Below, one piece after another: positions 1 through 64,000 of a stretch of 64,000 bases of DNA. The DNA is taken from assembly GCF_001999765.1 (NCBI RefSeq), contig NZ_MTIC01000003.1, forward strand, positions 310,001 to 374,000. Direction: 5' to 3'. Position 1 is the stretch's first letter. Each line of letters begins with the position of its first letter. Source of the DNA: Sinomonas mesophila. GTDB lineage: Bacteria > Actinomycetota > Actinomycetes > Actinomycetales > Micrococcaceae. The translations under genes and the position numbers were made by a program. Below the pieces are notes generated by a model. It made no database searches and was not told where the DNA came from. It saw only the letters and a list, made by a program, of their open reading frames with translations.

Positions 1-1
1 C

Positions 2-40
2 GTGTATCCGGGTGTCGCCGCCGTGACCCTGGGATTCTGA
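2..40 (+). CDS. C-terminal end of an upstream gene, possibly tadC-like (partial)
   Basis: The frame starting at base 2 runs without a stop to TGA at 38-40 and encodes a short hydrophobic tail (VYPGVAAVTLGF). In actinobacterial Tad clusters the gene just before the pilin is usually the TadC/GspF-like inner-membrane platform protein, which ends in a hydrophobic segment, so a tadC 3' end is a reasonable guess. Twelve residues cannot prove it. A 44-base gap with a purine-rich ribosome binding site follows before the pilin gene. Confidence 0.3.
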   Translation: MYPGVAAVTLGF

Positions 41-84
41 CCGACCACTGCACGAGAGAACCACCCACTGGGGGAAGGGGAACC

Positions 85-306
85 ATGAATACGATCATCA
101 GGGCAGGCATCCTGCTCGCGATGCTCCCTGCCCTGCTCACGGACCGCGCGCCGCGGGCCGGGGCGGGGGAGAACGAACGCGGCGACGTCCCCGGCTGGGT
201 CATGATCACGCTCATGTCGGCCGTTCTGGTCATGGGCCTCCTCGCGCTTGCGGGCCCCGCGCTCGAGGGCCTGTTCCAGCAGGCGATCAACAAGGTCAGC
301 AAGTAG
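85..306 (+). CDS. Flp/DUF4244-type pilin subunit
   Basis: A 73-residue protein with a short N-terminal leader, an acidic stretch ending in GENERGDVPGW, then one hydrophobic helix (about residues 38-62) and a short polar tail (INKVSK). This is the layout of actinobacterial Flp-type pilins, whose helix packs in the pilus core after prepilin cleavage. The ATG follows a strong purine-rich site (GGGGGAAGGGG). It is first in a tight run with three TadE/TadG-like genes, which supports a Tad pilus role. The cleavage position and any assembled pilus are inferred, since the secretion ATPase genes lie outside the window. Confidence 0.75.
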   Translation: MNTIIRAGILLAMLPALLTDRAPRAGAGENERGDVPGWVMITLMSAVLVMGLLALAGPALEGLFQQAINKVSK

Positions 307-310
307 AGGC

Positions 311-706
311 GTGGGGGCCCACCGCAGCCCCGGCGCCCGCCCGCCGGAGCGCGGCTCCGCCGTCGCGGACTTCGTCATGGTCGGCGGACTCATGGCCGTC
401 CTCGCGCTCGCGGTCATCCAGCTCACGCTCGTGCTGCACGTGCGCAACGTCCTCGTTGACGCGGCGGCCTCGGGGGCGCGGTACGGCTCGCTCGCGGACA
501 GGACTCCCCAGGACGCGCAGCAGCGGGCGCGCGAGCTCATTGCGGGCGCCGTCGGCGCTGACTACGCGGGCGACGTCCGCGTCGGCGAAGCCGAGGTCGC
601 CGGTGTCCGCAGCCTCGAGGTCCGCGTCGTCGCCCCGATCCCCGTCGTCGGGCTCATCGGGCCCTCGGGAGCCATGGAGGTCGCAGGGCATGCGCCGCTC
701 CCATGA
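311..706 (+). CDS. TadE-like pseudopilin 1
   Basis: About 131 residues from the GTG at 311, which sits four bases after the pilin stop behind AGAGG. The N terminus carries the pseudopilin pattern: a charged ERGSAVADF segment followed by one long hydrophobic helix (about residues 20-45). The rest is small and soluble. Acidic residues before the helix are typical of TadE/TadF family members, minor pilins processed by the prepilin peptidase. The next gene starts inside its 3' end (17-base overlap), pointing to translational coupling. An upstream start at 248 is open but overlaps the pilin gene and lacks a ribosome binding site. Confidence 0.75.
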   Translation: MGAHRSPGARPPERGSAVADFVMVGGLMAVLALAVIQLTLVLHVRNVLVDAAASGARYGSLADRTPQDAQQRARELIAGAVGADYAGDVRVGEAEVAGVRSLEVRVVAPIPVVGLIGPSGAMEVAGHAPLP

Positions 707-1181
707 CCGGCTCCGGGCGCAGGTCTCCCGCCTGGCCGCGGCCCGCCGCAGCGCCGGATGCGCGACGGCGGGGGAGGAGGGGAGCGCCGTGGTCGAGTTC
801 GTGGCCCTCGGGCTCCTGGTGCTCGTCCCCGTCGTCTACTTCGTCCTGACCGTCGGCTCGCTCCAGGGCGCCTCCTTCGCCGCCGTGGGCGCCGCAGACC
901 ATGCGGCCAAGTCCTTCGCGCAGGCCGCCGACGAGGAAGCGGCGCACTCCGCCGCGGAGGCGTCGGTGCGCGTGGCCATGGCCGACTTCGGCATCGTGGA
1001 GCACAGCGCCCGCCTCGAGCTCGCCTGCGACCGCGACCCGTGCCTCCAGGCCGGGGCCGCCGTTTCGGCCCGGGTCCACGTCGAGGTGCCGCTTCCGCTG
1101 ATCCCCTCCGGCCAAGGGTTCGGGCTCACCGTCGGCCGCGTGGACGCATCGGCGACCCAGTTCGTCGGGAGGTTCAGGTGA
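690..1181 (+). CDS. TadE-like pseudopilin 2
   Basis: 163 residues. A basic N terminus (residues 1-30) leads into EEGSAVVEF and one hydrophobic helix (about 34-58), the TadE/TadF signature, then a soluble region with two cysteines (LACDRDPCLQ) that could form a disulfide outside the cell. The ATG at 690 has GGAGG upstream and overlaps the preceding gene by 17 bases. It probably forms, with its neighbours, the minor-pilin complex of the Tad apparatus. Identification is by pattern and operon position. Sequence conservation in this family is low. Confidence 0.7.
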   Translation: MRRSHDRLRAQVSRLAAARRSAGCATAGEEGSAVVEFVALGLLVLVPVVYFVLTVGSLQGASFAAVGAADHAAKSFAQAADEEAAHSAAEASVRVAMADFGIVEHSARLELACDRDPCLQAGAAVSARVHVEVPLPLIPSGQGFGLTVGRVDASATQFVGRFR

Positions 1182-1669
1182 GGCATGGCCACGTCGTCGC
1201 TGCCGCCGTCGTCCGCCGCCTGCGCGGGTGCGCGCGAGGCGACGAGTCCGGCCAGATCCTCGTCCTCACCGTCGGGTTCGCCGTGCTGTGCCTGCTCGTG
1301 GCGACGACGGTCATGGGTGTCTCGGCGGTCCACATCGAGCACAAGAAGCTCCTCTCCGCCGCCGACGGCGCGGCGGCCGCTGCCGCCGACAGCTTCACCC
1401 TCGCGGACACCGCGTCGGGGGAGGCGCCGCCAGCCGCCCTGCTGTCCGAGGACCGCGTTCGGGGCGTCGTGGCGACCTATCTGGAGCGCGCCGGCGCCGG
1501 GGCGCGCTTCGAGCGGCTCGCCGTCGCCTCGGCGACGGGCACTCCCGATGGCCGCACGGCGACGGTCAGCCTCACCGCGTTCGCGCGGGTCCCCCTCGTG
1601 AGCATCGTGCTCCCAGACGGCGTCCCGATCCAGGCCACGGCCAGCGCGCGGGCCCGGCTGGTGCGCTGA
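1178..1669 (+). CDS. TadG-like (Flp pilus assembly TadE/G-like) protein
   Basis: 163 residues. The GTG at 1178 overlaps the previous stop in a GTGA junction. Residues about 18-45 contain DESGQILVLTVGF and a transmembrane helix, then HKKLLSAADGAAAAAADSF, the conserved part of the short actinobacterial TadE/G-like proteins. The rest is a compact extracytoplasmic domain. Full TadG proteins of Gram-negative Tad systems also carry a von Willebrand domain, which is absent here, as is usual in actinobacteria. It is last in the pilus operon. prfB follows after 47 bases with its own promoter. Confidence 0.7.
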   Translation: MRHGHVVAAAVVRRLRGCARGDESGQILVLTVGFAVLCLLVATTVMGVSAVHIEHKKLLSAADGAAAAAADSFTLADTASGEAPPAALLSEDRVRGVVATYLERAGAGARFERLAVASATGTPDGRTATVSLTAFARVPLVSIVLPDGVPIQATASARARLVR

Positions 1670-1701
1670 GCGAGGCCGGCGACGGCCGCGCACGCATGGC
1701 G

Positions 1702-1707
1702 TAATCT
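1702..1707 (+). promoter_or_regulatory. Putative -10 box for leaderless prfB
   Basis: TAATCT lies nine bases before the ATG at 1717, and no ribosome binding site is visible. This spacing would put the transcript start at or within a few bases of the start codon. No convincing -35 box is seen. Confidence 0.45.
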
Positions 1708-1716
1708 TGAATGGAT

Positions 1717-2835
1717 ATGGCTGAGATCGACTTCCCCACAGAAATCCGCGCGCTCCGCGGCACCCACGCGTCCATCGAGCAGGTGACGGATGTCGAGTCT
1801 CTGCGAGCTGAAATAGCCGAGCTCAGCGAGGCGGCCGGCGCCCCGGACCTGTGGGACGACCCGTCGTCGGCACAGCAGGTGACGTCGCGCCTCTCGCACC
1901 GGCAGTCCGAGCTCGAGCGGGTCGAGAAGCTCGGCGAGCGCATCGACGACCTGGAGGTGCTCGTCGAGCTCGCCCAGGACGAGAGCGACGCCGATTCCCT
2001 CGCCGAGGCCGCCAAGGAGCTCGAGTCGATCCGCAGGGCCCTCGAGGACCTCGAGGTCGTGACGCTCCTCAACGGCGACTACGACGAGCGCGAGGCCGTC
2101 GTGACGATCCGCGCGGGCGCAGGCGGCGTGGACGCCGCCGACTTCGCGGAGATGCTCATGCGCATGTACCTGCGCTGGGCCGAGCGCCACGGCTACGCGA
2201 CCAAGGTCATGGACACCTCCTACGCGGAGGAGGCCGGGCTCAAGTCGGCGACCTTCGAGGTCAACGCGCCCTACGCCTTCGGCACGCTGTCGGTCGAGGC
2301 CGGCACGCACCGCCTCGTCCGGATCAGCCCGTTCGACAACCAGGGCCGTCGGCAGACGTCGTTCGCCGCCGTCGAGGTCATCCCGCTCATCGAGCAGACG
2401 GACCACATCGACATCCCCGACAACGAGATCCGCGTGGACGTGTTCCGCTCCTCGGGCCCGGGCGGCCAGTCGGTCAACACGACGGACTCCGCCGTGCGCC
2501 TGACGCACCTCCCGACCGGCATCGTCGTCTCGATGCAGAACGAGAAGTCCCAGCTGCAGAACCGCGCAGCCGCGATGCGCGTTCTCCAGTCCCGCCTGCT
2601 CCTGCTCAAGAAGGAGCAGGAGGACGCCGAGAAGAAGGCGCTCGCAGGCGACGTCAAGGCCTCGTGGGGCGACCAGATGCGCTCCTACGTCCTCAACCCG
2701 TACCAGATGGTCAAGGACCTGCGCACGGAGCACGAGGTGGGCAACACGTCCGCGGTGCTCGACGGCGACATCGACGACTTCATCGACGCCGGCATCCGCT
2801 GGCGCGCGGGGCAGCGCCAGGGCGCCGCCAGCTGA
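1717..2835 (+). CDS. prfB: Peptide chain release factor 2
   Basis: 372 residues, full length for RF2, which recognises UGA and UAA stop codons and triggers peptide release. The codon-recognition motif SPF is present ([12 protein letters not shown]), as is the catalytic GGQ loop ([15 protein letters not shown]). The N-terminal third is coiled-coil. The ATG at 1717 gives [14 protein letters not shown], matching the usual actinobacterial N terminus. The ATG at 1711 would add two residues. There is no in-frame UGA or programmed +1 frameshift site near codon 25, so the autoregulation seen in many bacteria is absent. A probable leaderless transcript starts at TAATCT (1702-1707). Confidence 0.95.
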
Positions 2836-2846
2836 ACCCCAGGCGC

Positions 2847-2883
2847 GGCTGAGGCCCGCGGACTCCCCCCAGCTGCCTCAGCC
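2847..2883. terminator. Weak hairpin between convergent prfB and CAP-domain gene
   Basis: GGCTGAGGC (2847-2855) and GCCTCAGCC (2875-2883) form a perfect 9-bp stem with a 19-base loop in the 42-base gap between two convergent genes. The right arm includes the minus-strand stop codon. No T tract follows on either side, so termination is likely but unproven. Confidence 0.4.
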
Positions 2884-4494
2884 CGCGAGCCGCAGCCCGT
2901 TCAGCGCTGGCCCGAGTTCCCGGGCCGGGCCGAGGGACCCAGCGGCGAGCGGTGCGTAGAACGAGGTGCCGTCCGTGCGCACGGCCACGATCCCCGTCTT
3001 GCCGGCCTCGAAGCCGGTGACGACGCGCCAGGTCGAGACCGAGCCCCAGCCTGTGGCCAGAGTCCGCGGAGCCTCGGCGAGCAGGGCCAGCTGACCCCCG
3101 GAGCGGCGGAACGTGAGGACCCCGCCGTCGAGCAGGAGGGCATCCTGGAGGCCGTCTCCGTCGGCGTCCGCCATCGCGAGCCGCGCCGTCGCCGCCGTCG
3201 TGCCGACGGCGGCCCGGGCAGCGAGGTCGCCGAGCCCGCGGTTGGGGTAGAGGAAGAGGCCGCCGGCCGCGTCCCGTGCGAGGATCTGCGGCAGCCGGTT
3301 CGTGGCGCACCACTCGCCGACCGCGAGGCCGTAGGGGCTCCAGCCCGAGGCGCCAAGCGTGGCCTGGGGCCCGAAGCCGCCGGCTGGCCGCCCGGGCAGG
3401 AGCGTGATCCGCCCGTCGGTCCATTGCACGAGAAGGTCGAAGACGCCGTCGCGGTCCCAGTCGGGCGTGAACACGCGGGAGGCGCCCGCGAGGCCCGAGG
3501 CGATGGCGGTGGGCGCGCCCAGCGCCCCGGTGCCGGCCGAGGGCCGGTTCCAGACCGTCCCTCCGGCATCGAGCGCGACGACGTCGCCCGCCGAGCGGAT
3601 CGAGGCCTGCCTCAGGTCGAGGGTCGGGGGCATGTGGCGCACGCTCGGGTCGCACAGTGTGACAGGCTGGGGGAGCGAGCCCGTGATGGGCCCGGTCCCG
3701 GGCGGTGCCGGCGGGGGCGTGGGCATGCTCGTCCCCGGCGAGCTCGTCGTGCCCGCCGGGAGCCGGGAGTAGCCGAAGAGGTTGACGACTCCCCACATGG
3801 CGTACCGGGTCGGCGTCGTCTGCCACGTGCCGTCGGTGAACGTGACCCCGGCGCCCATGACGTTCAGGCGCGGATCCGTGAGGATCGCGTTGTGCGCGGG
3901 GGAGGTCTTCCACCAGGCCACCATCTCCGCCGCGCTGCGGTCCCAGCGGACCGCGATGACCTCACCGGCCCCACGGTCGGGCGAGAGAGCCCGGGGGTCC
4001 GTCCAGAACGAGGGCCGGTGCTCGATGACCTCCCGCGAGGCGATGTAGTCCGACCACTCCTGGGCCATGCCGGCGACGGTCGCGTGGTACTGGACTCTGC
4101 CGAGGCCGAGGGAGGCCCGGTAGCTGTTGATCGCGTCGAAGACGGCGCGGATCTGGGCGGAGTTGTCGTCCCGCACGAGGTGGTCGGCCGAGACCTGCAG
4201 CAGCGGCTGCACCGAGGTCACGCTCGGGGCCACGCCCAGGTCCGTGATGTGGACGGGCTCCGGTTCCGGGAGGGGCGGCGGGCCCGCCGGCGCCTGGTCC
4301 GTCTCGGCGAGGGGCGTGGTCCGCTCCGGTTCGCCGAGGACGACGTCGAGCGGCCGGGACTGCGGTGCCTCGGCCGGCGCGGGGGCCGGCTCAGCGGGTG
4401 TGCTGGCCGCCGAGGGGGCGGGCCGGGGGACAGTGCCTCCCGGCACCGAGAGGGCTGTGAGCAGTGCGAGGCAGAGCGCGGCAGTCTTCTTCAA
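2878..4494 (-). CDS. Secreted CAP/SCP-domain protein with a C-terminal VCBS/FG-GAP-like region
   Basis: About 538 residues. A Sec signal peptide ([19 protein letters not shown]) is followed by a Pro/Ala/Glu-rich linker. A CAP (SCP/PR-1-like) domain at about residues 110-250 has the pattern ..[37 protein letters not shown]. After a Pro/Thr/Gly linker, about residues 300-538 contain FG-GAP/VCBS-like repeats with calcium-loop motifs ([23 protein letters not shown]), suggesting a beta-propeller. Bacterial CAP proteins are secreted and mostly of unknown function. I favour the TTG at 4494, which has a very strong GGAGAGGGGGGACC site; a GTG at 4524 is the alternative. A -10-like TAGCCT (4543-4538) would place the transcript start almost on the GTG, which also favours the TTG. 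Confidence 0.8.
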
Positions 4495-4657
4495 GGTCCC
4501 CCCTCTCCCCAGGCATCTCCCCACGAAGCCTCTGGACAGGCTAGGCCCTCAGGCGGTGCCATCCAAGGGGACGCCACACGATCCGTCCCACGTCGCTGAC
4601 CGGCGCCGAATGCCGACACGCCGCAGTCGGTGGCGCCTTGCGGCGCGCCCCTGTGCC

Positions 4658-4663
4658 TATAGT
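4658..4663 (+). promoter_or_regulatory. Putative -10 box of the ftsEX-M23 operon
   Basis: TATAGT is the best -10 match in the 250-base region upstream of ftsE and would give a leader of about 75 bases. No clear -35 box is present, so this is tentative. Confidence 0.35.
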
Positions 4664-4744
4664 CGAGCCGCCGGCGGCCTTTCCCCCCATCGTGCCCGTG
4701 CGCCGGCGACGGATGCGCCGCGTCCCAACGGGCCCGGAAGAGCC

Positions 4745-5482
4745 ATGATCCGCTTCGAGAATGTCACGAAGGTCTACGACAGGAAGGCCCGCCCGGCGCT
4801 GGACTCTGTCTCCCTGGAGATCCAACGGGGCGAGTTCGCCTTCCTCGTGGGCGCGTCCGGCTCGGGCAAGTCCACCTTCCTGCGCCTCGTCCTGCGCGAG
4901 GACCGGGCCACGAGCGGAGGAGTCTTCGTCGCGGGCCAGAACGTCGCCTCGCTCTCGAGCTGGCGGGTCCCGCGTCTGAGGCGCGGGATCGGCGTCGTGT
5001 TCCAGGACTTCCGTCTCCTGCCGCAGAAGACCGTCTTCGCGAACGTGGCGTTCGCGATGCAGGTGATCGGCCGCAACCGCAGCATCATCCGGGATGCGGT
5101 CCCGGAGGTCCTCAAGACGGTCGGCCTCGAGGGCAAGGAGCACCGCATGCCCCACGAGCTCTCCGGCGGCGAGCAGCAGCGCGTGGCGATCGCGCGCGCC
5201 GTCGTCAACCGCCCGGGCATCCTCCTCGCGGACGAGCCCACGGGAAACCTCGACCCCTCGACGTCGCAGGGCATCATGGCCGTCCTCGACAAGATCAACC
5301 AGAACGGCACGACCGTGGTCATGGCCACGCACGACACCGACATCGTCAACTCAATGCGCAAACGGGTCATCGAGCTCCAGGACGGCCACGTCATCCGGGA
5401 CGAGGCTCGCGCCCTCTACACGTCCCTCATCCCGTCTGTGCCGCCCGCCGAACGGCGCGACGGGGAGGGAGGCCGAGCATGA
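4745..5482 (+). CDS. ftsE: Cell-division ABC ATPase FtsE
   Basis: 245 residues. A complete ABC ATPase: Walker [10 protein letters not shown] (36-44), Q-loop VFQDFRLL (85-92), signature LSGGEQQR (139-146), Walker B ILLADEP (159-165) and switch histidine in MATHD. FtsE pairs with FtsX at the division septum and uses ATP binding to activate cell-wall hydrolases rather than to transport a substrate. The ATG at 4745 has GGAAG upstream. The frame is open further upstream but without family similarity. ftsX overlaps its stop by four bases (ATGA), so the two are translationally coupled. Confidence 0.95.
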
Positions 5483-6393
5483 GGGTCACCTTCATCCTCG
5501 GGGAGATCGCCTCGGGCCTGCGCCGCAACGTCTCGATGGTCGTCTCGGTCATCCTCGTGACCTTCGTCTCGCTCACGTTCGTCGGGGCCGCCGGCATGCT
5601 TCAGCTCCAGATCACGCAGATGAAGGGCTACTGGTACGACCGCGTCCAGGTGGCCATCTTCCTGTGCGGTGAGGGCTCGACGGCGCCTGGCTGCGTCAGT
5701 GGGCCCGTCACCGGGGAGCAGCAGGCGGCGCTCGCGGACCTGCTCGAGTCCCCGGCCGTGGCCCAGTACGTCAACGACTACCACTACGAGACGCGCGAGG
5801 AGGCGTACGAGCACTTCAAGGAGCAGTTCGCGAACTCGCCAATCGTGGACTCGGTGACGCCGGACCAGCTCCCCTCCTCCTTCCGGATCAACCTCAAGGA
5901 CCCGGAGAAGTACCAGATCATCAGCGAGACGTTCTCGTCGCAGCCCGGGGTCGAGACCGTCGTCGACCAGCGCCAGCTGCTCGAACGGCTCTTCTCCGTG
6001 ATGAACGGCGCGTCGCTCGTGGCGATCGTGATCGCGGGGATCATGATCGTGTGCGCGATCCTGCTCATCGCGACCACGATCCGGCTCTCGGCCTTCAGCC
6101 GCCGCCGGGAGACCGCGATCATGAGGCTCGTCGGCGCGTCGAAGATCATGATCCAGCTGCCTTTCGTGCTCGAGGGCGTGATCGCAGCAGCCGTGGGGGC
6201 CGTTCTCGCGTCGGCGACGCTCTGGGGCGTCTCCCAGTTCTTCCTGGGGGACGTTCTGGCGAAGCAGTATCCGGACACGGCGTTCATCTCGCCGTCCCAG
6301 ACGCTCGTGCTTGCGCCGCTGCTCATCGCCCTGGGGATTTTGCTCGCTGGTGTATCCTCGATAGTGACCCTCCGTCGCTATCTCAAGGTCTAG
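5479..6393 (+). CDS. ftsX: Cell-division permease-like protein FtsX
   Basis: 304 residues with the FtsX layout: first membrane helix at about 21-45, a large extracellular domain (about 46-170) with the aromatic patch region [17 protein letters not shown], then three helices in the C-terminal half and the cytoplasmic loop [18 protein letters not shown]. The extracellular domain binds and activates peptidoglycan hydrolases. Two cysteines ([12 protein letters not shown]) may form a disulfide outside the membrane. The gene is coupled to ftsE by a 4-base overlap and is followed after 26 bases by an M23 hydrolase, its likely partner. Confidence 0.95.
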
Positions 6394-6419
6394 CCAGGCA
6401 GGAGGGGAGGGGGGATCAC

Positions 6420-7847
6420 ATGAGCGCACGGAGGCGTGACGAACACGCAGCGGACCGACGGGCCCGCCGCCGCCGAATGGCAGGCACCGCGGCAGCACTC
6501 GCGCTCGTCGCTGCACTCTGCGCCTCCGGCCCGGCGGCGACGGCGGACGAGCTCGACGACCAGAAGGCACGGCTCGCGCAGCAGGCCCAGGACGTCCAGC
6601 ACTCCCTCGAGTTCCTCGACGGCCGCATCGCGCAGGCCGCCGCGGACCTCGCGACCTACCAGGCACAGCTCCCCGGGGCGCAGCAGGCCCTCCTCGAGGC
6701 CCAGGACCGCGTGGCGGCTGCGACCGCCGAGGTCAACGCCCTCGCCGTCCGGGTCGACGCCGCCCAGCAGTCCAAGGCCAAGATCACGGCCCAGCTCGAG
6801 GCCGACCGCAGCAAGATGGACGAGACGAAGAAGCTCATCGGCCAGATCGCGAGCCAGGCCTACAAGACCGGCGGCGTCCCCTCGAACCTGAGCCTCATCT
6901 TCGGCTCGGCCGAGGGCGGGAGCCTCACCGGCTCGATCGACCTCGCCGACCAGGCCATGCGCAGCCAGAACACCGCGCTCGAGAAGCTGTCCCAGCAAAG
7001 CGCCGCGAACGTGAACGCCGAGGCGCGCCTCGCCGCCGTCGAGGAGGAGATCCGGGACCTCAAGGCCAAGGCTGACGAGGCCCTGCGCAAGGAGCAGGCA
7101 GCCCGCGACGAGGCAGCGGCCAGGAAGGCCGAGGTCGACAGGCTCATCGAGGAGACGGCCAGGCTCAACGCCGAGCTCGAGGCCGCCCGCCCGGCCATCC
7201 AGCGGCAGATATCCGACCTCAAGGCGCAGCAGGACCAGGTCGCCGCGCAGATCGTCGAGCGCGACCGGCGCCTGCGCGAGGCGTGGGAGGCCGAGCAGCG
7301 GCGCATCGCCGAGCAGCGAGCCGCCGAGGCCAGGGCCGCCGCGCTGGCCGCCGGGCAGGCTGCCGCCGCCGCGGAGGCCGCGGCGCAGGCCGCGCGCAAC
7401 GCCGCGGTCCAAGTCGGCTCGCCGTCGGCCTTCGGGCTCATGAACCCGTTCCCCGGCGTCCCGATCACCTCCGGCTTCGGCTGGCGCGCCACCCCGCCCG
7501 GCTCCATCGACTTCTACGGCAGCGGCGGCTACATGCACACGGGCATCGACTTCGGTGCGGCCTGCGGCACGCCCGTCTATGCCCCGGCCGCGGGGACGAT
7601 CACGACGGCGGGCTGGCTCAGCAACGGCGGCGGCAATTCGGTCATGATCTCCCACGGCGTCGTCCAGGGGAACTCGCTGACCACGGTCTTCTACCACAAT
7701 TCCTCGGTGACGGTCAGGGTGGGCCAGTACGTGAGCCAGGGCCAGCTCATCGCCTACTCGGGCACGTCGGGCAACTCGACGGGCTGCCACTCGCACTTCG
7801 AGACGTGGCTCAATGGCTCGCCTGTCGACCCGATGGGCCTGCTGTAG
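6420..7847 (+). CDS. Secreted coiled-coil M23 (LytM) endopeptidase, probable FtsEX-dependent hydrolase
   Basis: 475 residues. An Arg-rich n-region and hydrophobic core (about 20-43) form an export signal. Residues 45-330 are almost entirely coiled-coil, rich in Ala, Glu, Gln and Lys. A C-terminal LytM/M23 domain follows. The zinc ligands are intact: His373 and Asp377 (HTGID), and the HxH pair 457-459 (CHSHFE), so it should be active, unlike degenerate LytM activators. EnvC- and PcsB-type proteins share the coiled-coil-plus-hydrolase plan and are controlled by FtsEX. Direct adjacency to ftsX supports that role. The ribosome binding site (AGGAGGGGAGGGGGG) is exceptionally strong. Crosslinks cleaved are unknown. 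Confidence 0.85.
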   Translation: MSARRRDEHAADRRARRRRMAGTAAALALVAALCASGPAATADELDDQKARLAQQAQDVQHSLEFLDGRIAQAAADLATYQAQLPGAQQALLEAQDRVAAATAEVNALAVRVDAAQQSKAKITAQLEADRSKMDETKKLIGQIASQAYKTGGVPSNLSLIFGSAEGGSLTGSIDLADQAMRSQNTALEKLSQQSAANVNAEARLAAVEEEIRDLKAKADEALRKEQAARDEAAARKAEVDRLIEETARLNAELEAARPAIQRQISDLKAQQDQVAAQIVERDRRLREAWEAEQRRIAEQRAAEARAAALAAGQAAAAAEAAAQAARNAAVQVGSPSAFGLMNPFPGVPITSGFGWRATPPGSIDFYGSGGYMHTGIDFGAACGTPVYAPAAGTITTAGWLSNGGGNSVMISHGVVQGNSLTTVFYHNSSVTVRVGQYVSQGQLIAYSGTSGNSTGCHSHFETWLNGSPVDPMGLL

Positions 7848-7850
7848 ACT
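7845..7850 (+). promoter_or_regulatory. Putative -10 box for smpB
   Basis: TAGACT overlaps the stop codon of the M23 gene and matches the -10 sequence found in front of several other genes here. Transcription would start near 7857, giving smpB an 80-base leader with a normal ribosome binding site. Confidence 0.4.
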
Positions 7851-7936
7851 GGATTGCCCCGCGCCGCACATCCGGCGCGCCCCCCGATGACGGATCCGGC
7901 GGCCCGCGCCGCTGACGAAGGACAAGGAGTCAGGCC

Positions 7937-8410
7937 GTGCCCAGAGAGAGTGGCCGGAAGGCTGTGGCCACCAACCGCAAGGCCCGGCACGACTACCACA
8001 TCCTCGACACCTGGGAGGCTGGCCTCGTGCTCATGGGCACCGAGGTGAAATCCCTGCGCGAGGGGCACATCTCGCTCGGGGAGGGCTTCTGCCAGTTCAC
8101 CAACGGCGAGCTCTGGCTTGAGGCCGTGAACATCCCCGAGTACTCGCAGGGCAGCTGGACGAACCACCCGTCCAAGCGGCGCCGCAAGCTCCTGCTGCAT
8201 CGCGAGGAGCTGGCCAAGATCGAGCACAAGGTCAACGAGTCCGGGCTCACCGTCGTGCCCCTGCAGGTGTACTTCCACGACGGCCGCGCCAAGGTGGAGA
8301 TCGCGCTCGCCCGAGGCAAGAAGGACTACGACAAGCGCCAGGCTTTGCGCGAGTCCCAGGACAAGCGCGAGGCCCTGCGCGAGATGCGGGAGCGCAACCG
8401 GCGCCGCTGA
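7937..8410 (+). CDS. smpB: SsrA-binding protein SmpB
   Basis: 157 residues, normal length. SmpB binds tmRNA and places it in the A site of stalled ribosomes. Conserved elements are visible: [10 protein letters not shown] at the start, the OB-fold strand [15 protein letters not shown], and the basic C-terminal tail ([18 protein letters not shown]) that occupies the mRNA channel. The GTG at 7937 is preceded by AAGGAG. The partner tmRNA lies 1.5 kb downstream on the same strand, separated by one gene. Confidence 0.95.
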
Positions 8411-8452
8411 CCTCCGACAGCGTCACGGGCACCGATGCGGGAAGGACGTTCC

Positions 8453-9724
8453 ATGCCCAGAGCTGGCGCCATGGCGAGACTCGCCATCGCCGCGGGGGCC
8501 CTTGCCGTGCTGACCCTCGTGGCTATCGTCCTCCCGCGCCTCTGGGGGCCTCCCGCCCCTGCGGGCTCCCCGTCGGCGTCTCCCACCGAGCCCACGCCAT
8601 CGGCGCGGACGACCGCGGCGGCGGCCACGCCGTCGTCCGCCGCCCCTGAAGGCCCGCCGCCGCCCCCGCCCAGCCGCGCGCAGTACGTCCTCGGCGGGCT
8701 GAGCCTCGAGCAGCGCGCGGGGCAGGTCATGATGGTCGGCTCGCCCGTCGCGGGGCCGGACGCCGTCACGCTCGATGCGCTCGGCCGCACGGGGATCGGC
8801 AACGTCTTCCTGCGCGGGCGCACGACGGCGGGCGCGGCGGCCGTCGCGGGCGCCGTCGCGGCCGTGCGCGCCCCGGCGACAGTGCCGATGCCCGCCGGCC
8901 CCGTGGCCCCCTTCGTCGCGACCGACCAGGAGGGCGGGCACGTGCAGATCATGCGTGGCCCGGGTTTCAGCAACATCCCCTCGGCCCGTACCCAGGGGAC
9001 GATGGACCCGGCCGACCTCCGGGCCGCGGCGGCGGCGTGGGGCCGCGAACTCGCGGCAGTCGGCGTCAACGTCAACTTCGGCCCCGTGCTCGACACCGTG
9101 CCCTCGCCCGCGTTCGCGCCGTACAACGCACCCATCGGGCGCTGGGAGCGCGAGTACGGGTACACGCCGGAGGCGGTCTCGACGAGCGGGCTCGCGTTCG
9201 CCCAGGGCATGGCGGATGCCGGCGTCGCAGCGACCCCCAAGCACTTCCCCGGGCTCGGCCGGGCGACGGCCAACACCGACACGAGCGCGGACGTCGCGGA
9301 TCCCGAGGCGACGCGCAGCGATCCGTATCTCGTCCCGTTCCGGGACGCCGTCCGCGCAGGTGCCTGGTGGGTCATGCTCTCGAATGCGCTCTATCCCGGC
9401 ATCGATCCCGGCAGTCTCGCCGTCTTCTCCCCGACGGTCATCCAGGGCATGCTGCGCGGCGACCTGGGCTTCACCGGGGTTGTCGTGTCCGACGACGTGT
9501 GCGACGCGGTGCAGCTCTCGGCCGTCCCGCCCGAGCGGCGCGGCGCCGACTTCATCGCGGCGGGAGGGTCGATGGCGCTGTGCACCAATGCGGGCATGGC
9601 GCCGAGGCTCTGGCAGGGGATCGTGGATCGGGCCCGCGCGGACCCCGCGTTCGCGCAGGCGCTCGACGCCGCGGCGCTCGCCGTGCTCGAGGCGAAGGAG
9701 CGCGCTGGGCTGCTCCCTGGCTGA
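8453..9724 (+). CDS. Glycoside hydrolase family 3, LpqI/NagZ-like
   Basis: 423 residues. An N-terminal membrane anchor or signal (MARLAIAAGALAVLTLVAIVL) and a Ser/Thr/Pro/Ala linker precede a single GH3 barrel. Key motifs are KHFPGLGRA and the nucleophile region VVSDDV. NagZ enzymes remove N-acetylglucosamine from cell-wall fragments. The segment after KHFPG reads NTDTSADV, as I recall it in mycobacterial LpqI, not the DSH of classical cytoplasmic NagZ, so the acid/base residue differs. The start at 8453 uses GAAGGA. An ATG at 8435 is open but lacks a site. LpqI is a lipoprotein; this protein has no lipobox cysteine. Confidence 0.8.
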   Translation: MPRAGAMARLAIAAGALAVLTLVAIVLPRLWGPPAPAGSPSASPTEPTPSARTTAAAATPSSAAPEGPPPPPPSRAQYVLGGLSLEQRAGQVMMVGSPVAGPDAVTLDALGRTGIGNVFLRGRTTAGAAAVAGAVAAVRAPATVPMPAGPVAPFVATDQEGGHVQIMRGPGFSNIPSARTQGTMDPADLRAAAAAWGRELAAVGVNVNFGPVLDTVPSPAFAPYNAPIGRWEREYGYTPEAVSTSGLAFAQGMADAGVAATPKHFPGLGRATANTDTSADVADPEATRSDPYLVPFRDAVRAGAWWVMLSNALYPGIDPGSLAVFSPTVIQGMLRGDLGFTGVVVSDDVCDAVQLSAVPPERRGADFIAAGGSMALCTNAGMAPRLWQGIVDRARADPAFAQALDAAALAVLEAKERAGLLPG

Positions 9725-9792
9725 GGGCTCTCGGGGGCTCGGCGGTGCACGGGAATGCCATCGCCCGGGAATATCTGTGCGGACCGAGACGC

Positions 9793-9798
9793 TATACT
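9793..9798 (+). promoter_or_regulatory. Putative -10 box for tmRNA
   Basis: TATACT is the best -10 match ahead of the tmRNA. It would start a precursor about 60 bases before the mature 5' end, consistent with RNase P processing. A TTGACA at 9852-9857 lies too close to the mature end to serve as its -35 box. Confidence 0.5.
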
Positions 9799-9864
9799 GG
9801 ATGTTCCGGCGGCCGAGAGGCTGGCCGGTCAGTGTCACAGCTGAGTCAGTTTGACAACTGAAAA

Positions 9865-10230
9865 GGGGATGATCGGTTTCGACGATGTAGGTCGCGACAG
9901 GTGAAGCGGGCCGAGGATGCAGAGTCATCTCGTCAACGCTCTCTGCAAACCAATAAGTGCCAACTCTAAGCGCACTGACTTCGCCCTCGCTGCCTAAGTA
10001 GCGAGCAAGTCCGTCAGCCCGGGATTGCTATCGTCCCGGATCCTGGCGTCGATTAGATAGCCACTGCTGGCAGTCCTCGTCATCGGGGCTGTCGGGACTC
10101 TTAGATGACTGGGCCCGGGTCAGCCACTGGCGTGCATGATGGCTGGGGCCGAGAAATCCCGACGCACGCTGCGCCCGGAGAATCCCTGGCAAAGCCGCAT
10201 CGGACGGGGGTTCAATTCCCCCCATCTCCA
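9865..10230 (+). ncRNA. ssrA: Transfer-messenger RNA (tmRNA)
   Basis: The two ends form a tRNA-like acceptor: GGGGATG (9865-9871) pairs with CATCTCC (10223-10229), discriminator A at 10230. The 5' part carries the tmRNA hallmark GATCGGTTTCGAC and the 3' part a T-arm with GGGGGTTCAATTCCCCCC. The reading frame at 9959-9997 encodes ANSKRTDFALAA followed by TAA, the actinobacterial degradation tag. CCA is not encoded after the discriminator (the DNA reads CTG), so it must be added. A perfect hairpin follows at 10241. The RNA rescues stalled ribosomes together with SmpB (7937-8410). Confidence 0.97.
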
Positions 10231-10240
10231 CTGTGAACAC

Positions 10241-10276
10241 AGGAACGCCCCCGGTCTTCGGACCGGGGGCGTTCCT
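10241..10276. terminator. Perfect UUCG-loop hairpin terminator
   Basis: A 16-bp perfect stem, AGGAACGCCCCCGGTC (10241-10256) and its complement (10261-10276), encloses the very stable TTCG loop. It lies ten bases after the tmRNA and faces the minus-strand mntR-like gene, so it can serve both sides. No T tract follows, as is usual for actinobacterial hairpins. Confidence 0.85.
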
Positions 10277-10308
10277 GCGTCCGCGATGCTGTGGCGGCCC
10301 TCGGCTGG

Positions 10309-11016
10309 CTAGCGCCCGAGCGTGCAGCCGGGGTGGCTGTGCTCGCTGTGGACCCACAGCGAGTCGGCGACCTCGTCGGCAACGTCGAAATCGCGCTCCT
10401 CGCCGCCCTGCCGGATCCGCACGACGAGCGGCCCGCCGAAGGGCTTGCGGCGCACGATCTGCACGTCGGCGTCGAGCACGATGTGCTCGGTCGCGAGGTA
10501 GCGCAGGAGATCTGGGTTGTCGTCGCTGATGCGTGTGATCCTGCCCTCGTGGCCGGGGTCCAAGTCGCTGAGCCGGTGCGCGTCGGGGCGGCTGACCTGG
10601 CCCGACGCGCTGGGGATCGGGTCCCCGTGCGGATCCCGGTCGGGATGCCCCAGCTTGGCCGCGAGCCGCGAGACGAAGAGGTCCGAGACCGCGTGCTCGA
10701 GCTGCTCGGCCTCGTCGTGGACCTCGTCCCACCGGTAGCCGAGCTCGTTGACGAGGAACGTCTCGAGGAGCCGGTGGCGGCGCACCATGGTCAGGGCGAG
10801 GTCCCGGCCGGCGTCCGTGAGCCGCACGGCCCCGTAGGGGCGGTGGTCGACGAGGCCCTGGTCCTTGAGCTTGCGGACCATCTCGGAGACGGATGAGTTC
10901 GCGACGCCGAGGCGCGCCGCGAGCTGTGAGGACGTGATGGGCTTGTCCTGCCACTCCGTGAAGGAGTAGATGACCTTCACGTAGTCCTCGATCGAGGATG
11001 AGGGGGCGCTCTTCAC
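10309..11016 (-). CDS. DtxR/MntR-family metal-dependent repressor, manganese-type ligand set
   Basis: 235 residues: winged helix (about 1-70), dimerisation/metal domain (75-145) and C-terminal SH3-like/FeoA domain (about 150-228). Aligned by eye with DtxR, the ligands are His81, Glu85, His100, Glu107 and His108. The iron-type Cys102 is replaced by Glu104 and the iron-type Met10 by Asp11, the exchanges that make Bacillus MntR manganese-specific (Asp8, Glu99). I therefore predict a manganese sensor despite the DtxR-like three-domain length. The GTG start at 11016 has no ribosome site but a TAGGCT -10 box (11028-11023) six bases upstream, so it is probably leaderless. No transporter gene is adjacent. 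Confidence 0.85.
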   Translation of the reverse strand: MKSAPSSSIEDYVKVIYSFTEWQDKPITSSQLAARLGVANSSVSEMVRKLKDQGLVDHRPYGAVRLTDAGRDLALTMVRRHRLLETFLVNELGYRWDEVHDEAEQLEHAVSDLFVSRLAAKLGHPDRDPHGDPIPSASGQVSRPDAHRLSDLDPGHEGRITRISDDNPDLLRYLATEHIVLDADVQIVRRKPFGGPLVVRIRQGGEERDFDVADEVADSLWVHSEHSHPGCTLGR

Positions 11017-11025
11017 GACACCAGC

Positions 11026-11793
11026 CTACCCAAGCGCCCGGGGCACGGCCCGCCAGGCCTGCGTCAAGTAGGGGAGGGCGAGGGCCTCGCCGGGCATGTG
11101 GCCGAGGTGCTCGAGGAGGTACCACGCCAGGTTGTCTTCGACCGTGGCGCGGTGCCGGGCCGAGGCCCTGAGGTAGTAGCTGCGGGACTTGGCGAGCTCG
11201 ACGATCCCCTCCGGCGTGATGGCGTCCTCCCAGCGGAAGAGCGCCGACTCCCAGCCGGCGAGCTCGGGGCCCGACGGCGGGTGGTAGTCGGGCTTGTGGA
11301 CGTCGCCCGCGTGCATGATGCGAGAGAGCCGGTGCACCCAGGCCACGGTCGTGTCCAGCTGGTTCCACACGAGCCCCGCCCGCCCTCCCGGGCGCAGGAG
11401 ACGCGTGGCCTCCCTGGTCGCGGCCCGGGTGTCGAACCAGTGCCAGGCCTGGGCCGCGACCACGAGGTCGGCGCTCGCATCGGGAAGGCCCGTCGATTCG
11501 GCTGGGGCCACGACGCACCGAGCGCCGGGATGGAGCCGCTCGAGTTGGGCGAGCATGTCCGCGCTCGGATCGACGGCAGTGACCTCGAGCCCGCGGGCGA
11601 TCAGGAGGGCGGTGAACTTGCCGGTGCCGGCGCCGAGGTCGACGGCGGTGCGGGCGCCCGCGGGGATGAGCCAGTCCGCCGCGTCCTCGGGGTAGCCCGG
11701 CCTGACGCGCTCGTAATGCTCACCGCCGGCCTCGAAGGCCGCGGCGAGCTCGCGCCGTCGTGTCGCGCCGAGCTTCGGCCCGCCCCGTCCCAT
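11026..11793 (-). CDS. Class I SAM-dependent methyltransferase
   Basis: 255 residues with a Rossmann methyltransferase domain at about 45-150: motif I VDLGAGTGKF, then VTAVDPSADML, APAESTGLPDASADLVVAAQAWHWF and RLLRPGGRAGLVWNQ. This is the Methyltransf_11 type that acts on small molecules. The substrate cannot be told. The start follows AGGAGG closely, and TAGATT sits about 20 bases further upstream as a possible -10 box. It runs into the mntR-like gene, whose promoter overlaps this stop codon, so the two may be partly cotranscribed. Confidence 0.8.
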   Translation of the reverse strand: MGRGGPKLGATRRRELAAAFEAGGEHYERVRPGYPEDAADWLIPAGARTAVDLGAGTGKFTALLIARGLEVTAVDPSADMLAQLERLHPGARCVVAPAESTGLPDASADLVVAAQAWHWFDTRAATREATRLLRPGGRAGLVWNQLDTTVAWVHRLSRIMHAGDVHKPDYHPPSGPELAGWESALFRWEDAITPEGIVELAKSRSYYLRASARHRATVEDNLAWYLLEHLGHMPGEALALPYLTQAWRAVPRALG

Positions 11794-11872
11794 CGTTCCT
11801 CCTGACGTCCCCCAGCAATCTACCCCAGCACGCTGGGACCGGGCCGGGAGCGGCGCGGGTGCGGAGCCTACG

Positions 11873-13279
11873 TCAGTCGGTGCTGCAGGGCGCCGCGCCC
11901 GCGGTGCCCGGGGTGTTGGGCGCCCAGTCGGGGAAGACGCGGGTGTCGCGGGCAGGGACCCAGCGGCCCGCGTCCACGACGTAGTCGAGCCCGAGGCCCT
12001 TCTCGACGAGCTGGCGGACGCCCCCGACGAGCCGCTCGACGTCCTCGAGCCGCGAGCCGACGCCGAAGCTGGCTCGGAGCGAGCCCGAGGCGAGGCCCAG
12101 GCGGCGCAGGACGGGGTGGGCGCAGAACCGGCCGTCCCGCACGCCCACGCCGTGCTCGGCCGAGAGGTACGCGGCCGTGAGGCCGGAATCGTGCCCCGCG
12201 ACGGAGAAGTTGACGACGCCGATGGCTCCGCCGGCGGAGGGTTCAGACGAGGCGTCGGCCTCCGAGTCGGCGAAGAGCCGGTGCACGGTCACGCCGTCGA
12301 TGTCGGACAGCCCGTCGATGAGCGCGGCCCGCAGCTGCTGCTCGTGACGGTGCCAGAGGCCCTCGTCGAGGCCGCCGAGGACCTGGGCAGCGCGCGCGAG
12401 CGTCGCCGCGCCGAGCACGTTCGGGGAGCCGCCCTCGTGCCGGGCCGGGCCCTCGGCCCACGTGACGGCGTCGAGCCGGACCTCGCGCACGGCCCCGCCG
12501 CCGGCGAGGTGAGGCCGGCCGGCGTCGAGCCAGTCGGGCCGGCCGAGGAGCACGCCGCTGCCGAACGGCGCATAGAGCTTGTGGCCCGAGAACGCGAGGT
12601 AGTCGATGCCGGTTCCGGCGACGTCGATGCGGCGGTGCGGGGCGAGCTGCGCGGCGTCGACGGCGATGCGTGCGCCGTGCTCGTGGGCGAGCTCGGCGAG
12701 CGTCGCGAGCGGCAGGACCTCGCCGGTGACGTTCGAGGCGCCCGTGACGGCGAGGAGGCTCACGCCCCCGTCGGAGAGCTGGAGCCGGACGAGCTCGAGG
12801 GTCTCGGCGATCGTGCCGGCAGCGATGACGCTGCGGTGCGGCCGCGCCTGCCACGGGAGGAGGTTCGCGTGGTGCTCGACGTCGAGGTACAGGACGTCGC
12901 CGCGCGCGGGGAGGCAACCCGCGAGGAGGTTGAGCGACTCGGTCGTGTTGCGCGTGAAGATGACGGCGTCGTCGTCGCGGCCGCCGACGAAGCTCCGCAC
13001 GATCGCGCGGGCGTTCTCATACACGCTCGTGCTGATCTGGGACGCGTACCCGGCGCCGCGGTGCACGCTCGCGTAGTAGGGGAGGACCTCGTTCAGGTGG
13101 GAGGCAACGTCCGCGAGGGCCGGGGCCGACGCCGCGTAGTCGAGGTTTGCGTACCGGACCTCGCCGCCACCGACGAGCGGCGCGCGGAGTTCGGAGCCGA
13201 CGACCTCGGCGAGCGGGGCGAGGGCATCGGGGTAGGCATCGCGGGACAGGACAGGGGCGTGGGAGAGGGCAGTGCTCAC
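11873..13279 (-). CDS. Cysteine-desulfurase-like class V aminotransferase, SAM-riboswitch controlled
   Basis: 468 residues. The pyridoxal-phosphate fold of NifS/SufS-type enzymes is clear: DAAQLAPHRRIDV before the Schiff-base lysine in FSGHKLYAPFGSG, and FTRNTTESLNLL, VEHHANLLPW and EGGSPNVLGA as cofactor and substrate contacts. A cysteine in DGRFCAHPVLRRLG is a candidate for persulfide transfer. The protein is longer than SufS (about 410 residues), with extensions at both ends, and no suf genes are adjacent, so it may be a desulfurase with a special role or a related lyase. The leader carries a SAM-IV-type riboswitch, tying it to sulfur amino acid supply. The GTG start has GCGAGG upstream. 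Confidence 0.8.
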   Translation of the reverse strand: MSTALSHAPVLSRDAYPDALAPLAEVVGSELRAPLVGGGEVRYANLDYAASAPALADVASHLNEVLPYYASVHRGAGYASQISTSVYENARAIVRSFVGGRDDDAVIFTRNTTESLNLLAGCLPARGDVLYLDVEHHANLLPWQARPHRSVIAAGTIAETLELVRLQLSDGGVSLLAVTGASNVTGEVLPLATLAELAHEHGARIAVDAAQLAPHRRIDVAGTGIDYLAFSGHKLYAPFGSGVLLGRPDWLDAGRPHLAGGGAVREVRLDAVTWAEGPARHEGGSPNVLGAATLARAAQVLGGLDEGLWHRHEQQLRAALIDGLSDIDGVTVHRLFADSEADASSEPSAGGAIGVVNFSVAGHDSGLTAAYLSAEHGVGVRDGRFCAHPVLRRLGLASGSLRASFGVGSRLEDVERLVGGVRQLVEKGLGLDYVVDAGRWVPARDTRVFPDWAPNTPGTAGAAPCSTD

Positions 13280-13324
13280 GGGGCATACCTCGCATGAGTG
13301 AGGGACCGCAGGGTCCGCGCTTGC

Positions 13325-13430
13325 CGCATCCGCTCCGGACCGGCCTGGTCGTCACCCGGGGCACCCCACCGCGGTTGGAGGGTTGCCGGCCAGCAAACCG
13401 GGGTTTCGCGCTGGCACTCGTGACCTGTCC
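13325..13430 (-). promoter_or_regulatory. SAM-IV-type riboswitch
   Basis: Read on the minus strand, the leader begins GGTCACGAGTGCCAGCG, continues TTGCTGGCCGGCAACCCTCC and GCGGTGGGGTGCCCCGGGTG, and ends in GACGACC. The order matches the actinobacterial SAM-IV (SAM-I-related) riboswitch core, including the GCCGGCAACCCTCC junction. GGTC (13425-13422) pairs with GACC (13350-13347) as the closing helix. A further hairpin (GGACC-CTGC-GGTCC) lies between it and the start codon, and TACTGT (13439-13434) is a likely -10 box placing transcription at the aptamer. Identification is from remembered consensus; a covariance search with Rfam SAM-IV would settle it. Confidence 0.85.
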
Positions 13431-13472
13431 ACGACAGTAGGGCACGGGCGCGCCCCCGCGCACCCGCGCCGC

Positions 13473-13509
13473 CTGTGTGACGCGATTGTGACGCGAGTGC
13501 GTCACACAG
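13473..13509 (-). terminator. Hairpin after hisN
   Basis: CTGTGTGACGC (13473-13483) and GCGTCACACAG (13499-13509) form a perfect 11-bp stem with a 15-base loop, starting eight bases after the hisN stop codon on the minus strand. A third copy of TGTGACGC lies in the loop (13487-13494). A terminator fits the position, but the repeated TGTGACGC could also be a protein-binding site ahead of the riboswitch gene. Confidence 0.5.
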
Positions 13510-13517
13510 CCGCCGCG

Positions 13518-14330
13518 TCAGAGCAGGTCGTCGTACCCGGGGTTGAGGCGGCTCAGCGCCTCGGAGTGCAGGATGCCGTTGGTCGCGAGGGCGTTGCCGC
13601 CCCACGGGCCCTCCTTGCCCTCGAGCGACGTGAACCGGCCGCCGGCCTCGGTGACGATCGGCACGAGCGCTGCCATGTCGTAGAGCGCGAGCTCGGGCTC
13701 CGTTGCGATGTCCACGGCACCCTCGGCGACGAGGCAGTACGACCAGAAGTCGCCGTAGGCGCGCGTCCGCCACACGTCCTCGGTGAGCCCGAGGAAGTCG
13801 TCGAGGTTCCCGCGCTCCTTCCAGCCCGAGAGGCTCGAGTACGAGAGCGAGGCATCGCCGAGCTTGGCGACGTTGCTCACGCGCAGCCGGGTCGCGGAGG
13901 CGAGCGAGCGGCCCGTGTACGCGCCCGCGCCCCTCGCCGCCCACCACCTCCGGCCGAGGGCGGGGGCGCTCACGACGCCGACGACGATCTCGTCCCCGTC
14001 GGCGAGGGCGATGAGCGTGGCCCACACGGGCACCCCCCGCACGAAGTTCTTCGTGCCGTCGATCGGGTCGATGATCCAGCGCCGGGACCCGTGGCCCGTC
14101 GTGCCGAACTCCTCGCCGACGACGGCGTCGCGCGGGCGGGAGCGCGAGAGCTGGCCACGGATGGCCTCCTCGGCGGCGCGGTCCGCGTCCGTGACGGGCG
14201 TGAGGTCGGGCTTCGTCTCGACCTTGAGGTCGAGGGCCTTGAACCGCTCCATCGTCTGGGCGTCGACGGAGTCCGCCAGCACGTGGGCCAGGCGGAGGTC
14301 GTCGTTGTAGGTCTCGGGCTCGTGGTTCAT
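13518..14330 (-). CDS. hisN: Histidinol-phosphatase, inositol monophosphatase family
   Basis: 270 residues, the usual length. IMPase-family motifs are complete: metal site [14 protein letters not shown] (metal-binding aspartates and catalytic threonine) and the C-terminal [17 protein letters not shown]. In actinobacteria this family member dephosphorylates histidinol phosphate; distant from other his genes, as here, is common. The ATG at 14330 is preceded by TAGCGT (14343-14338) with a seven-base gap and no ribosome site, so I take it as leaderless. Three extra residues would come from a start at 14339. A general inositol phosphatase cannot be excluded. Confidence 0.85.
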
Positions 14331-14384
14331 GGACCCCACGCTATCGCCTCGGCGCGCCTCGCGGCCGCAGGCGCGAAGGGGCGG

Positions 14385-15551
14385 TTAGGCTCCGAGCTCC
14401 TTGGATTCCTGCGCCTCCTCGCGGGGATCCGCGCCGAGCAGGCGGCGCAGGGACGCGAGGCGGGCGGGGCCGGCGTCGCCCGCGTGCCCCTCGGCGACCC
14501 ACGCGTCGAGGCCGCAGCCCACGGCTGCGGCATCGTGCCGGCAGCCCCGCTCGCAGGCCTCGGTCCCCGGCTCGAGGTCGCCGAACGCATGCAGGATGCG
14601 GTCCGGGTCCACGTGCGCGAGCCCGAACGAGCGGATGCCGGGGGTGTCGATGATCCAGCTGCCCGGCGCGGCGTCCTCGAGCCGCAGCGCGAGGGCGGAC
14701 GACGACGTGTGGCGCCCGCGCCCGGTCACGGCGTTGACGCCGCCGGTCGCCCGGTCGGCGCCCGTGAGCGCGTTGACCATGGTCGACTTGCCCACGCCCG
14801 AGTGGCCGAGCAGCACCGTGACGCGCCCCTCGAGCTCGGCGCGCAGGGCGCGGACGGCGTCCTCGTCGAGCCGGGCCGAGGAGCCGTCCGCGCCGCGGGC
14901 ATCGATGCCCTGTGCCTCGACGCCGCGCGCCTCCCGGGCGTGCTCGCCGCCAGCCACATCGCCGCCGTCCTCGGGCTCCTCCGGCCCTGCCGCTGTCCGG
15001 CTCACGACGACGGCGAGCGGCAGCTGCTCGTAGGTCGCCAGGAGCGGGGCCGGGTCTCGCAGGTCCGCCTTGGTCACGAGCAGAAGCGGCTCGATGCCGG
15101 CGTCGTAGGCGGCGACGAGCGCCCGGTCGATGAAGCCCGTGCGCGGCTCGGGGTTCGCGGCCGCGACGACGATCACGAGCTGGTCGGCGTTGGCGACGAC
15201 GACGCGCTCGACCGGGTCCGTGTCGTCGGCGCTGCGCCGCAGCAGTGTGCGGCGCTCCTCGACGCGCACGAGCCGCGCGAGGGTGTCCGGCCGCCCGGAC
15301 ACGTCCCCGACGAGGGCCACGAAGTCCCCGGGGACGACGGGGGTGCGGCGCAGCTCGCGGGCGCGGGCCGCGATGACGATCCTCTCCTGGGGGGTGTCCT
15401 CGGCGACCACGGCCGTGTACCGGCCGCGGTCCACGGTCACGATCCGGCCGACGACCGCGTCCTCGTGGCTCGGCCGGTCCTTCGTGCGGGGGCGGCTGCC
15501 GCGCTTGTTCGGCCGGACGCGGACGTCGCTCTCGTCCCACTCCCGGGGCAT
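14385..15551 (-). CDS. rsgA: Ribosome small-subunit-dependent GTPase A
   Basis: 388 residues. RsgA is a late 30S assembly factor with a circularly permuted GTPase, and the order is visible: G4 VTKAD comes before G1 GHSGVGKST, then G3 DTPG. An N-terminal OB domain and a C-terminal zinc knuckle (CERGCRHDAAAVGC) are present. About 50 extra residues rich in Glu, Gly and Ala (near 185-235) separate the G4/G5 part from the P-loop. It starts one base after the aroA stop and belongs to a DoxX-aroA-rsgA operon. Confidence 0.93.
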   Translation of the reverse strand: MPREWDESDVRVRPNKRGSRPRTKDRPSHEDAVVGRIVTVDRGRYTAVVAEDTPQERIVIAARARELRRTPVVPGDFVALVGDVSGRPDTLARLVRVEERRTLLRRSADDTDPVERVVVANADQLVIVVAAANPEPRTGFIDRALVAAYDAGIEPLLLVTKADLRDPAPLLATYEQLPLAVVVSRTAAGPEEPEDGGDVAGGEHAREARGVEAQGIDARGADGSSARLDEDAVRALRAELEGRVTVLLGHSGVGKSTMVNALTGADRATGGVNAVTGRGRHTSSSALALRLEDAAPGSWIIDTPGIRSFGLAHVDPDRILHAFGDLEPGTEACERGCRHDAAAVGCGLDAWVAEGHAGDAGPARLASLRRLLGADPREEAQESKELGA

Positions 15552-15552
15552 G

Positions 15553-16881
15553 TCAGGCGCCGGCTCCCTGCGTGCTCGGAGCGACCTGGGCCAGCATGCG
15601 CGCCCACATCTGCGGGAACTCGGGCATGGTCTTGGACGTCGTGGCGATGTCCTCGACCTCGACGCCCTCGACCGCGAGGCCCCAGATCGCCCCCGCCGTG
15701 GCCATGCGGTGGTCCGCGTAGGAGCGCACGACGGCGCCGTGCAGCGGGGCGGGGCGGATCACGAGCCCGTCCTCGGTCTCCTCGGCGTCGCCGCCGAGGC
15801 GCGTGATCTCGTTCACGAGCGCGGCCAGCCGGTCCGTCTCGTGGCCGCGCAGGTGGGCGATGCCCGTGAGCCGCGAGGGCGTGTCGGCGAGGGCGCACAG
15901 GGCCGCGACGGTCGGGGCGAGCTCGCTCGTGTCCGCGAGATCCGCGCCGGTGATGCGCTCGCCCCCGCGCACAGTGAGGGTCCCGCCGTCGAGCGTCACG
16001 TCGGCGCCGAGCTTCGGCAGGATGGTGCGCCACGCATCGCCGACCTGGGTCGTGCCGGCGGGCCAGTTGGGCACGCGGACGGTGCCGCGGGTCGCGAGGG
16101 CTGCCGCGAGGAAGGGGCCCGCGTTGGAGAGGTCCTGCTCGATGCGCACGTCGAAGGCGCGGATCGGGCCCGGGGCGACGACCCAGTGGTTCGGCACGGA
16201 GTCGTCGACCTCGACGCCGAGCTCGCGCAGGACCGAGACGGTCATGGCGATGTGGTCGAGGCTGGGCACCGGCCGGCCCACGTGCTCGAGGTGCAGGCCC
16301 TGCTCGAAGCGGGCGCCGGCGAGGAGGAGCGCCGAGACGAACTGGCTCGAGCCGGAGGCGTCGAGCACGACGTGCCCGCCGGGCACCGAGCCCGTGCCGT
16401 GGAGCGTGAAGGGGAGCGAGGACGGCCGGCTGCCGTCGGGGGAGGCGAGCCCGATCCCGAGGGCCTCGAGCGCGTCGATGACGGGGCCCATGGGGCGCAC
16501 TCGGGCGTGCGGGTCGCCGTCGAACGCGACGCTCCCGCGGTAGAGCGCGGCGATCGGCGGCACGAAGCGCATGACGGTGCCCGCGAGTCCGCAGTCGACC
16601 TGTGCCGTGCCTGCGGCCTCCCCGGCTGGCAGGGGGGTGACCTCGAGGTCGGGGCCGAAGTCGCCGTCGCCCGGGACTTCCGTCACGGTCGCGCCGAGGG
16701 CGCGCAGGGCACCCACCATGAGGGCCGAGTCCCGCGAGTGCAGGGGCGCGCGCAGGCGGCATGGGCCGTCGGCGAGGGCCGCGAGGATGAGGTAGCGGTT
16801 GGTGAGCGACTTGGAGCCCGGCACCGTGACGGTCGCGTCGACGGGGCGCGTAGCGAAGGGCGCCGGCCAGGATGCCGTCAC
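15553..16881 (-). CDS. aroA: 3-phosphoshikimate 1-carboxyvinyltransferase (EPSP synthase)
   Basis: 442 residues, full length. The enzyme joins phosphoenolpyruvate to shikimate 3-phosphate in aromatic amino acid synthesis. Signature regions are [19 protein letters not shown] near the N terminus, [24 protein letters not shown] and [13 protein letters not shown] near the C terminus. The GTG at 16881 overlaps the DoxX stop (GTGA), indicating coupling. aroA followed directly by rsgA is a common actinobacterial arrangement. Confidence 0.95.
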
Positions 16882-17432
16882 GGGAGCACGCCCGCCGCGG
16901 TGTCCACGGCCTCGCGGGCGGCGGAACGGACTGCCCGCTCGGCGCGGCGTCCCGCCTTCTCCGCTGCGTGGAGCTGGCGCCGGCCGGCCTTCGCCGTGTC
17001 CGCCGCGAGGTGCTGCGCGCGCCACACGAGCGAGGGACGGCCCGCGGTGTCGACGGCGGCGAGCAGGACGCCCCCGCCGAGGGAGAGGTTCTTGAGCAGG
17101 CCAGCGCGCCGCGCGGCGCGGCCCTCGGGGGAGCTGATGTCCGCCGTGCGCCACTCGACGAAGGCGTTGAGGGCGCTCGTGACCGCGAGGACCGTCGCCG
17201 AGAGCCGCGGTGCCTTGCCGAGCGCGTACAGCACGCCGGCACCGAACTGCGCCGCGCCGAGCGTGCGTGCGAGGACGCGCTCGTCGACGCGGATGGGCAG
17301 CGCGTCCGCGGCGCGCCGGAGCACGGGGGAAAGCTGTTCCGCTGTGTCGTCCGCGTTCTTCAGCTTGTCCGCCCCGGCCACGATGAACGACGAGGCGAGG
17401 AGCGGGCGGGCGATGAATCGGACTGCGGTCAT
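16878..17432 (-). CDS. DoxX family membrane protein
   Basis: 184 residues. The first 120 carry the DoxX pattern with four predicted membrane segments ([63 protein letters not shown]), followed by a basic Ala/Arg-rich tail. DoxX proteins associate with redox enzymes, and some act in thiol stress together with sulfurtransferases in mycobacteria. It is divergent from the thiol-stress sigma factor gene, so the 177 bases between may control both. AGGAGG lies five bases before the ATG. Function here is inferred. Confidence 0.8.
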
Positions 17433-17489
17433 GAGGCCTCCTGGAGGTTCTGCGGGCGTGCTCCGACGGTCCCCAGTCTCGCACCTTTG

Positions 17490-17517
17490 GGGAATATTTT
17501 CCTGCGAGCGCGGCGTT
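17490..17517 (+). promoter_or_regulatory. SigH/SigR-type autoregulatory promoter
   Basis: GGGAAT (17490-17495), a 19-base spacer and GTT (17515-17517) match the recognition pattern of the thiol-stress sigma factors SigH (mycobacteria) and SigR (Streptomyces). It lies 93 bases upstream of the sigH ATG. Transcripts should start near 17525 and would include an upstream GTG start with a strong ribosome binding site (see findings). Confidence 0.65.
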
Positions 17518-17609
17518 GTGCCGGGCAGAGAAAGCCCGCAGACCAGGAGGGAGGCCGAGTGCTGGTCCTCGACCGTGCCACCCTGGCCCCGACAGTAGAC
17601 TGGTCGGCA

Positions 17610-18377
17610 ATGACCAGTGCCCAGCCCCGCGAGCCCGAGACCGACCTGGACGATCCAATCGTCGCGGACGACATCGCGCGCGCCGGTGACCCGCGCGCCT
17701 CGGACGACGGCGCCGCAGCGGGTGGGCCTGGGGAGACGGCCGACGAGCGCCGCGCCCGCTTCGAGCGGGATGCGATGCAGTACGTCGACCAGCTGTACTC
17801 CGCGGCGATGCGCATGGCCCGCAACCCGGCCGACGCCGAGGACCTGGTCCAGGAGGCCTACGCGAAGGCGTTCGCGGCCTTCCACCAGTACCGCCCGGGG
17901 ACGAATCTCAAGGCGTGGCTCTACCGGATCCTGACGAACACGTACATCAACCTGTACCGCAAGCGGCAGCGCGAGCCGCAGCAGGCCGGGACGGACACGG
18001 TCGAGGACTGGCAGCTGGCCCGCGCCGAATCGCACACGTCAACCGGCCTGCGCTCCGCCGAGGCGGAGGCGCTCGACCGCCTCCCGGACTCCGACGTCAA
18101 GGAGGCCCTCGCCTCGATCCCCGAGGAGTTCCGCCTCGCCGTCTACTTCGCCGACGTGGAGGGGTTCGCGTACAAGGAGATCTCCGAGATCATGAGCACA
18201 CCCATCGGCACGGTCATGAGCCGGCTGCACCGCGGGCGGAAGATGCTCCGCGACCGGCTCGCCGACTACGCCGCAGAGCGCGGGTTCGCGGGCGCCCGCG
18301 CCGTCGCAGCGCAGAACAGTGCGCCGAACGCAACGCAGCACACAGCGCAGACCACGGCCCAGGAGAAGGAACGATGA
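17610..18377 (+). CDS. sigH: Thiol-stress ECF sigma factor SigH/SigR
   Basis: 255 residues. Region 2 ([36 protein letters not shown]) and region 4 ([33 protein letters not shown]) are nearly those of mycobacterial SigH. It directs transcription of thioredoxin and other thiol genes when released from its anti-sigma factor. About 50 acidic, disordered residues precede region 2. Two starts look real: ATG 17610, eight bases after a TAGACT -10 box (leaderless), and in-frame GTG 17559 behind AGGAGG, which would be used on transcripts from the SigH-type promoter at 17490. rsrA overlaps the stop by four bases. Confidence 0.95.
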
Positions 18378-18631
18378 ACGACTGCCAGGGACTGGGCGAC
18401 TGCGACGACAGCCGCCTCCAGCGGCTCTACGAGTACCTCGACGGTGCGCTCCCGGCCCATGACGTGGCCGAGATCCGCGCGCACCTCGAGACATGCTCCG
18501 AGTGCCTCGAGGAGCACAACCTCGAGTGCATGATCCGCTCCGCCATGAAGCGCAGCTGCCACGAGCAGGCGCCGGACAAGCTCAAGGTCTCCATCCTGGA
18601 CAAGATCCACGCGCTGCGCGCCGAGGCGTGA
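18374..18631 (+). CDS. rsrA: Zinc anti-sigma factor RsrA/RshA
   Basis: 85 residues. The zinc-binding anti-sigma signature HLETCSEC gives His37, Cys41 and Cys44, the same numbers as in Streptomyces RsrA. Cys10 is the likely fourth ligand. Further cysteines (4, 52, 62) may take part in the redox switch. Reduced RsrA holds the sigma factor; disulfide formation ejects zinc and releases it. The ATG overlaps the sigH stop (ATGA), ensuring matched synthesis. Acts in the cytoplasm. Confidence 0.95.
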
Positions 18632-18668
18632 TGCCCGGCGCCCGCCGGACGTGACGGCCGCAGACACA

Positions 18669-18706
18669 GCAGGAGGCCCCTGACCAGACGGTCCGGGGCC
18701 TCCTGC
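18669..18706. terminator. Bidirectional hairpin between rsrA and bL37
   Basis: GCAGGAGGCCCC (18669-18680) and GGGGCCTCCTGC (18695-18706) form a perfect 12-bp stem; the 14-base loop contains GACC/GGTC, which can extend the pairing. It separates the convergent sigH-rsrA operon and the bL37 gene. Confidence 0.8.
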
Positions 18707-18721
18707 ATGCTCGGCGCGCGC

Positions 18722-18796
18722 TCAGGTGTTGGGGCGCTTGCCGTGGTTCGCGCCGCCGCGCTTGCGGTCACGGCGCTTGCGTGCACGCTTGCTCAT
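18722..18796 (-). CDS. Small ribosomal protein bL37
   Basis: A 24-residue, extremely basic protein (MSKRARKRRDRKRGGANHGK, then RPNT) with AAGGAGG six bases before its ATG. It matches my memory of the 24-residue protein bL37 seen in mycobacterial 50S structures, including the C-terminal NHGKRPN motif. Its place next to sigH/rsrA is also seen in relatives. The gene is short enough to be missed by normal gene calling; the strong ribosome site and terminator on its 3' side support it as real. Confidence 0.85.
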   Translation of the reverse strand: MSKRARKRRDRKRGGANHGKRPNT

Positions 18797-18917
18797 AGCT
18801 GGCCTCCTTCGACGTAGTTGGACTTCCTGGCCGAGAAGGCCGCCCCCCAGTCTCCCACACGCGTCGGGCAGAGCCTAAACGCCCCGGCGCTGTCGCACGG
18901 GGCGCGGTAGGGGCACC

Positions 18918-19511
18918 TCAGCGGAGGGAGTTACGGATCGCGATGCGGGCCTGGCCGAGGACCGTGCGCAGCGTCTCGAGGGTCACCTCGCTGAGCGGGC
19001 GGGTCGCGGTGTGGGTGCGCAGCTCGACCCGGATGTCGTCCCGGAAGGCCTGGACGAGCATCTCCGCCTCGGCAAGCCGCCCGACGCCTTCTGCCCCCGC
19101 GGCCGCCCTCCTCGCCGTGTGCCGCGCGGTCTCGGCCGTCGCGGCGAGGTCCGCGCGGAGCCCGCGCATGGTGGCCTTGAGCTCGGTGCGCAGGGAGTCG
19201 GCGAGCCGGTGCACAGAGGCCGCGATGTCCTCCTCGACGTCGGCGAGGTCCCCCCGGCGCGCGTCGAGCTCGGCCAGGCCCGCCTCCGTGACCGAGTACA
19301 GCGTGCGGCGCCCCTCCGCCCGGGTCAGGACGAGGCCCTCCTCCTCGAGCTTGGACAGGCGAGGGTAGACCGTTCCGGGGCTGGGGGAGTAGGCCCCGCC
19401 GAAGCGGTCGCTCAGGGCCCGGATGAGCTCGTAGCCGTGCTTGGGCCCCTCCTCGAGCAGTGCGAGCAGGTACAGCCGCAGGGCCCCGTGGGCGAAGACG
19501 GGAGGGGCCAT
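18918..19511 (-). CDS. PadR-family transcriptional regulator
   Basis: 197 residues. An N-terminal winged helix (ALRLYLLALLEEGPKHGYELI...SPGTVYPRLSKLEEEGLV...YSVTEAGLAEL) identifies PadR. The C-terminal 100 residues are long helices for dimerisation (Vir_act_alpha_C-like). Its start codon shares one base with the stop of the DUF4097 gene upstream, so both come from one mRNA. The paired palindrome at 20406-20450 ahead of that operon is its likely operator. The inducer is unknown; relatives respond to antibiotics or envelope stress. Confidence 0.85.
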   Translation of the reverse strand: MAPPVFAHGALRLYLLALLEEGPKHGYELIRALSDRFGGAYSPSPGTVYPRLSKLEEEGLVLTRAEGRRTLYSVTEAGLAELDARRGDLADVEEDIAASVHRLADSLRTELKATMRGLRADLAATAETARHTARRAAAGAEGVGRLAEAEMLVQAFRDDIRVELRTHTATRPLSEVTLETLRTVLGQARIAIRNSLR

Positions 19512-20371
19512 CAGCCCATCGCCCCCTCGGGCGCCGCCGGCGCCGTCGGGTCCTCGAGCCTGTGCACGACCGAGATGTTGCCCGAGACCGTATTGGCCCG
19601 CATCAGCATGAGCTTGGCGTCGGGGCCCAGGATCGCGGTGAGCTTGCCGCCCGTGGGGCTGAAGCGCTGGTCGTCGACGACGATCCTCCCCGAGGCCGTG
19701 TTCGCCGAGAGGTCCACGCCGACGTCGTGGGGCAGGCGGATGGTCAGGTCGCCGCTGACGGTGTTGGCCCCGAGATCCTCGCAGAAGCCCGAGGAGTCGA
19801 AGGCGAGATCGCCCGAGACGGAGTTCGCGCGGACGTGGCGGAGGTCCCCTGACGCCGTGACCTCGCCCGAGACGGTCCTGGACGTGAGCACGCCCTCATG
19901 GCCCCGCGCGATGACCTCCCCCGACACGGTGCTGATATGGAGCTGGCCCGACGTGCCGTCCGCCATGATCGACCCCGAGACGGTGTTGAGACGCGTGAGC
20001 GGGCGCGCCCCGGAGACGAGCCCGTCCGCGCTCACCGTCCCCATCTCGACGGCGGTCCCGGCGGGGACGGAGATGCTCACGACGGCGTGGTTCTCGCTCG
20101 TCCCGGCCACGGTGCCCATGAGGTTCTTGAACCAGCCCTGGGCGCCGTGGCGCTGATGGCGGACCTCGAGCCTCCCGCCCTCGAGGCTCACGCTGATCGG
20201 GTCCCCGCTGACCTCGGTGACCTCGATCCGGGCCGCCGTGCCGGAAGCGTCGGCGGCGTCCTCCTGGACGAGGACATCGAGGCGGCCGGCGACGATCCCC
20301 GCCTTGAGCGAGGAGACCCCCTCGAGGTCGATGGTCTGGGGCCCGGTGACGGACCAGCTCTCCGCGGACAT
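19511..20371 (-). CDS. DUF4097 beta-strand-repeat protein
   Basis: 286 residues with no signal peptide or membrane helix. Repeating beta units such as NTVSGSI, STVSGEV, RTVSGEV, NSVSGDL and NTVSGDL recur about every 20 residues across residues 115-270, predicting a right-handed beta-solenoid. This is the DUF4097 (formerly adhesin-like) family, of unknown biochemical role and often beside PadR or anti-sigma genes. The ATG has GGAGGG upstream. Cotranscribed with padR and headed by the paired palindrome, it is the presumed main target of the regulator. Confidence 0.8.
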   Translation of the reverse strand: MSAESWSVTGPQTIDLEGVSSLKAGIVAGRLDVLVQEDAADASGTAARIEVTEVSGDPISVSLEGGRLEVRHQRHGAQGWFKNLMGTVAGTSENHAVVSISVPAGTAVEMGTVSADGLVSGARPLTRLNTVSGSIMADGTSGQLHISTVSGEVIARGHEGVLTSRTVSGEVTASGDLRHVRANSVSGDLAFDSSGFCEDLGANTVSGDLTIRLPHDVGVDLSANTASGRIVVDDQRFSPTGGKLTAILGPDAKLMLMRANTVSGNISVVHRLEDPTAPAAPEGAMG

Positions 20372-20405
20372 TTTCCCTCCTGGTGCAGAACCCGGTGCTG
20401 ACGCC

Positions 20406-20450
20406 AAACGCGATATATCGCATCTGGCTATCTCACGATATATCGCGTTT
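20406..20450. promoter_or_regulatory. Paired palindromic operator of the DUF4097-padR operon
   Basis: AAACGCGATATATCG (20406-20420) and CGATATATCGCGTTT (20436-20450) are a perfect 15-base inverted repeat. Each arm contains the self-complementary 10-mer CGATATATCG, with centres 25 bases apart. It is AT-rich against a very GC-rich background and lies 35 bases before the DUF4097 start. PadR dimers bind such short palindromes, so autoregulation is the simplest reading. Confidence 0.8.
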
Positions 20451-20502
20451 TCGGGCGGGGCAAGACCCGGCGGAGCCGGGCCGGGGCCCCATGTCCGGGC
20501 GC

Positions 20503-21105
20503 CTACTGCGGCTGGGGCAGCCGGAGCCAGGGGAACCAGCCCCGGTGGAGGACCAGCCACGCGATGAGCCCGTAGCCCGCCTGGCCCGGGGCGCCGGCAT
20601 TCGCCGCGAGGTCGCCGCGCCACTGCTCGTGGTTCAGCAGCGGGGAGAACGTGTCGACGTAGTAGTGGTTGCGGCGCGTCGTGACGTCGGCGAAGGCCGT
20701 GTTGAGCTCCGCGAGCCGCCGGTTCTGCACCGGGTCGAGCGTGGGCGGCGGGCCGACGACGAAGACCTCGGTGCTGTTCTGCTGGGCCGAGTCGAGGATG
20801 TTCGCGACGTTGAGCCTGCTGCGGGCGGGCGTGATGCCGAACGCGATGTCGCGGCCGGAGAGGCCGATCACGAGCCTGTTCTCGAAGCCGTCGCCGAACC
20901 GGCGCAGGGCCTCGTCCTCCCAGCGGGCCGCGAGCCCTTCCGTGCCTTCCTCCGGGGCCGCGAGCACGTAGCTCTCGAGGGTCAGTTCTTCGCGCGGCGT
21001 GCGGGCCAGGACCCTGCCGATCCATCCGAGGGCCCGTGGATCACCGTTGCCCGCCAGCAGCTCGTCGCCGATCGCCGCGAGGCGAAGCTTCCTCTCGTGC
21101 GCCAT
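20503..21105 (-). CDS. SGNH/GDSL-family hydrolase
   Basis: 200 residues. Block I reads AAIGDELLAGNGDPRALGW, with Asp in place of the usual GDS nucleophile serine (GDE), then RLVIGLSGRDIAFG, VFVVGPPPT (block III-like) and HYYVDTFSPLLNHEQW near the C terminus. The SGNH fold looks present, but the catalytic serine is not in its standard place, so activity is uncertain. I chose the ATG at 21105, preceded by GAGGGGAT. It lies downstream of kgd on the same strand behind a strong terminator. No specific partner is suggested by the neighbours. Confidence 0.6.
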   Translation of the reverse strand: MAHERKLRLAAIGDELLAGNGDPRALGWIGRVLARTPREELTLESYVLAAPEEGTEGLAARWEDEALRRFGDGFENRLVIGLSGRDIAFGITPARSRLNVANILDSAQQNSTEVFVVGPPPTLDPVQNRRLAELNTAFADVTTRRNHYYVDTFSPLLNHEQWRGDLAANAGAPGQAGYGLIAWLVLHRGWFPWLRLPQPQ

Positions 21106-21206
21106 CCACAATCCCCTCGTCATGGGCTACCGGCCCTGCTCTCGGCTTCCGAGTCTAGCGAAGGAAGGAGTCGCCGCTGCGCCGCCGTGCGCGCACGCCC
21201 GCACGG

Positions 21207-21254
21207 ACGACGGCGGCCGGTTCCCTCGGAGTCGAGGGGACCGGCCGCCGTCGT
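21207..21254 (-). terminator. Strong hairpin terminator after kgd
   Basis: A 22-bp stem with a single G-T type mismatch, ACGACGGCGGCCGGTTCCCT.. (21207-21228) with 21233-21254, and a GAGT loop. It begins 14 bases after the kgd stop on the minus strand. It is the longest hairpin in the window. Confidence 0.85.
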
Positions 21255-21268
21255 GGATCAACCTGACG

Positions 21269-24200
21269 CTACGCGCGGTCGAAGGCGTCGCGGAGGAGGA
21301 TCTCCTGCTCCGCCGTGTGCCGCTTCATCGAGCCCGCGCTCGTGGACGCCGACGCCGGGCGCGAGGCGACGCGGATCCGCTTGTCGAGGGCCGGGGCCAG
21401 GCTCACGGCCATGTACGGCCACGGGCCCTGGTTCGCGGGCTCGTCCTGGGCCCAGACGACCTTGGCGTTCGGGTACTTCGCGAGCTCGGCCTCGATCTCC
21501 GCCTGGGGCAGCGGGTACAGCTGCTCGACGCGGATGATCGCGGTCTTCGTGTCCTTCGCCTTGGCACGCGACGTGAGCAGGTCGTAGTACAGGCGCCCCG
21601 AGACGAGGATCACCTGCTCGACGGCCGCGCCGTCGAGCTGCTCGTGCTCGCCGATGACCGGCCGGAACGAGTCCGTGGTGAAGTCCTCGACCGAGGAGGC
21701 CGCACCCTTGAGGCGCAGGAGCTGCTTCGGCGTGAACACGACGAGCGGCTTGCGCGGGCGGCTGTACGCCTGGCGGCGCAGCAGGTGGAAGTGCGACGCC
21801 GGCGTGCTCGGCTGCGCGACGACCATGTTGTCCTCCGCGCACAGCTGCAGGAAGCGCTCGATCCTCGCGGACGAGTGGTCCGGGCCCTGGCCCTCGTAGC
21901 CGTGCGGCAGGAGCATGACGAGCGAGGAGCGCTGGCCCCACTTCTGCTCAGCCGAGGAGATGAACTCGTCGATGACGGTCTGGGCGCCGTTGACGAAGTC
22001 GCCGAACTGGGCCTCCCACAGCACGAGCGCGTCCGGGCGCTCGACGGAGTAGCCGTACTCGAAGCCGAGGGCGGCGTACTCGGAGAGCGACGAGTCGTAG
22101 ATCGAGAGCTTCGCCTGATCCTCGGAGAGGTTCGCCAGCGGAGTCCACTCGGCGCCCGTCGTGCGGTCGTGGAAGACGGCGTGGCGCTGGACGAATGTGC
22201 CGCGGCGCGAGTCCTGGCCCGCAAGGCGGACGGGGACGCCCTCGGTGATGAGGGAGCCGAACGCAGCGACTTCGCCGAAGCCCCAGTCAATGCCGCCCTC
22301 GCGGGACATCTGCTCGCGCCGCTCGAGGAGCTGCTTGAGCTTGGCGTGGACCGTGAAGTCCTCGGGCACTTGGACGTGCGCCTGGCCGATGCGGGCGAGC
22401 AGCTCGGGGCTGATCGACGTCGAGCGCGGCGTGCGGACGGCGTCGTCGTCCTGCTGCTGGGCGATCGGGCGCTCGAGGTCCGCGACGGCCCGGGCGTCCG
22501 CCGTGACCACCGGGATCGGCGACGTCTGCGCGGCATGCGTCTCCGCGAAGACGCGCTCGAGGCGCTCCTGGTAGTCGCGGAGGAGCTGCTCGGCCTCGTC
22601 CTGCGTGATGTCGCCACGGCCGATGAGGCTCTCGGTGTAGAGCTTGCGCACCGAGCGCTTGGCCTCGATGAGGTTGTACATGAGCGGCTGCGTCATCGAC
22701 GGGTCGTCGCCCTCGTTGTGGCCGCGGCGGCGGTAGCACACGAGGTCGATGACGACGTCCTTGTGGAACCGGTCGCGGAAGCGGTACGCGAGCTGCGCGA
22801 CGCGGGCGACAGCCTCGGGGTCGTCGCCGTTGACGTGGAAGACGGGCGCCTGGACCATCTTGGCCACGTCCGTCGAGTACACCGACGAGCGCGACGCGGA
22901 CGGCGAGGTCGTGAAGCCGACCTGGTTGTTCACGATGATGTGGATCGTGCCACCGGTGCGGTAGCCGCGCAGCTGCGAGAGGTTGAGCGTCTCCGCGACG
23001 ACGCCCTGGCCCGCGAAGGCCGCGTCGCCATGGACCAGGATCGGCAGAACGGGGAAGGCCTCGCCCTGGTCGAGTCGGTCCTGCTTCGCGCGGACGATGC
23101 CCTCGAGCACGGAGTCGACGGCCTCGAGGTGCGAGGGGTTCGCAGCGAGGTAGACCTTGGTCTGCTTGCCGTTCTCGGCCGTGAAGGTGCCCTCGGTGCC
23201 GAGGTGGTACTTGACGTCGCCCGAGCCCTGGACGCTGCGCGGGTCCTGGGTGCCCTCGAACTCGCGGAAGACCTGCGCGTAGGTCTTGCCGGCGATGTTC
23301 GTGAGGACGTTGAGGCGGCCGCGGTGCGCCATGCCGATCGCGACCTCGTCGAGGCCGTCCTCGGCCGCCTCGGAGAGCACCGCGTCGAGCAGCGGGATGA
23401 GCGACTCGCCGCCCTCGAGGGAGAAGCGCTTCTGGCCGACGAACTTGGTCTGCAGGAACGTCTCGAAGGCCTCCGCCGCGTTGAGGCGCGACACGATGCG
23501 CAGCTGCTCCTCGCGGCTGGGCTTCCTGTAGGGGTGCTCGATCTCGTCCTGGAACCACTGGCGCTCGGCCGGCTCCTGGAGGTGCATGTACTCCGTGCCG
23601 GTCGTGCGGCAGTACGCGTCGCGGAGCACGCCGAGGATGTCGCGGAACTTCATCTTCGGCCGGCCGCCGAAGCCGCCCGTGGGCCACTCGCGGTCGAGGT
23701 CCCACAGGGTCAGGCCGTAGGTGAGCACGTCGAGGTCGGGGTGCTTGCGCTGGACGTACTCGAGCGGGTTGGTGTCCGCCATGAGGTGCCCGCGCACGCG
23801 GAACGCGTGGATGAGCTGCTGGATCCGGGCCACCTTGTTGATGGCGTCCTCGGGGTTGACCTGGAGGTCGGGGCTCCAGCGCACCGGCTCGTACGGGATG
23901 CGCAGGGACTCGAAGATCTCGTCGTAGAAGCCCTGATCGCCGAGGAGCAGCTGGTGCACGATCCGGAGGAACTCGCCCGAGCCGGCGCCCTGGATGACGC
24001 GGTGGTCGTAGGTCGAGGTCAGGGTGATGACCTTGCCGACGGCGTTCTGCGCGAGGATCTTCTCCGAGGAGCCCTGGAACTCGGCCGGGTACTCGAGGGC
24101 GCCGACGCCCACGATCGCGGCCTGGCCCTTGGACAGGCGCGGCACGGAGTGAACGGTGCCGATGCCGCCGGGGTTCGTCAGCGAGACCGTCGTGCCCGCG

Positions 24201-25138
24201 TAGTCGTCCGCCGTGAGCTTGCCGTTGCGGGCGCGCTTGATGAGGTCCTCGTACGTGTGCCAGAAGTCCGAGAAGTTCATCGTCTCGGCCTTCTTGACGT
24301 TCGGCACGACGAGCAGGCGCGTGCCGTCGTCCTTCGGCAGGTCGATCGCGATGCCGAAGTTCACGTGTGCGTGCTGGATCGCGACCGGCTTGCCGTCGAC
24401 CTCGTCGTAGGAGACGTTCATCGAGGGCATGAGCTTGAGCGCCCGGATCACGGCGAAGCCGATGAGGTGCGTGAAGGAGACCTTGCCGCCGCGCACGCGC
24501 GTGAGGTGGTTGTTGATCACGACGCGGTTGTCCATGAGCAGCTTCGCCGGGACGGCGCGCACCGTGGTCGCGGTCGGGACCTCGAGGCTCGTGACCATGT
24601 TGGTCGCGATGGCCTTCGCCGGCCCGCGCAGCGGGGAGACGATGTCTTCCTCGATCGTCTCGTCCTTGGCCGTCTTCGGCAGCTGGGCGGGGATGAGGCC
24701 TGTCGACGAGGGCTTGGCGCCGTCGCGGACGACGGCGGCCGCGCCCTTCTTCGGCGCGCCCGCCGGAGCGGCAGCCGGCTGGGCCGCGGGAGCGGGCTGC
24801 GCCGGGGCGGGAGCGGGCTGCGCCGGGGCGGCCTGCGCGGCGGGGGCCGCGGGGGCAGGAGCGGCGGGGGCCGCGGGGGCGGGAGCGGCGGGGCCCGCGG
24901 AGCCCTGGGCCTGGGGCGTGGCCGGTCGCGTGGCCTCCTGCGTGGTCACGTCCACGGCTGGCGCCTTCCCCGAGCCATTGGACGTGTGGCCGCTGTCCGA
25001 GTCGAAGGACTCGAACAGCGGCCACCACTTGGAGTCCACGGAGTTCTTGTTCTGCTGGTACTGCTCGTAGAGCTCGTCCACAAGCCACTCATTGCCGCCG
25101 AATTCCTCGGGCAGGCGGTGGGTTGGCAGTTCTGGCAC
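21269..25138 (-). CDS. kgd: Multifunctional 2-oxoglutarate decarboxylase/dehydrogenase E1 with E2 succinyltransferase domain (Kgd)
   Basis: 1289 residues. The N-terminal segment (LPEEFGGNEWLVDELYEQY) is followed by an Ala/Pro linker (about 80-125), then an E2-type acyltransferase domain (about 140-390) with the catalytic STYDHRVIQGA. The E1 part (about 400-1289) contains GMAHRGRLNVL and the thiamine diphosphate site GDAAFAGQG...NNQVGFTTS. There is no lipoyl domain, as in other actinobacterial Kgd/OdhA; lipoyl groups come from another E2. The protein feeds 2-oxoglutarate through the TCA cycle. Control by an FHA protein (GarA/OdhI) is known in relatives but its gene is not here. The start is GTG 25138. 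Confidence 0.95.
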   Translation of the reverse strand: MPELPTHRLPEEFGGNEWLVDELYEQYQQNKNSVDSKWWPLFESFDSDSGHTSNGSGKAPAVDVTTQEATRPATPQAQGSAGPAAPAPAAPAAPAPAAPAAQAAPAQPAPAPAQPAPAAQPAAAPAGAPKKGAAAVVRDGAKPSSTGLIPAQLPKTAKDETIEEDIVSPLRGPAKAIATNMVTSLEVPTATTVRAVPAKLLMDNRVVINNHLTRVRGGKVSFTHLIGFAVIRALKLMPSMNVSYDEVDGKPVAIQHAHVNFGIAIDLPKDDGTRLLVVPNVKKAETMNFSDFWHTYEDLIKRARNGKLTADDYAGTTVSLTNPGGIGTVHSVPRLSKGQAAIVGVGALEYPAEFQGSSEKILAQNAVGKVITLTSTYDHRVIQGAGSGEFLRIVHQLLLGDQGFYDEIFESLRIPYEPVRWSPDLQVNPEDAINKVARIQQLIHAFRVRGHLMADTNPLEYVQRKHPDLDVLTYGLTLWDLDREWPTGGFGGRPKMKFRDILGVLRDAYCRTTGTEYMHLQEPAERQWFQDEIEHPYRKPSREEQLRIVSRLNAAEAFETFLQTKFVGQKRFSLEGGESLIPLLDAVLSEAAEDGLDEVAIGMAHRGRLNVLTNIAGKTYAQVFREFEGTQDPRSVQGSGDVKYHLGTEGTFTAENGKQTKVYLAANPSHLEAVDSVLEGIVRAKQDRLDQGEAFPVLPILVHGDAAFAGQGVVAETLNLSQLRGYRTGGTIHIIVNNQVGFTTSPSASRSSVYSTDVAKMVQAPVFHVNGDDPEAVARVAQLAYRFRDRFHKDVVIDLVCYRRRGHNEGDDPSMTQPLMYNLIEAKRSVRKLYTESLIGRGDITQDEAEQLLRDYQERLERVFAETHAAQTSPIPVVTADARAVADLERPIAQQQDDDAVRTPRSTSISPELLARIGQAHVQVPEDFTVHAKLKQLLERREQMSREGGIDWGFGEVAAFGSLITEGVPVRLAGQDSRRGTFVQRHAVFHDRTTGAEWTPLANLSEDQAKLSIYDSSLSEYAALGFEYGYSVERPDALVLWEAQFGDFVNGAQTVIDEFISSAEQKWGQRSSLVMLLPHGYEGQGPDHSSARIERFLQLCAEDNMVVAQPSTPASHFHLLRRQAYSRPRKPLVVFTPKQLLRLKGAASSVEDFTTDSFRPVIGEHEQLDGAAVEQVILVSGRLYYDLLTSRAKAKDTKTAIIRVEQLYPLPQAEIEAELAKYPNAKVVWAQDEPANQGPWPYMAVSLAPALDKRIRVASRPASASTSAGSMKRHTAEQEILLRDAFDRA
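24788..24898. repeat. Tandem repeats coding for the Kgd Ala/Pro linker
   Basis: Two perfect 21-base units (24788-24808 and 24809-24829) and, further on, two imperfect 24-base units (24851-24874 and 24875-24898) encode the PAPAQPA/AAPAAPA linker. The linker length probably varies between strains. Confidence 0.75.
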
Positions 25139-25429
25139 TGGAGATACGCCTCTTCCATCGATACGTTGGCCCGCCGTCCGCGGCTCCGCGCCTGGCGCCC
25201 GGGCGCATGGCCGCTAGGGCCCACGCGCTGTCGTCCAGAGGCTGGCCGGATCCGCCGACCGCCGTGGCCCCCATCAAGGGGCACACGCTCCTGAATAGTG
25301 TAGTGACCCGACGTGCTAATGGGGCAATCTGAGTCCGGTATCACAGTCGGCTGCGCGGTGCGGTGGCGCGCTGGCGCAGTGCCCCCCGTCTCGCTGGCGC
25401 GGACGCCGCGCTGATACGCTGGAACCACT
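25139..25429. other. Intergenic region between divergent kgd and CNNM genes
   Basis: About 290 bases with no convincing gene. On the minus strand TACACT (near 25306-25301) is a possible kgd -10 box. On the plus strand TACGCT (25415-25420) precedes a short leader reading frame. I see no riboswitch or repeat. Confidence 0.4.
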
Positions 25430-25570
25430 ATGGACGGCACCTCTAGATGCCGGCCCGGACGTGGGCGCATTGGGCGCGCCCGCGGCCGTCGCGCCGGCAG
25501 ACACCGTGTATTTGCCCCCTCCGACTCGCGCGGCCGAACCCCCGCCACGGACCTCAGGCCAGGTGCCTGA
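25430..25570 (+). CDS. Putative leaderless 46-codon leader peptide upstream of the CNNM genes
   Basis: The ATG at 25430 lies nine bases after TACGCT (25415-25420) and opens a 46-codon frame whose TGA (25568-25570) ends two bases before the GTG of the first CNNM gene. The product is strongly basic, with about a dozen arginines in the first 30 residues. Termination almost on the next start suggests translational coupling or attenuation. Leader peptides control magnesium-transport genes in enterobacteria, so the idea is attractive, but coding status is unproven. Confidence 0.35.
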   Translation: MDGTSRCRPGRGRIGRARGRRAGRHRVFAPSDSRGRTPATDLRPGA

Positions 25571-25572
25571 GC

Positions 25573-26913
25573 GTGGAATGGATTCTGCTGGCCGCCGGCC
25601 TGGCCCTCATCCTCGGCACCGGGTTCTTCGTCGCGGTCGAGTTCTCGCTCGTCGCGCTCGACCAGGCGACCGTCCAGCGCAGCATCGACGCCGGCGAGCC
25701 CGGCGCCGAGGCGCTCCTGCGCTGCCTCAAGACCCTCTCGACCCAGCTCTCGAGCTGCCAGCTGGGCATCACCCTCACGACACTCCTGACGGGCTACGTC
25801 ATGGAGCCGTCCGTCGGGAGCCTCCTCGAGACTCCGCTCGCCGCGCTCGGCGTCCCGGCCGCCCCTGCCGTGTCGCTCACCGTCGCGATGGCTCTGGCCA
25901 CGCTCCTGTCGATGCTCATCGGCGAGCTCGTGCCGAAGAACCTCGCGATCGCGCGGGCGCTCGGGATAGGGCGCGCCGTCGCCCCCGCCCAGCTCGTGTT
26001 CACGGCCGTCTTCAAGCCCGCGATCATCGTCCTCAACGGCTTCTCCAACCGCGTCCTGCACTCGATGGGGATCGAGGCCAAGGAAGAGATCTCGGGCGCG
26101 CGCTCGCCCGCCGAGCTCGCGTCCCTCGTCCGGCGCTCGGCCGAGCTCGGCACCCTCGATGAGGGCACCGCGCGCTTCGTCGCCCGCACGCTGAGCTTCT
26201 CCGAGCGCACGGCGGCCGACGTCATGACCCCGCGCATGCGCGTGACGACGGTCGAGGCGACCGAGCCCGTCGACGCCGTCGTGGACGCCGCCCGCCGCAC
26301 GGGCCATTCGCGCTTCCCGGTCATCGGCGACTCGCCGGACGACATCCGCGGCGTCGTGCACGTCAAGAAGGCCGTGGCCGTCCCGCGCAAGCGGCGCGGC
26401 AAGGTCGAGTCGGGGGCCATCATGGCCGACGTCCTGCGCGTGCCCGAGACGATCCATCTCGACGCGCTCATCTCGCAGCTGCGCGACGGCAACCTCCAGC
26501 TCGCCGTCGTGCTCGACGAGTACGGCGGCACGGCGGGGATCGTGACCCTCGAGGACCTCGTCGAGGAGATCGTCGGAGAGGTCTCCGACGAGCACGACCG
26601 GCTCGCGCCCGGCGTCCTGCAGAGCGCCGCCGGGGACTGGTACTTCCCGGGGCTCATGCGGCCCGACGAGGTCTCCGAGCAGGTGCCCGGCCTCGTGGTC
26701 GAGGACAGCCCCGCCTACGAGACCGTCGGCGGGTTCGTCATGAGCTCGCTCGGGCGCATCGCGTCGACCGGCGACTCTGTCGACCTCGACGGCGGGCGCC
26801 TCGAGGTGGTCCGCATGGACGGACGGCGCGTCGACCGGCTCAAATTCGTGGCGGCGCGCGCTGGGGCTGCGGGCATGGAGCCCGCCGCGAACGACGGCGG
26901 GAGGGCCGCGTGA
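25573..26913 (+). CDS. CNNM/CorC-type membrane protein 1 (DUF21-CBS pair-transporter-associated domain)
   Basis: 446 residues. An N-terminal CNNM (DUF21) domain has helices at about 1-25, 85-130 and 130-160, with the family signature LIGELVPKNLAIARA. Two CBS domains follow (about 200-330; VVLDEYGGTAGIVTLEDLVEEIVGEV), then a CorC_HlyC-type C-terminal domain. The family includes magnesium or sodium-coupled cation transporters (MpfA, CorB/CorC), though exact transport is unsettled here. The GTG at 25573 gives VEWILLAAGLALILGTGFF, the usual N terminus; a longer frame from 25447 has no family similarity. It is coupled to the next gene by GTGA. Confidence 0.85.
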   Translation: MEWILLAAGLALILGTGFFVAVEFSLVALDQATVQRSIDAGEPGAEALLRCLKTLSTQLSSCQLGITLTTLLTGYVMEPSVGSLLETPLAALGVPAAPAVSLTVAMALATLLSMLIGELVPKNLAIARALGIGRAVAPAQLVFTAVFKPAIIVLNGFSNRVLHSMGIEAKEEISGARSPAELASLVRRSAELGTLDEGTARFVARTLSFSERTAADVMTPRMRVTTVEATEPVDAVVDAARRTGHSRFPVIGDSPDDIRGVVHVKKAVAVPRKRRGKVESGAIMADVLRVPETIHLDALISQLRDGNLQLAVVLDEYGGTAGIVTLEDLVEEIVGEVSDEHDRLAPGVLQSAAGDWYFPGLMRPDEVSEQVPGLVVEDSPAYETVGGFVMSSLGRIASTGDSVDLDGGRLEVVRMDGRRVDRLKFVAARAGAAGMEPAANDGGRAA

Positions 26914-27986
26914 TGGGGGACTGGGCCGGGATCGTGTGGCTCGCCGTGCTCCTGCTCGGCAACGCCTTCTTCGTCGGCGCCGAGTTCGCCATCATGAGCG
27001 CGCGGCGCAGCCAGATCGAGCCCCTCGCGGAGGGCGGCTCGGGACGCGCCCGGACGACGCTGCAGGCCATGGAGAGCGTCTCGCTCATGCTCGCGTGCGC
27101 GCAGCTGGGCATCACCGTGTGCTCCCTCCTGATCCTGCAGGTCGCCGAGCCGGCCATCCACCACCTCATCGGCGATCCGCTCCACGACCTCGGGCTCCCC
27201 GACGAGCTCGCGGACGGTGCCGGCTTCGCGTCGGCGCTCGCGATCGTCACGTTCCTGCACGTGACCTTCGGCGAGATGGTCCCGAAGAACATCTCGGTCT
27301 CGGCCGCCGACCGATCGGCGCTGCTCCTCGCCCCGGCGCTCATGGGCGTCGCGCGCGTCGTCAGGCCCGTCATCCACTTGCTCAACGGGAGTGCGAACGC
27401 GATCCTGCGGCTCCTGCGGGTCGAGCCCAAGGCCGAGGTGACCTCGAGCTTCACCCTCGAGGAGGTCCAGTCGATCGTCGAGGAGTCCACCCGTCGGGGA
27501 CTCGTCGACGACGAGTCGGGCCTGCTCTCGGGCGCCCTCGAATTCTCCGACCTCACGGCGGCGAGCATCATGGTGCCCGTCGGCGAGCTCGTGTCGCTGC
27601 CCACCTCGACCACGCCCGCGGAGTTCGAGAAGGCCGTCGCGAAGACCGGCTTCTCGCGCTTCCCGATGGTCGACGACGCCGGCGACCTCGCGGGCTACCT
27701 CCACGTCAAGGACGTGCTGGCGATCTCGGCGGACGCCCGGGACCGCCCGATCGGCGAGGCAAGAGTCCGCTCCCTCGCGAACCTGGGGCTCGACGACGAG
27801 ATCGAGGACGCGCTGTCCGCGATGCAGAAGTCAGGCCTCCACCTGGCCCGCGTGATCGGCCCGGGCGGCGCGACGCTCGGCGTGGTGTTCCTCGAGGACG
27901 TCATCGAGGAGCTCGTCGGGGAGATCCGGGACGCGACCCAGAGCCGCGGCGCCCGGCGGTACGAGAACGGGGCCGCGGGCCACTGA
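26910..27986 (+). CDS. CNNM/CorC-type membrane protein 2
   Basis: 358 residues. A paralogue of the preceding gene: DUF21 domain with NAFFVGAEFAIMSARRSQIE and TFGEMVPKNISVSAADR, then two CBS domains (to about 345) ending in LGVVFLEDVIEELVGEIRD. It lacks the C-terminal CorC_HlyC domain of its neighbour. Adjacent long and short paralogues occur widely in actinobacteria, suggesting a heteromeric complex. The GTG at 26910 overlaps the previous stop by four bases. Confidence 0.85.
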   Translation: MMGDWAGIVWLAVLLLGNAFFVGAEFAIMSARRSQIEPLAEGGSGRARTTLQAMESVSLMLACAQLGITVCSLLILQVAEPAIHHLIGDPLHDLGLPDELADGAGFASALAIVTFLHVTFGEMVPKNISVSAADRSALLLAPALMGVARVVRPVIHLLNGSANAILRLLRVEPKAEVTSSFTLEEVQSIVEESTRRGLVDDESGLLSGALEFSDLTAASIMVPVGELVSLPTSTTPAEFEKAVAKTGFSRFPMVDDAGDLAGYLHVKDVLAISADARDRPIGEARVRSLANLGLDDEIEDALSAMQKSGLHLARVIGPGGATLGVVFLEDVIEELVGEIRDATQSRGARRYENGAAGH

Positions 27987-28132
27987 GCGCTGGCGCCCCG
28001 GGGCTGCAGACCTAAATGTGAATTGTTCCCAAGAAGCGGTACAGTGGACGGGAACTTGCGATCCGTTCTCATGTGGAGCGGGTCGGCCCGGCGCCGAGGC
28101 GCCGTCCAGCCACGATGAGAACCGAGGATCCT

Positions 28133-29176
28133 GTGCGCTCTCCCCTTCTCCGCCCTGCTACTGCCCGCGGCGCTGCCCTCCGTGCCGCTGCTCTTGGCGC
28201 CTCAGCCGTTGCCGCGGCGGCCTCCCTGCTCCTGACGGCGTGCACCCCGGCGCAGCCCGGAACGGGTGGCGGCGGCGACGCCGCCGGCCCGATCGCTGTC
28301 GTCGCGTCGACGAACGTCTACGGAGACCTCGTCGAGACGATCGGGGGCGACCGCGTTGCGGTGACCTCGATTGTGACCAAGCCGACCCAGGACCCGCACT
28401 CGTACGAGGCCACCGCGCAGGACCGCCTCGCCGTGTCCAAGGCCCGCCTCGTCGTCGAGAACGGCGGCGGCTTCGACCCGTTCCTCGGCCCGCTCGTGCA
28501 GGAGGCCAAGCTCGGTGACTCCGCGGTCATCACGGCCGTCCAGGTCGCGGGGCTCGAGGCGGGGGGCGCCCACACCGAGGGCGCCCACAGCGAGGGCACG
28601 CATACCGCGGAGACCTCCAGCGCCGCCGCGGACCCGCACGCCGGCCACAACCACGCCTTCAACGAGCACGTCTGGTACGACGTCCACGCCATGTCCAAGG
28701 TCGTGACCGAGATCGCCGAGCGTCTCGGCGCGCTCGAGCCCGCCTCGGCCGAGAAGTTCAGCGCCCGGGCAGTGGAGATCACTGCCAGGCTCGAGGCGGT
28801 CGAGGTCACGCTCGAGCAGGTCAAGGCGGCCCACGGCGGCAAGACCGTGGTCATGACCGAGCCCGTGCCGTTCTACCTGCTCGAGGCCGCTGGCCTGGAG
28901 AACGCGACTCCCGAGGCCTTCACCGAGGCTATCGAGGAGGAGCAGGACGTCCCGCCGGCCGCGCTCAAGGAGACCCTCGACCTCGTCTCGTCCAAGGGCG
29001 TCGCGCTGCTCGCGTACAACAAGCAGACCGAGGGCCCGCAGACGCAGGCCGTGCGCAAGGCGGCCGAGGACGCCGGGGTGAACGTCGTCGAGTTCACCGA
29101 GACCCTCCCCGAGGGCAGCGACTACGCGGCCTGGATGCAGGCCAACGCCGAGGCGGTCGCGAAAGCCCTCGCGTGA
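28133..29176 (+). CDS. Zinc ABC transporter substrate-binding lipoprotein (ZnuA-like)
   Basis: 347 residues. A lipobox LLLTACTP at about residues 33-40 anchors it outside the membrane. The cluster A-I fold is clear: VVASTNVYGDLVETIGG, PTQDPHSYEATAQD (first metal histidine), the His-rich loop (HTEGAHSEGTHT...DPHAGHNHAFNEHVW) typical of zinc-specific ZnuA, and VMTEPVPFYLLEAAGL. The GTG at 28133 has GAGGAT; an ATG at 28115 would add six residues. The upstream 146 bases hold TACAGT as a possible -10 box but no Zur box I can recognise. It is followed by ATPase and permease genes and faces a Zur-like repressor. Confidence 0.88.
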   Translation: MRSPLLRPATARGAALRAAALGASAVAAAASLLLTACTPAQPGTGGGGDAAGPIAVVASTNVYGDLVETIGGDRVAVTSIVTKPTQDPHSYEATAQDRLAVSKARLVVENGGGFDPFLGPLVQEAKLGDSAVITAVQVAGLEAGGAHTEGAHSEGTHTAETSSAAADPHAGHNHAFNEHVWYDVHAMSKVVTEIAERLGALEPASAEKFSARAVEITARLEAVEVTLEQVKAAHGGKTVVMTEPVPFYLLEAAGLENATPEAFTEAIEEEQDVPPAALKETLDLVSSKGVALLAYNKQTEGPQTQAVRKAAEDAGVNVVEFTETLPEGSDYAAWMQANAEAVAKALA

Positions 29177-29247
29177 TCGACGAACGCCTGATTGACGATC
29201 TCTGGCTGTCCCCCAGGCCGGGCCCGACTGCCCTAGACTCAGAGGTC

Positions 29248-30075
29248 ATGACACGAGTGGCCGACGCCCCGGCCGTGCGGCTGCGCGGCGCGAGCCTCGC
29301 CTTCGGCGCGCGGCCGCTCTGGACGGGGCTCGACCTCGACGTCCGGCCAGGCGAGTTCTTCGCGGTCCTCGGGCCCAACGGCAGTGGCAAGACGAGCTTC
29401 CTCAAGGCGCTGCTCGGCGTCGTGCCGCTCACGGCGGGGACCGTCGAGGTCGCCGGCCGGCCGGTGGGCCGCGGCGAGGGCATCGGCTACATCCCGCAAC
29501 AGCGCTCGTTCGCGGCTGACACGCCGCTGCGGGCGCGGGACCTCGTCGCGCTCGGCATCGACGGGCACCGCTGGGGCGTGCGCCTCAACCGTCGCTCCGT
29601 CGCGGCGCGTGTGGACGAGCTCCTCGCCACGGTGGGGGCGGGCAGCTACGCGAGGGTCCCCGTGGGGCAGCTCTCGGGCGGCGAGCAGCAGCGGCTGCGC
29701 GTGGCGCAGGCCATCGCGTCCCGGCCGCGCGTCCTGCTCTGCGACGAGCCGCTGCTCTCCCTCGACCTCAACCACCAGCAGGCCGTGAGCCGGCTCATCG
29801 ACGCCCAGCGGCGCGAGCACGGCACGGCGGTCGTGTTCGTCACCCACGAGATCAACCCGATCCTCGACTACGTGGACCGCGTCCTCTACCTCGCGGACGG
29901 GAAGTTCCGGGTCGGCGAGCCCGAGGAGGTCATGACGACCGAGGTGCTCTCCGAGCTGTACGGCAGCCGGGTCGAGGTCTCACGCGTCAACGGGCGGATC
30001 GTCGTCGTCGGCCTGCCCGACGCGACCACCCACCACCACGAGCACCAGGACCCCCACGAGAAGGAGCCCGCGTGA
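29248..30075 (+). CDS. Metal ABC transporter ATP-binding protein (ZnuC-like)
   Basis: 275 residues with Walker A LGPNGSGKTS, signature [10 protein letters not shown], Walker B VLLCDEPLL and switch histidine FVTHE. The C terminus is His-rich (TTHHHEHQDPHE), fitting zinc. Start choice: TAGACT (29234-29239) lies eight bases before ATG 29248 with no properly spaced ribosome site, so a leaderless start is likely. A GTG at 29173 that overlaps the znuA stop would add 25 residues and could serve the polycistronic mRNA. The permease overlaps its stop by four bases. Confidence 0.9.
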   Translation: MTRVADAPAVRLRGASLAFGARPLWTGLDLDVRPGEFFAVLGPNGSGKTSFLKALLGVVPLTAGTVEVAGRPVGRGEGIGYIPQQRSFAADTPLRARDLVALGIDGHRWGVRLNRRSVAARVDELLATVGAGSYARVPVGQLSGGEQQRLRVAQAIASRPRVLLCDEPLLSLDLNHQQAVSRLIDAQRREHGTAVVFVTHEINPILDYVDRVLYLADGKFRVGEPEEVMTTEVLSELYGSRVEVSRVNGRIVVVGLPDATTHHHEHQDPHEKEPA

Positions 30076-30977
30076 GCCTCGGCGACATCCTCGGCGCGGT
30101 GTTCTCGTTCGAGAACTACGGGGAGATCCTCGCCCTCGTGCAGACCTCGGTCTGGGCGGGGGCCGTCCTCGGCCTGCTCGGCGGGCTTGTGGGCACGTTC
30201 GTCATGAAGCGGGACCTCGCCTTCGCGGTGCATGGGATCTCCGAGCTCTCCTTCGCCGGCGCGGCGTTCGCGCTGCTCGTGGGGACGGATGTCGTCGCCG
30301 GATCGCTCGTGGGATCGGTCGTCGCTTCCCTGCTCATCGCGTTCATGGGCGGCAGGGCGCGCGAGAAGAACTCCGTGATCGGGGTCCTCATGCCCTTCGG
30401 GCTCGGCCTCGGCATCCTCTTCCTCGCGCTCTACGAGGGCCGGGCCGCCAACAAGTTCGGCCTGCTCACGGGCCAGATCGTCGCCGTGGACACGGTCCAG
30501 CTCCAGCTGCTCGCGGTGACGGCGCTCGTCGTCGTCCTGGTCCTCGTGGCCGTGTGGCGCCCGCTGACGTTCTCGAGCGTGGACCCCGAGATGGCCGTCG
30601 CCGCGGGCGTCCCGGTGCGCGGCCTGTCGGTCCTCTTCCTGCTCGTGCTCGGCGTGAGCGTCGCGCTCTCGATCCAGGTCGTCGGCGCCCTGCTCGTCCT
30701 TGCCCTCCTCATCACCCCGGCCGCGGCCGCGCTCAAGGTCACGTCCTCGCCGCGTCTGACGCTCGTGCTGAGCATCGTGTTCGCGGTCGTCGCGACCGTC
30801 GGGGGGATCCTGCTCGCGCTCGGCGGCCGGCTGCCGATCAGCCCCTACATCACGACGCTCTCGTTCCTCATCTACGCCGTGTGCGCCGTCACCGGCCGGG
30901 TGCGGCGCCGGCGGGGGGCCAACGGCCGCGTCCTCGCCGCGGGGGAGAAGGAGCGCACGACGCCGGTCGCGGCCTGA
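30072..30977 (+). CDS. Metal ABC transporter permease (ZnuB-like)
   Basis: 301 residues with about eight hydrophobic segments and the ABC-3 permease pattern: VGTFVMKRDLAFAVHGISELSFAGAA, GRAREKNSVIGVLMPFGLGLGI and IQVVGALLVLALLITPAAAALK. It forms the membrane channel with the ATPase and substrate-binding protein encoded upstream. The GTG at 30072 overlaps the znuC stop. A perfect palindromic terminator follows. Confidence 0.9.
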   Translation: MSLGDILGAVFSFENYGEILALVQTSVWAGAVLGLLGGLVGTFVMKRDLAFAVHGISELSFAGAAFALLVGTDVVAGSLVGSVVASLLIAFMGGRAREKNSVIGVLMPFGLGLGILFLALYEGRAANKFGLLTGQIVAVDTVQLQLLAVTALVVVLVLVAVWRPLTFSSVDPEMAVAAGVPVRGLSVLFLLVLGVSVALSIQVVGALLVLALLITPAAAALKVTSSPRLTLVLSIVFAVVATVGGILLALGGRLPISPYITTLSFLIYAVCAVTGRVRRRRGANGRVLAAGEKERTTPVAA

Positions 30978-30984
30978 CGCTCAA

Positions 30985-31016
30985 AGCGCGGCCCGGCCCG
31001 CGGGCCGGGCCGCGCT
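30985..31016. terminator. Perfect 32-base palindrome between znuB and zur
   Basis: AGCGCGGCCCGGCCCG (30985-31000) is followed directly by its reverse complement (31001-31016). In RNA it folds to a GC-only hairpin with a minimal loop. It lies seven bases after the znuB stop and six after the zur stop, so it can terminate both convergent transcripts. Confidence 0.85.
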
Positions 31017-31022
31017 CCGTCC

Positions 31023-31478
31023 TCAGGCCTCGGCGGCCTCGCGCGCCACGATCGCCGTGCACTCGGGGCACAGGCCGAAGATCTCGACGGTGTGCTCGAT
31101 CGCCGTGTACCCGTGCTCGCGCGCCACGTGGCTCGCCCACGTCTCGACAGCGGGTGCCTCGATGTCCACGGCGCGGCCGCAGCGGCGGCACACGAGGTGG
31201 TGGTGGTGGCCAGTGGCCTCGCAGCGGCGGTACACGGCCTCGCCGTCGTCCGTGCGCAGGACGTCCACGAGGCCCTCATCGGCCATGGACTGGAGGATCC
31301 GGTACGTCGTGGCCAGGGAGACAGAGGCGCCCTCGTCATGCAGGAGCCGGTGCAGGTCCTGCGTGCTGACGAAGTCCTGGAGCCGGTCAAGGGCCGCCGA
31401 GACGGCGAGCCTCTGCTTCGTCACCCTCTGCTCGCGGCCCCCACGGCGCGCCGTGCCATGCGCCGTCGTCTCTGCCAC
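31023..31478 (-). CDS. Fur-family repressor, probable Zur
   Basis: 151 residues, typical of Fur/Zur. The N-terminal winged helix (RVTKQRLAVSAALDRL...SLATTYRILQSMADEGLVD) is followed by a dimer domain with ATGHHHHLVCRRCG and a second CPEC pair, the structural zinc site. The HHHH stretch and placement against znuACB-like genes favour zinc over iron. It probably represses the uptake operon when zinc is sufficient. Its promoter region (65 bases) is shared with the divergent metallo-hydrolase. Confidence 0.88.
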   Translation of the reverse strand: MAETTAHGTARRGGREQRVTKQRLAVSAALDRLQDFVSTQDLHRLLHDEGASVSLATTYRILQSMADEGLVDVLRTDDGEAVYRRCEATGHHHHLVCRRCGRAVDIEAPAVETWASHVAREHGYTAIEHTVEIFGLCPECTAIVAREAAEA

Positions 31479-31530
31479 GTGTCCTCCGTTCCTCTGCTGC
31501 TGGTCTTCCAGCCTAGCAAGCGTCCGGAAC

Positions 31531-31536
31531 TAGACT
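31531..31536 (+). promoter_or_regulatory. -10 box for leaderless metallo-hydrolase gene
   Basis: TAGACT ends seven bases before the ATG at 31544. No ribosome binding site precedes the start. The same hexamer and spacing occur before sigH and znuC. Confidence 0.5.
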
Positions 31537-31543
31537 GGCCGCC

Positions 31544-32233
31544 ATGAAGCTGACGAAGTACACCCACTCCTGCGTCCGGCTCAGCAAGGCCAGCGAGAGC
31601 AGCGGGACCAGCGGCAGCAGTGCCGAGCGTGTGCTCGTCATCGATCCCGGGAACTTCTCCGAGGTCGAGGAGGCGCTCGACGGCGCGCATGCGCTCCTCG
31701 TCACGCACGAGCACCCGGACCACGTCGACATCCCGCGCGTCGCGCCCGTGCTCGCGGCGAACGCGGGGCTCGAGGCGTGGGCGCCCGACGGCGTCGCCCG
31801 CTCCCTGCGCGAGGCCGCGCCGGAGGCCGCGGGCCGGGTCCACACGGTCGAGCCAGGCGCGGAGTTCGAGGCCGGCAGCTTCCCGGTGCGGACCTTCGGG
31901 AGCCAGCACGCCCTCATCCACGCGAGCGTTCCCGTCGTCCCCAACATCGGCTACCTCGTCGACGGCACGGTGTTCCATCCCGGGGACTCCTTCACCGTGC
32001 CCCACGGCGTCGAGGTGCCCACGCTCCTCGTGCCGATCCACGCGCCGTGGAGTCGCGTCGGGGAGGTTCTCGACTTCCTCATCGCCGTGCGGCCCAAGCG
32101 GGCGCTGCCGATCCACAACGCGCTCCTCAACGAGCGCGGGCTCGGCGTCGTCGAGAAGCACGTGCAGCGCGTGAGCCGGCAGTACGGCACCGAGTACACC
32201 CCGCTCGCCCCCGGCGGGTCGACGGAGCTCTAG
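31544..32233 (+). CDS. Metallo-beta-lactamase-fold hydrolase (UlaG-like)
   Basis: 229 residues. The metal motif THEHPDHVD (HxHxDH) is intact, with further ligands in GSQHALIH and VFHPGDSF, and a C-terminal LPIHN. The fold is that of UlaG/YtnP-like hydrolases used on diverse small substrates; the true substrate is unknown. The start is probably leaderless (TAGACT seven bases upstream). It is convergent with the cysteine-synthase-like gene. Confidence 0.85.
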   Translation: MKLTKYTHSCVRLSKASESSGTSGSSAERVLVIDPGNFSEVEEALDGAHALLVTHEHPDHVDIPRVAPVLAANAGLEAWAPDGVARSLREAAPEAAGRVHTVEPGAEFEAGSFPVRTFGSQHALIHASVPVVPNIGYLVDGTVFHPGDSFTVPHGVEVPTLLVPIHAPWSRVGEVLDFLIAVRPKRALPIHNALLNERGLGVVEKHVQRVSRQYGTEYTPLAPGGSTEL

Positions 32234-32254
32234 GCGTCAGCCCCCGCCGGCCCG

Positions 32255-33355
32255 TCAGCCCCGCCAGCGGCCCGTCGCGAAGAACTCCTCGATGACGCTC
32301 CCGAACGGCGCCGGGTCGAGGCCCCGCTCGGCGACCCATGCGTCGTCGCCGTAGGACTCGGCGTAGCGCGAGCCCGCGTCGCACATGAGGGTGACGATGC
32401 TCCCTCGCTCGCCCGCCGCAGCCATCTCGGCCACGAGCTGCCACACGCCCCACAGGTTCGTGCCCGTAGAAGGCCCGGCGTCGAGCCCGAGCCGCTCCCG
32501 CGCGTCGCGCATCGCGGCGACCGAGGCGCCGTCGGGGACCTGCAGCATGCGGTCCACGATCCGCGGATTGAAGCTCGGCTCGAGCCGGGGCCGGCCGATG
32601 CCCTCGATCCGGGACCCGGTTCCCGTTGCCGCGGTGCCCGAGGCCCAGCTCGGGTAGAAGGCCGAGCCCTCGGGGTCCACGACGGCGAGCCGGGTCGCGA
32701 GGCGGCGGTAGCGCACGTAGCGGCCGATCGTCGTGCTCGTGCCGCCCGTGCCTGCGCCGACGACGATCCAGCGCGGGACGGGGTGCGGCTCGAGGGCCAG
32801 CTGGTCGAAGATCGTCTCGGCGATGTTGTTGTTCCCGCGCCAGTCGGTGGCGCGCTCGGCGTACGTGAACTGGTCAAGGTAGTGGCCGCCGCACGCCTCG
32901 GCGAGCCGCGCGGCCTCGCCGTACACCTCGCCGGCCTGCTCGACGGTGTGGATGCGGCCTCCGTAGGACTCGATGAGGGCGAGCTTCTCGTGGCTCGTCC
33001 CGCGCGTCACGACCGCCGTGAACGGCACGCCGATGAGCCGCGCGAAGTAGGCCTCGGACACGGCCGTGCTGCCGCTCGAGGCCTCAACGACCATCGTGCC
33101 CTCGCGGATCCAGCCGTTGACGAGGCCGAAGAGGAACAGCGAGCGGGCCAGGCGGTGCTTGAGGCTGCCCGTGCGGTGCGTCGACTCGTCCTTGACGTAC
33201 AGGTCCACGCCCCACTCGGCGGGCAGCGGCACGGCGTGCAGGTGGGTGTCCGCGCTGCGCCGGGCGTCCGCTTCGATGCGGCGGATGGCCTCGTCGGCCC
33301 ACGCGCGCTCGCTCCCGCGGGGATCTGGGGTGGCTGCTGGTGCTGGTGAATCCAC
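32255..33355 (-). CDS. Cysteine-synthase-family PLP enzyme, probable L-cysteine desulfhydrase (Cds1-like)
   Basis: 366 residues of beta-family PLP fold. The Schiff-base lysine is in [16 protein letters not shown], the substrate loop is [16 protein letters not shown], and the phosphate-binding loop is [14 protein letters not shown]. These are the features of mycobacterial Cds1 (Rv3684), which releases hydrogen sulfide from cysteine, rather than CysK. An additional [10 protein letters not shown] block is present. The GTG at 33355 is six bases after TAGGCT (33367-33362) and has no ribosome site: leaderless. A sulfurtransferase gene is divergent 89 bases away. Confidence 0.85.
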
Positions 33356-33444
33356 CGCAACAGCCTATCCGCGGGACTAGGGTGGGAGTGCGTGCGCGCA
33401 CATCCCGGCGCGCAGGGCTGGACGATCCTCACGAAGGAGTGGCG

Positions 33445-34335
33445 ATGAGCACAGAGCAGGTCCTGGTCTCCGTGGGAGACCTGGCGCGGCGGATGGATGC
33501 CGGGTTGCGGACGGTGGTCCTCGACGTCCGCTGGCAGCTCGGCGGTCCCGACGGGCGCACCGCGTACGCGCAGGGCCACCTCCCGGGCGCCGTGTACGCG
33601 GACCTGCCGAGCGAGCTCGCCGTCCCCGTCGCCCCCGGCAGCGCCGAGGAGGCGGCCGACGGCCGCCACCCGCTCCCCGCCGCGGATCATTTCGAGGAGT
33701 CCGCGCGGAGGTGGGGGATCGACGACGGCGATGCGGTCGTCGTCTACGACGACTGCGCCGGGCAGTCAGCGGCCCGCGCGTGGTGGATGCTGCGCGATGC
33801 CGGCGTGGGGGACGTCACGATCCTCGACGGCGGCCTCGCGGCCTGGACGCGCGCTGGCCTGCCCCTCGAGACGGGTCACGAGGTCGCGGCCCTCGGGAGC
33901 GTGCGCCTGCGCCCCGGGCAGCTTCCCGTGATCGGCGCCGACGAGGCCGCGGAGTTCCCGGGCGTGCTCCTCGATGCCCGCGCAGGGGAACGGTATCGCG
34001 GCGAGACGGAGCCCGTGGACCCGCGCGCTGGCCACATCCCCGGGGCCGTGAGCGCCCCCACGGCAGCGAACCTCTCCGAGGACGGGACGTTCCTGCCCGC
34101 CGCCGCCCTGCGCGAGCGCTACGCCCGGCTGGGCGTGCAGGCAGGCCGGCCCGTGGCCGTGTACTGCGGCTCGGGCGTCACCGCCGCGCACAGCGTTGCC
34201 GCCCTCGCGGTGGCCGGGATCCGGGCCGCCCTGTACCCCGGCTCGTTCTCCCAGTGGTCCCGCGACCCGGAGCGCCCCGTGGCCGTCGGCGCCGACCCGT
34301 CCGGGCTCCAGCATGGGATAGCGTCGGCCTCATGA
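33445..34335 (+). CDS. Sulfurtransferase with two rhodanese domains
   Basis: 296 residues: an inactive N-terminal rhodanese domain (about 1-130) and an active C-terminal one (150-280) with the loop YCGSGVTAAH, whose cysteine carries the persulfide. The CGSGVTA form is typical of thiosulfate or 3-mercaptopyruvate sulfurtransferases. The ATG at 33445 has GAAGGAG. With the divergent desulfhydrase it suggests a local set for moving or detoxifying sulfide sulfur. The cellular acceptor is unknown. Confidence 0.88.
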   Translation: MSTEQVLVSVGDLARRMDAGLRTVVLDVRWQLGGPDGRTAYAQGHLPGAVYADLPSELAVPVAPGSAEEAADGRHPLPAADHFEESARRWGIDDGDAVVVYDDCAGQSAARAWWMLRDAGVGDVTILDGGLAAWTRAGLPLETGHEVAALGSVRLRPGQLPVIGADEAAEFPGVLLDARAGERYRGETEPVDPRAGHIPGAVSAPTAANLSEDGTFLPAAALRERYARLGVQAGRPVAVYCGSGVTAAHSVAALAVAGIRAALYPGSFSQWSRDPERPVAVGADPSGLQHGIASAS

Positions 34336-34403
34336 CACCCGGACGCCCTGCCCTCCCCGGCGCGGACAAGCTCGCCCGCGTCCTGCCCCCCGAGAGGAAG
34401 CCC

Positions 34404-34832
34404 ATGAGCAGCATCTTCACCAAGATCATCGACGGCGAGATCCCCGGCCGCTTCGTCTGGAAGGACGACGAGGTCGTGGCCTTCCTGAGCATCGGGCCCC
34501 TCGCTGAGGGGCACACGCTCGTCGTCCCGCGCGAGGAGGTGGACCGGTGGACGGACGCGTCCCCGGAGCTCTTCGCGAAGGTCGCCGCCGTCGCCCAGAT
34601 CATCGGCAAGGCGCAGGTCGAGGCGTTCGACGCCGAGCGGGCGGGCGTCATCATCGCCGGCTTCGAGGTCCACCACCTCCACCTGCACGTGTGGCCGTCC
34701 AACTCCGAGGCTGAGTTCGACTTCAAGCGCGCCCAGCACAATCCGGACCCCGCCGTCATGGACGCGGCCGCCGAGAAGCTCCGCGCGGCCCTGCGCGCCG
34801 CAGGCCACGGGGACTCCGTCCCGGAGGCCTGA
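34404..34832 (+). CDS. HIT-family nucleotide hydrolase
   Basis: 142 residues. The histidine triad HHLHLHVWP is near residue 95, with the earlier family block FTKIIDGEIPGRFVWKDDEVVAFL. HIT proteins hydrolyse nucleoside phosphoramidates, dinucleoside polyphosphates or adenylates. The ATG at 34404 follows GAGAGGAAG. A start at 34332 is open but unsupported. It probably shares a transcript with the sulfurtransferase gene. Confidence 0.9.
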   Translation: MSSIFTKIIDGEIPGRFVWKDDEVVAFLSIGPLAEGHTLVVPREEVDRWTDASPELFAKVAAVAQIIGKAQVEAFDAERAGVIIAGFEVHHLHLHVWPSNSEAEFDFKRAQHNPDPAVMDAAAEKLRAALRAAGHGDSVPEA

Positions 34833-34884
34833 CGGGCGCGCTGCGCCGGCCAGTGCGACAGGGGGCCGGTGCGTCAGGGGTCGT

Positions 34885-35877
34885 TCAGTCCCTGCGCGGC
34901 GTCATCGCGACCATGCCGGCGAAGGTGAAGCCGCCGCCGAAGCCGAAGAGTAGGGCGGGCACGTCGGCGGGGATCCGGCCGGCATGCCACCAGCGGCTCA
35001 GGCCGAGCGGGACGCTCGCGGCGGACGTGTTGCCCGACTCCGTGACGTCGGTGACGACGACGCGGTCGGCGAGGCCGAGCGCCTCGGCGAGCGGCTCGAT
35101 GATGCGCAGGTTCGCCTGGTGCGTGACGAGGACCTCGATGTCCTCGAGCGCCAGGCCGGACCGCTCGACCGCAGAGCGCGCGTGGCCCGCGGCCTCGGTG
35201 AGCGCCCAGCGCAGCACGTCCCGGCCGTTCTGGGCGAAGGTCCCCGTGGGCGGCGAGATCGTCACGGAGCCGGCCATCGCGGGCTTCGAGCCCCACACGA
35301 CAGGGCCGATCCGCGGCGCCTCCGCGGCGCGCACGACGGCGGCGCCGGCGCCGTCGGCGGTGAGAACCGCCGTCGTCCGGTCCGTCCAGTCCGTGACCGA
35401 GGAGAGCTTCTCGGCGCCGATGACGAGCGCGTGCGTCGCCGAGCCCGTGCGGATGGACTGGTCCGCGACGGCGAGGGCGTACTCGAAGCCCGAGCATGCC
35501 GTGTTGACGTCCACGATGCCGGGGCCGCGCTCGCCGGCGCCGTCGGTGCCGAGTCCCAGGGCTTCGGCGACGCGGCCGGCGGTGTTCGGGGAGCGTTCCT
35601 CGGCCGTGGTCGTCGCGACGATCACGAGGTCGATCTCCTCGGCGCCTACGCCCGAGTCCTCGAGCGCGTGCCGGGCGGCCTCCGCGGCGAGGTCTGCGAC
35701 GGTCTGGCCGTCAGCGATCCGGCGCGTCACGATCCCCGTGCGCTGCCGGATCCACTCGTCCGAGGTGTCCATCATCGTCTCGAGCTCGTGGTTGTCCATG
35801 AGCCGGGAGGCGTCGGCATGGCCGAGGCCGGCGATCTCGGTGCCGGCGGCCGTCGGGGGGAGGCGGAGCACGGGCAT
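34885..35877 (-). CDS. 3-oxoacyl-ACP synthase III (FabH-like)
   Basis: 330 residues. The catalytic triad is visible: Cys in DVNTACSGFEYAL, His in VTHQANLRIIEPL, Asn in TESGNTSAASVPLGLS. The Arg patch near the N terminus (DEWIRQRTGIVTRRIADG) is standard. FabH starts fatty acid synthesis from acyl-CoA and malonyl-ACP. No fab genes are adjacent, so it may be a second KAS III outside the main fab cluster. AAGGA precedes the ATG. Confidence 0.88.
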   Translation of the reverse strand: MPVLRLPPTAAGTEIAGLGHADASRLMDNHELETMMDTSDEWIRQRTGIVTRRIADGQTVADLAAEAARHALEDSGVGAEEIDLVIVATTTAEERSPNTAGRVAEALGLGTDGAGERGPGIVDVNTACSGFEYALAVADQSIRTGSATHALVIGAEKLSSVTDWTDRTTAVLTADGAGAAVVRAAEAPRIGPVVWGSKPAMAGSVTISPPTGTFAQNGRDVLRWALTEAAGHARSAVERSGLALEDIEVLVTHQANLRIIEPLAEALGLADRVVVTDVTESGNTSAASVPLGLSRWWHAGRIPADVPALLFGFGGGFTFAGMVAMTPRRD

Positions 35878-35942
35878 GGGGTCCTTTCGGGTGGTGGGCG
35901 AGGCCGCGGGGGCCGGAGGAGGGGACAGCGGCAGGGGACCGG

Positions 35943-38900
35943 CTACGCCGGGGCGAGGGCCTCGTTCAGAGCCTGGCGGACGCGCTTCTCGGAAACCTTC
36001 CCGGCGGTTCCGAGCTCGACGGCGAAGAGGCTGACGCGCAGCTCCTCGATCATCCAGCGCACGCGTTCGAGTTTCGCGCGGTGGCGGCCGCCGGCCGCGA
36101 GGGCGGCCGCGGCGTCGTCGTAGTCGTCCTCGAGGGACTGGACTGTGGCCATCGCGACGGCGTCGCGCTGGACGTTCGCGGGCATCTTCTCGAGCCGGCG
36201 CTCCATCGCGGCGAGATAGCGCGGCAGGTGCGCGAGCTGGGCGTAGCCCGTCTGCGCGACGAAGCCCGGGTACACGAGCTGCTCGAGCTGGGCCTTGATG
36301 TCATTCAGGCCCGAGACGAGGGCCAGGCTTGTCGAGCCCCGGAGCGCCTTGCCGATGCGCAGCGACGCGGCGAGGACCTGCTCCACGATCGCGGTCACGG
36401 CGAAGACGGTGTCGATGAGCTCGGCGCGGACCTCGTCGTAGAGCGCGTCGAAGGCCGCGCGGTCCCACGGCAGGGCCGCGGGCACGAGGCGGTCGATGGC
36501 CGCGAGGACGCAGTCGGCGATGAGGTCAGCGACGGAGCCGTGCGGGTTCTGGCTGAACGTGAGCTTCTCACGGTTGTTCAGGTGCTCGAGGACGTAGCGG
36601 TCCGGCGGCGGAACGCGCAGGGCGAGGAGGCGGATGACGCCGGCGCGGTGCGCGGCGAGCTGGTCCTCCTCCGTCTGGAAGACGCGCAGGCCCGCCGTCC
36701 CCCGGGAGGAGCCCTTGGGGCGGCCCTCGAGCTGTTCGTCGATGAGAGCCGGGTAGCCCGTCACCGTGTGGCCCGCGACGGTCGTGCTCGCCGTGCGGGG
36801 GATCGTGCCCACGCTCCACTCGGTGAGCCCGATCCTCTCGGCGAGGCCTCCGCTTTCGGTGACGCCGCCGCGCTCGGAGGTGGCCGCCGTCGTGCTCACT
36901 GACCCTGAGGCCGCGGTGCCAGACCCCCTCTTCGGCGGCATACCCCCCGACTTCGGCGGCACAGTCCCCCTTTTCGGCGGCATGCCCCCCGACGTCGGCG
37001 GGGTGGGCGTCGCGCCGAGGGACTCGGCGATGGCCCTGCGGGTCGCCGGGGCGAGCTGCTCCTTGAGGGCCGCGAGGTCCTTCCCCGCGCCGAGCACGGT
37101 CCCCTTCGGGTCGACGACGCTGAAGGCCATCGTCAGGTGCGGCGGGACTGCCTCCCAGTTCCAGGACCCGGGCGGGATGATCTGGCCCTTGAGCCGGCGC
37201 AGCACGAGCTCGAGGGAATCCGTGAGGGAGTCCTGAGCGGGGTCGAAGTCGGCCTCGAGCGCGGCGACGGCCTGCCGGGCGACGTCCGGGGCGGGCACGA
37301 AGCTCTTGCGCACCTGCTTGGGCAGGGACTTGATGAGGGCCGTGACGAGCTCGGTCCGCAGGCCCGGGATCTGCCAGCGGAAGGGTTCCGGGTCGAGCTG
37401 GTTGAGGAACAGCACGGGGACCTCGGCGGTCACGCCGTCGCCCAGCTCCGGCGTGCCGTCCTGCATGCCGCCGCGCGCGACAGGATGGAACTCGTACGCG
37501 AGCGGGAGGTCGAAGCCGGCCTGCCGCCACACGGTGGGGTAGGCGGCGTCCGCGCTTTCGAGGGTGTCCTCGGCCTCCTGGCGCAGGAGCAGGGCCCGGT
37601 CGAAGTCGAGCAGGTGCGGGTCCTTCTGGCGGGCCTTTCTCCACCACGAGTCGAAGTGGCGCTCCGAGACGATGCCCTCGGGCAGGCGCGCGTCGTAGAA
37701 CTCGACGAGGTCCTCGTCGTCGACCCTCAGGCCACGGCGTCGCACGCGCGTCTCGAGCTCCTCGACCTCTTCGAGCAGGGCCCGGTTGCGGGCGAAGAAG
37801 TGGTGGCGTGTAGTCCACTCGCCGTCGACGAGGGCGTGCCGGATGAACAGCTCCCGGGCCACTGGCGGGTCGATCCGGCCGTAGTTGACGCGCCGCTGCG
37901 CCACGAGGGTCACGCCGTAGAGCGTGACCTTCTCGTACGCCATGACGGCGCCGGCGCGCTTGGACCAGTGCGGCTCCGAGTAGGAGCGCTTGACGAGGTG
38001 CGGCGCGACGAGCTCGGCCCACGCGGGGTCCATCTTCGCCGCGGTGCGGGCCCAGAGCCGGCTCGTCTCGACGAGCTCGGCGGCCATGACATAGGTCGGG
38101 TTCTTCTTGAACAGGGCCGAGCCCGGGAAGATGGCGAAGCGCGTCCCGCGGGCGCCGACGTACTCCCGCCCACGCTCGCCCTTGCGCTCGTCGAGCAGGC
38201 CGATCTGGCTCGTGAGGCCTGCGAGCAGCGACTGGTGCACGGCGTCGTGCTTCCCGACGGCGTCGAGCCGCACCTCGCCGCGGCCCTGGCCCGCGCTGAT
38301 GCCGAGCGGGCGCGCGAGCTGCCGCAGCTGGGCGAAGAGCTCCTGCCACTCGCGCACGCGCAGGAAGTTGATGAACTCGGCCTTGCACAGGCGCCGGAAC
38401 GCCGAGGACGAGAGCTCCTGCTGCTTCTCCTGCAGATAGTTCCACAGGTTGAGGTAGCCGGTGAAGTCGGAGTTCTCGTCCTTGAAGCGCGCGTGCTTCT
38501 CCTCCGCGGCCTGCTTCTTTCCGGTCTCAGCCGAGGGCCGCTCGCGAGGATCCTGGATCGTCAGGGCGGCGGCGAGGACCATGACCTCGCGGACGCAGTC
38601 GCGGCGGGACGCCTCGACGATCATGCGTCCGAGGCGGGGATCGACCGGCAGCTGGGCGAGCTGGTGGCCGACGGCGCTGAGGCCGCCCTTCGCGTTCCCC
38701 GCCTCCGCGAGGGCGCCGAGCTCGCGCAGGAGGGCCACGCCGTCGTTGATCGCGCGCGACTCCGGCGGCTCGACGAAGGGGAACGCCTCGACGTCCTTGG
38801 GCCCGCGCGCGATCCCCATCGCGGTCATCTGGAGGATGACGGCAGCGAGGTTCGTGCGCAGGATCTCCGGGTCCGTGAACTCGGGCCGCGAGAGGTAGTC

Positions 38901-40034
38901 CTCCTCCGAGTAGAGGCGGATGCAGATGCCGTCGGAGACGCGGCCGCAGCGGCCCGCGCGCTGGTTCGCCGAGGCCTGGGAGACGCGCTCGATCGGCAGG
39001 CGCTGGACCTTAGTGCGGTGCGAGTAGCGCGAGATGCGGGCGGTGCCCGTGTCGATGACGTACTTGATCCCGGGGACCGTGAGGGACGTCTCGGCGACGT
39101 TCGTGGCCAGGACGATGCGCCGCCGCGCTCCCGGGGTGAAGACGCGGTGCTGCTCGGCGAGGGAGAGGCGGGCGAAGAGGGGCAGGATCTCGGCGTCCGC
39201 CATCCGCGGGTTGCGCTGGATCCGGCCTGCGAGGGCCTCGGCGGCGTCGCGGATCTCGCGCTCGCCCGAGAAGAAGATGAGGATGTCCCCGGGGGCCTCG
39301 CGCGAGAGCTCGTCGACGGCGTCGCACACCGCGTCGAGCGGGTCGCGGTCCTCCTCCAGAGGGTCGTCGGGGGCGCCGCCCTCGCCGTCCTCGTCATCGC
39401 TGGCGGGTTCGGCGACGAGCGGCCGGTACCGGATCTCGACCGGGTACGTGCGGCCCGAGACCTCGAGGATGGGGGCGCGCTCGGGCTCCTCGCCGGGAAC
39501 CTCTTGGGCGAAGTGCCGTGCGAAGCGCTCCGGGTCGATCGTGGCCGAGGTGATGATGACCTTGAGGTCGGGACGCTGGGGGAGGACCCGCTTGAGGTAG
39601 CCCAGGATGAAGTCGATGTTGAGGCTGCGCTCGTGGGCCTCGTCGATGATGATCGTCGAGTACTTCTTCAGCAGCCGGTCCCGCTGGATCTCCGCGAGAA
39701 GGATGCCGTCGGTCATGAGCTTGACGCGCGTCTGCGGCCCGACCTCGCCCGTGAAGCGGACCTGGAAGCCGACCTCCTGACCCAGTTCGACGCCGAGCTC
39801 CTCCGCGATGCGCTCGGCGACCGTGCGCGCGGCAAGCCGGCGGGGCTGCGTGTGCCCGATGAGGCCCTTCTCGCCCAGGCCCAGCTCGAGGCACATCTTG
39901 GGGATCTGCGTGGTCTTCCCGGAGCCGGTCTCACCCGCGATGATCGTCACCTGGTGGGCGGCGATGGCCTCCATGAGCTCCTCGCGGCGCTCGGAGACGG
40001 GGAGGGCGGCGGGGTAGGTGATCGTCAAGGCCAT
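35943..40034 (-). CDS. hrpA: ATP-dependent RNA helicase HrpA
   Basis: 1363 residues, the long DEAH-box type. Motif I GETGSGKTTQIPK, motif II IIDEAHERSLN, motif III SATID, and motif VI QRAGRCGRV lie in the first 400 residues, followed by the winged-helix, ratchet and OB regions and the long HrpA C-terminal domain (DUF3418). HrpA rescues stalled ribosomes and remodels mRNA in E. coli. An 80-residue low-complexity insertion (about residues 1000-1080) contains GGMPPKRG repeats and Ser/Thr/Gly-rich sequence. The ATG is nine bases after TAGACT (40049-40044): probably leaderless. Confidence 0.95.
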   Translation of the reverse strand: MALTITYPAALPVSERREELMEAIAAHQVTIIAGETGSGKTTQIPKMCLELGLGEKGLIGHTQPRRLAARTVAERIAEELGVELGQEVGFQVRFTGEVGPQTRVKLMTDGILLAEIQRDRLLKKYSTIIIDEAHERSLNIDFILGYLKRVLPQRPDLKVIITSATIDPERFARHFAQEVPGEEPERAPILEVSGRTYPVEIRYRPLVAEPASDDEDGEGGAPDDPLEEDRDPLDAVCDAVDELSREAPGDILIFFSGEREIRDAAEALAGRIQRNPRMADAEILPLFARLSLAEQHRVFTPGARRRIVLATNVAETSLTVPGIKYVIDTGTARISRYSHRTKVQRLPIERVSQASANQRAGRCGRVSDGICIRLYSEEDYLSRPEFTDPEILRTNLAAVILQMTAMGIARGPKDVEAFPFVEPPESRAINDGVALLRELGALAEAGNAKGGLSAVGHQLAQLPVDPRLGRMIVEASRRDCVREVMVLAAALTIQDPRERPSAETGKKQAAEEKHARFKDENSDFTGYLNLWNYLQEKQQELSSSAFRRLCKAEFINFLRVREWQELFAQLRQLARPLGISAGQGRGEVRLDAVGKHDAVHQSLLAGLTSQIGLLDERKGERGREYVGARGTRFAIFPGSALFKKNPTYVMAAELVETSRLWARTAAKMDPAWAELVAPHLVKRSYSEPHWSKRAGAVMAYEKVTLYGVTLVAQRRVNYGRIDPPVARELFIRHALVDGEWTTRHHFFARNRALLEEVEELETRVRRRGLRVDDEDLVEFYDARLPEGIVSERHFDSWWRKARQKDPHLLDFDRALLLRQEAEDTLESADAAYPTVWRQAGFDLPLAYEFHPVARGGMQDGTPELGDGVTAEVPVLFLNQLDPEPFRWQIPGLRTELVTALIKSLPKQVRKSFVPAPDVARQAVAALEADFDPAQDSLTDSLELVLRRLKGQIIPPGSWNWEAVPPHLTMAFSVVDPKGTVLGAGKDLAALKEQLAPATRRAIAESLGATPTPPTSGGMPPKRGTVPPKSGGMPPKRGSGTAASGSVSTTAATSERGGVTESGGLAERIGLTEWSVGTIPRTASTTVAGHTVTGYPALIDEQLEGRPKGSSRGTAGLRVFQTEEDQLAAHRAGVIRLLALRVPPPDRYVLEHLNNREKLTFSQNPHGSVADLIADCVLAAIDRLVPAALPWDRAAFDALYDEVRAELIDTVFAVTAIVEQVLAASLRIGKALRGSTSLALVSGLNDIKAQLEQLVYPGFVAQTGYAQLAHLPRYLAAMERRLEKMPANVQRDAVAMATVQSLEDDYDDAAAALAAGGRHRAKLERVRWMIEELRVSLFAVELGTAGKVSEKRVRQALNEALAPA
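36924..36993. repeat. Repeat insertion within hrpA
   Basis: Two 28-base copies (36924-36951 and 36966-36993) differ at two positions and are offset by 42 bases; the 14 bases between them contain a further partial copy (TTCGGCGGCA). They encode SGGMPPKRG-type repeats in frame. The CCCCC/GGCGG composition differs from the surrounding coding pattern. Confidence 0.8.
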
Positions 40035-40080
40035 GGCTGGTCCAGTCTAGTTGCACCGTCCGCGTGCACCCGCAGACGAG

Positions 40081-40122
40081 AGAAGGCCCCGCTGAGTCTC
40101 GTGCGACTCGGCGGGGCCTTCT
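40081..40122. terminator. Hairpin terminator between tRNA-Arg and hrpA
   Basis: AGAAGGCCCCGCTGAGTC (40081-40098) pairs with GACTCGGCGGGGCCTTCT (40105-40122) through 18 bp with one G-T, closing a 6-base loop. It lies 27 bases past the 3' end of the minus-strand tRNA and upstream of the hrpA promoter. Confidence 0.8.
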
Positions 40123-40149
40123 GACGACGTCCACGGACATCGCTGGATG

Positions 40150-40222
40150 TGCCCTCGATAGGATTCGAACCTACGGCCTTCTGCTCCGGAGGCAGACGCT
40201 CTATCCCCTGAGCTACGAGGGC
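40150..40222 (-). tRNA. tRNA-Arg (anticodon CCG)
   Basis: 73 bases folding as a full cloverleaf: acceptor GCCCTCG/CGAGGGC, D-arm with AGGGGATAGAG, anticodon arm TCTGC-CTCCGGA-GCAGA (anticodon CCG, reading CGG), and T-arm GTAGGTTCGAATCCTATC. The discriminator is A and CCA is not encoded. CGG is a frequent codon in this GC-rich genome. Confidence 0.97.
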
Positions 40223-40350
40223 AGCTCGTCCCGGTGGGAACTCACTGAGCTTATCAGCTGCCGGGGGTGCCGATGCAAACTCGCGCCTGCCCGCGCGGCG
40301 CCGCTTCCGCCGGGACTCTCGGCGCGTGGGGCCGCTCCTGCGCTGGCCCG

Positions 40351-41247
40351 TCACGCGACGAGGAGGAGGGGGCGGTCGGCGAGGCCGACGGCGATCTCCT
40401 GCCCCCAGCCGGCATCGAGCCGGTCCGCCTCGATGCCGTCGCCGAAGACCACTAGCTGGCCCGACATGACGGTGATGCGGAGTTCCTCGCCGCGGGTCAG
40501 GACGCCCTCGGTCAGCGCGGTGCCTGTGGCGGGCGACGGCCACGCCTCGCGGACGAACCAGGCCAGCCGGCGCTCGGTCGGCAGGGGGAGGCGGCGGCCT
40601 CCGCGGTCCCTGGCGATGGACGCGCACCAGCCTGTCGAGCCCGTGCCGCTCGAGATGATGAGGCCGGACGAGGACTGCAGCTCGGAGCCGCCGTCCGGGG
40701 TGGCCACCGTGTATCGCGCCGATTGGTGGGACGCGTGGCCGACGAACACCTCATTGAGGGCGCAGAGCTCCTGGCCGTCGTCGAGCCGCGCCCGCACCAT
40801 CGTGAGCTCCTCGGACCTGAGGGCTGACGCCGAGGCCTCTGCTGCCGCGCCGATGAGCCGCACCGCCTCGTCCGGAGAATGCCGGACGAGGCTTCCCGCA
40901 TTGACGCCCGGCAGCGGATTGACGCCGATGACAGGCTGCCCGGCGAGGTACTTCGCGGTATTGGCCACGAGCCCGTCCTGCCCGACGACGGCGATGACGT
41001 CGTCCGGCTCCCACAGGAAGCGGCTGAGGTCGGAGCGCTCGATCTGGGCCAGACGCCAGGCAAGGGGGAGGGCCTCGCGGACCTGCTGCAGTGCGGCCCG
41101 GATGACGTCGTGCTGCTCCTCGACCTCCGACAGGCTTCGCCCCCGCAGCCCGAGGAAGAACTCCGCCTGGCCGCGCGTCGCGTGCCGTTCGAGGAGCTCG
41201 TCGAGCTCGGTGCGCCGGTGGACCAGGACGAGCCTCGGCTTTCCCAC
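40351..41247 (-). CDS. NAD-kinase-like protein (ATP-NAD/AcoX fold) in the NrtR/SPFH island
   Basis: 298 residues. The NAD kinase fold is recognisable: VVGQDGLVAN at 87-96 in place of the canonical GGDGT loop (catalytic Asp91 kept, second Gly and Thr changed to Gln90 and Leu93), then PVIGVNPLPG, an Asn-Glu pair at 165-166, and SSGTGSTGW at 199-207, the conserved NAD-binding loop. A normal NadK is expected elsewhere in the genome, so this may be a divergent kinase or a NAD(H)-binding sensor. The GTG start has AGGAGG overlapping the SPFH stop codon, so translation is coupled. See findings. Confidence 0.75.
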   Translation of the reverse strand: MGKPRLVLVHRRTELDELLERHATRGQAEFFLGLRGRSLSEVEEQHDVIRAALQQVREALPLAWRLAQIERSDLSRFLWEPDDVIAVVGQDGLVANTAKYLAGQPVIGVNPLPGVNAGSLVRHSPDEAVRLIGAAAEASASALRSEELTMVRARLDDGQELCALNEVFVGHASHQSARYTVATPDGGSELQSSSGLIISSGTGSTGWCASIARDRGGRRLPLPTERRLAWFVREAWPSPATGTALTEGVLTRGEELRITVMSGQLVVFGDGIEADRLDAGWGQEIAVGLADRPLLLVA

Positions 41248-41256
41248 GGGGGCCTC

Positions 41257-42303
41257 CTAGATCTCGTGGCTCGCCGAGCCCGCCGAGCCCGCCGAGCCCG
41301 CAGGGTGCGAGGCCAGGCGGGTCAGGGCCGCGACGGCCGAGGTGAGCATGTCCGGGGTGATGGTGAGGCTCTCGATGGCCGGGAGCCGTCCCGCCGCTTC
41401 GCGCAGGGCCAGGGCGAGGAGCGTGCCCTGGTCCACGGTCCGGTACGCGTCCAGCGCGGCGGCCTCCCTGGCCGCCTCTGCCTCGCCCACGATGCGGATC
41501 TGCCCTGCCTCGGCCTCCGCCGCGAGCCCGCGCTGCTCGGCCTGAGAGCGTGCGCCGATCAGGCTGGCCGCTGCATGCTCCTCGGCCTCGAGCCGGGCGT
41601 TCGCGCCCTCTTGGGACACGAGCCGCTCGCGCTGCGCAGCGAGCCGGATCTGGTTCGCGAGCTCGTTCTCGGAGATGGCACGCTCGCGTTCGACGGCGAG
41701 GGCCCGCCGCTCGTAGGTGGCCCGGTCGGCCTCCGACTGCAGCTGCTCGCGGACGGGCGTCTGCAGGGCGCGTTCCACGTCGGCCTCGGGGCGAACGGCG
41801 AGGACGCGGACCCCGATGATCCGGATTCCGGTGGTCACGAGGCGTTCGTCGCTCGCGAGCCCGGCCGAGAGCAGGTCGCGGAGCTCGCCGTTGCCCCGGG
41901 CGAGGGCCTCTGCCAGCGTCAGCGTCGCGAGGTGGTCGATGCTCAGGCTCTGGCAGAGCTGGCCCACGATCGTGGCCACCTGCTCCCGCCCCCGCGCCGG
42001 CCGCTTGGAGTCGTCGCGCATCGCGAAGTCGAGGCGGGCCGAGACGGTGACCGGGTCCGCGAAGCGGTAGGTGACGTTGGCTTGGACGCTCACATCCTGG
42101 TGGTCGCGGGTGAGTGCATGGAAGAGCGTAGGGAGTTCCTGGTCGTCTACCGGCACCTCGCTGAGCACCGAGGTCGCGGGGCGGAACCAGAACGCCTGGC
42201 CCACTCCCTGGTGCGTGACCACGCCTTTCTGCAAGTGCACGACGTAGCCCGTCGGGCTGCCCAGGAAGTGGTTGATCCAGGGATAGTGCCTGATGGTCGG
42301 CAT
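41257..42303 (-). CDS. SPFH/band 7 domain protein
   Basis: 348 residues without a signal peptide or membrane helix. An SPFH domain (about 10-190) is followed by a helical region rich in Arg, Glu and Ala (190-300; ISENELANQIRLAAQRERL) resembling flotillin coiled coils, and a short AGS repeat tail. SPFH proteins form large rings; here a cytoplasmic or peripheral assembly is likely. AGGAGGAGCC precedes the ATG at 42303. It is the first gene of an operon with the NAD-kinase-like gene, driven by a consensus promoter flanked by two NrtR-type operators. Confidence 0.8.
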   Translation of the reverse strand: MPTIRHYPWINHFLGSPTGYVVHLQKGVVTHQGVGQAFWFRPATSVLSEVPVDDQELPTLFHALTRDHQDVSVQANVTYRFADPVTVSARLDFAMRDDSKRPARGREQVATIVGQLCQSLSIDHLATLTLAEALARGNGELRDLLSAGLASDERLVTTGIRIIGVRVLAVRPEADVERALQTPVREQLQSEADRATYERRALAVERERAISENELANQIRLAAQRERLVSQEGANARLEAEEHAAASLIGARSQAEQRGLAAEAEAGQIRIVGEAEAAREAAALDAYRTVDQGTLLALALREAAGRLPAIESLTITPDMLTSAVAALTRLASHPAGSAGSAGSASHEI

Positions 42304-42324
42304 GGCTCCTCCTTGCCTCAATTT

Positions 42325-42339
42325 TCGTCAATATGACGA
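42325..42339. promoter_or_regulatory. NrtR-type operator 1
   Basis: TCGTCA-ATA-TGACGA is a perfect 15-base palindrome located at the expected transcription start of the SPFH operon (about 42340). It resembles the TTGTCA-n3-TGACAA core known for NrtR regulators. Binding here would block transcription. Confidence 0.75.
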
Positions 42340-42346
42340 TAAAGAG

Positions 42347-42375
42347 AATCTAGGCGGGGCGAGGATTATTGTCAA
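42347..42375 (-). promoter_or_regulatory. Consensus promoter of the SPFH/NAD-kinase-like operon
   Basis: On the minus strand a perfect TTGACA (42375-42370), a 17-base spacer and TAGATT (42352-42347) form the most canonical promoter in the window. The -35 box is inside operator 2 and the start site touches operator 1. Confidence 0.8.
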
Positions 42376-42387
42376 GGTGACGATAAT
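42365..42387. promoter_or_regulatory. NrtR-type operator 2, shared -35 region of the divergent promoters
   Basis: ATTATTGTCA (42365-42374), AGG, TGACGATAAT (42378-42387): a 10-base inverted repeat with one mismatch. It covers the minus-strand -35 box and, on the plus strand, TTGTCA (42369-42374), 18 bases before the TACGGT -10 box (42393-42398) of the nrtR-like gene. One bound repressor could therefore silence both directions. Confidence 0.75.
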
Positions 42388-42404
42388 ACGGATACGGTGA
42401 GGAC

Positions 42405-43133
42405 GTGCCTTCGACGCCTTCCCGCCTCCCGTGCCTTCCCGTAGCGGTCGACGTCGTCGCCCTGACCGTGCGGGACGGTTCGCTGAATGTCCTGCTCGTC
42501 ACCCGACTCATCGACCCCTTCAAGGGACGGCTCGCCCTGCCCGGCGGCTTCGTCACATCGGGAGAGGATGTCGGGGAGGCGGCGAGCCGGGAGCTCGCGG
42601 AGGAGACCGGCGTCGAGCGCGTACCTGGCCACCTCGAGCAACTGGCCACCTACGGGCCCAAGGGCCGCGACCCGCGAGGCGACGTGCTCACGGTCGCCCA
42701 CCTCCTGCTCGCGCCGGACTTCCCCGTGCTCGTCGCGGGCAGCGACGCGGAGCACGCCGACTGGTTCCCCGTGGCGGAGGCCCTCGGCGGCACGCTCGCC
42801 CTCGCCTTCGACCACGAGCGGATCCTCCGCGACGCGGTCGAACGCGCCCGCTCGAAGCTCGAGTACTCGCCGCTCGCGGCGGCGTTCTGCGGCGAGGAAT
42901 TCACGATCGGCCAGCTCCGGGCCGTCTACGAGGCCGTATGGGGCACGCGGCTCGACCCCCGCAACTTCCACCGGAAGGCCACGGGAACGCCCGACTTCCT
43001 CGAGGACACGGGAAGGGTCTCCTCCGGCGACGCCGGGCGGCCCGCCGCCCTCTTCCGGCTCGCCGACCGTGCCCGCGCCGAGCCCGGACGCGCGGTCCTC
43101 AACCCGCCTCTCATGCGGCCGCGCCCGCTCTAG
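42405..43133 (+). CDS. NrtR-type regulator: Nudix domain plus winged helix
   Basis: 242 residues. A Nudix domain (about 12-150) with a fully canonical box at 48-70 (GFVTSGEDVGEAASRELAEE then TGV) is followed by a winged helix (about 150-225; EFTIGQLRAVYEAVWGTRLD, RNFHRKATGTPDFLEDTG). This is the NrtR architecture, which senses ADP-ribose or related NAD breakdown products and represses NAD genes. The intact Nudix box suggests hydrolase activity may be retained. GTG 42405 lies six bases after TACGGT: leaderless. Operator 2 overlaps its promoter, so it is probably autoregulated and controls the divergent operon. Confidence 0.88.
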   Translation: MPSTPSRLPCLPVAVDVVALTVRDGSLNVLLVTRLIDPFKGRLALPGGFVTSGEDVGEAASRELAEETGVERVPGHLEQLATYGPKGRDPRGDVLTVAHLLLAPDFPVLVAGSDAEHADWFPVAEALGGTLALAFDHERILRDAVERARSKLEYSPLAAAFCGEEFTIGQLRAVYEAVWGTRLDPRNFHRKATGTPDFLEDTGRVSSGDAGRPAALFRLADRARAEPGRAVLNPPLMRPRPL

Positions 43134-43169
43134 GCGCCATGGGGTGAGCGGAGCGGTGAGAGGGCTTGC

Positions 43170-43212
43170 GCCGTTCATCGGCCCCGCGCTGCGCGGGGCG
43201 CATCAGAACGGC
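43170..43212. terminator. Hairpin between convergent nrtR-like and HNH genes
   Basis: GCCCCGC-GCTGC-GCGGGGC (43181-43199) forms an inner stem, and GCCGTTC (43170-43176) with GAACGGC (43206-43212) an outer one. The right arm includes the minus-strand stop codon. Confidence 0.5.
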
Positions 43213-44765
43213 GGCGGGTCGTTGCGCACGACGACGGCGGGCGCATCGGGTGGCAAGGGAGCCGGAGCGTCCCCCGCTGGCGGGTCTTTGGGGGGCCGTG
43301 GCAGCGATGCCCCAAGGGGCGCCAGGCGCGGGCCGAGGATGTGTTCGCGGTCTGCGGGACCGACGGGGAACGTCTGGCCGAGGAGCGTCTCCCACACGAG
43401 CTCGCCCGGAACGACCGGTGGCCCCCCATCCGAGGCGCGGGTCCCCGCGGCTCGCCGCAAGTGGAACAGCGCGAGGGACTTGAGGGCATGGTGCTTGCGG
43501 CACAGGAGGGTCAGGTTGTTCGCGTCGGTGGTGCCGCCGTCTTGCCATTCGATCGTGTGGTCGACCTCGGACCGATGGGCGGCGCATGTGCAGCCGGGCA
43601 CGAGGCATTCGCCGTCGCGATACTGGATGAAGCGGCGCAGCCCCGCGGATGGTCGATAGGCGGTGCGGCCGAGACTGAGCGGGACGCCCTCCACGTCGGT
43701 GAGGAGCCGCTCCCAGGTCGGGGCGGCCGCGGCGAGCTGCCGGGCGGTCGTCGCGTCGATGACGCCATAGCCCTCGAGCTCGGCGACGTCATCCGAGGCG
43801 CCGAGCAGGACGGCCGCCGGGATGTGCACGACGATCTCGGCCTTGATGTTCGAGCTGAAGTCCTCTGGAATCTGAGGGGCAGAGCCCGCGCCGGGCTCGG
43901 CAGCTGTTGCCGAGGCCCCGACGGCGCCCTTGAGCATGGGCGCCTCCGCAGTGCCCGCCGGTGCGAGCGACAGGGCGAGGTGAGCGATGGTGTCGGCGCG
44001 CAGTTGCGGCAGCGTCCGGTGCTCGCCCTCGACGGCGTGCGCTGCGCGGGCGAGGGCGTCGACGCGCTCGTACATCGCGAGGCCGGTCTCGGCGGGCAGG
44101 AGCGCGGTGAGGGTGCACATGCCGTCCTCGGCGGGCTCGTACCAGACGCCCCGGTCCGCCCGGGCCTTGGCCTTGCGCACGGCGACGGACTCCGGGTGGA
44201 GGCGCTCGCGGAGGTCCCGTGCCACCCGGCGGAACTCGCCGGGCGTGCGGCGGTGCCCGGCACGGGTGCGCACGCGCTGGAGGGCCTCAGCCTCGAAGGC
44301 GGCTGCGGCGTCCTCGGGGAGCGTCCCTGCCTGCTCGACGAGGATGCGGGCGTGGGCCTCGGTGATGTCTCCCGAGGAGAGGGCCTCATAGGTGCCCTCA
44401 TGCCGGCCGACGAGCGACTGGGAGAAGTTCAGGGTTCGGGCCGCTGCATTCTCGGACGTGCCCAGCAGGAGCGCGAGCTCCGAGACGGCGACGGCGTGGG
44501 CATGGTCTCCGCCGAGCCGCGCCGGCTGGCCGGCACGTCCCTCGAGGGGCTCCTCGGCGATCAGGTGGGCCATGCGGTCCACGAGCAGAGCGCGCATGGA
44601 GGCATTGAAGGAATCCATATCCGCGATCGCCCGGAGTCCGTTGAGGACTCCCTCGAGCGAGTCGAACGTGTCCGGCGCGAACCAGAGTGTCCCACGGAGG
44701 GCTTCCGGATGGCGGGAAGCGAACGCGATGTCGGGCGGCAGCAGCCGTTCGGCCAGCATCGGCAT
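43203..44765 (-). CDS. DUF222 and HNH endonuclease domain protein
   Basis: 520 residues. The N-terminal two thirds match the helical DUF222 (13E12 repeat) type: RALLVDRMAHLIAEEP, LGTSENAAARTLNFSQ, LSSGDITEAHARIL. The HNH site at about 410-460 reads CLVPGCTCAAHRSEVDHTIEWQDGG..NNLTLLCRKHHALK, with both zinc cysteine pairs and the catalytic histidines. This family is multi-copy in actinobacteria and often associated with mobile DNA, but no ends or duplicated target site are visible here. TAGACT (44816-44811) is a likely -10 box. The upstream 100 bases are unusually AT-rich. Confidence 0.88.
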   Translation of the reverse strand: MPMLAERLLPPDIAFASRHPEALRGTLWFAPDTFDSLEGVLNGLRAIADMDSFNASMRALLVDRMAHLIAEEPLEGRAGQPARLGGDHAHAVAVSELALLLGTSENAAARTLNFSQSLVGRHEGTYEALSSGDITEAHARILVEQAGTLPEDAAAAFEAEALQRVRTRAGHRRTPGEFRRVARDLRERLHPESVAVRKAKARADRGVWYEPAEDGMCTLTALLPAETGLAMYERVDALARAAHAVEGEHRTLPQLRADTIAHLALSLAPAGTAEAPMLKGAVGASATAAEPGAGSAPQIPEDFSSNIKAEIVVHIPAAVLLGASDDVAELEGYGVIDATTARQLAAAAPTWERLLTDVEGVPLSLGRTAYRPSAGLRRFIQYRDGECLVPGCTCAAHRSEVDHTIEWQDGGTTDANNLTLLCRKHHALKSLALFHLRRAAGTRASDGGPPVVPGELVWETLLGQTFPVGPADREHILGPRLAPLGASLPRPPKDPPAGDAPAPLPPDAPAVVVRNDPPPF

Positions 44766-44894
44766 GCGCTCACCCCCCGAGCAGCGGACTCATTCGAAGA
44801 TATATACGAAAGTCTAGTGGACACGGGCTGGCGTGAGAAGAGATATCTCCTAGGAATCTGCTTGGCCAAAGTAGGCTGAGGTAATTGCACGTGA

Positions 44895-45464
44895 GAATGG
44901 TTACGCGGGGGCGTCCGGAGCGCCTCCTGGGCCGTGCTCAACGTCGTCGCGGTCCTGCCGTGGCTTGGCCTGGCGCTGCGCCCCGCGCACGACGGCGGGC
45001 GGGCGCCGCGCGAGGGCCAGCCCGGCGCCGTCGTGCGCAGCGACAGCCCCGACGGTCCGGGAGCCGCATCCCAGGGCCGCCTGGGCGGCGGCCCGCCCCC
45101 GCCCCACACCGGGCCAGTGAGGGTGTGGCGCTCGCCGACGGCGTGGGCTCTCGCGCTCGTCTTCGGCTGCACGTCACTCAACACGTACGGGATGTTCGCG
45201 TGGATCCCCTCCGTCTTCGCGGACGCGGGCCTCCCGCCGCAGGAGGCCGGCCTGTGGCTCGCGCCGGGCGCCGCGCCGTCCCTCTGGTCGGCGCTCGCGT
45301 GCCTCGGGCCTCTGGTCACGGGGTGGCTCCACGACGCGACGGGGGAGTGGACGGCGTTGTTCGCGTTCCTCGGCGCGACGCTCGCGGTGCTCGCCGCGGC
45401 GGGATGGGTGATCAGCCGGCGGGGCTTCGTGGACGACGACGAGGGCGTCCTCGCTGCTCGGTGA
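44895..45464 (+). pseudogene. Decayed MFS transporter (CynX/NimT-like)
   Basis: The frame 44895-45464 retains scattered parts of a 12-helix transporter: RSASWAVLNVVAVLPWLGLA (around helix 6), VRVWRSPTAWALALVFGCTS and NTYGMFAWIPSVFADAGLPP (helix 7 region), then a jump to LVTGWLHDATGEWTALFAF (helices 11-12). The first half and roughly helices 8-10 are missing, and a TGA stands directly upstream at 44892. About 170 residues remain of about 400 expected. No insertion sequence marks the deletions. A short frame with GTG 44934 is open but cannot encode a working transporter. Confidence 0.8.
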
Positions 45465-45527
45465 GTGCCTGGCGTCGCATCCCGGCTCAGGCAGTGGACT
45501 GGTTTCAGGGCGGCAGTCCCGCGCCGG

Positions 45528-45533
45528 TAGGCT
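45528..45533 (+). promoter_or_regulatory. -10 box for leaderless argS
   Basis: TAGGCT ends seven bases before the GTG at 45541. There is no ribosome binding site, so the long argS-lysA-thr transcript probably begins at or next to its first codon. Confidence 0.5.
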
Positions 45534-45540
45534 ATAGGCC

Positions 45541-47196
45541 GTGACTCCCGAAGAACTCTCCGCCGCTATCTCTGCCTGCCTTGCCGACGCCGTGCGCGCC
45601 GGCGAGATCTCTGTGGACGTGCCGGAGGACATCCGCGTGGAGCGCCCCAAGAACCGCGAGCACGGCGACTGGGCGACGAACATCGCCCTCCAGCTCGGCA
45701 AGAAGGCGGGCATGAACCCGCGTGAGCTCGCCGGCATCCTCGCCGAGCGCCTCGGCGGCCTCGAGGGCGTCGCCTCCGTGGAGATCGCGGGCCCCGGCTT
45801 CCTCAACGTCACGCTCGACGCCGCCGCGGCCGGTGCGCTCGCGAAGACCATCGTCGAGGCGGGCGAGGCCTACGGGACGAACGACACCCTGGAGGGGCAC
45901 GTCGTCAACATGGAGTTCGTGTCGGCGAACCCGACCGGGCCCCTGCACATCGGCCACACCCGATGGGCCGCACTCGGCGACTCGATCGCCCGCGTCCTGC
46001 GCGCCTCGGGGGCGAAGGTGACGCGCGAGTACTACATCAACGACGCGGGCAGCCAGATGAACGTGTTCGCGAACTCCGTCCTGTCGCGCCTGCACGGCCG
46101 CGACGTCCCCGAGGGCGGCTACCCGGGCCAGTACATCGTGGACCTCGGCCACGACGTGCTCACCGCCCACCCCGATGTGCGCGAGCTCACCGAGGACGCG
46201 GCCCTGCCGATCGTGCGCCACGCCGCGTACGAGGCGCAGATGAAGGACATCAAGGCGACCCTCGCGGCCTTCGACGTCTCCTTTGACGTCTACTTCTCCG
46301 AGAAGTCCCTGCACGACGCCGGCGCGATCGAGTCCGCCGTCGCCCGCCTGCGCGAGCAGGGCCACGTCTTCGACGAGGACGGCGCCGTGTGGCTGCGCAC
46401 GACCGACTTCGGCGACGACAAGGACCGCGTGCTCATCCGGGCCAACGGCGAGCCGACGTACTTCGCCGCCGACGCCGCCTACTACCTCTCGAAGAAGGAC
46501 CGCGGCTTCGGCGAGAAGATCTACCTCCTCGGCGCCGACCACCACGGCTACGTCAACCGCCTCAAGGCCATCGCCGCGTGCGCGGGCGACGACCCGGAGG
46601 CGAACATCGAGGTGCTCATCGGGCAGCTCGTCTCGGTCAACGGCGCCAAGCTCTCCAAGCGGGCCGGCAACATCATCGAGCTCAAGGACCTCATCGACTG
46701 GCTCGGCAAGGACGCGGTGCGGTACTCGCTCGCGCGCTTCCCCGCCGACTCGCCGCTCACTCTCGACCCCGAGCTGCTGAAGAAGAACACGAACGAGAAC
46801 CCCGTGTTCTACGTCCAGTACGCGCACGCCCGCTCGCGCGGCGCGGCGCGCAACGCCGTCGCGGCCGGCGTCGAGCGCACGGTCGGCGGCGAGGACGCGT
46901 TCGACGCCGCGCTGCTGGACCACAAGACCGAGAACGAGCTCATCGCGCACCTCGCGGCCTACCCCTCGATCGTGGGCAAGGCCGCCGAGTTCCGCGAGCC
47001 GCACCGCGTGGCCCGGCACCTCGAGACCATCGCGGCCGCGTACCACTCGTGGTACGACAACTGCCGCATCGCGCCGCTGGGCGACGAGGAGGTCACCGAC
47101 CTCAACCGCACCCGCCTGTGGCTCAACGACGCCACGAGCCAGGTGCTTGCCAATGGCCTCAGGCTGCTGGGCGTCTCGGCGCCGGAGAGGATGTAG
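45541..47196 (+). CDS. argS: Arginyl-tRNA synthetase
   Basis: 551 residues, full length. The class I motifs are HIGH (NPTGPLHIGHTRWA, about residues 130-140) and KLSKR (GAKLSKRAGN). An N-terminal Add-1 tRNA-recognition domain and a C-terminal DALR helical domain (RVARHLETIAAAYHSWYDNC) are present. It charges tRNA-Arg; one such tRNA lies at 40150. The gene heads the argS-lysA-hom-thrC-thrB series. The next gene starts three bases after its stop. Confidence 0.97.
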   Translation: MTPEELSAAISACLADAVRAGEISVDVPEDIRVERPKNREHGDWATNIALQLGKKAGMNPRELAGILAERLGGLEGVASVEIAGPGFLNVTLDAAAAGALAKTIVEAGEAYGTNDTLEGHVVNMEFVSANPTGPLHIGHTRWAALGDSIARVLRASGAKVTREYYINDAGSQMNVFANSVLSRLHGRDVPEGGYPGQYIVDLGHDVLTAHPDVRELTEDAALPIVRHAAYEAQMKDIKATLAAFDVSFDVYFSEKSLHDAGAIESAVARLREQGHVFDEDGAVWLRTTDFGDDKDRVLIRANGEPTYFAADAAYYLSKKDRGFGEKIYLLGADHHGYVNRLKAIAACAGDDPEANIEVLIGQLVSVNGAKLSKRAGNIIELKDLIDWLGKDAVRYSLARFPADSPLTLDPELLKKNTNENPVFYVQYAHARSRGAARNAVAAGVERTVGGEDAFDAALLDHKTENELIAHLAAYPSIVGKAAEFREPHRVARHLETIAAAYHSWYDNCRIAPLGDEEVTDLNRTRLWLNDATSQVLANGLRLLGVSAPERM

Positions 47197-47199
47197 GCA

Positions 47200-48750
47200 G
47201 TGGGACAGACCGCATCGGCGCCCGCGTCGCGGGCCGCCTCGCCGCTCGCGCCCGCGTGGCTCGACGTGCCGCAGGACCTCAACGCGCTCGAGCCCAAGAT
47301 GTGGGCGCACGACGTCGAGCGGACCGCGGGCGGGGAGCTCACCGTCGGCGGGCTCGGCGTCGCGGTGCTCAAGGAGCGCTTCGGCACGCCGCTGTTCGTG
47401 CTCAGCGAGGCTGACTTCCGCCGCCGCGCGCGCGAATTCAAGGACTCGTTCGACGCCGCGTTCGCCGACGTGTGCGGCGGCGTCGACGTCTACTACGCCG
47501 GCAAGTCGTTCCTGTGCAGCGCCGTCGCGACGTGGGTCGGGCAGGAGGGCCTGCGCCTCGACACGGCCTCGGGAGGCGAGCTCGCCGTGGCCGCGAAGGC
47601 CGGCCTCGCGGGCGAGCTCATCGGGCTGCACGGCAACAACAAGTCCGACGCCGAGATCGTCCGCGCGCTAGACATGGGCGTCGGCCGGATCATCGTGGAC
47701 AGCCTCGATGAGCTCGAGCGCGTGGCCCGGATCGCCGCCGCGCGGGGCACCGACACGCCAGGCACCGGGCCGGATGGGGGAGAGGCACCCCGGGCGAAGG
47801 TCATGCTGCGCCTCACCCCCGGCGTGCACGCCCATACGCACGAGTTCATCGCGACCGCGCACGAGGACCAGAAGTTCGGCCTCTCGCTGGCCCCGGGCAC
47901 GGCCAGCGCCGGCTTCGTCGGCGAGCACGGCGGAACCGAGGCGAGCGCCGCGGAGGAGGCCGTCGCGGCGGCCGTGGACCACGACAGCATCGAGCTGCTC
48001 GGCGTGCACTGCCACATCGGCTCGCAGATCTTCGACCCCGAGGGCTTCGAGCTCGCGGCCGTGAAGCTCCTGACGTTCGTCGCCGCGATGCGCCCGGCCT
48101 ACGGCGCGGCCCTTCCCGAGCTCGACCTCGGCGGCGGCTACGGGATCGCCTACGTGCCCGGGGACACCCCACGGCCGCCGGCCGAGATCGCCCGGGCGCT
48201 GGCCGGCGTCGTTCGAGAGACGTGCGCGCGGCTCGGCATCGACGCCCCGCGCATCTCGATCGAGCCCGGCCGCGCGATCGTCGGCTCGACGACGTTCACG
48301 CTCTACGAGGTCGGGACCATCAAGGACGTCGTCGTTGATGTGCCAGTCGTTGATGTGCCCTCGGAGAACGACGGCGACGAGACCGCCGTGCGCCGCTACG
48401 TCTCCGTCGACGGCGGCATGAGCGACAACGCCCGGCCTGTCCTCTACGACGCCGACTACTCCGTGGCGCTCGCGTCCCGCACCTCGTCCGCGTCGGCGCA
48501 GCTCTCGCGGGTCGTGGGCAAGCACTGCGAGAGCGGCGACATCGTCGTGCGCGACTCCTACCTGCCCGATGACGTGCGCGCGGGCGACCTGCTCGCCGTG
48601 CCCGGCACCGGAGCGTACTGCTGGGCGCTCTCGAGCAACTACAACTACCTCGCCCGCCCCGGCGTCGTGGCCGTCGACGGCGGCTCTGCCCGCTGGATCG
48701 TGCGCGGCGAGACCGAAGAAGACCTGCTCTCGCGCGACATGGGAGCTTGA
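47200..48750 (+). CDS. lysA: Diaminopimelate decarboxylase
   Basis: 516 residues, about 40 longer than most actinobacterial LysA. PLP lysine in VYYAGKSFLC, GVHCHIGSQIFDP, the Gly-rich phosphate loop LDLGGGYGIAY, EPGRAIVG and the partner-subunit CESGD are all present. It makes lysine from meso-diaminopimelate. Extra length comes from a loop near 185-200, another near 250, and a 15-base tandem duplication (48331-48345, 48346-48360) encoding VVDVP twice. GTG start at 47200. Confidence 0.95.
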   Translation: MGQTASAPASRAASPLAPAWLDVPQDLNALEPKMWAHDVERTAGGELTVGGLGVAVLKERFGTPLFVLSEADFRRRAREFKDSFDAAFADVCGGVDVYYAGKSFLCSAVATWVGQEGLRLDTASGGELAVAAKAGLAGELIGLHGNNKSDAEIVRALDMGVGRIIVDSLDELERVARIAAARGTDTPGTGPDGGEAPRAKVMLRLTPGVHAHTHEFIATAHEDQKFGLSLAPGTASAGFVGEHGGTEASAAEEAVAAAVDHDSIELLGVHCHIGSQIFDPEGFELAAVKLLTFVAAMRPAYGAALPELDLGGGYGIAYVPGDTPRPPAEIARALAGVVRETCARLGIDAPRISIEPGRAIVGSTTFTLYEVGTIKDVVVDVPVVDVPSENDGDETAVRRYVSVDGGMSDNARPVLYDADYSVALASRTSSASAQLSRVVGKHCESGDIVVRDSYLPDDVRAGDLLAVPGTGAYCWALSSNYNYLARPGVVAVDGGSARWIVRGETEEDLLSRDMGA

Positions 48751-48767
48751 AGCTGATGGGAGACCGA

Positions 48768-50105
48768 ATGACGGACAGGACCCTGAAGGTCGCGCTGCTG
48801 GGCGGCGGCACGGTGGGCGCGCAGGTCGCGCGCATCCTCCTCGACGACGCCGAGGCGCTCACCGCGCGCGCCGGCGCCCGCCTCGAGCTCACGGGGATCG
48901 GCGTGCGCAACGTCGACGCGCCGCGCGACGTCGACCTCCCGCGCGAGCTCTTCACGGCCGATGCCGAGGCCCTCGTGGAGGGCGCCGACCTCGTAATCGA
49001 GCTCATGGGCGGCATCGAGCCCGCCCGCACGCGCATCCTCCAGGCCCTCGGCCGCGGCGCGTCGGTCGTGACCGGCAACAAGGCCCTCCTGGCCCAGGAC
49101 GGCGCGGCGCTCTTCGACGAGGCCGAGCGCACGGGCGCCGAGCTCAACTTCGAGGCCGCCGTCGCGGGGGCGATCCCGATCATCCGGCCCATCCGTGAGA
49201 GCCTCTCGGGCGACCGCATCACGCGCGTCCTCGGGATCGTCAACGGCACCACGAACTTCATCCTCGACGCGATGGACACGACCGGCGCGCAGTTCGCCGA
49301 CGTCCTCGCCGAGGCGCAGCGGCTCGGGTACGCCGAGGCGGACCCGACGGCCGACGTCGAGGGCCTCGATGCCGCGGCCAAGGCGGCCATCCTCGCCTCA
49401 CTCGCGTTCCACACGCGCGTCGCGCTCGACGACGTCCGCTGCGAGGGCATCACGAAGGTCACCGCCGGGGACATCGCCGCCGCTCAGGACGCCGGGTTCA
49501 CGATCAAGCTGCTCGCGATCGCAGAGCTCGTGCGCGACGCAGACGGCTCGGAGGGCGTGAGCGTTCGCGTGCACCCGACCCTCCTGCCGCGGAAGCACCC
49601 GCTCGCCGCCGTGCACGGCGCCTTCAACGCCGTCTTCGTCGAGGCCGAGAACGCTGGCTCGCTCATGTTCTACGGCGCGGGCGCCGGCGGAGCCCCGACC
49701 GCCTCGGCGATCATGGGCGACGTCGTCTCGACCGCGCGCCGGCTCGTCCAGGGGGTTCCCGGGCGCACGAACACGTCCACGCGCGACCTGCCGATCCTCG
49801 GCCCCGAGTCCGTGACGACGAGCTACAGCATCGGCCTGGAGGTCGCCGACCAGCCGGGCGTCCTGTCCCGCGTCGCGTCCGTGTTCGCGGGGCACGGCGT
49901 CTCGATCGAGACGATGCGCCAGCGCATCGATGGCGCTGGCGCGCAGGGCGTGTCCGACGCCGACGCCATCCCCGACGGGCGCGCCGAGCTGCGCTTCGTC
50001 ACCCACGCGGCCTCCGAGGCCGCCCTCGCCGCCACCGTGGCGGACATCAGGAACCTGGACGTCGTCGAGTCCGTGACGAGCGTCCTGAGAGTCGAAGGAG
50101 TCTAG
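48768..50105 (+). CDS. hom: Homoserine dehydrogenase
   Basis: 445 residues. NAD(P)-binding [25 protein letters not shown], catalytic region [14 protein letters not shown] and [17 protein letters not shown] mark the dehydrogenase. A C-terminal ACT domain (about 355-445; [20 protein letters not shown]) allows feedback inhibition by threonine. I chose ATG 48768 (GGGAGA upstream), giving [17 protein letters not shown] 48756 and TTG 48747, which overlaps the lysA stop, are alternatives. The thrC start shares one base with its stop. Confidence 0.95.
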
Positions 50106-51253
50106 TGGCCCACCAGTGGCGCGGAGTCATCCGCGAATACGCCGACCGCCTGCCCGTCACCGAGTCGACCAGGGTCATCACCCTGGGCGAGGGCGGCACG
50201 CCGCTCGTGTACGCCCAGGAGCTCTCGGAGCTCACGGGCTCGGACGTGTACCTGAAGGTCGAGGGCATGAACCCGACCGGCTCCTTCAAGGACCGCGGCA
50301 TGACCATGGCCATGACCGCGGCCGTCGCCGCGGGCGCGAAGGCCGTCGTGTGCGCCTCGACCGGCAACACGTCGGCCTCGGCCGCCGCGTACGCGACCGC
50401 CGCGGGCCTCACGTGCGCCGTCCTCGTGCCCGAGGGCAAGATCGCGCTCGGCAAGCTCTCGCAGGCGATCGCCCACGGCGCGCAGCTCCTCCAGGTCGAC
50501 GGGAACTTCGACGACTGCCTCGAGATCGCGCGCAAGCTCGCCGAGTCGTACCCCGTGTTCCTCGTGAACTCGGTCAACCCGGCCCGCATCGAGGGCCAGA
50601 AGACGGCCTCCTTCGAGATCGTCGACGCCCTCGGCGACGCCCCGGACATCCACGTCCTCCCGGTCGGCAACGCGGGCAACATCTCCGCGTACTGGAAGGG
50701 CTATAAGGAGTACGCGAAGGACACGGTGTACGGCGCAGGGGAGGGCGAGGCCGACGCCGCGTCCGGTGCAGGCGAGGGCCGCACCCTCCCGTCCGTGTCG
50801 ACGAAGCTCCCGGTCATGTGGGGCTTCCAGGCCGCCGGCGCCGCCCCCTTCGTCGCGGGCCACCCGATCACGCACCCCGAGACGATCGCGACCGCGATCC
50901 GCATCGGCAACCCCGCCTCGTGGGACACGGCCGTGGCCGCGAGGGACGAGTCCGGCGGCCTCATCGACGCCGTGACGGACGAAGAAATCCTTGCCGCGCA
51001 CCGCTGGCTGTCCTCGAAGGAGGGCGTCTTCGTCGAGCCCGGCTCCGCCGCGTCGGTCGCGGGCCTGCTCAAGCGGCACGCCGCCGGCCAGGTGCCGAGT
51101 GGGAAGACGATCGTCTGCACCGTCACGGGCCACGGGCTCAAGGACCCGCAGTGGGCCCTGCGCACCGAGGACGGCAGCGAGGTCGAGCCGTTCAAGGTGA
51201 GCAACGACGTCGTGGCCGTCGCCGCCGCTCTGGGGCTCGAGTCGGCCGTCTGA
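50105..51253 (+). CDS. thrC: Threonine synthase
   Basis: 382 residues. The PLP lysine is in [14 protein letters not shown] and the phosphate loop is in [15 protein letters not shown] and [16 protein letters not shown]. It converts O-phosphohomoserine to threonine. A short insertion of about 20 residues rich in Gly, Ala and Glu ([15 protein letters not shown]) follows the YKEY segment. One-base overlaps with hom and thrB show a tightly coupled hom-thrC-thrB operon. Confidence 0.95.
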
Positions 51254-52275
51254 TGTCTGCAGTTTCCCCCGATCCGCGCCTCGCGTCGCGCCACGGGCTG
51301 CGCCTCGTGCGGCCGGGGCAGCGCGTCACCGTGCGTGTCCCGGCCACGAGCGCCAACCTCGGCCCCGGCTACGACAGCCTGGGCCTCGCCCTGGCCCTGT
51401 ACGACACCGTCACCGTCGAGACGTCGGACGACGGCGGGCTGGACTTCGACCTGCGGGGCGAGGGCGCCGAGTCCCTCCCGCGCGACGAGAGCCACCTCGT
51501 GGTTCGCACGATCGACGCCGCCCTCGCCCGCCTCGGCTACGCGCGAAAGGGCCTGCGCCTCGCGGCGGAGAACGTGAGCCCGCACGGGCGCGGCCTCGGC
51601 TCGTCGGCATCCGCGACGGCGGCGGCGGTCCTCGCGGCGGCGGAGCTCGTCGATCCCGCCGACAGGCCGGGCCGCGAGTGGGCGCTCCAGCTGTGCAGCG
51701 AGATCGAGGGCCACCCGGACAACGTCGCGCCCGCGATCTTCGGCTCGCTCGCGCTTTCGTGGCAGGAGGGCGAGTCGTTCCGCACGGCCGTCGCCGACGT
51801 CGTCCGCACCGTCGTCCCCATTGTCGCGATCCCGGACTTCGAGCTCTCGACCGAGCTCGCGCGCTCGCTCCTGCCCTCCTCGGTCCCGCACCACGCGGCG
51901 GCGGCGAACTCGGGCCGCGCGGCGCTGCTCGTGCATGCGCTCACGCGGGATCCGTCGCTCCTGCTCCCGGGCACCGAGGACTACCTGCACCAGAGCTATC
52001 GCTCGACGGCCATGGAGCCCAGCGCCCTGCTGATCGAGCGCCTGCGGGCGGAGGGGCACGCTGCGGTCGTCTCGGGCGCGGGGCCCACCGTGCTCGTGCT
52101 CGCGGACGGCGAGCAGGAGGCCGACGAGGTCCAGGCGGCGGTCGAGCGCTTCGCGCACGGAGGCGGCGCAGGGACTATCGACACCGAGCAGGGACGGGCG
52201 TCTGTGACTGGCTGGCGTGTCCTGCGGCTGGCTGTTGACCGTGAAGGTGCTAAAGTGGACGTGCACCCGCGGTGA
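51253..52275 (+). CDS. thrB: Homoserine kinase
   Basis: 340 residues, GHMP kinase family. Motif 1 is VRVPATSANLGPGYDSLGLA, the ATP loop is SPHGRGLGSSASATAAAV, and the C-terminal motif is AVVSGAGPTVLVL. It phosphorylates homoserine for ThrC. The ATG shares its A with the thrC stop. Its last 40 bases contain TGC-TAAAGT (extended -10, 52248-52256), a possible promoter of the rho leader. Confidence 0.95.
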   Translation: MSAVSPDPRLASRHGLRLVRPGQRVTVRVPATSANLGPGYDSLGLALALYDTVTVETSDDGGLDFDLRGEGAESLPRDESHLVVRTIDAALARLGYARKGLRLAAENVSPHGRGLGSSASATAAAVLAAAELVDPADRPGREWALQLCSEIEGHPDNVAPAIFGSLALSWQEGESFRTAVADVVRTVVPIVAIPDFELSTELARSLLPSSVPHHAAAANSGRAALLVHALTRDPSLLLPGTEDYLHQSYRSTAMEPSALLIERLRAEGHAAVVSGAGPTVLVLADGEQEADEVQAAVERFAHGGGAGTIDTEQGRASVTGWRVLRLAVDREGAKVDVHPR

Positions 52276-52569
52276 ATCTGCCTCAGTCAGGCGTAGCCGG
52301 TCTAGTAAGGGACTCTCAGCAGCCTTCCTGATGCCAGGTTCCCGGCAGAGGGTGCCGCCCCTCCAGCTCTGCAGCCGGTCAGGCTGCTCGCGGCTGTCCC
52401 CGCAAGCAGCTCATGGATCCTCCCGCACGCTCGGGGCGGGCTGTTCGACTACGGCCCTGCCCGGCCTCAGGCCCCGCAGTGCCCCAGCCTGGTCGCCGCT
52501 CGAGTCGGCGGCCACGACCCCGCTGCGCTGGCCGCTGAAGCCGCGCAGTCGACTCCGGAAGGATCATCC
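52276..52569 (+). promoter_or_regulatory. Long rho leader region
   Basis: 294 bases without a convincing gene separate thrB from rho. An extended -10 box TGCTAAAGT (52248-52256) at the thrB end could start a leader of about 300 bases. The leader is C-rich and G-poor in places, the kind of RNA that Rho binds, so autogenous termination control, known for rho genes elsewhere, is plausible. Several imperfect hairpins are present but none is striking. Confidence 0.45.
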
Positions 52570-54717
52570 GTGACACAGACCACTGAGCTGACCCCAGCCG
52601 TGGAATCCTCCGCCTCCGAGTCCAAGGGCATCGCCGGCCTCAAGCTGGCGCAGCTCCAGGCTCTGGCCTCCCAGCTGGGCATCACCGGTGGGTCCCGCAT
52701 GCGCAAGGGCGATCTCGTCGCCGCGATTTCCGCTCACCAGAAGGGCGAGCCCGTGAGCCGCCCGTCCGGACGCGGCGCCGCGAAGGCGGCCGCAGAGCAG
52801 GCGGCGCCGGCGGCCACGCCGGAGGCAGCAGCCGCCGAGGCCCCCGCGGCCGAGGCCGCCGCCGAGCAGGCCGAGGCCCCCGGCCGCACCCGTGGCCGCA
52901 CCCGCCGCCGCGCGGGCAGCGACGGCGTCGTCACCGCCGGCGCTGCAGCCGCCGCGGCCGCCGCGGGCGTCGCCGCCCCCGAGGCAGCCCCGGCCGAGGC
53001 CCCCGCCGCGGGGCAGCCCGCCGTCGCCCCGGCCGAGGCACCCACCGAGACCACCCGTCCCGCCCGCGCCCGCGGTCGCAGCCGCCGCGCTGAGGCGGCT
53101 CAGGGCTCCGCCGAGCAGGAGGCAGCCGCAGAGCAGGCCGCCGCAGTGCAGGCGCCCGCCGAGGCCGCACCGGAGCAGGCCGCCGAGCAGGCCGCCGCGG
53201 TGCAGGCGCCCGCCGAGGCCCCGGCCGAGCAGCCCGCCGAGGCCGGCGAGGGCCGCCGTCGCCGTGGCCGCGAGGGCCGCGAGCGGACGGACGAGGGCCA
53301 GGAGCGCCAGCCGTCCCGCCGCGAGCGCGAGGAGGCCGAGCAGGAGGAGGGCGGCGGACGCCGCTCCCGCCGGTCCCGGCGCGGGCGTGATCGCGACCGC
53401 GAGGGCGCCGAGCAGGGCGGGCGCGGCGACCGCAGCGACCGCTTCCGCGACCGCAACGAGCGGATGCGGGACCGCGGCGGCCGTCGCGGCGCCGGCCCCG
53501 AGGTCGACGATACCGAGGTGACCGAGGACGACGTGCTCGTGCCCGTCGCCGGCATCCTCGATGTTCTCGAGAACTACGCCTTCATCCGCACGTCCGGCTA
53601 CCTGCCGGGCCCGAACGACGTCTACGTCCCGCTCGCCCAGGTCAAGAAGAACGGCCTGCGCAAGGGCGATGCCGTCGTCGGCGCGATCCGCGCCCCGCGC
53701 GATGGCGAGGACAACCCGGGCAGCGGCGGCGGCCGCCAGGGCCAGGGCAGCCGGCAGAAGTTCAACGCCCTCGTGCGCGTCACGAGCGTCAACGGCAAGA
53801 CCCCCGACGAGATGAGGGGCCGCGTCGAGTTCGGCAAGCTCGTCCCGCTCTACCCCTCTGAGCGCCTCCGCCTCGAGACCGAGAACAAGAAGATCGGCCC
53901 GCGCGTCATCGACCTCGTGGCCCCGATCGGCAAGGGCCAGCGCGGCCTCATCGTCTCGCCGCCGAAGGCCGGCAAGACGCTCATCCTGCAGTCCATCGCG
54001 AACGCGATCACTGCCAACAATCCTGAGGTCCACCTCATGATGGTGCTCGTGGACGAGCGGCCCGAAGAGGTCACGGACATGCAGCGCTCGGTCAAGGGCG
54101 AGGTCATCGCCTCGACCTTCGACCGCCCCGCCGACGACCACACGACGGTCGCCGAGCTCGCGATCGAGCGCGCCAAGCGGCTCGTCGAGATGGGCATGGA
54201 CGTCGTCGTGCTCCTGGACTCGATGACCCGACTCGGCCGCGCGTACAACCTCGCGGCCCCGGCGTCGGGCCGCATCCTCTCGGGCGGTGTCGACTCGGCC
54301 GCGCTCTACCCGCCGAAGCGCTTCTTCGGCGCCGCGCGCAACATCGAGAACGGCGGCTCGCTGACGATCCTCGCCACGGCCCTCGTGGAGACCGGCTCCA
54401 AGATGGACGAGGTCATCTTCGAGGAGTTCAAGGGCACGGGCAACATGGAGCTGCGCCTCTCCCGCGCCCTCGCGGACAAGCGCATCTTCCCGGCCGTGGA
54501 CGTCAATGCGTCGGGCACGCGCCGCGAGGAGAACCTGCTCTCGCCCGAAGAGGTCAAGATCATGTGGCGCCTGCGTCGCGTGCTCGCTGGCCTGGACACC
54601 CAGCAGGCTCTCGAGCTGCTCACGTCGAAGCTCCGCGAGACGCAGTCCAACGTCGAGTTCCTCCTGCAGGTGCAGAAGACGACGCTCGCGTCCAAGTCGG
54701 AGAACGACAAGCACTAG
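52570..54717 (+). CDS. rho: Transcription termination factor Rho
   Basis: 715 residues against 419 in E. coli. The first 40 residues carry the Rho_N helix bundle ([15 protein letters not shown]). Residues 60-300 are an actinobacterial insertion, first Ala/Pro/Glu-rich then Arg/Asp/Glu-rich ([16 protein letters not shown]), able to bind RNA. The cold-shock RNA-binding domain begins near 320 ([20 protein letters not shown]). The hexameric ATPase has Walker [22 protein letters not shown] and [15 protein letters not shown] start. A hairpin follows the stop. Confidence 0.96.
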
Positions 54718-54723
54718 CGACTC

Positions 54724-54768
54724 ACGGCGGCGGCCGGCCCTGGGCACCCAGGCGCCGGCCGCCGTCGT
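54724..54768 (+). terminator. Hairpin after rho
   Basis: ACGGCGGCGGCCGGC (54724-54738) pairs with GCCGGCCGCCGTCGT (54754-54768) at 14 of 15 positions; the loop holds a second stem CCTGGG/CCCAGG. It starts six bases after the rho stop. Confidence 0.75.
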
Positions 54769-54841
54769 CAGCGTTTAACCCGCGCCCCCGCGTGGCCCCC
54801 CACCGCCCCCATTTCGCACTTTTCGACGAAAGGCCCCCGAC

Positions 54842-55915
54842 ATGTTCGAGTCCGTGCAAGGACTGCTGGACGAGCACGCAGACCTGCAGAAGCAGCTCAG
54901 CGACCCCGCTGTCTACCAGGACCAGGCGCTCGCGCGGAAGCTCGGCCGCCGCTCCGCTCAGCTCAACGGCATCGTCGAGGCCTACGGCCGCTGGAAGCAG
55001 CTCCGCGACGACCTCGACGCCGCGCGCGAGATGGCCAGCGAGGACCCGGACTTCGCGGACGAGGTGGTCCAGCTCGACGAGCAGCTGCCTGTTGCCCAGG
55101 AGAGGCTGCGCCGGCTCCTCATCCCGCGCGATCCCAACGACGCCCGCAACGTGATCCTCGAGGTCAAGGGCGGCGAGGGCGGCGACGAGGCGGCGCTGTT
55201 CGCGGCCGACCTGACCCGCATGTACACGCGGTACGCCGAGTCGAAGGGCTGGAAGACCGAGGTCCTGTCCTCGACAGAGTCCGACCTCGGCGGCTACAAG
55301 GACATCCAGATCGCGGTCAAGGGCTCCTCGAACGACCCGGCCGAGGGCGTCTTCGCGCACCTCAAGTTCGAGGGCGGCGTCCACCGCGTGCAGCGCGTCC
55401 CCGTGACCGAGTCGCAGGGCCGCATCCACACGTCCGCCGCGGGCGTGCTCGTCTTCCCCGAGGTCGATGAGCCGGAGGAGATCGAGATCAACGCCAACGA
55501 CCTCAAGATCGACGTGTACCGCTCCTCGGGGCCGGGCGGGCAGAGCGTCAACACAACCGACTCCGCCGTGCGCATCACCCACCTGCCCACCGGGATCGTC
55601 GTGGCGATGCAGAACGAGAAGTCCCAGCTGCAGAACCGCGAGGCCGCGATGCGCGTGCTGCGCTCGCGCCTCCTCGCGCACCAGCAGGAGCAGATCGACG
55701 CCGAGAACGCCGAGCAGCGCAAGTCCCAGGTCCGCACGATGGACCGCTCGGAGCGCATCCGCACGTACAACTACCCCGAGAACCGGATCGCGGACCACCG
55801 CACGGGCTACAAGGCGTACAACCTCGACGCCGTCATGAACGGCGACCTCGGCCCCGTCATCCAGTCGTGCATCGACCTGGACGAGCAGGCGCGCCTCGAC
55901 GCGATCGGCGAATGA
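54842..55915 (+). CDS. prfA: Peptide chain release factor 1
   Basis: 357 residues, full length. The UAG/UAA recognition motif is PVT ([15 protein letters not shown]), and the catalytic GGQ loop is [21 protein letters not shown] lies upstream of the ATG at 54842. The following gene is prmC, which methylates the GGQ glutamine of both release factors (prfB is at 1717). Confidence 0.97.
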
Positions 55916-55931
55916 CCGAAATGACAGCAGC

Positions 55932-56909
55932 ATGAGCGACGGTCGCGAGGGCGCCGGCACGGACCTCGGCGCTGCCCTGCGCTCCGCCGCGGCCATGCTC
56001 GCCGAGGCCGGCGTGCCGAGCCCCCGGGCCGACGCCGAGCAGCTCGCCGAGCACCTGCTCGGCTGCGGCCTCGGCCGGCTGCGCGCCCTCGCGATCACCG
56101 GCGCGCCGATCCCTGAGGGGTTCGGGGATGCCTTCTGGGAGCTCGTGGCCGAGCGGGCCCGCCGCATCCCCCTCCAGCACCTCACGGGCGTCGCGCACTT
56201 CCGCCACATCACGCTCGCCGTGGGACCGGGGGTCTTCGTGCCCCGGCCGGAGACGGAGGGCGTCGTGCAGCTTGTGCTCGACTGGCTCGCGGAGCGCTTC
56301 GGGCCCGCGCAGTCCCAGCAGGATGGGCGGCCCGCGCAGTCCCGGCGGCCTGTCGTCGTCGACCTCGGCACCGGCTCGGGCGCGATCGCGGCGTCGATCG
56401 CCCACGAGCACCCGGGCAGCGAGGTCCACGCGGTCGAGCTCTCCGAGCTCGCGCACGCCTGGGCACAGCGGAACCTCGCACCCTACGGCGTCGAGCTCGT
56501 GCTCGGCGACCTGCGCACGGCCCTCCCCGCGCTCGACGGGACGGTCGACGCCGTCGTGAGCAACCCGCCGTACATCCCCGCCGACATGGTCCCGCGCGAT
56601 CCCGAGGCCGCCGAGCATGATCCGGACCTCGCCCTCTACGGCGGGGGACAGGACGGCCTCGAGATGCCGCTCGCCGCGGCGGCCACGGCAGCCAGGCTGC
56701 TGCGCCCCGGGGGGCTCTTCGTCATGGAGCACGCGGAGGTCCAGGGGGACCGCCTTGCCCGGCTCCTCGCACGCGACCCGGCCTGGACGTCCGTGGCCTC
56801 GCACGTCGACCTCAACGGGCTCGCGCGGGCCACGAGCGCCACCCGCGCAGCGGAAGAAGCCGTGGAAGAAGCCGTGAAAGAAGCCGCGAAAAAAGCCATG
56901 GAAGAATGA
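55932..56909 (+). CDS. prmC: Release factor glutamine methyltransferase
   Basis: 325 residues. N-terminal helical domain (about 1-75) and a SAM methyltransferase domain with VVDLGTGSGAIAASIA and the catalytic NPPY motif (VSNPPYIPADMVP). It methylates the Gln of the GGQ loop in RF1 and RF2. The tail departs from the family: the last 18 residues (EEAVEEAVKEAAKKAMEE) are encoded by a 12-base tandem repeat. The Sua5-family gene starts inside the last repeat. Confidence 0.95.
   Translation: MSDGREGAGTDLGAALRSAAAMLAEAGVPSPRADAEQLAEHLLGCGLGRLRALAITGAPIPEGFGDAFWELVAERARRIPLQHLTGVAHFRHITLAVGPGVFVPRPETEGVVQLVLDWLAERFGPAQSQQDGRPAQSRRPVVVDLGTGSGAIAASIAHEHPGSEVHAVELSELAHAWAQRNLAPYGVELVLGDLRTALPALDGTVDAVVSNPPYIPADMVPRDPEAAEHDPDLALYGGGQDGLEMPLAAAATAARLLRPGGLFVMEHAEVQGDRLARLLARDPAWTSVASHVDLNGLARATSATRAAEEAVEEAVKEAAKKAMEE
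56853..56900. repeat. 12-base tandem repeat at the prmC 3' end
   Basis: Four units (GAAGAAGCCGTG twice, AAAGAAGCCGCG, AAAAAAGCCATG) plus a partial fifth encode an alternating Glu/Lys/Ala helix. The run of six A at 56889-56894 is rare in this GC-rich DNA and could slip during replication or transcription. Confidence 0.85.
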
Positions 56910-57691
56910 GGGCCGTGACGACCACGACCTACAACTGCACGGATCCGGAACAGCGTGCCGAGGGCCTCGCCCACGCCCAGCGCGCGATCGCCCAGAAGCA
57001 GTGCGTGGTGATGCCGACCGACACCGTCTACGGCATCGCGGCCGACGCGTTCTCCGCCCAGGCCGTCGCGACGCTCCTCGCGGCGAAGGGCCGCGGCCGC
57101 TCGATGCCGCCGCCCGTGCTCATCCCGCGCCTGCAGACCATGGACGGGCTCGCGACCGACGTCCCCGCCGCCGCGCGCGCCCTCGCGGAGAAGTTCTGGC
57201 CGGGGCCGCTCACGCTCATCGTGCACGCCCAGCCCTCGCTCACGTGGGACCTCGGCGAGACCCGGGGGACCGTCGCGCTGCGCATCCCCGACGACGAGCT
57301 CGCCCAGGCGCTCCTGACGGTCACGGGGCCGCTCGCCGTCTCGAGCGCCAACCGCACGGGCCATGCCGCGGCCCAGACCGGGGCGGAGGCGCGCGAGCAG
57401 CTTGCTGAGAGCGTCGAGGTGTACCTCGAGGACGGGTTCCGCCCCCGCAGCGCCGACCACTCGGAGGGAGCCGCGAGCGGCGTGCCCTCGACCATCGTGG
57501 ACTGCACGGGCGAGCGCCTGCGGATCGTCCGCGAGGGCGCCCTGGGCCTGGCAGAGCTGCGCGATGTGGCGCCGGACCTCCTCGGCCATGGCGAGGAGCC
57601 GGAGCCTGCTAGCGAGGAGCCGGAGCCTGCTAGCGAGCCCGCGCCCGCGCCTGGGCAGCCTGACGCAGGACAGCAGCGGCCCGGGGCCTAG
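56906..57691 (+). CDS. L-threonylcarbamoyladenylate synthase (Sua5/YwlC/YrdC family)
   Basis: 261 residues. The YrdC fold shows VVMPTDTVYGIAADAFS, KGRGRSMPPPVLI, FWPGPLTLIVHA, GTVALRIPDDELA, LAVSSANRTGHAA and the late STIVDCTGERLRIVREGAL. It makes threonylcarbamoyl-AMP for the universal t6A tRNA modification. The full Sua5 C-terminal domain is absent; instead there is an acidic Pro/Glu tail from a 21-base repeat. ATG 56906 overlaps the prmC stop; GTG 56915 is an alternative. The 3' end overlaps a convergent gene by 62 bases. Confidence 0.92.
   Translation: MRAVTTTTYNCTDPEQRAEGLAHAQRAIAQKQCVVMPTDTVYGIAADAFSAQAVATLLAAKGRGRSMPPPVLIPRLQTMDGLATDVPAAARALAEKFWPGPLTLIVHAQPSLTWDLGETRGTVALRIPDDELAQALLTVTGPLAVSSANRTGHAAAQTGAEAREQLAESVEVYLEDGFRPRSADHSEGAASGVPSTIVDCTGERLRIVREGALGLAELRDVAPDLLGHGEEPEPASEEPEPASEPAPAPGQPDAGQQRPGA
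57593..57634. repeat. 21-base tandem repeat shared by two convergent genes
   Basis: Two perfect copies of a 21-base unit (57593-57613, 57614-57634) encode EEPEPAS twice on the plus strand. On the minus strand the CTA in the second copy (57630-57632) is the stop codon of the epimerase-like gene. The duplication therefore shapes both C termini. Confidence 0.85.
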
Positions 57692-58616
57692 GCAGGGCGC
57701 CGGCCTCCTCGGCCCAGCCGGGAGCCTGTGACTGGCCGAACCACATGACCTCGGCGCGGCGCACAGCCCCGTGGAGCCGCCCGCCCGCGAGCCGCGAGAG
57801 CGCGTAGCCGGCGGCCACCGCGGCCCGGCACAGCGGCGCGGGCAGCCGCAGCGGCGCCCGCCCGCCCGCCGCCTCGAGCACGCCGCGCACCGTCATGCCC
57901 TCCCACGGCTGCAGCACGAGGAGCCGGTCCGGCCGCGCCTCGGCGACGTCGACGGCGAACTGCGCGAGCGCGGCGAGCGAGCTCACGGGCGACGGCGCGT
58001 CCCCGGCCCCCGCGACCGACGCGAGCGGCGAGGCGGCCACGCGGGCGAGCGACGCCGTCGTGCGCCTGCCCGCGCCCTGGACGCTCGTGGCGCGCAGGAT
58101 GGTGAGCATGCCGTCCGGAAGCCGCGGCGCGAGCTGCCGCAGCGCCGCCTCGCCGAGGGCCTTCGAGCGCGAGTAGGGCGAGAAGGGGCTCGTCTCCCAC
58201 GTCTCGTCGAGGACGGGGCGCTCGCCCTGGACCGCCGCGCTCGAGAGGTGCACGAGCCGCGCGGCGCCGGAGCGCGCGCACGCGAGGGCGAGGACGGCCG
58301 GCCAGAGGGCATTGGCGCCGTAGAGCGCGTCGTCCTCGGCAGCGTCGGGCGACGCGAGGCCCGCCGCGTTGATGACGAAGGCCCCCGGCGTGATGCCCGC
58401 GGACACGCGGGCGACGAGGTCCCCACGGGCGTCCGCGGCCTGGATCACTGCCTCCGGGGTGCGTGCGGAGGTAGCGACGCGCTCGGCGTGCGGCTCCGAG
58501 AACTGCAGGCGGCGTGTCCGCAGCTCGTTCGCAATCCCGGCCCCGACGAATCCTCCCGCACCGACCACGAACCAGTGCGGCTGCGCCTGCCGGGGGTGCT
58601 GCGTCTGCTCGGCCAT
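57630..58616 (-). CDS. NAD-dependent epimerase/dehydratase-like protein
   Basis: 328 residues of extended short-chain dehydrogenase fold. The nucleotide loop is VVGAGGFVGAGIANEL, then VINAAGLASPD, LVHLSSAAVQGE and the YxxxK motif YSRSKALGE, so the catalytic pair is intact. Substrate is probably a nucleotide sugar, as glycosyltransferase genes follow on the other strand. The ATG at 58616 is seven bases after TACGAT (58629-58624), without a ribosome site: leaderless. Its 3' end overlaps the Sua5-family gene. Confidence 0.8.
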   Translation of the reverse strand: MAEQTQHPRQAQPHWFVVGAGGFVGAGIANELRTRRLQFSEPHAERVATSARTPEAVIQAADARGDLVARVSAGITPGAFVINAAGLASPDAAEDDALYGANALWPAVLALACARSGAARLVHLSSAAVQGERPVLDETWETSPFSPYSRSKALGEAALRQLAPRLPDGMLTILRATSVQGAGRRTTASLARVAASPLASVAGAGDAPSPVSSLAALAQFAVDVAEARPDRLLVLQPWEGMTVRGVLEAAGGRAPLRLPAPLCRAAVAAGYALSRLAGGRLHGAVRRAEVMWFGQSQAPGWAEEAGALPRPRAAAVLRQAAQARARAR

Positions 58617-58731
58617 GGCACCCATCGTAGGCGCGGCGGGACGTGCTGCTTCCCCACCGGGTCTGGGGCACCGCCTCGCAGCAGGTATCGTGAACGTGCC
58701 CAGCCCCCCGCGAAGAGGTCCTGACCCCAGC

Positions 58732-60534
58732 ATGAGCCCTGCACCCCGCGTCGTCGCCGTCGTCGTGAGCTTCAACCGCCGCGAGCTCCTGGCCCGCACC
58801 CTCGCGGGGATCGCAGGCGGCGAGCTGCGGCCGGATGCGGTCGTCGTCGTCGACAACGCCTCGAGCGACGGCTCGGCGGACATGGTGCGCGGGCTGGGCC
58901 TCGGACTCGAGCTTGACCTTGTCGAGCTCGGCACGAACGTGGGCGGGGCGGGCGGCTTCACCGTCGGGATCGAGCGCGCCGTCCTCGACCACGCCGCGGA
59001 CCTCGTGTGGGTCATGGACGACGACACCGAGCCCCAGCCCGGCACGCTCGCCGCCGCCGTGCGGGCCTGGACCGACTACGCGCCCGCCCCCGAGCAGCGC
59101 CCCACCGTCGTGGCGAGCCGCGTCCTGTGGACCGACGGCCGCGAGCACCCCATGAACACGATGGTCGAGTGGTTCGCGGCCACCCCGGCCCAGCGCCGCC
59201 GCGCCGCCGCCGTGGGCGCGATGCCGATCCGCAGCGCCTCCTACGTCTCGTGCCTGCTCTCGGCCGACGCCGTGCGCGAGCTCGGCCTGCCGATCGCCGA
59301 CTACTTCCTCTGGGCCGACGACTTCGAGCACACGACCCGCCTCGCGCGCTTCAACGATGCGATCCAGGCGCCCGAGTCCGTCGTCGTGCACCACACGAAG
59401 AAGTTCGGCACGACCGACGTCGACCCCGGCCCGCGCTTCTACTACGAGGTGCGCAACCGCTTCTGGACCTACGGCCGGTCGCAGTCGCTCGCGCCGTGGG
59501 AGAGGCTCGCCTTCACCTACGCGACGGGGCGGATCTGGGTGCGCACGTTCGCGAACTCCTCCGACCGCGGCGTGCTCGTACGCTGCCTCGTGCGCGGGGC
59601 GCTCGACGGGCTGCGCGCGCCGCGGCCCAACGCCGAGGTGCTCGCGGGCGTCTACCCCCTGCGGCCCGTTCCGCAGGTGGCGCGGACCTCGTCCGACCGG
59701 GCGGAGGCACCCCTGCCGTTCTCGCTGCTCATGGCCGTGTACGACGGCGACACGCCCGAGCGCTTCCGCCGCGCCCTCGCCTCGAGCACGCGCGAGCAGG
59801 CCAGGCCCCCCGCCGAGGCGGTGATCGTGCGCGACGGGCCGGTCGGCGCCGAGCTGCAGGCCGCGCTCGACGACGCGGCCGCCATCGCCGGGCCTGGCAC
59901 CTCCGTGCGGGTCCTCGAGCTCGCGGACAACGTGGGCCTCACCGCGGCCCTCGGCCTCGGCCTCGCCGAGTGCACGCACGCCGTCGTGGCCCGCGCGGAC
60001 GCCGACGACGTCTCGCTCCCGCGGCGCTTCGCCGCCCAGCTGCCCGTCATCGAGGCCGGCGCGGACCTCGTGGGCAGCGCGATGGAGGAGATCGGCGACG
60101 ACGAGGACACCGTCGTCGCCCACCGCGCCGTGCCGACTGCGCCGTCCGTCATCACCCGCACGGCCCACGCGCGCAACCCGTTCAACCACCCCACCGTCGT
60201 GTTCCGCCGCGCCGCCGTCGACGCTGTCGGCGGCTACCAGGAGGTGCCCGGCGCCGAGGACTGGTGGCTGTGGGCACGGATGATCGCCGCGGGCGCCGAC
60301 GTGCGCAACCTCGCCGAGCCGCTCGTGCGCTACCGGGTCTCCGGGGGCGCCTACGAGCGCAGGGGAGGGCTGCGCGCGTTCCGCGGTGACCTCGTGGTCC
60401 AGGCCCAGCTCCGCGCGGGCGGGTTCGTGGGCCCCGGGCAGTGGCTGCGCAACGTCGCCGTCCGCGCGGTCTACCGATTCCTGCCGACCGCGGTGCGCGC
60501 CCGGCGCTACCGCCGGATGGTCGCCCCACGGTGA
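58732..60534 (+). CDS. Two-domain family 2 glycosyltransferase
   Basis: 600 residues with two GT2 domains in one frame. Domain 1 (about 5-310) begins VVAVVVSFNRRELLARTL and has VMDDDTEPQPG as the metal motif, resembling galactofuranosyl or rhamnosyl transferases (GlfT/WbbL). Domain 2 (about 325-560) begins LPFSLLMAVYDGDTPERF and has ARADADD. Each domain likely adds a different sugar to a cell-surface polymer. I chose ATG 58732; GTG 58696 in the same frame, just after TATCGT, is an alternative. It is divergent from the epimerase-like gene and precedes two more polysaccharide genes. Confidence 0.88.
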   Translation: MSPAPRVVAVVVSFNRRELLARTLAGIAGGELRPDAVVVVDNASSDGSADMVRGLGLGLELDLVELGTNVGGAGGFTVGIERAVLDHAADLVWVMDDDTEPQPGTLAAAVRAWTDYAPAPEQRPTVVASRVLWTDGREHPMNTMVEWFAATPAQRRRAAAVGAMPIRSASYVSCLLSADAVRELGLPIADYFLWADDFEHTTRLARFNDAIQAPESVVVHHTKKFGTTDVDPGPRFYYEVRNRFWTYGRSQSLAPWERLAFTYATGRIWVRTFANSSDRGVLVRCLVRGALDGLRAPRPNAEVLAGVYPLRPVPQVARTSSDRAEAPLPFSLLMAVYDGDTPERFRRALASSTREQARPPAEAVIVRDGPVGAELQAALDDAAAIAGPGTSVRVLELADNVGLTAALGLGLAECTHAVVARADADDVSLPRRFAAQLPVIEAGADLVGSAMEEIGDDEDTVVAHRAVPTAPSVITRTAHARNPFNHPTVVFRRAAVDAVGGYQEVPGAEDWWLWARMIAAGADVRNLAEPLVRYRVSGGAYERRGGLRAFRGDLVVQAQLRAGGFVGPGQWLRNVAVRAVYRFLPTAVRARRYRRMVAPR

Positions 60535-60593
60535 CCAGCCGCCGTCGTGCGCCGGACGGGGGAGGCGCGCGAATCGGAGTATCTTGGTTCAGC

Positions 60594-60629
60594 ATGCCGC
60601 CAGGCCGCGAGAGCGCGGCCTCCCGCTAG
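60594..60629 (+). CDS. Putative leaderless 11-residue leader peptide
   Basis: ATG 60594 lies eight bases after TATCTT (60580-60585), the spacing seen for leaderless genes here, and encodes MPPGRESAASR before TAG at 60627-60629. The dehydratase gene begins 20 bases later with only a weak purine stretch. It may set translation of that gene by reinitiation. Coding status is unproven. Confidence 0.35.
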   Translation: MPPGRESAASR

Positions 60630-60649
60630 AGAGAGTCACTGAAACGCCC

Positions 60650-62509
60650 ATGACCGAGCGCGCAACCACTCCGGAGGCCCCGAGGCCGGTGCTGTGGCGC
60701 TGGATCCAGTTCCTCCTCGACGCCGGCGCCTGGACCCTCGCGATCCTCATGGCCGTGGTCCTGCGCTACGAGCTCACGGAGCAGACGATGACGCCGAGCG
60801 GCGTCGCGGTCTTCAGCCTGCTCGCGATCGGCAGCCAGGCCCTCGTCGGCTTCAGCATGGCCCTGTACCAGGGCCGGCACAGCTTCGGCAGCTTCGAGGA
60901 GGCGCGGCTCCTCGTCGCCGTGACGCTCATCGTCGCCACGATCCTCGTCCTGCTCAGCACGTTCCTCGGCTTCACGCTCCAGATCCCGCGCAGCACGGGA
61001 GTCATCGCGTTCCCGTTCGCGGCCCTCTTCATGGCCGCGACGCGGTATGCGAAGCGCATGGTGGTCGAGAGCAAGGCCAAGCCCGGCGCGAACGCGCAGC
61101 AGGCCCTCGTCTACGGCGCCGGCTTCCTCGGGACCAACCTCGTCTCGCGCATGATGCAGGACCCGGCGTCGCCATACTTCCCGGCCGGCTTCGTCGACGA
61201 CGACCCCGCGAAGAAGCACCTGCGGGTCTCCTCCGTCCAGGTCCTCGGCACGGGCGACGATCTGCCCGAGCTCGTCCGCCGCACCCACGCGACGGTCCTC
61301 ATCCTCGCCTTCGCCGCCGCGGACGCGTCCTTCATCCGCGGGGTCTCGGACCACGTCGCGGGGCTCGGGGTCAAGGTCCTCGTCCTCCCGCCGCTCAAGG
61401 ACATGCTCGGAGGCGGTTCCCACAGCGTCACCGACTTCCGCGAGGTCGCCGTCGAGGACCTCATCGGCCGCCGGCCCGTCGACATCACGGTCGAGGACAT
61501 CGCCGGGTACATCACGGGCAAGCGCGTCCTCGTCACGGGCGCCGGCGGCTCGATCGGCTCCGAGCTGTGCCGCCAGATCCATCCCTTCGAGCCCGCCGAG
61601 CTCATCATGCTCGACCACGACGAGACGGCCCTCCAGCAGACCCAGATCTCGCTCACGGGCCGTGGCCTCCTTGCCGGCAGCGACACGGTGCTCGCGAGCA
61701 TCCGCGACGGCGCGAACCTCGCGGCCGTCTTCGCCGAACGCCGTCCCGAGGTCGTCTTCCACGCCGCGGCCCTCAAGCACGCGCCGCTGCTCCAGCAGTA
61801 CCCGGGCGAGGCGTGGAAGACCAACGTGCTCGGCACGCTCAACGTCCTGCGCGCGGCCGAGGCCGCCGGCGTCGAGGCCTTCGTGAACATCTCCACCGAC
61901 AAGGCAGCCTCCCCCACGACCGTCCTCGGCCACTCCAAGCGCATGGCCGAGCGGCTCACCGCGTGGATGGCGGGGAGGACGGGGCGCAAGTACGTCTCGG
62001 TGCGCTTCGGCAACGTCATGGGCAGCCGTGGGTCCATGCTGCCGCTCTTCTCGGAGCAGATCCGCAACGGCGGGCCCGTGACTGTCACGCACCCCGAGGT
62101 CACGCGCTTCTTCATGACGATCCCCGAGGCCTGCCAGCTCGTGATCCAGGCCGGGGCCATCGGCACCGGGGGAGAGGTGCTCATCCTCGACATGGGCGAG
62201 CCCGTGCGGATCCTTGACGTCGCGCGGCGCATGATCGCGATGTCCGGGAGGGACATCGAGATCGTCTACACAGGCCTGCGGCCGGCGGAGAAGCTCCACG
62301 AGGACCTCGTCGATCCGGACGTCGCGGACGTGCGGCCCCTCCACCCGAAGATCTCGCACGCGGCCGCCTCCGGCATGCCGCCCGAGCAGCTCGACTACGA
62401 GCGCTGGCTCGCCGAGTGCGAGCGCTCGGAGGAGGCCATGTTCGAGGCCCAGGTGCAGGAGGAGACCGAGCTCTCGCACGAGAGCCTGCGCGGATCGGGC
62501 GCGGCATGA
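60650..62509 (+). CDS. Membrane-bound nucleotide-sugar 4,6-dehydratase/epimerase (CapD/WbpM type)
   Basis: 619 residues. Four N-terminal membrane helices (about 15-125), a CoA-binding-like nucleotide domain (about 140-270), then an extended SDR domain with VTGAGGSIGSELCRQI, HAAALKHAPLLQQYP, ISTDKAASPTTVLGHSKRMAE and RFGNVMGSRGSMLPLF. This is the long type of UDP-GlcNAc/UDP-GalNAc 4,6-dehydratase that starts synthesis of deoxyaminosugars for surface glycans. The YxxxK tyrosine is replaced by Leu (LGHSK), common in this branch. The WecA-like gene overlaps its stop by four bases. Confidence 0.9.
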   Translation: MTERATTPEAPRPVLWRWIQFLLDAGAWTLAILMAVVLRYELTEQTMTPSGVAVFSLLAIGSQALVGFSMALYQGRHSFGSFEEARLLVAVTLIVATILVLLSTFLGFTLQIPRSTGVIAFPFAALFMAATRYAKRMVVESKAKPGANAQQALVYGAGFLGTNLVSRMMQDPASPYFPAGFVDDDPAKKHLRVSSVQVLGTGDDLPELVRRTHATVLILAFAAADASFIRGVSDHVAGLGVKVLVLPPLKDMLGGGSHSVTDFREVAVEDLIGRRPVDITVEDIAGYITGKRVLVTGAGGSIGSELCRQIHPFEPAELIMLDHDETALQQTQISLTGRGLLAGSDTVLASIRDGANLAAVFAERRPEVVFHAAALKHAPLLQQYPGEAWKTNVLGTLNVLRAAEAAGVEAFVNISTDKAASPTTVLGHSKRMAERLTAWMAGRTGRKYVSVRFGNVMGSRGSMLPLFSEQIRNGGPVTVTHPEVTRFFMTIPEACQLVIQAGAIGTGGEVLILDMGEPVRILDVARRMIAMSGRDIEIVYTGLRPAEKLHEDLVDPDVADVRPLHPKISHAAASGMPPEQLDYERWLAECERSEEAMFEAQVQEETELSHESLRGSGAA

Positions 62510-63537
62510 GCGCCCTGCCGGGCGACGCGCTCCTGGTCCTCCTCGCGGGGATCGTCGCCTTCGCCGTGAGCGCGGCGCTGCCCGTCGTCGCGCACCCGCT
62601 CCTCGCGCGCCTGGGGGTTGTGGACCTGCCGAGCGAGCGCTCCTCGCACACGCAGCCCACCGTCCGCGGCCTCGGCCTGACGATCGCGGCGGGGCTCGCG
62701 GCGGGCTGGGCCCTCGCCTTCGCCACGGGCGCCGCGGACGACGGCGTGTGGCTGGCCGTGTGCGTCGTCACCGGCTCCGCCGCGGCGGCCGCGGTGGGCT
62801 GGGCCGAGGACCTGCGCGGCCTGTCGATCGTGAGCCGGGCGGGCCTGCAGCTCGCGCTCGGCGCGGCGGGGACGCTCGCGCTCCTGCTCATCACGGGCAA
62901 GGGCCTCTGGTGGCTGCCCTTCGGCGCGCTCGCGGTTGCCGCGTACATCAACGTGGCCAATTTCATGGACGGGATCAACGGGATCTCGGGCCTCCACGCC
63001 GTCGCCGTGGGCGGGCTCTATGCCGCCGCGGGCGCCGTCGTGGGCCAGGCCTGGCTCGTGGCCGCGGGTGTCCTGCTCGCGGCCGCCTTCGCCGGCTTCC
63101 TGCCGTGGAACCTCGTGCGCGGCCGCATGTTTATGGGCGACGTCGGCAGCTACCTCCTCGGGGCGGGCATCGCCTTCGCGGCGGTCGCCGCCTTCCTCGC
63201 CGAGATCCGGCTCGAGTACGTCTTCTCGCCCGTCCTCGTGTACCTTGCGGACACGTTCACGACGCTCGTGCGGCGCATGGCCGCCGGGAAGCGGTGGTAC
63301 GCCTCGCACCGCGAGCACGTGTACCAGAAGCTCACGGACGTCGGGTTGAGCCACGTCGCCGTCGCCGCGCTCGTCACCGCCGCGACGCTCCTTGTCGGGG
63401 CCGCCGGGTTCTACGCGGTGTCCGCGACGCCTGCGGGGACCGTCGCCGCCCAGACGGGTGCCGCCGTCGTCCTCGTGGCCTACCTAACGGCGCCGCGCTG
63501 GATCGGCGTGCTGCTGCGCGTGCGACGCAGGGCGTAG
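62506..63537 (+). CDS. Polyprenyl-phosphate N-acetylhexosamine-1-phosphate transferase (WecA/MraY family)
   Basis: 343 residues with about ten membrane helices. Conserved cytoplasmic motifs are NFMDGINGI, RMFMGDVGSYLLG (catalytic Asp) and the C-terminal SHREHVYQKL histidine motif of WecA-like enzymes. It transfers a sugar phosphate to undecaprenyl or decaprenyl phosphate, starting glycan assembly on the lipid carrier. The ATG overlaps the dehydratase stop, suggesting that the dehydratase supplies its sugar substrate. Confidence 0.9.
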   Translation: MSALPGDALLVLLAGIVAFAVSAALPVVAHPLLARLGVVDLPSERSSHTQPTVRGLGLTIAAGLAAGWALAFATGAADDGVWLAVCVVTGSAAAAAVGWAEDLRGLSIVSRAGLQLALGAAGTLALLLITGKGLWWLPFGALAVAAYINVANFMDGINGISGLHAVAVGGLYAAAGAVVGQAWLVAAGVLLAAAFAGFLPWNLVRGRMFMGDVGSYLLGAGIAFAAVAAFLAEIRLEYVFSPVLVYLADTFTTLVRRMAAGKRWYASHREHVYQKLTDVGLSHVAVAALVTAATLLVGAAGFYAVSATPAGTVAAQTGAAVVLVAYLTAPRWIGVLLRVRRRA

Positions 63538-63642
63538 CACTGGGGGAGCGGGCGCGAACCGCAAGTTCTATGGCGTGTAGAATAGTGATGACCCTCCCAC
63601 CGCGGGCCTCTTGACACGCAGGCCGCCGACGATCGGCATGAC
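63538..63642 (+). promoter_or_regulatory. Probable promoter region of the downstream AtpI-like operon
   Basis: Contains TAGAAT (63578-63583) as a -10 candidate and a perfect TTGACA (63611-63616) without a well-placed -10 box. No terminator hairpin is visible after the WecA-like gene, so read-through is also possible. Confidence 0.35.
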
Positions 63643-64000
63643 ATGACCCGAATGACGCACCGACCGGGCCCCTCCGGCCCCCAGGGCGTCGTCGGCTCCC
63701 CATGGCTAGGCCTCGCGGCACGCTGCACGGGCGCCAGCGCGGCGGCCGCGGCGGTGCTCGCCGGCGTCGCCCTGGCCGCGGCAGGACCCCCCGCCGCCGG
63801 CAGCGTCGCCTTCGCGGCCAGCGTCGTCATCGCGTTCTTCGCGATCAGCCTCCTGGCCGGTCACGCGATCGGACGCCGGAACCCCTCCGGCGCGATCGGC
63901 GCGTTCGCGGTGGTCTACGTGCTCAAGATCGTCGGCTTCGCCGCGCTGCTGCTGTGGCTCGGCCGGCCCGGGTGGGTCGACGGCCCCTGGTTCGGTGCGT
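63643..64000 (+). CDS. AtpI-like membrane protein (partial, runs off the window)
   Basis: The frame from ATG 63643 is open to the end of the window (119 codons so far). It shows a polar N terminus and three to four hydrophobic segments (ASAAAAAVLAGVALAAAG, VAFAASVVIAFFAISLLAGH, AFAVVYVLKIVGFAALLLWL). This resembles the AtpI-like protein encoded just before atpB in actinobacterial ATP synthase operons, and its position after the WecA-like gene is the standard one. Confirmation needs the downstream sequence. Confidence 0.6.
   Translation, partial: MTRMTHRPGPSGPQGVVGSPWLGLAARCTGASAAAAAVLAGVALAAAGPPAAGSVAFAASVVIAFFAISLLAGHAIGRRNPSGAIGAFAVVYVLKIVGFAALLLWLGRPGWVDGPWFGA

Follow-up and report, generated by a model that had tools for sequence, protein, structure and literature searches.

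Results

Genetic organization of the locus

The window (i.e., the whole stretch of 64,000 nucleotides of Sinomonas mesophila DNA that was analysed) harbors, between positions 40351 and 43133, three genes coding for an NrtR-type regulator, an SPFH protein and a NAD-kinase-like protein (NADKL), together with two palindromic sites and a putative promoter:

40351-41247, minus strand: NADKL, 298 aa, GTG start
41257-42303, minus strand: SPFH, 348 aa from the ATG at 42303; the mechanical ORF begins at TTG 42321
42322..42342, no strand assigned: candidate operator 2, TTATCGTCATATTGACGAAAA, 44 bp from operator 1 and immediately downstream of the -10-like hexamer
42347..42375, minus strand: putative SPFH-NADKL promoter, TTGACA-N17-TAGATT, read by eye
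42366..42386, no strand assigned: candidate operator 1, TTATCGTCACCTTGACAATAA, covering the -35-like TTGACA of the SPFH-NADKL promoter
42405-43133, plus strand: NrtR, 242 aa, GTG start

The three reading frames were all found where a preliminary description of this DNA had placed them, and the overlap it reported between the SPFH stop codon and the NADKL ribosome site was also present, with the minus-strand TAG running into TAGGAGG, 9 nt ahead of the GTG. SPFH and NADKL form a translationally coupled operon, divergent from nrtR. Such coupling is usual among relatives: in 79 GTDB loci, drawn from the best 80 of at least 586, the two genes overlap in 48 loci, mostly by 4 nt, while the gap measures 0-30 nt in 26 and is longer in 5, with a maximum of 181 nt; a locus on a 3.4-kb contig (L115) was excluded from these gene-spacing counts, as well as from the site-spacing, Nudix-box and distal-NrtR counts given below. 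A tRNA-Arg(ccg) gene adjoins the module in the window. A tRNA-linked island was considered and rejected, as any tRNA occurred in only 2 of the 50 other loci scanned.

Distribution and co-occurrence of the three genes

NADKL and SPFH were found in the same 27 of 198 genomes of the host order; the displayed genome handles of the searches for the three families agree, and identical samples are likely. Weak NADKL matches in three further genomes (G036, G145 and G150; E 2e-6 to 3e-4) were not counted as orthologues. The phylum sample yielded NADKL matches in 14 of 396 genomes, 12 of them clear, the remaining two being G268 (9e-11) and G450 (two fragments). NADKL matches were also present in 57 plasmid records, 11 of which were examined for neighbours. 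SPFH adjoins NADKL in 26/26 order loci, 80/80 GTDB loci (the 80 most similar of at least 586, adjacency beyond these being known from plasmid records only) and 11/11 plasmid loci, some of them cut or broken, and a divergent NrtR adjoins in 22/26, 59/80 (of the same best 80) and 6/11, respectively. Recurring ORF families that overlap the trio in other frames, in as many as 41 of 49 neighbourhoods, were taken as shadows on account of their offsets; leaving these out, any further family is seen in at most 8 of the 49. SPFH and NADKL distances correlate with r 0.95 over 66 loci and 0.90 over the 58 actinobacterial ones, values uncorrected for shared species history. Alignments were hand-chosen (20 of 27 SPFH and 19 of 23 NrtR sequences), over-extended SPFH frames being among those excluded, and a locus cut by a contig end (L051) was excluded from the NADKL alignment.

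The conserved co-occurrence on which the preliminary description depended is therefore borne out: it had accepted that the absence of the three genes as neighbours in related genomes would count against it, and since they are conserved neighbours, it came through this first half of its own refutation test. A chance neighbourhood was rejected on the basis of the 27 shared genomes, the constant SPFH adjacency and the few other recurring families. Taken together, the three-gene unit looks conserved and real in bacteria of several phyla. One apparent Firmicute host was rejected: the Sporosarcina locus has 66.5% G+C and a NADKL 69% identical to that of the window, like Arthrobacter loci, and it is probably a misassigned contig (L075), not counted as a phylum. 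At the nucleotide level, blastn gave no DNA match in E. coli. The listed NADKL annotations in plasmid records are mostly sugar kinase or hypothetical protein, with two of the ATP-NAD kinase PpnK type and many entries unannotated; these labels are mixed or missing, and therefore annotation could be unified. A description of the trio was not found in the open PMC literature, a corpus that leaves most subscription papers outside, so that absence in print is not implied; in the available part of PMC7159879, the sole mention of SPFH is a title in the reference list.

The NrtR-type regulator

The regulator matches Pfam NUDIX (E 3e-18) and NrtR_WHD (2.2e-15), both above cut-off, and the NCBIfam ADPR-responsive repressor model at 2.6e-33, where its 115.5 bits are under the cut-off of 400. 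It also matches PDB 3gz5 (1.8e-28), an entry that, together with 3gz6, we take to be Shewanella NrtR. Its Nudix box is intact (G48-x5-E54-x7-R62-E63-L64-x-E66-E67-x-G69) and a winged helix is also present. An intact box was found in 23/23 NrtR sequences of the host order and in 0/5 of the proteobacterial regulators examined; because these five lack it, hydrolysis of the signal is not essential.

The preliminary description called the unit a candidate NAD-responsive system and noted that NrtR proteins repress NAD synthesis or salvage genes. As the NAD-synthesis repressor of this genome, the module NrtR does not qualify, since nadA-nadB-nadC is headed by a second NrtR. The NAD link itself gains support from the regions around related NrtRs, 5 of 11 of which hold NAD-salvage genes (no NAD gene was identified in the other 6). 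The module NrtR is a well-supported candidate for a dedicated NAD-responsive repressor. According to the available text of PMC6800001, MsNrtR of Mycobacterium smegmatis is released from DNA by ADP-ribose, for which 50 mM was needed, and a Corynebacterium glutamicum relative is said to bind DNA better with NAD; by analogy, ADP-ribose is a weak candidate for the module ligand.

Candidate operator sites

The palindromes follow the consensus TTATCGTC-N5-GACGATAA. When the home genome (4.0 Mb) was searched with up to three mismatches, the only one-mismatch sites were these two, with one further site at three mismatches, and a reversed-pattern control returned 0 sites. The operator occurs in 59 of 60 loci with NrtR versus 56 of 4000 background windows. 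Among two-site loci (n=60), 47 have sites spaced 33-34 bp, 10 have sites spaced 44-45 bp, about one DNA turn above the former class, and 3 show other spacings. The operator is kept in 12 of 14 genomes with a close NrtR elsewhere versus 1 of 5 otherwise, and 10 of the 14 distal NrtRs are preceded by a site of their own. The view that the intergenic palindromes serve as NrtR operators is consequently upheld at the sequence level: they are conserved, rare in the genome and track the regulator. On the same grounds, they behave as conserved operators of the module NrtR subfamily, and the regulator-operator pairing is conserved.

The SPFH protein

SPFH matches Band_7 (E 1.2e-12, 48.7 bits, cut-off 23.6). 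It had been described as membrane-less, in agreement with the lack of any transmembrane-like stretch (peak 19-residue hydropathy 1.13). Its AlphaFold2 monomer (mean pLDDT 83.1, pTM 0.50) displays a beta-rich SPFH domain followed by a single long helix, residues 174-287, and against HflK- and Erlin-1-type entries of the PDB its profile reached only E 0.003-0.009.

The NAD-kinase-like protein

NADKL showed no Pfam match up to E 0.1, and its matches to NCBIfam NAD-kinase models were weak (best 1.5e-7, 31 bits, cut-off 260); a Pfam NAD_kinase match above cut-off lies at another locus of the home genome. The best PDB match was 'NAD kinase 2, mitochondrial' (E 4.1e-10 with the single sequence, 4.6e-14 with the profile); the NADK2 structures 7r4j and 7n29 are presumably human. 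The predicted NAD-kinase fold rests on these sequence matches; the AlphaFold2 model has mean pLDDT 94.3 and pTM 0.90.

The protein carries GQDGLVAN in place of GGDG(T). In 34 alignment rows (the L143 row having been excluded from this key-residue alignment), the NAD-kinase GGDG motif is replaced by GQDG in 33 and GPDG in one, GQDG being found in actinobacterial, proteobacterial and Treponema rows. The available part of PMC8553519 states that GGDG occurs in all NAD kinases, and reports D85, N159, E160, T200 and Y202 of Ppnk as vital. We aligned these with NADKL D91 (34/34), N165 (34/34), E/D166 (34/34), T205 (32/34) and W207 (34/34), the last being a Trp for Tyr replacement in every row. Furthermore, two family-specific stretches, WFVREAWPS and FGDG.E.DR, are strongly conserved in actinobacteria. 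Because GGDG is replaced by GQDG (GPDG once), the phosphoryl donor and activity of NADKL are doubtful.

Discussion

We tentatively propose, at somewhat less than an even chance, that the three genes make up a self-contained NAD-stress module in which a repressor-controlled SPFH-NADKL pair acts on NAD(H) or a related adenylate. Going by established NrtR biology, a NAD-breakdown metabolite, most likely ADP-ribose, would release the repressor, which in actinobacteria, where the Nudix box is mostly intact, may also hydrolyse the signal and so reset itself. SPFH would assemble as a soluble ring or cage that houses NADKL, and NADKL would phosphorylate NAD(H) or an adenylate closely related to it and sharing its ribose. 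Such phosphorylation could keep the dinucleotide pool uncleavable by NAD-consuming enzymes, or raise NADP(H) during NAD loss.

Phosphorylation of NAD is complicated by the fact that GQDG stands for GGDG, the Pfam NAD_kinase match at another locus of the home genome also counts against the proposal, and other readings of NADKL have to be weighed. The replacement across actinobacterial, proteobacterial and Treponema rows of a motif said to be universal (PMC8553519, as far as its available text goes) would suit a pseudo-kinase: NADKL would bind NAD(P) or ADP-ribose but not phosphorylate it and, as a sensor, would switch the SPFH assembly, the true effector, between open and closed states; retention of N165 and E/D166, aligned with sugar-contacting NAD-kinase residues, fits as well. 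However, conservation of the catalytic Asp in all rows and of the conserved-region-II Thr in nearly all would be atypical of an inactive enzyme, and we consider this reading rather doubtful. An active kinase on another substrate, for instance ADP-ribose or another NAD-breakdown product, would let the module consume or convert the signal of its own repressor. The altered motif, the family-specific stretches and the dedicated control by an NrtR, some relatives of which are found on salvage operons, agree with it, although the remaining motifs resemble those of NAD kinases, and we regard it as unlikely. Both its resemblance to NAD kinases and NrtR control, typical of NAD genes, would be expected of an ordinary accessory NAD kinase supplying NADPH in oxidative stress, with the SPFH chaperone lacking special meaning; this is quite improbable given an active-site motif altered family-wide and the fact that SPFH and NADKL occur together in 27/27 genomes of the order and in 80/80 GTDB loci (the best 80 of at least 586).

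Phage attack had been suggested as one trigger of the unit, a role to which viral contigs, phage records and PADLOC lent no support. A role in anti-phage defence or conflict, with the unit activated as other defences destroy NAD, would match its patchy spread (27/198 in the order, 14/396 in the phylum sample, 12 clear), the 57 plasmid records with NADKL matches and its self-contained nature. Conversely, no relative appeared in the viral contigs or phage records searched, and PADLOC, scanned up to E 0.1, matched neither SPFH nor NADKL and gave NrtR only a weak match (E 0.0011). Among 120 neighbour ORFs from 16 actinobacterial loci and the window (the part scanned of 129 that a codon-position rule had picked), only 6 had PADLOC matches (mad3 3, mad2 2, GlgB 1). 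The PADLOC scans thus placed the unit in no defence system, either by match to a known defence protein or by island context, and we judge a defence role highly improbable.

Beyond the NAD-stress module, we also entertain a more speculative and rather unlikely extension, in which SPFH and NADKL would constitute a soluble cage enzyme whose GQDG site performs phosphoryl transfer by a new chemistry. The enzyme would act on a NAD-breakdown product and not on NAD, and with the Nudix-active repressor it would close a loop that senses, converts and clears NAD-damage metabolites. If true, this loop would represent a NAD-damage response extending from actinobacteria to proteobacteria and spirochaetes. 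More broadly, many bacteria seem to be equipped with a dedicated and portable response to NAD-metabolite change, made of a soluble SPFH and a NAD-kinase-like enzyme. A membrane-free SPFH tied to a nucleotide enzyme and a NAD-type repressor offers a small and direct test case for the role of SPFH assemblies, as well as a way into the cellular response to NAD consumption.

Comparison with known systems

SPFH proteins are mostly known as membrane scaffolds, their usual partners being NfeD and proteases. The module SPFH resembles HflK and Erlin-1 in having a long helix after its SPFH domain; unlike these SPFH/Band_7 proteins, it has no membrane anchor, and its partner is a NAD-kinase-like protein instead of the usual ones. 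As in NrtR regulons, a Nudix and winged-helix repressor adjoins its targets, with a palindromic operator and a site before its own gene. Those regulons control NAD synthesis or salvage genes, whereas the module NrtR would target SPFH and NADKL. The operators also differ, the mycobacterial one being given as GTTTTCGA-N7-TCGAAAAC in the available text of PMC6800001, compared with TTATCGTC-N5-GACGATAA here. The same text describes the MsNrtR Nudix box as altered at three residues, with hydrolase activity undetected, in contrast to the intact box of the module NrtR. Lastly, NADKL has in common with NAD kinases, mitochondrial NADK2 being the nearest, the NE motif, the SSG...TGTG.W region and the catalytic Asp, and departs from them in its GQDG for GGDG, in having no Pfam NAD_kinase match, in scoring far under the NCBIfam cut-offs, and in its constant SPFH partner.

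Gene organization and encoded proteins

The module comprises an NrtR repressor gene divergently oriented from a two-gene operon encoding an SPFH protein and an NAD-kinase-like protein (NADKL), with 101 bp between the SPFH and NrtR starts:

40351-41247, minus strand: NADKL, second gene of the operon, after SPFH
41257-42303, minus strand: SPFH, first gene of the operon
42322-42342 and 42366-42386: the two palindromic operators
42405-43133, divergent from SPFH-NADKL: NrtR

The ribosome site of NADKL overlaps the SPFH stop in the window sequence, as the preliminary description had read it; within the best 80 GTDB loci (of at least 586), the two genes overlap in 48/79, are separated by 0-30 nt in 26/79, and lie further apart in 5/79. 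NrtR carries Nudix and winged-helix domains, and its top PDB matches were 3gz5, which we take to be Shewanella NrtR, and the AraR regulator 5bs6. The SPFH protein matches Band_7; hydropathy revealed no transmembrane-like segment in the home protein, and values above 1.6 occurred in only 2 of 34 family rows (1.61 and 1.77), near residue 148 within the domain. In its AlphaFold2 model (mean pLDDT 83.1, pTM 0.50, 20 sequences) a single helix, residues 174 to 287, follows a beta-rich domain. NADKL had no Pfam match up to E 0.1; its first match was mitochondrial NADK2 (E 4.1e-10 with the single sequence, 4.6e-14 with the profile), and its model was confident (pLDDT 94.3, pTM 0.90, 26 sequences). A tRNA-Arg (ccg) gene (40149-40222) adjoins the module, a proximity that was not general among the other loci scanned, and the module is followed by an ORF (43203-44765) that is presumably DUF222/HNH-like.

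Conservation and distribution of the trio

Among 198 genomes of the order, NADKL matches at E 0.001 were found in 30, 27 of them clear (E 1e-48 or better) and 3 weak, and the SPFH profile search retrieved 27/198 genomes, identical to the clear NADKL set. SPFH adjoins NADKL in 26/26 other order genomes fetched (a contig end cuts locus L051), all of the 80 GTDB loci that resemble the window most, out of at least 586 (cut in L115), and 11/11 plasmid records opened among 57 with a match (broken or cut in L166-L168). NrtR adjoins in 22 of the 26 order genomes, and the remaining four have a close NrtR on a separate contig; in genome G163 the contig breaks inside SPFH and NrtR lies beside the other SPFH half, the NrtR of G079 is a partial match, and the tree places that of G154 with the module regulators and that of G112 with salvage regulators, so that G112 may be without the module's own regulator. 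NrtR lies within the locus in 60 of the best 80 GTDB loci (divergent in 59, on the same strand in L143), and an NrtR/Nudix gene was present in 7 of the 11 plasmid records, divergent and adjacent in 6, bearing out the expectation that the three families would be conserved neighbours. The divergent trio is kept in Rhizobium, Methylomonas, Providencia, Cupriavidus and Proteus records, with NADKL identity of only 36-39%. The nearest relatives are in Micrococcaceae, and the spread is patchy (14/396 in the phylum sample, 12 clear).

When the ORFs lying within 7.5 kb were compared all against all in 49 representatives, SPFH and NADKL were recovered in 49/49 neighbourhoods and NrtR in 36/49. Other ORF families present in more than 8/49 were regarded as shadows of the trio genes, which they overlap in a different frame; the next family reached 8/49, at scattered positions. 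The trio is a self-contained unit. Ignoring shared species history, pairwise distances of SPFH and NADKL correlated with r 0.95 (66 loci) and 0.90 (58 actinobacterial loci), and those with NrtR, likewise uncorrected for it, with r 0.82-0.92.

Several loci presented individual features. A contig titled Sporosarcina beigongshangi (L075; 66.5% G+C, Arthrobacter-like module) is probably misassigned. NADKL lies directly beside tetR-tet(H) in Acinetobacter pALWED1.1, pAST2 and pHHV216 (L166, L167, L168), where SPFH is cut or out of frame, and tet(J) adjoins the module in Proteus mirabilis H63 (L172); in these the module looks like a passenger next to a resistance gene. In Treponema saccharophilum plasmid pTS1 (L169), SPFH-NADKL lies 4-8 kb from a separate Nudix gene and from HEPN nuclease and DUF3990 genes.

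Operators

Analysis of 23 intergenic regions suggested the consensus TTATCGTC-N5-GACGATAA, two good copies not being present in every region. In the best 80 GTDB loci (of at least 586), a sample sharing genomes with that behind the consensus, a site at 3 or fewer mismatches within 200 bp upstream of SPFH was found in 59/60 loci with NrtR, the sole miss being L143, and in 13/20 without it, the background being 56/4000 random windows. Two sites (4 or fewer mismatches) were present in 51/60 and 9/20, respectively; their spacing in these 60 two-site loci was 33-34 bp in 47, 44-45 bp (approximately one DNA turn more) in 10 and otherwise in 3. Sites spaced 34 bp apart overlie TTGACG and TATCGT, read by eye as a plausible -35 and -10 pair.

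The home genome contains only the two module sites at one mismatch, and one further site at three. Whole-genome search of 19 of the 20 genomes without an adjacent NrtR revealed a close NrtR elsewhere in 14 (best match at least 307 bits), and the operator ahead of SPFH is retained in 12 of these, all but L109 and L140; five have distant NrtRs only (147-184 bits), with a site, a variant, in one (L107). Immediately upstream of the best distal NrtRs a site is present in 10/14 cases, and in 4/14 there is none within the locus; ten genomes with a distal NrtR contain 2-4 sites each at 2 or fewer mismatches, a few of them at other places, with no control match. Proteobacterial records had no such site at 3 mismatches; the gammaproteobacterial intergenic regions L165, L166 and L172 contain a related TTAGTGTC-N5-GACACTAA-like repeat.

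A perfect copy away from nrtR and SPFH in Streptomyces phaeofaciens (L218/L235, G594:C39:62684) may mark a further target; no obvious gene was singled out beside it. Streptomyces loci L207-L213 and L236 have a second NrtR paralogue with its own operator type, TTATAGTC-N5-GACTATAA.

Related NrtR regulators and NAD metabolism

The second NrtR of the home genome heads genes for NadA, an FAD-binding protein (NadB by position), quinolinate phosphoribosyltransferase and an aminotransferase-V of cysteine-desulfurase type, an arrangement known for NAD synthesis; the module NrtR is therefore a dedicated paralogue. SPFH-NADKL is absent from 18/45 order genomes with a close NrtR. In 11 regions around NrtRs not adjoining SPFH-NADKL (8 module-less genomes, the second copy of G085, G112 and G154), nicotinate phosphoribosyltransferase neighbours NrtR in 3, one of which has a confirmed isochorismatase-family nicotinamidase and NAD synthase, and PnuC-type and NadR-type (AAA_28) genes occur in 2; the other 6, viewed via shared ORFs only, yielded no NAD gene. 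Two TTATTGTC-type sites (L255, 1842-1897) precede a pnuC-nadR-nrtR-like gene row, transporter gene first, in G085, a genome of the same family in which the module is present as well; operators may thus be common to two related NrtR circuits. The NrtR tree, built by a quick method that left 32/78 forks open, places distal and some salvage regulators among those of the module and sets the nadA-linked NrtR and its kin apart.

The Nudix box is intact in 23/23 order sequences, 28/29 sequences from the best 80 GTDB loci (of at least 586), 9/11 distal, 6/10 second-paralogue and 9/11 salvage-set NrtRs, and in 0/6 distant (five plus the nadA-linked copy of the home genome) and 0/5 proteobacterial ones, a pattern that makes signal hydrolysis plausible in actinobacteria and not essential everywhere. 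According to PMC6800001, Mycobacterium smegmatis NrtR was released by ADP-ribose only at 50 mM, and DNA binding of a Corynebacterium glutamicum relative is said to be favoured by NAD.

Proposed function and comparison with known systems

The best-supported reading is that of an NAD-responsive NrtR repressor which would free a coupled SPFH and NAD-kinase-like pair; ligand, complex and chemistry are inferred. Nudix activity of NrtR could possibly make the repressor self-resetting. As to the pair's second member, the review PMC8553519 describes three NAD-kinase motifs and lists D85, N159, E160, T200 and Y202 as vital residues of Ppnk. NADKL keeps D91, N165, E or D166 and W207 in 34/34 rows and T205 in 32/34, T205/W207 being paired with T200/Y202 by our own alignment. 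The second glycine of GGDG is replaced by Q90 in 33/34 rows and by P in 1/34; as it thus lacks one feature that defines NAD kinases, NADKL was not classed among them, although it may act as one. A Pfam NAD_kinase match above cut-off, with GGDG, exists elsewhere in the home genome. NADKL may instead be a pseudo-kinase sensor, or a kinase acting on an NAD-breakdown product. The role in phage attack proposed in the preliminary description gained no support: viral contigs and phage records contained no relative, and a PADLOC search of 120 of the 129 listed neighbour ORFs gave only 6 matches, to the mad3, mad2 and GlgB models, which are taken as generic.

Text searches of the open-access literature found no description of the trio together. 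As far as searched, the SPFH-NADKL effector pair and its operator are undescribed, joined here to elements that are already known, namely the NrtR family, the SPFH family and NrtR regulons as a kind.
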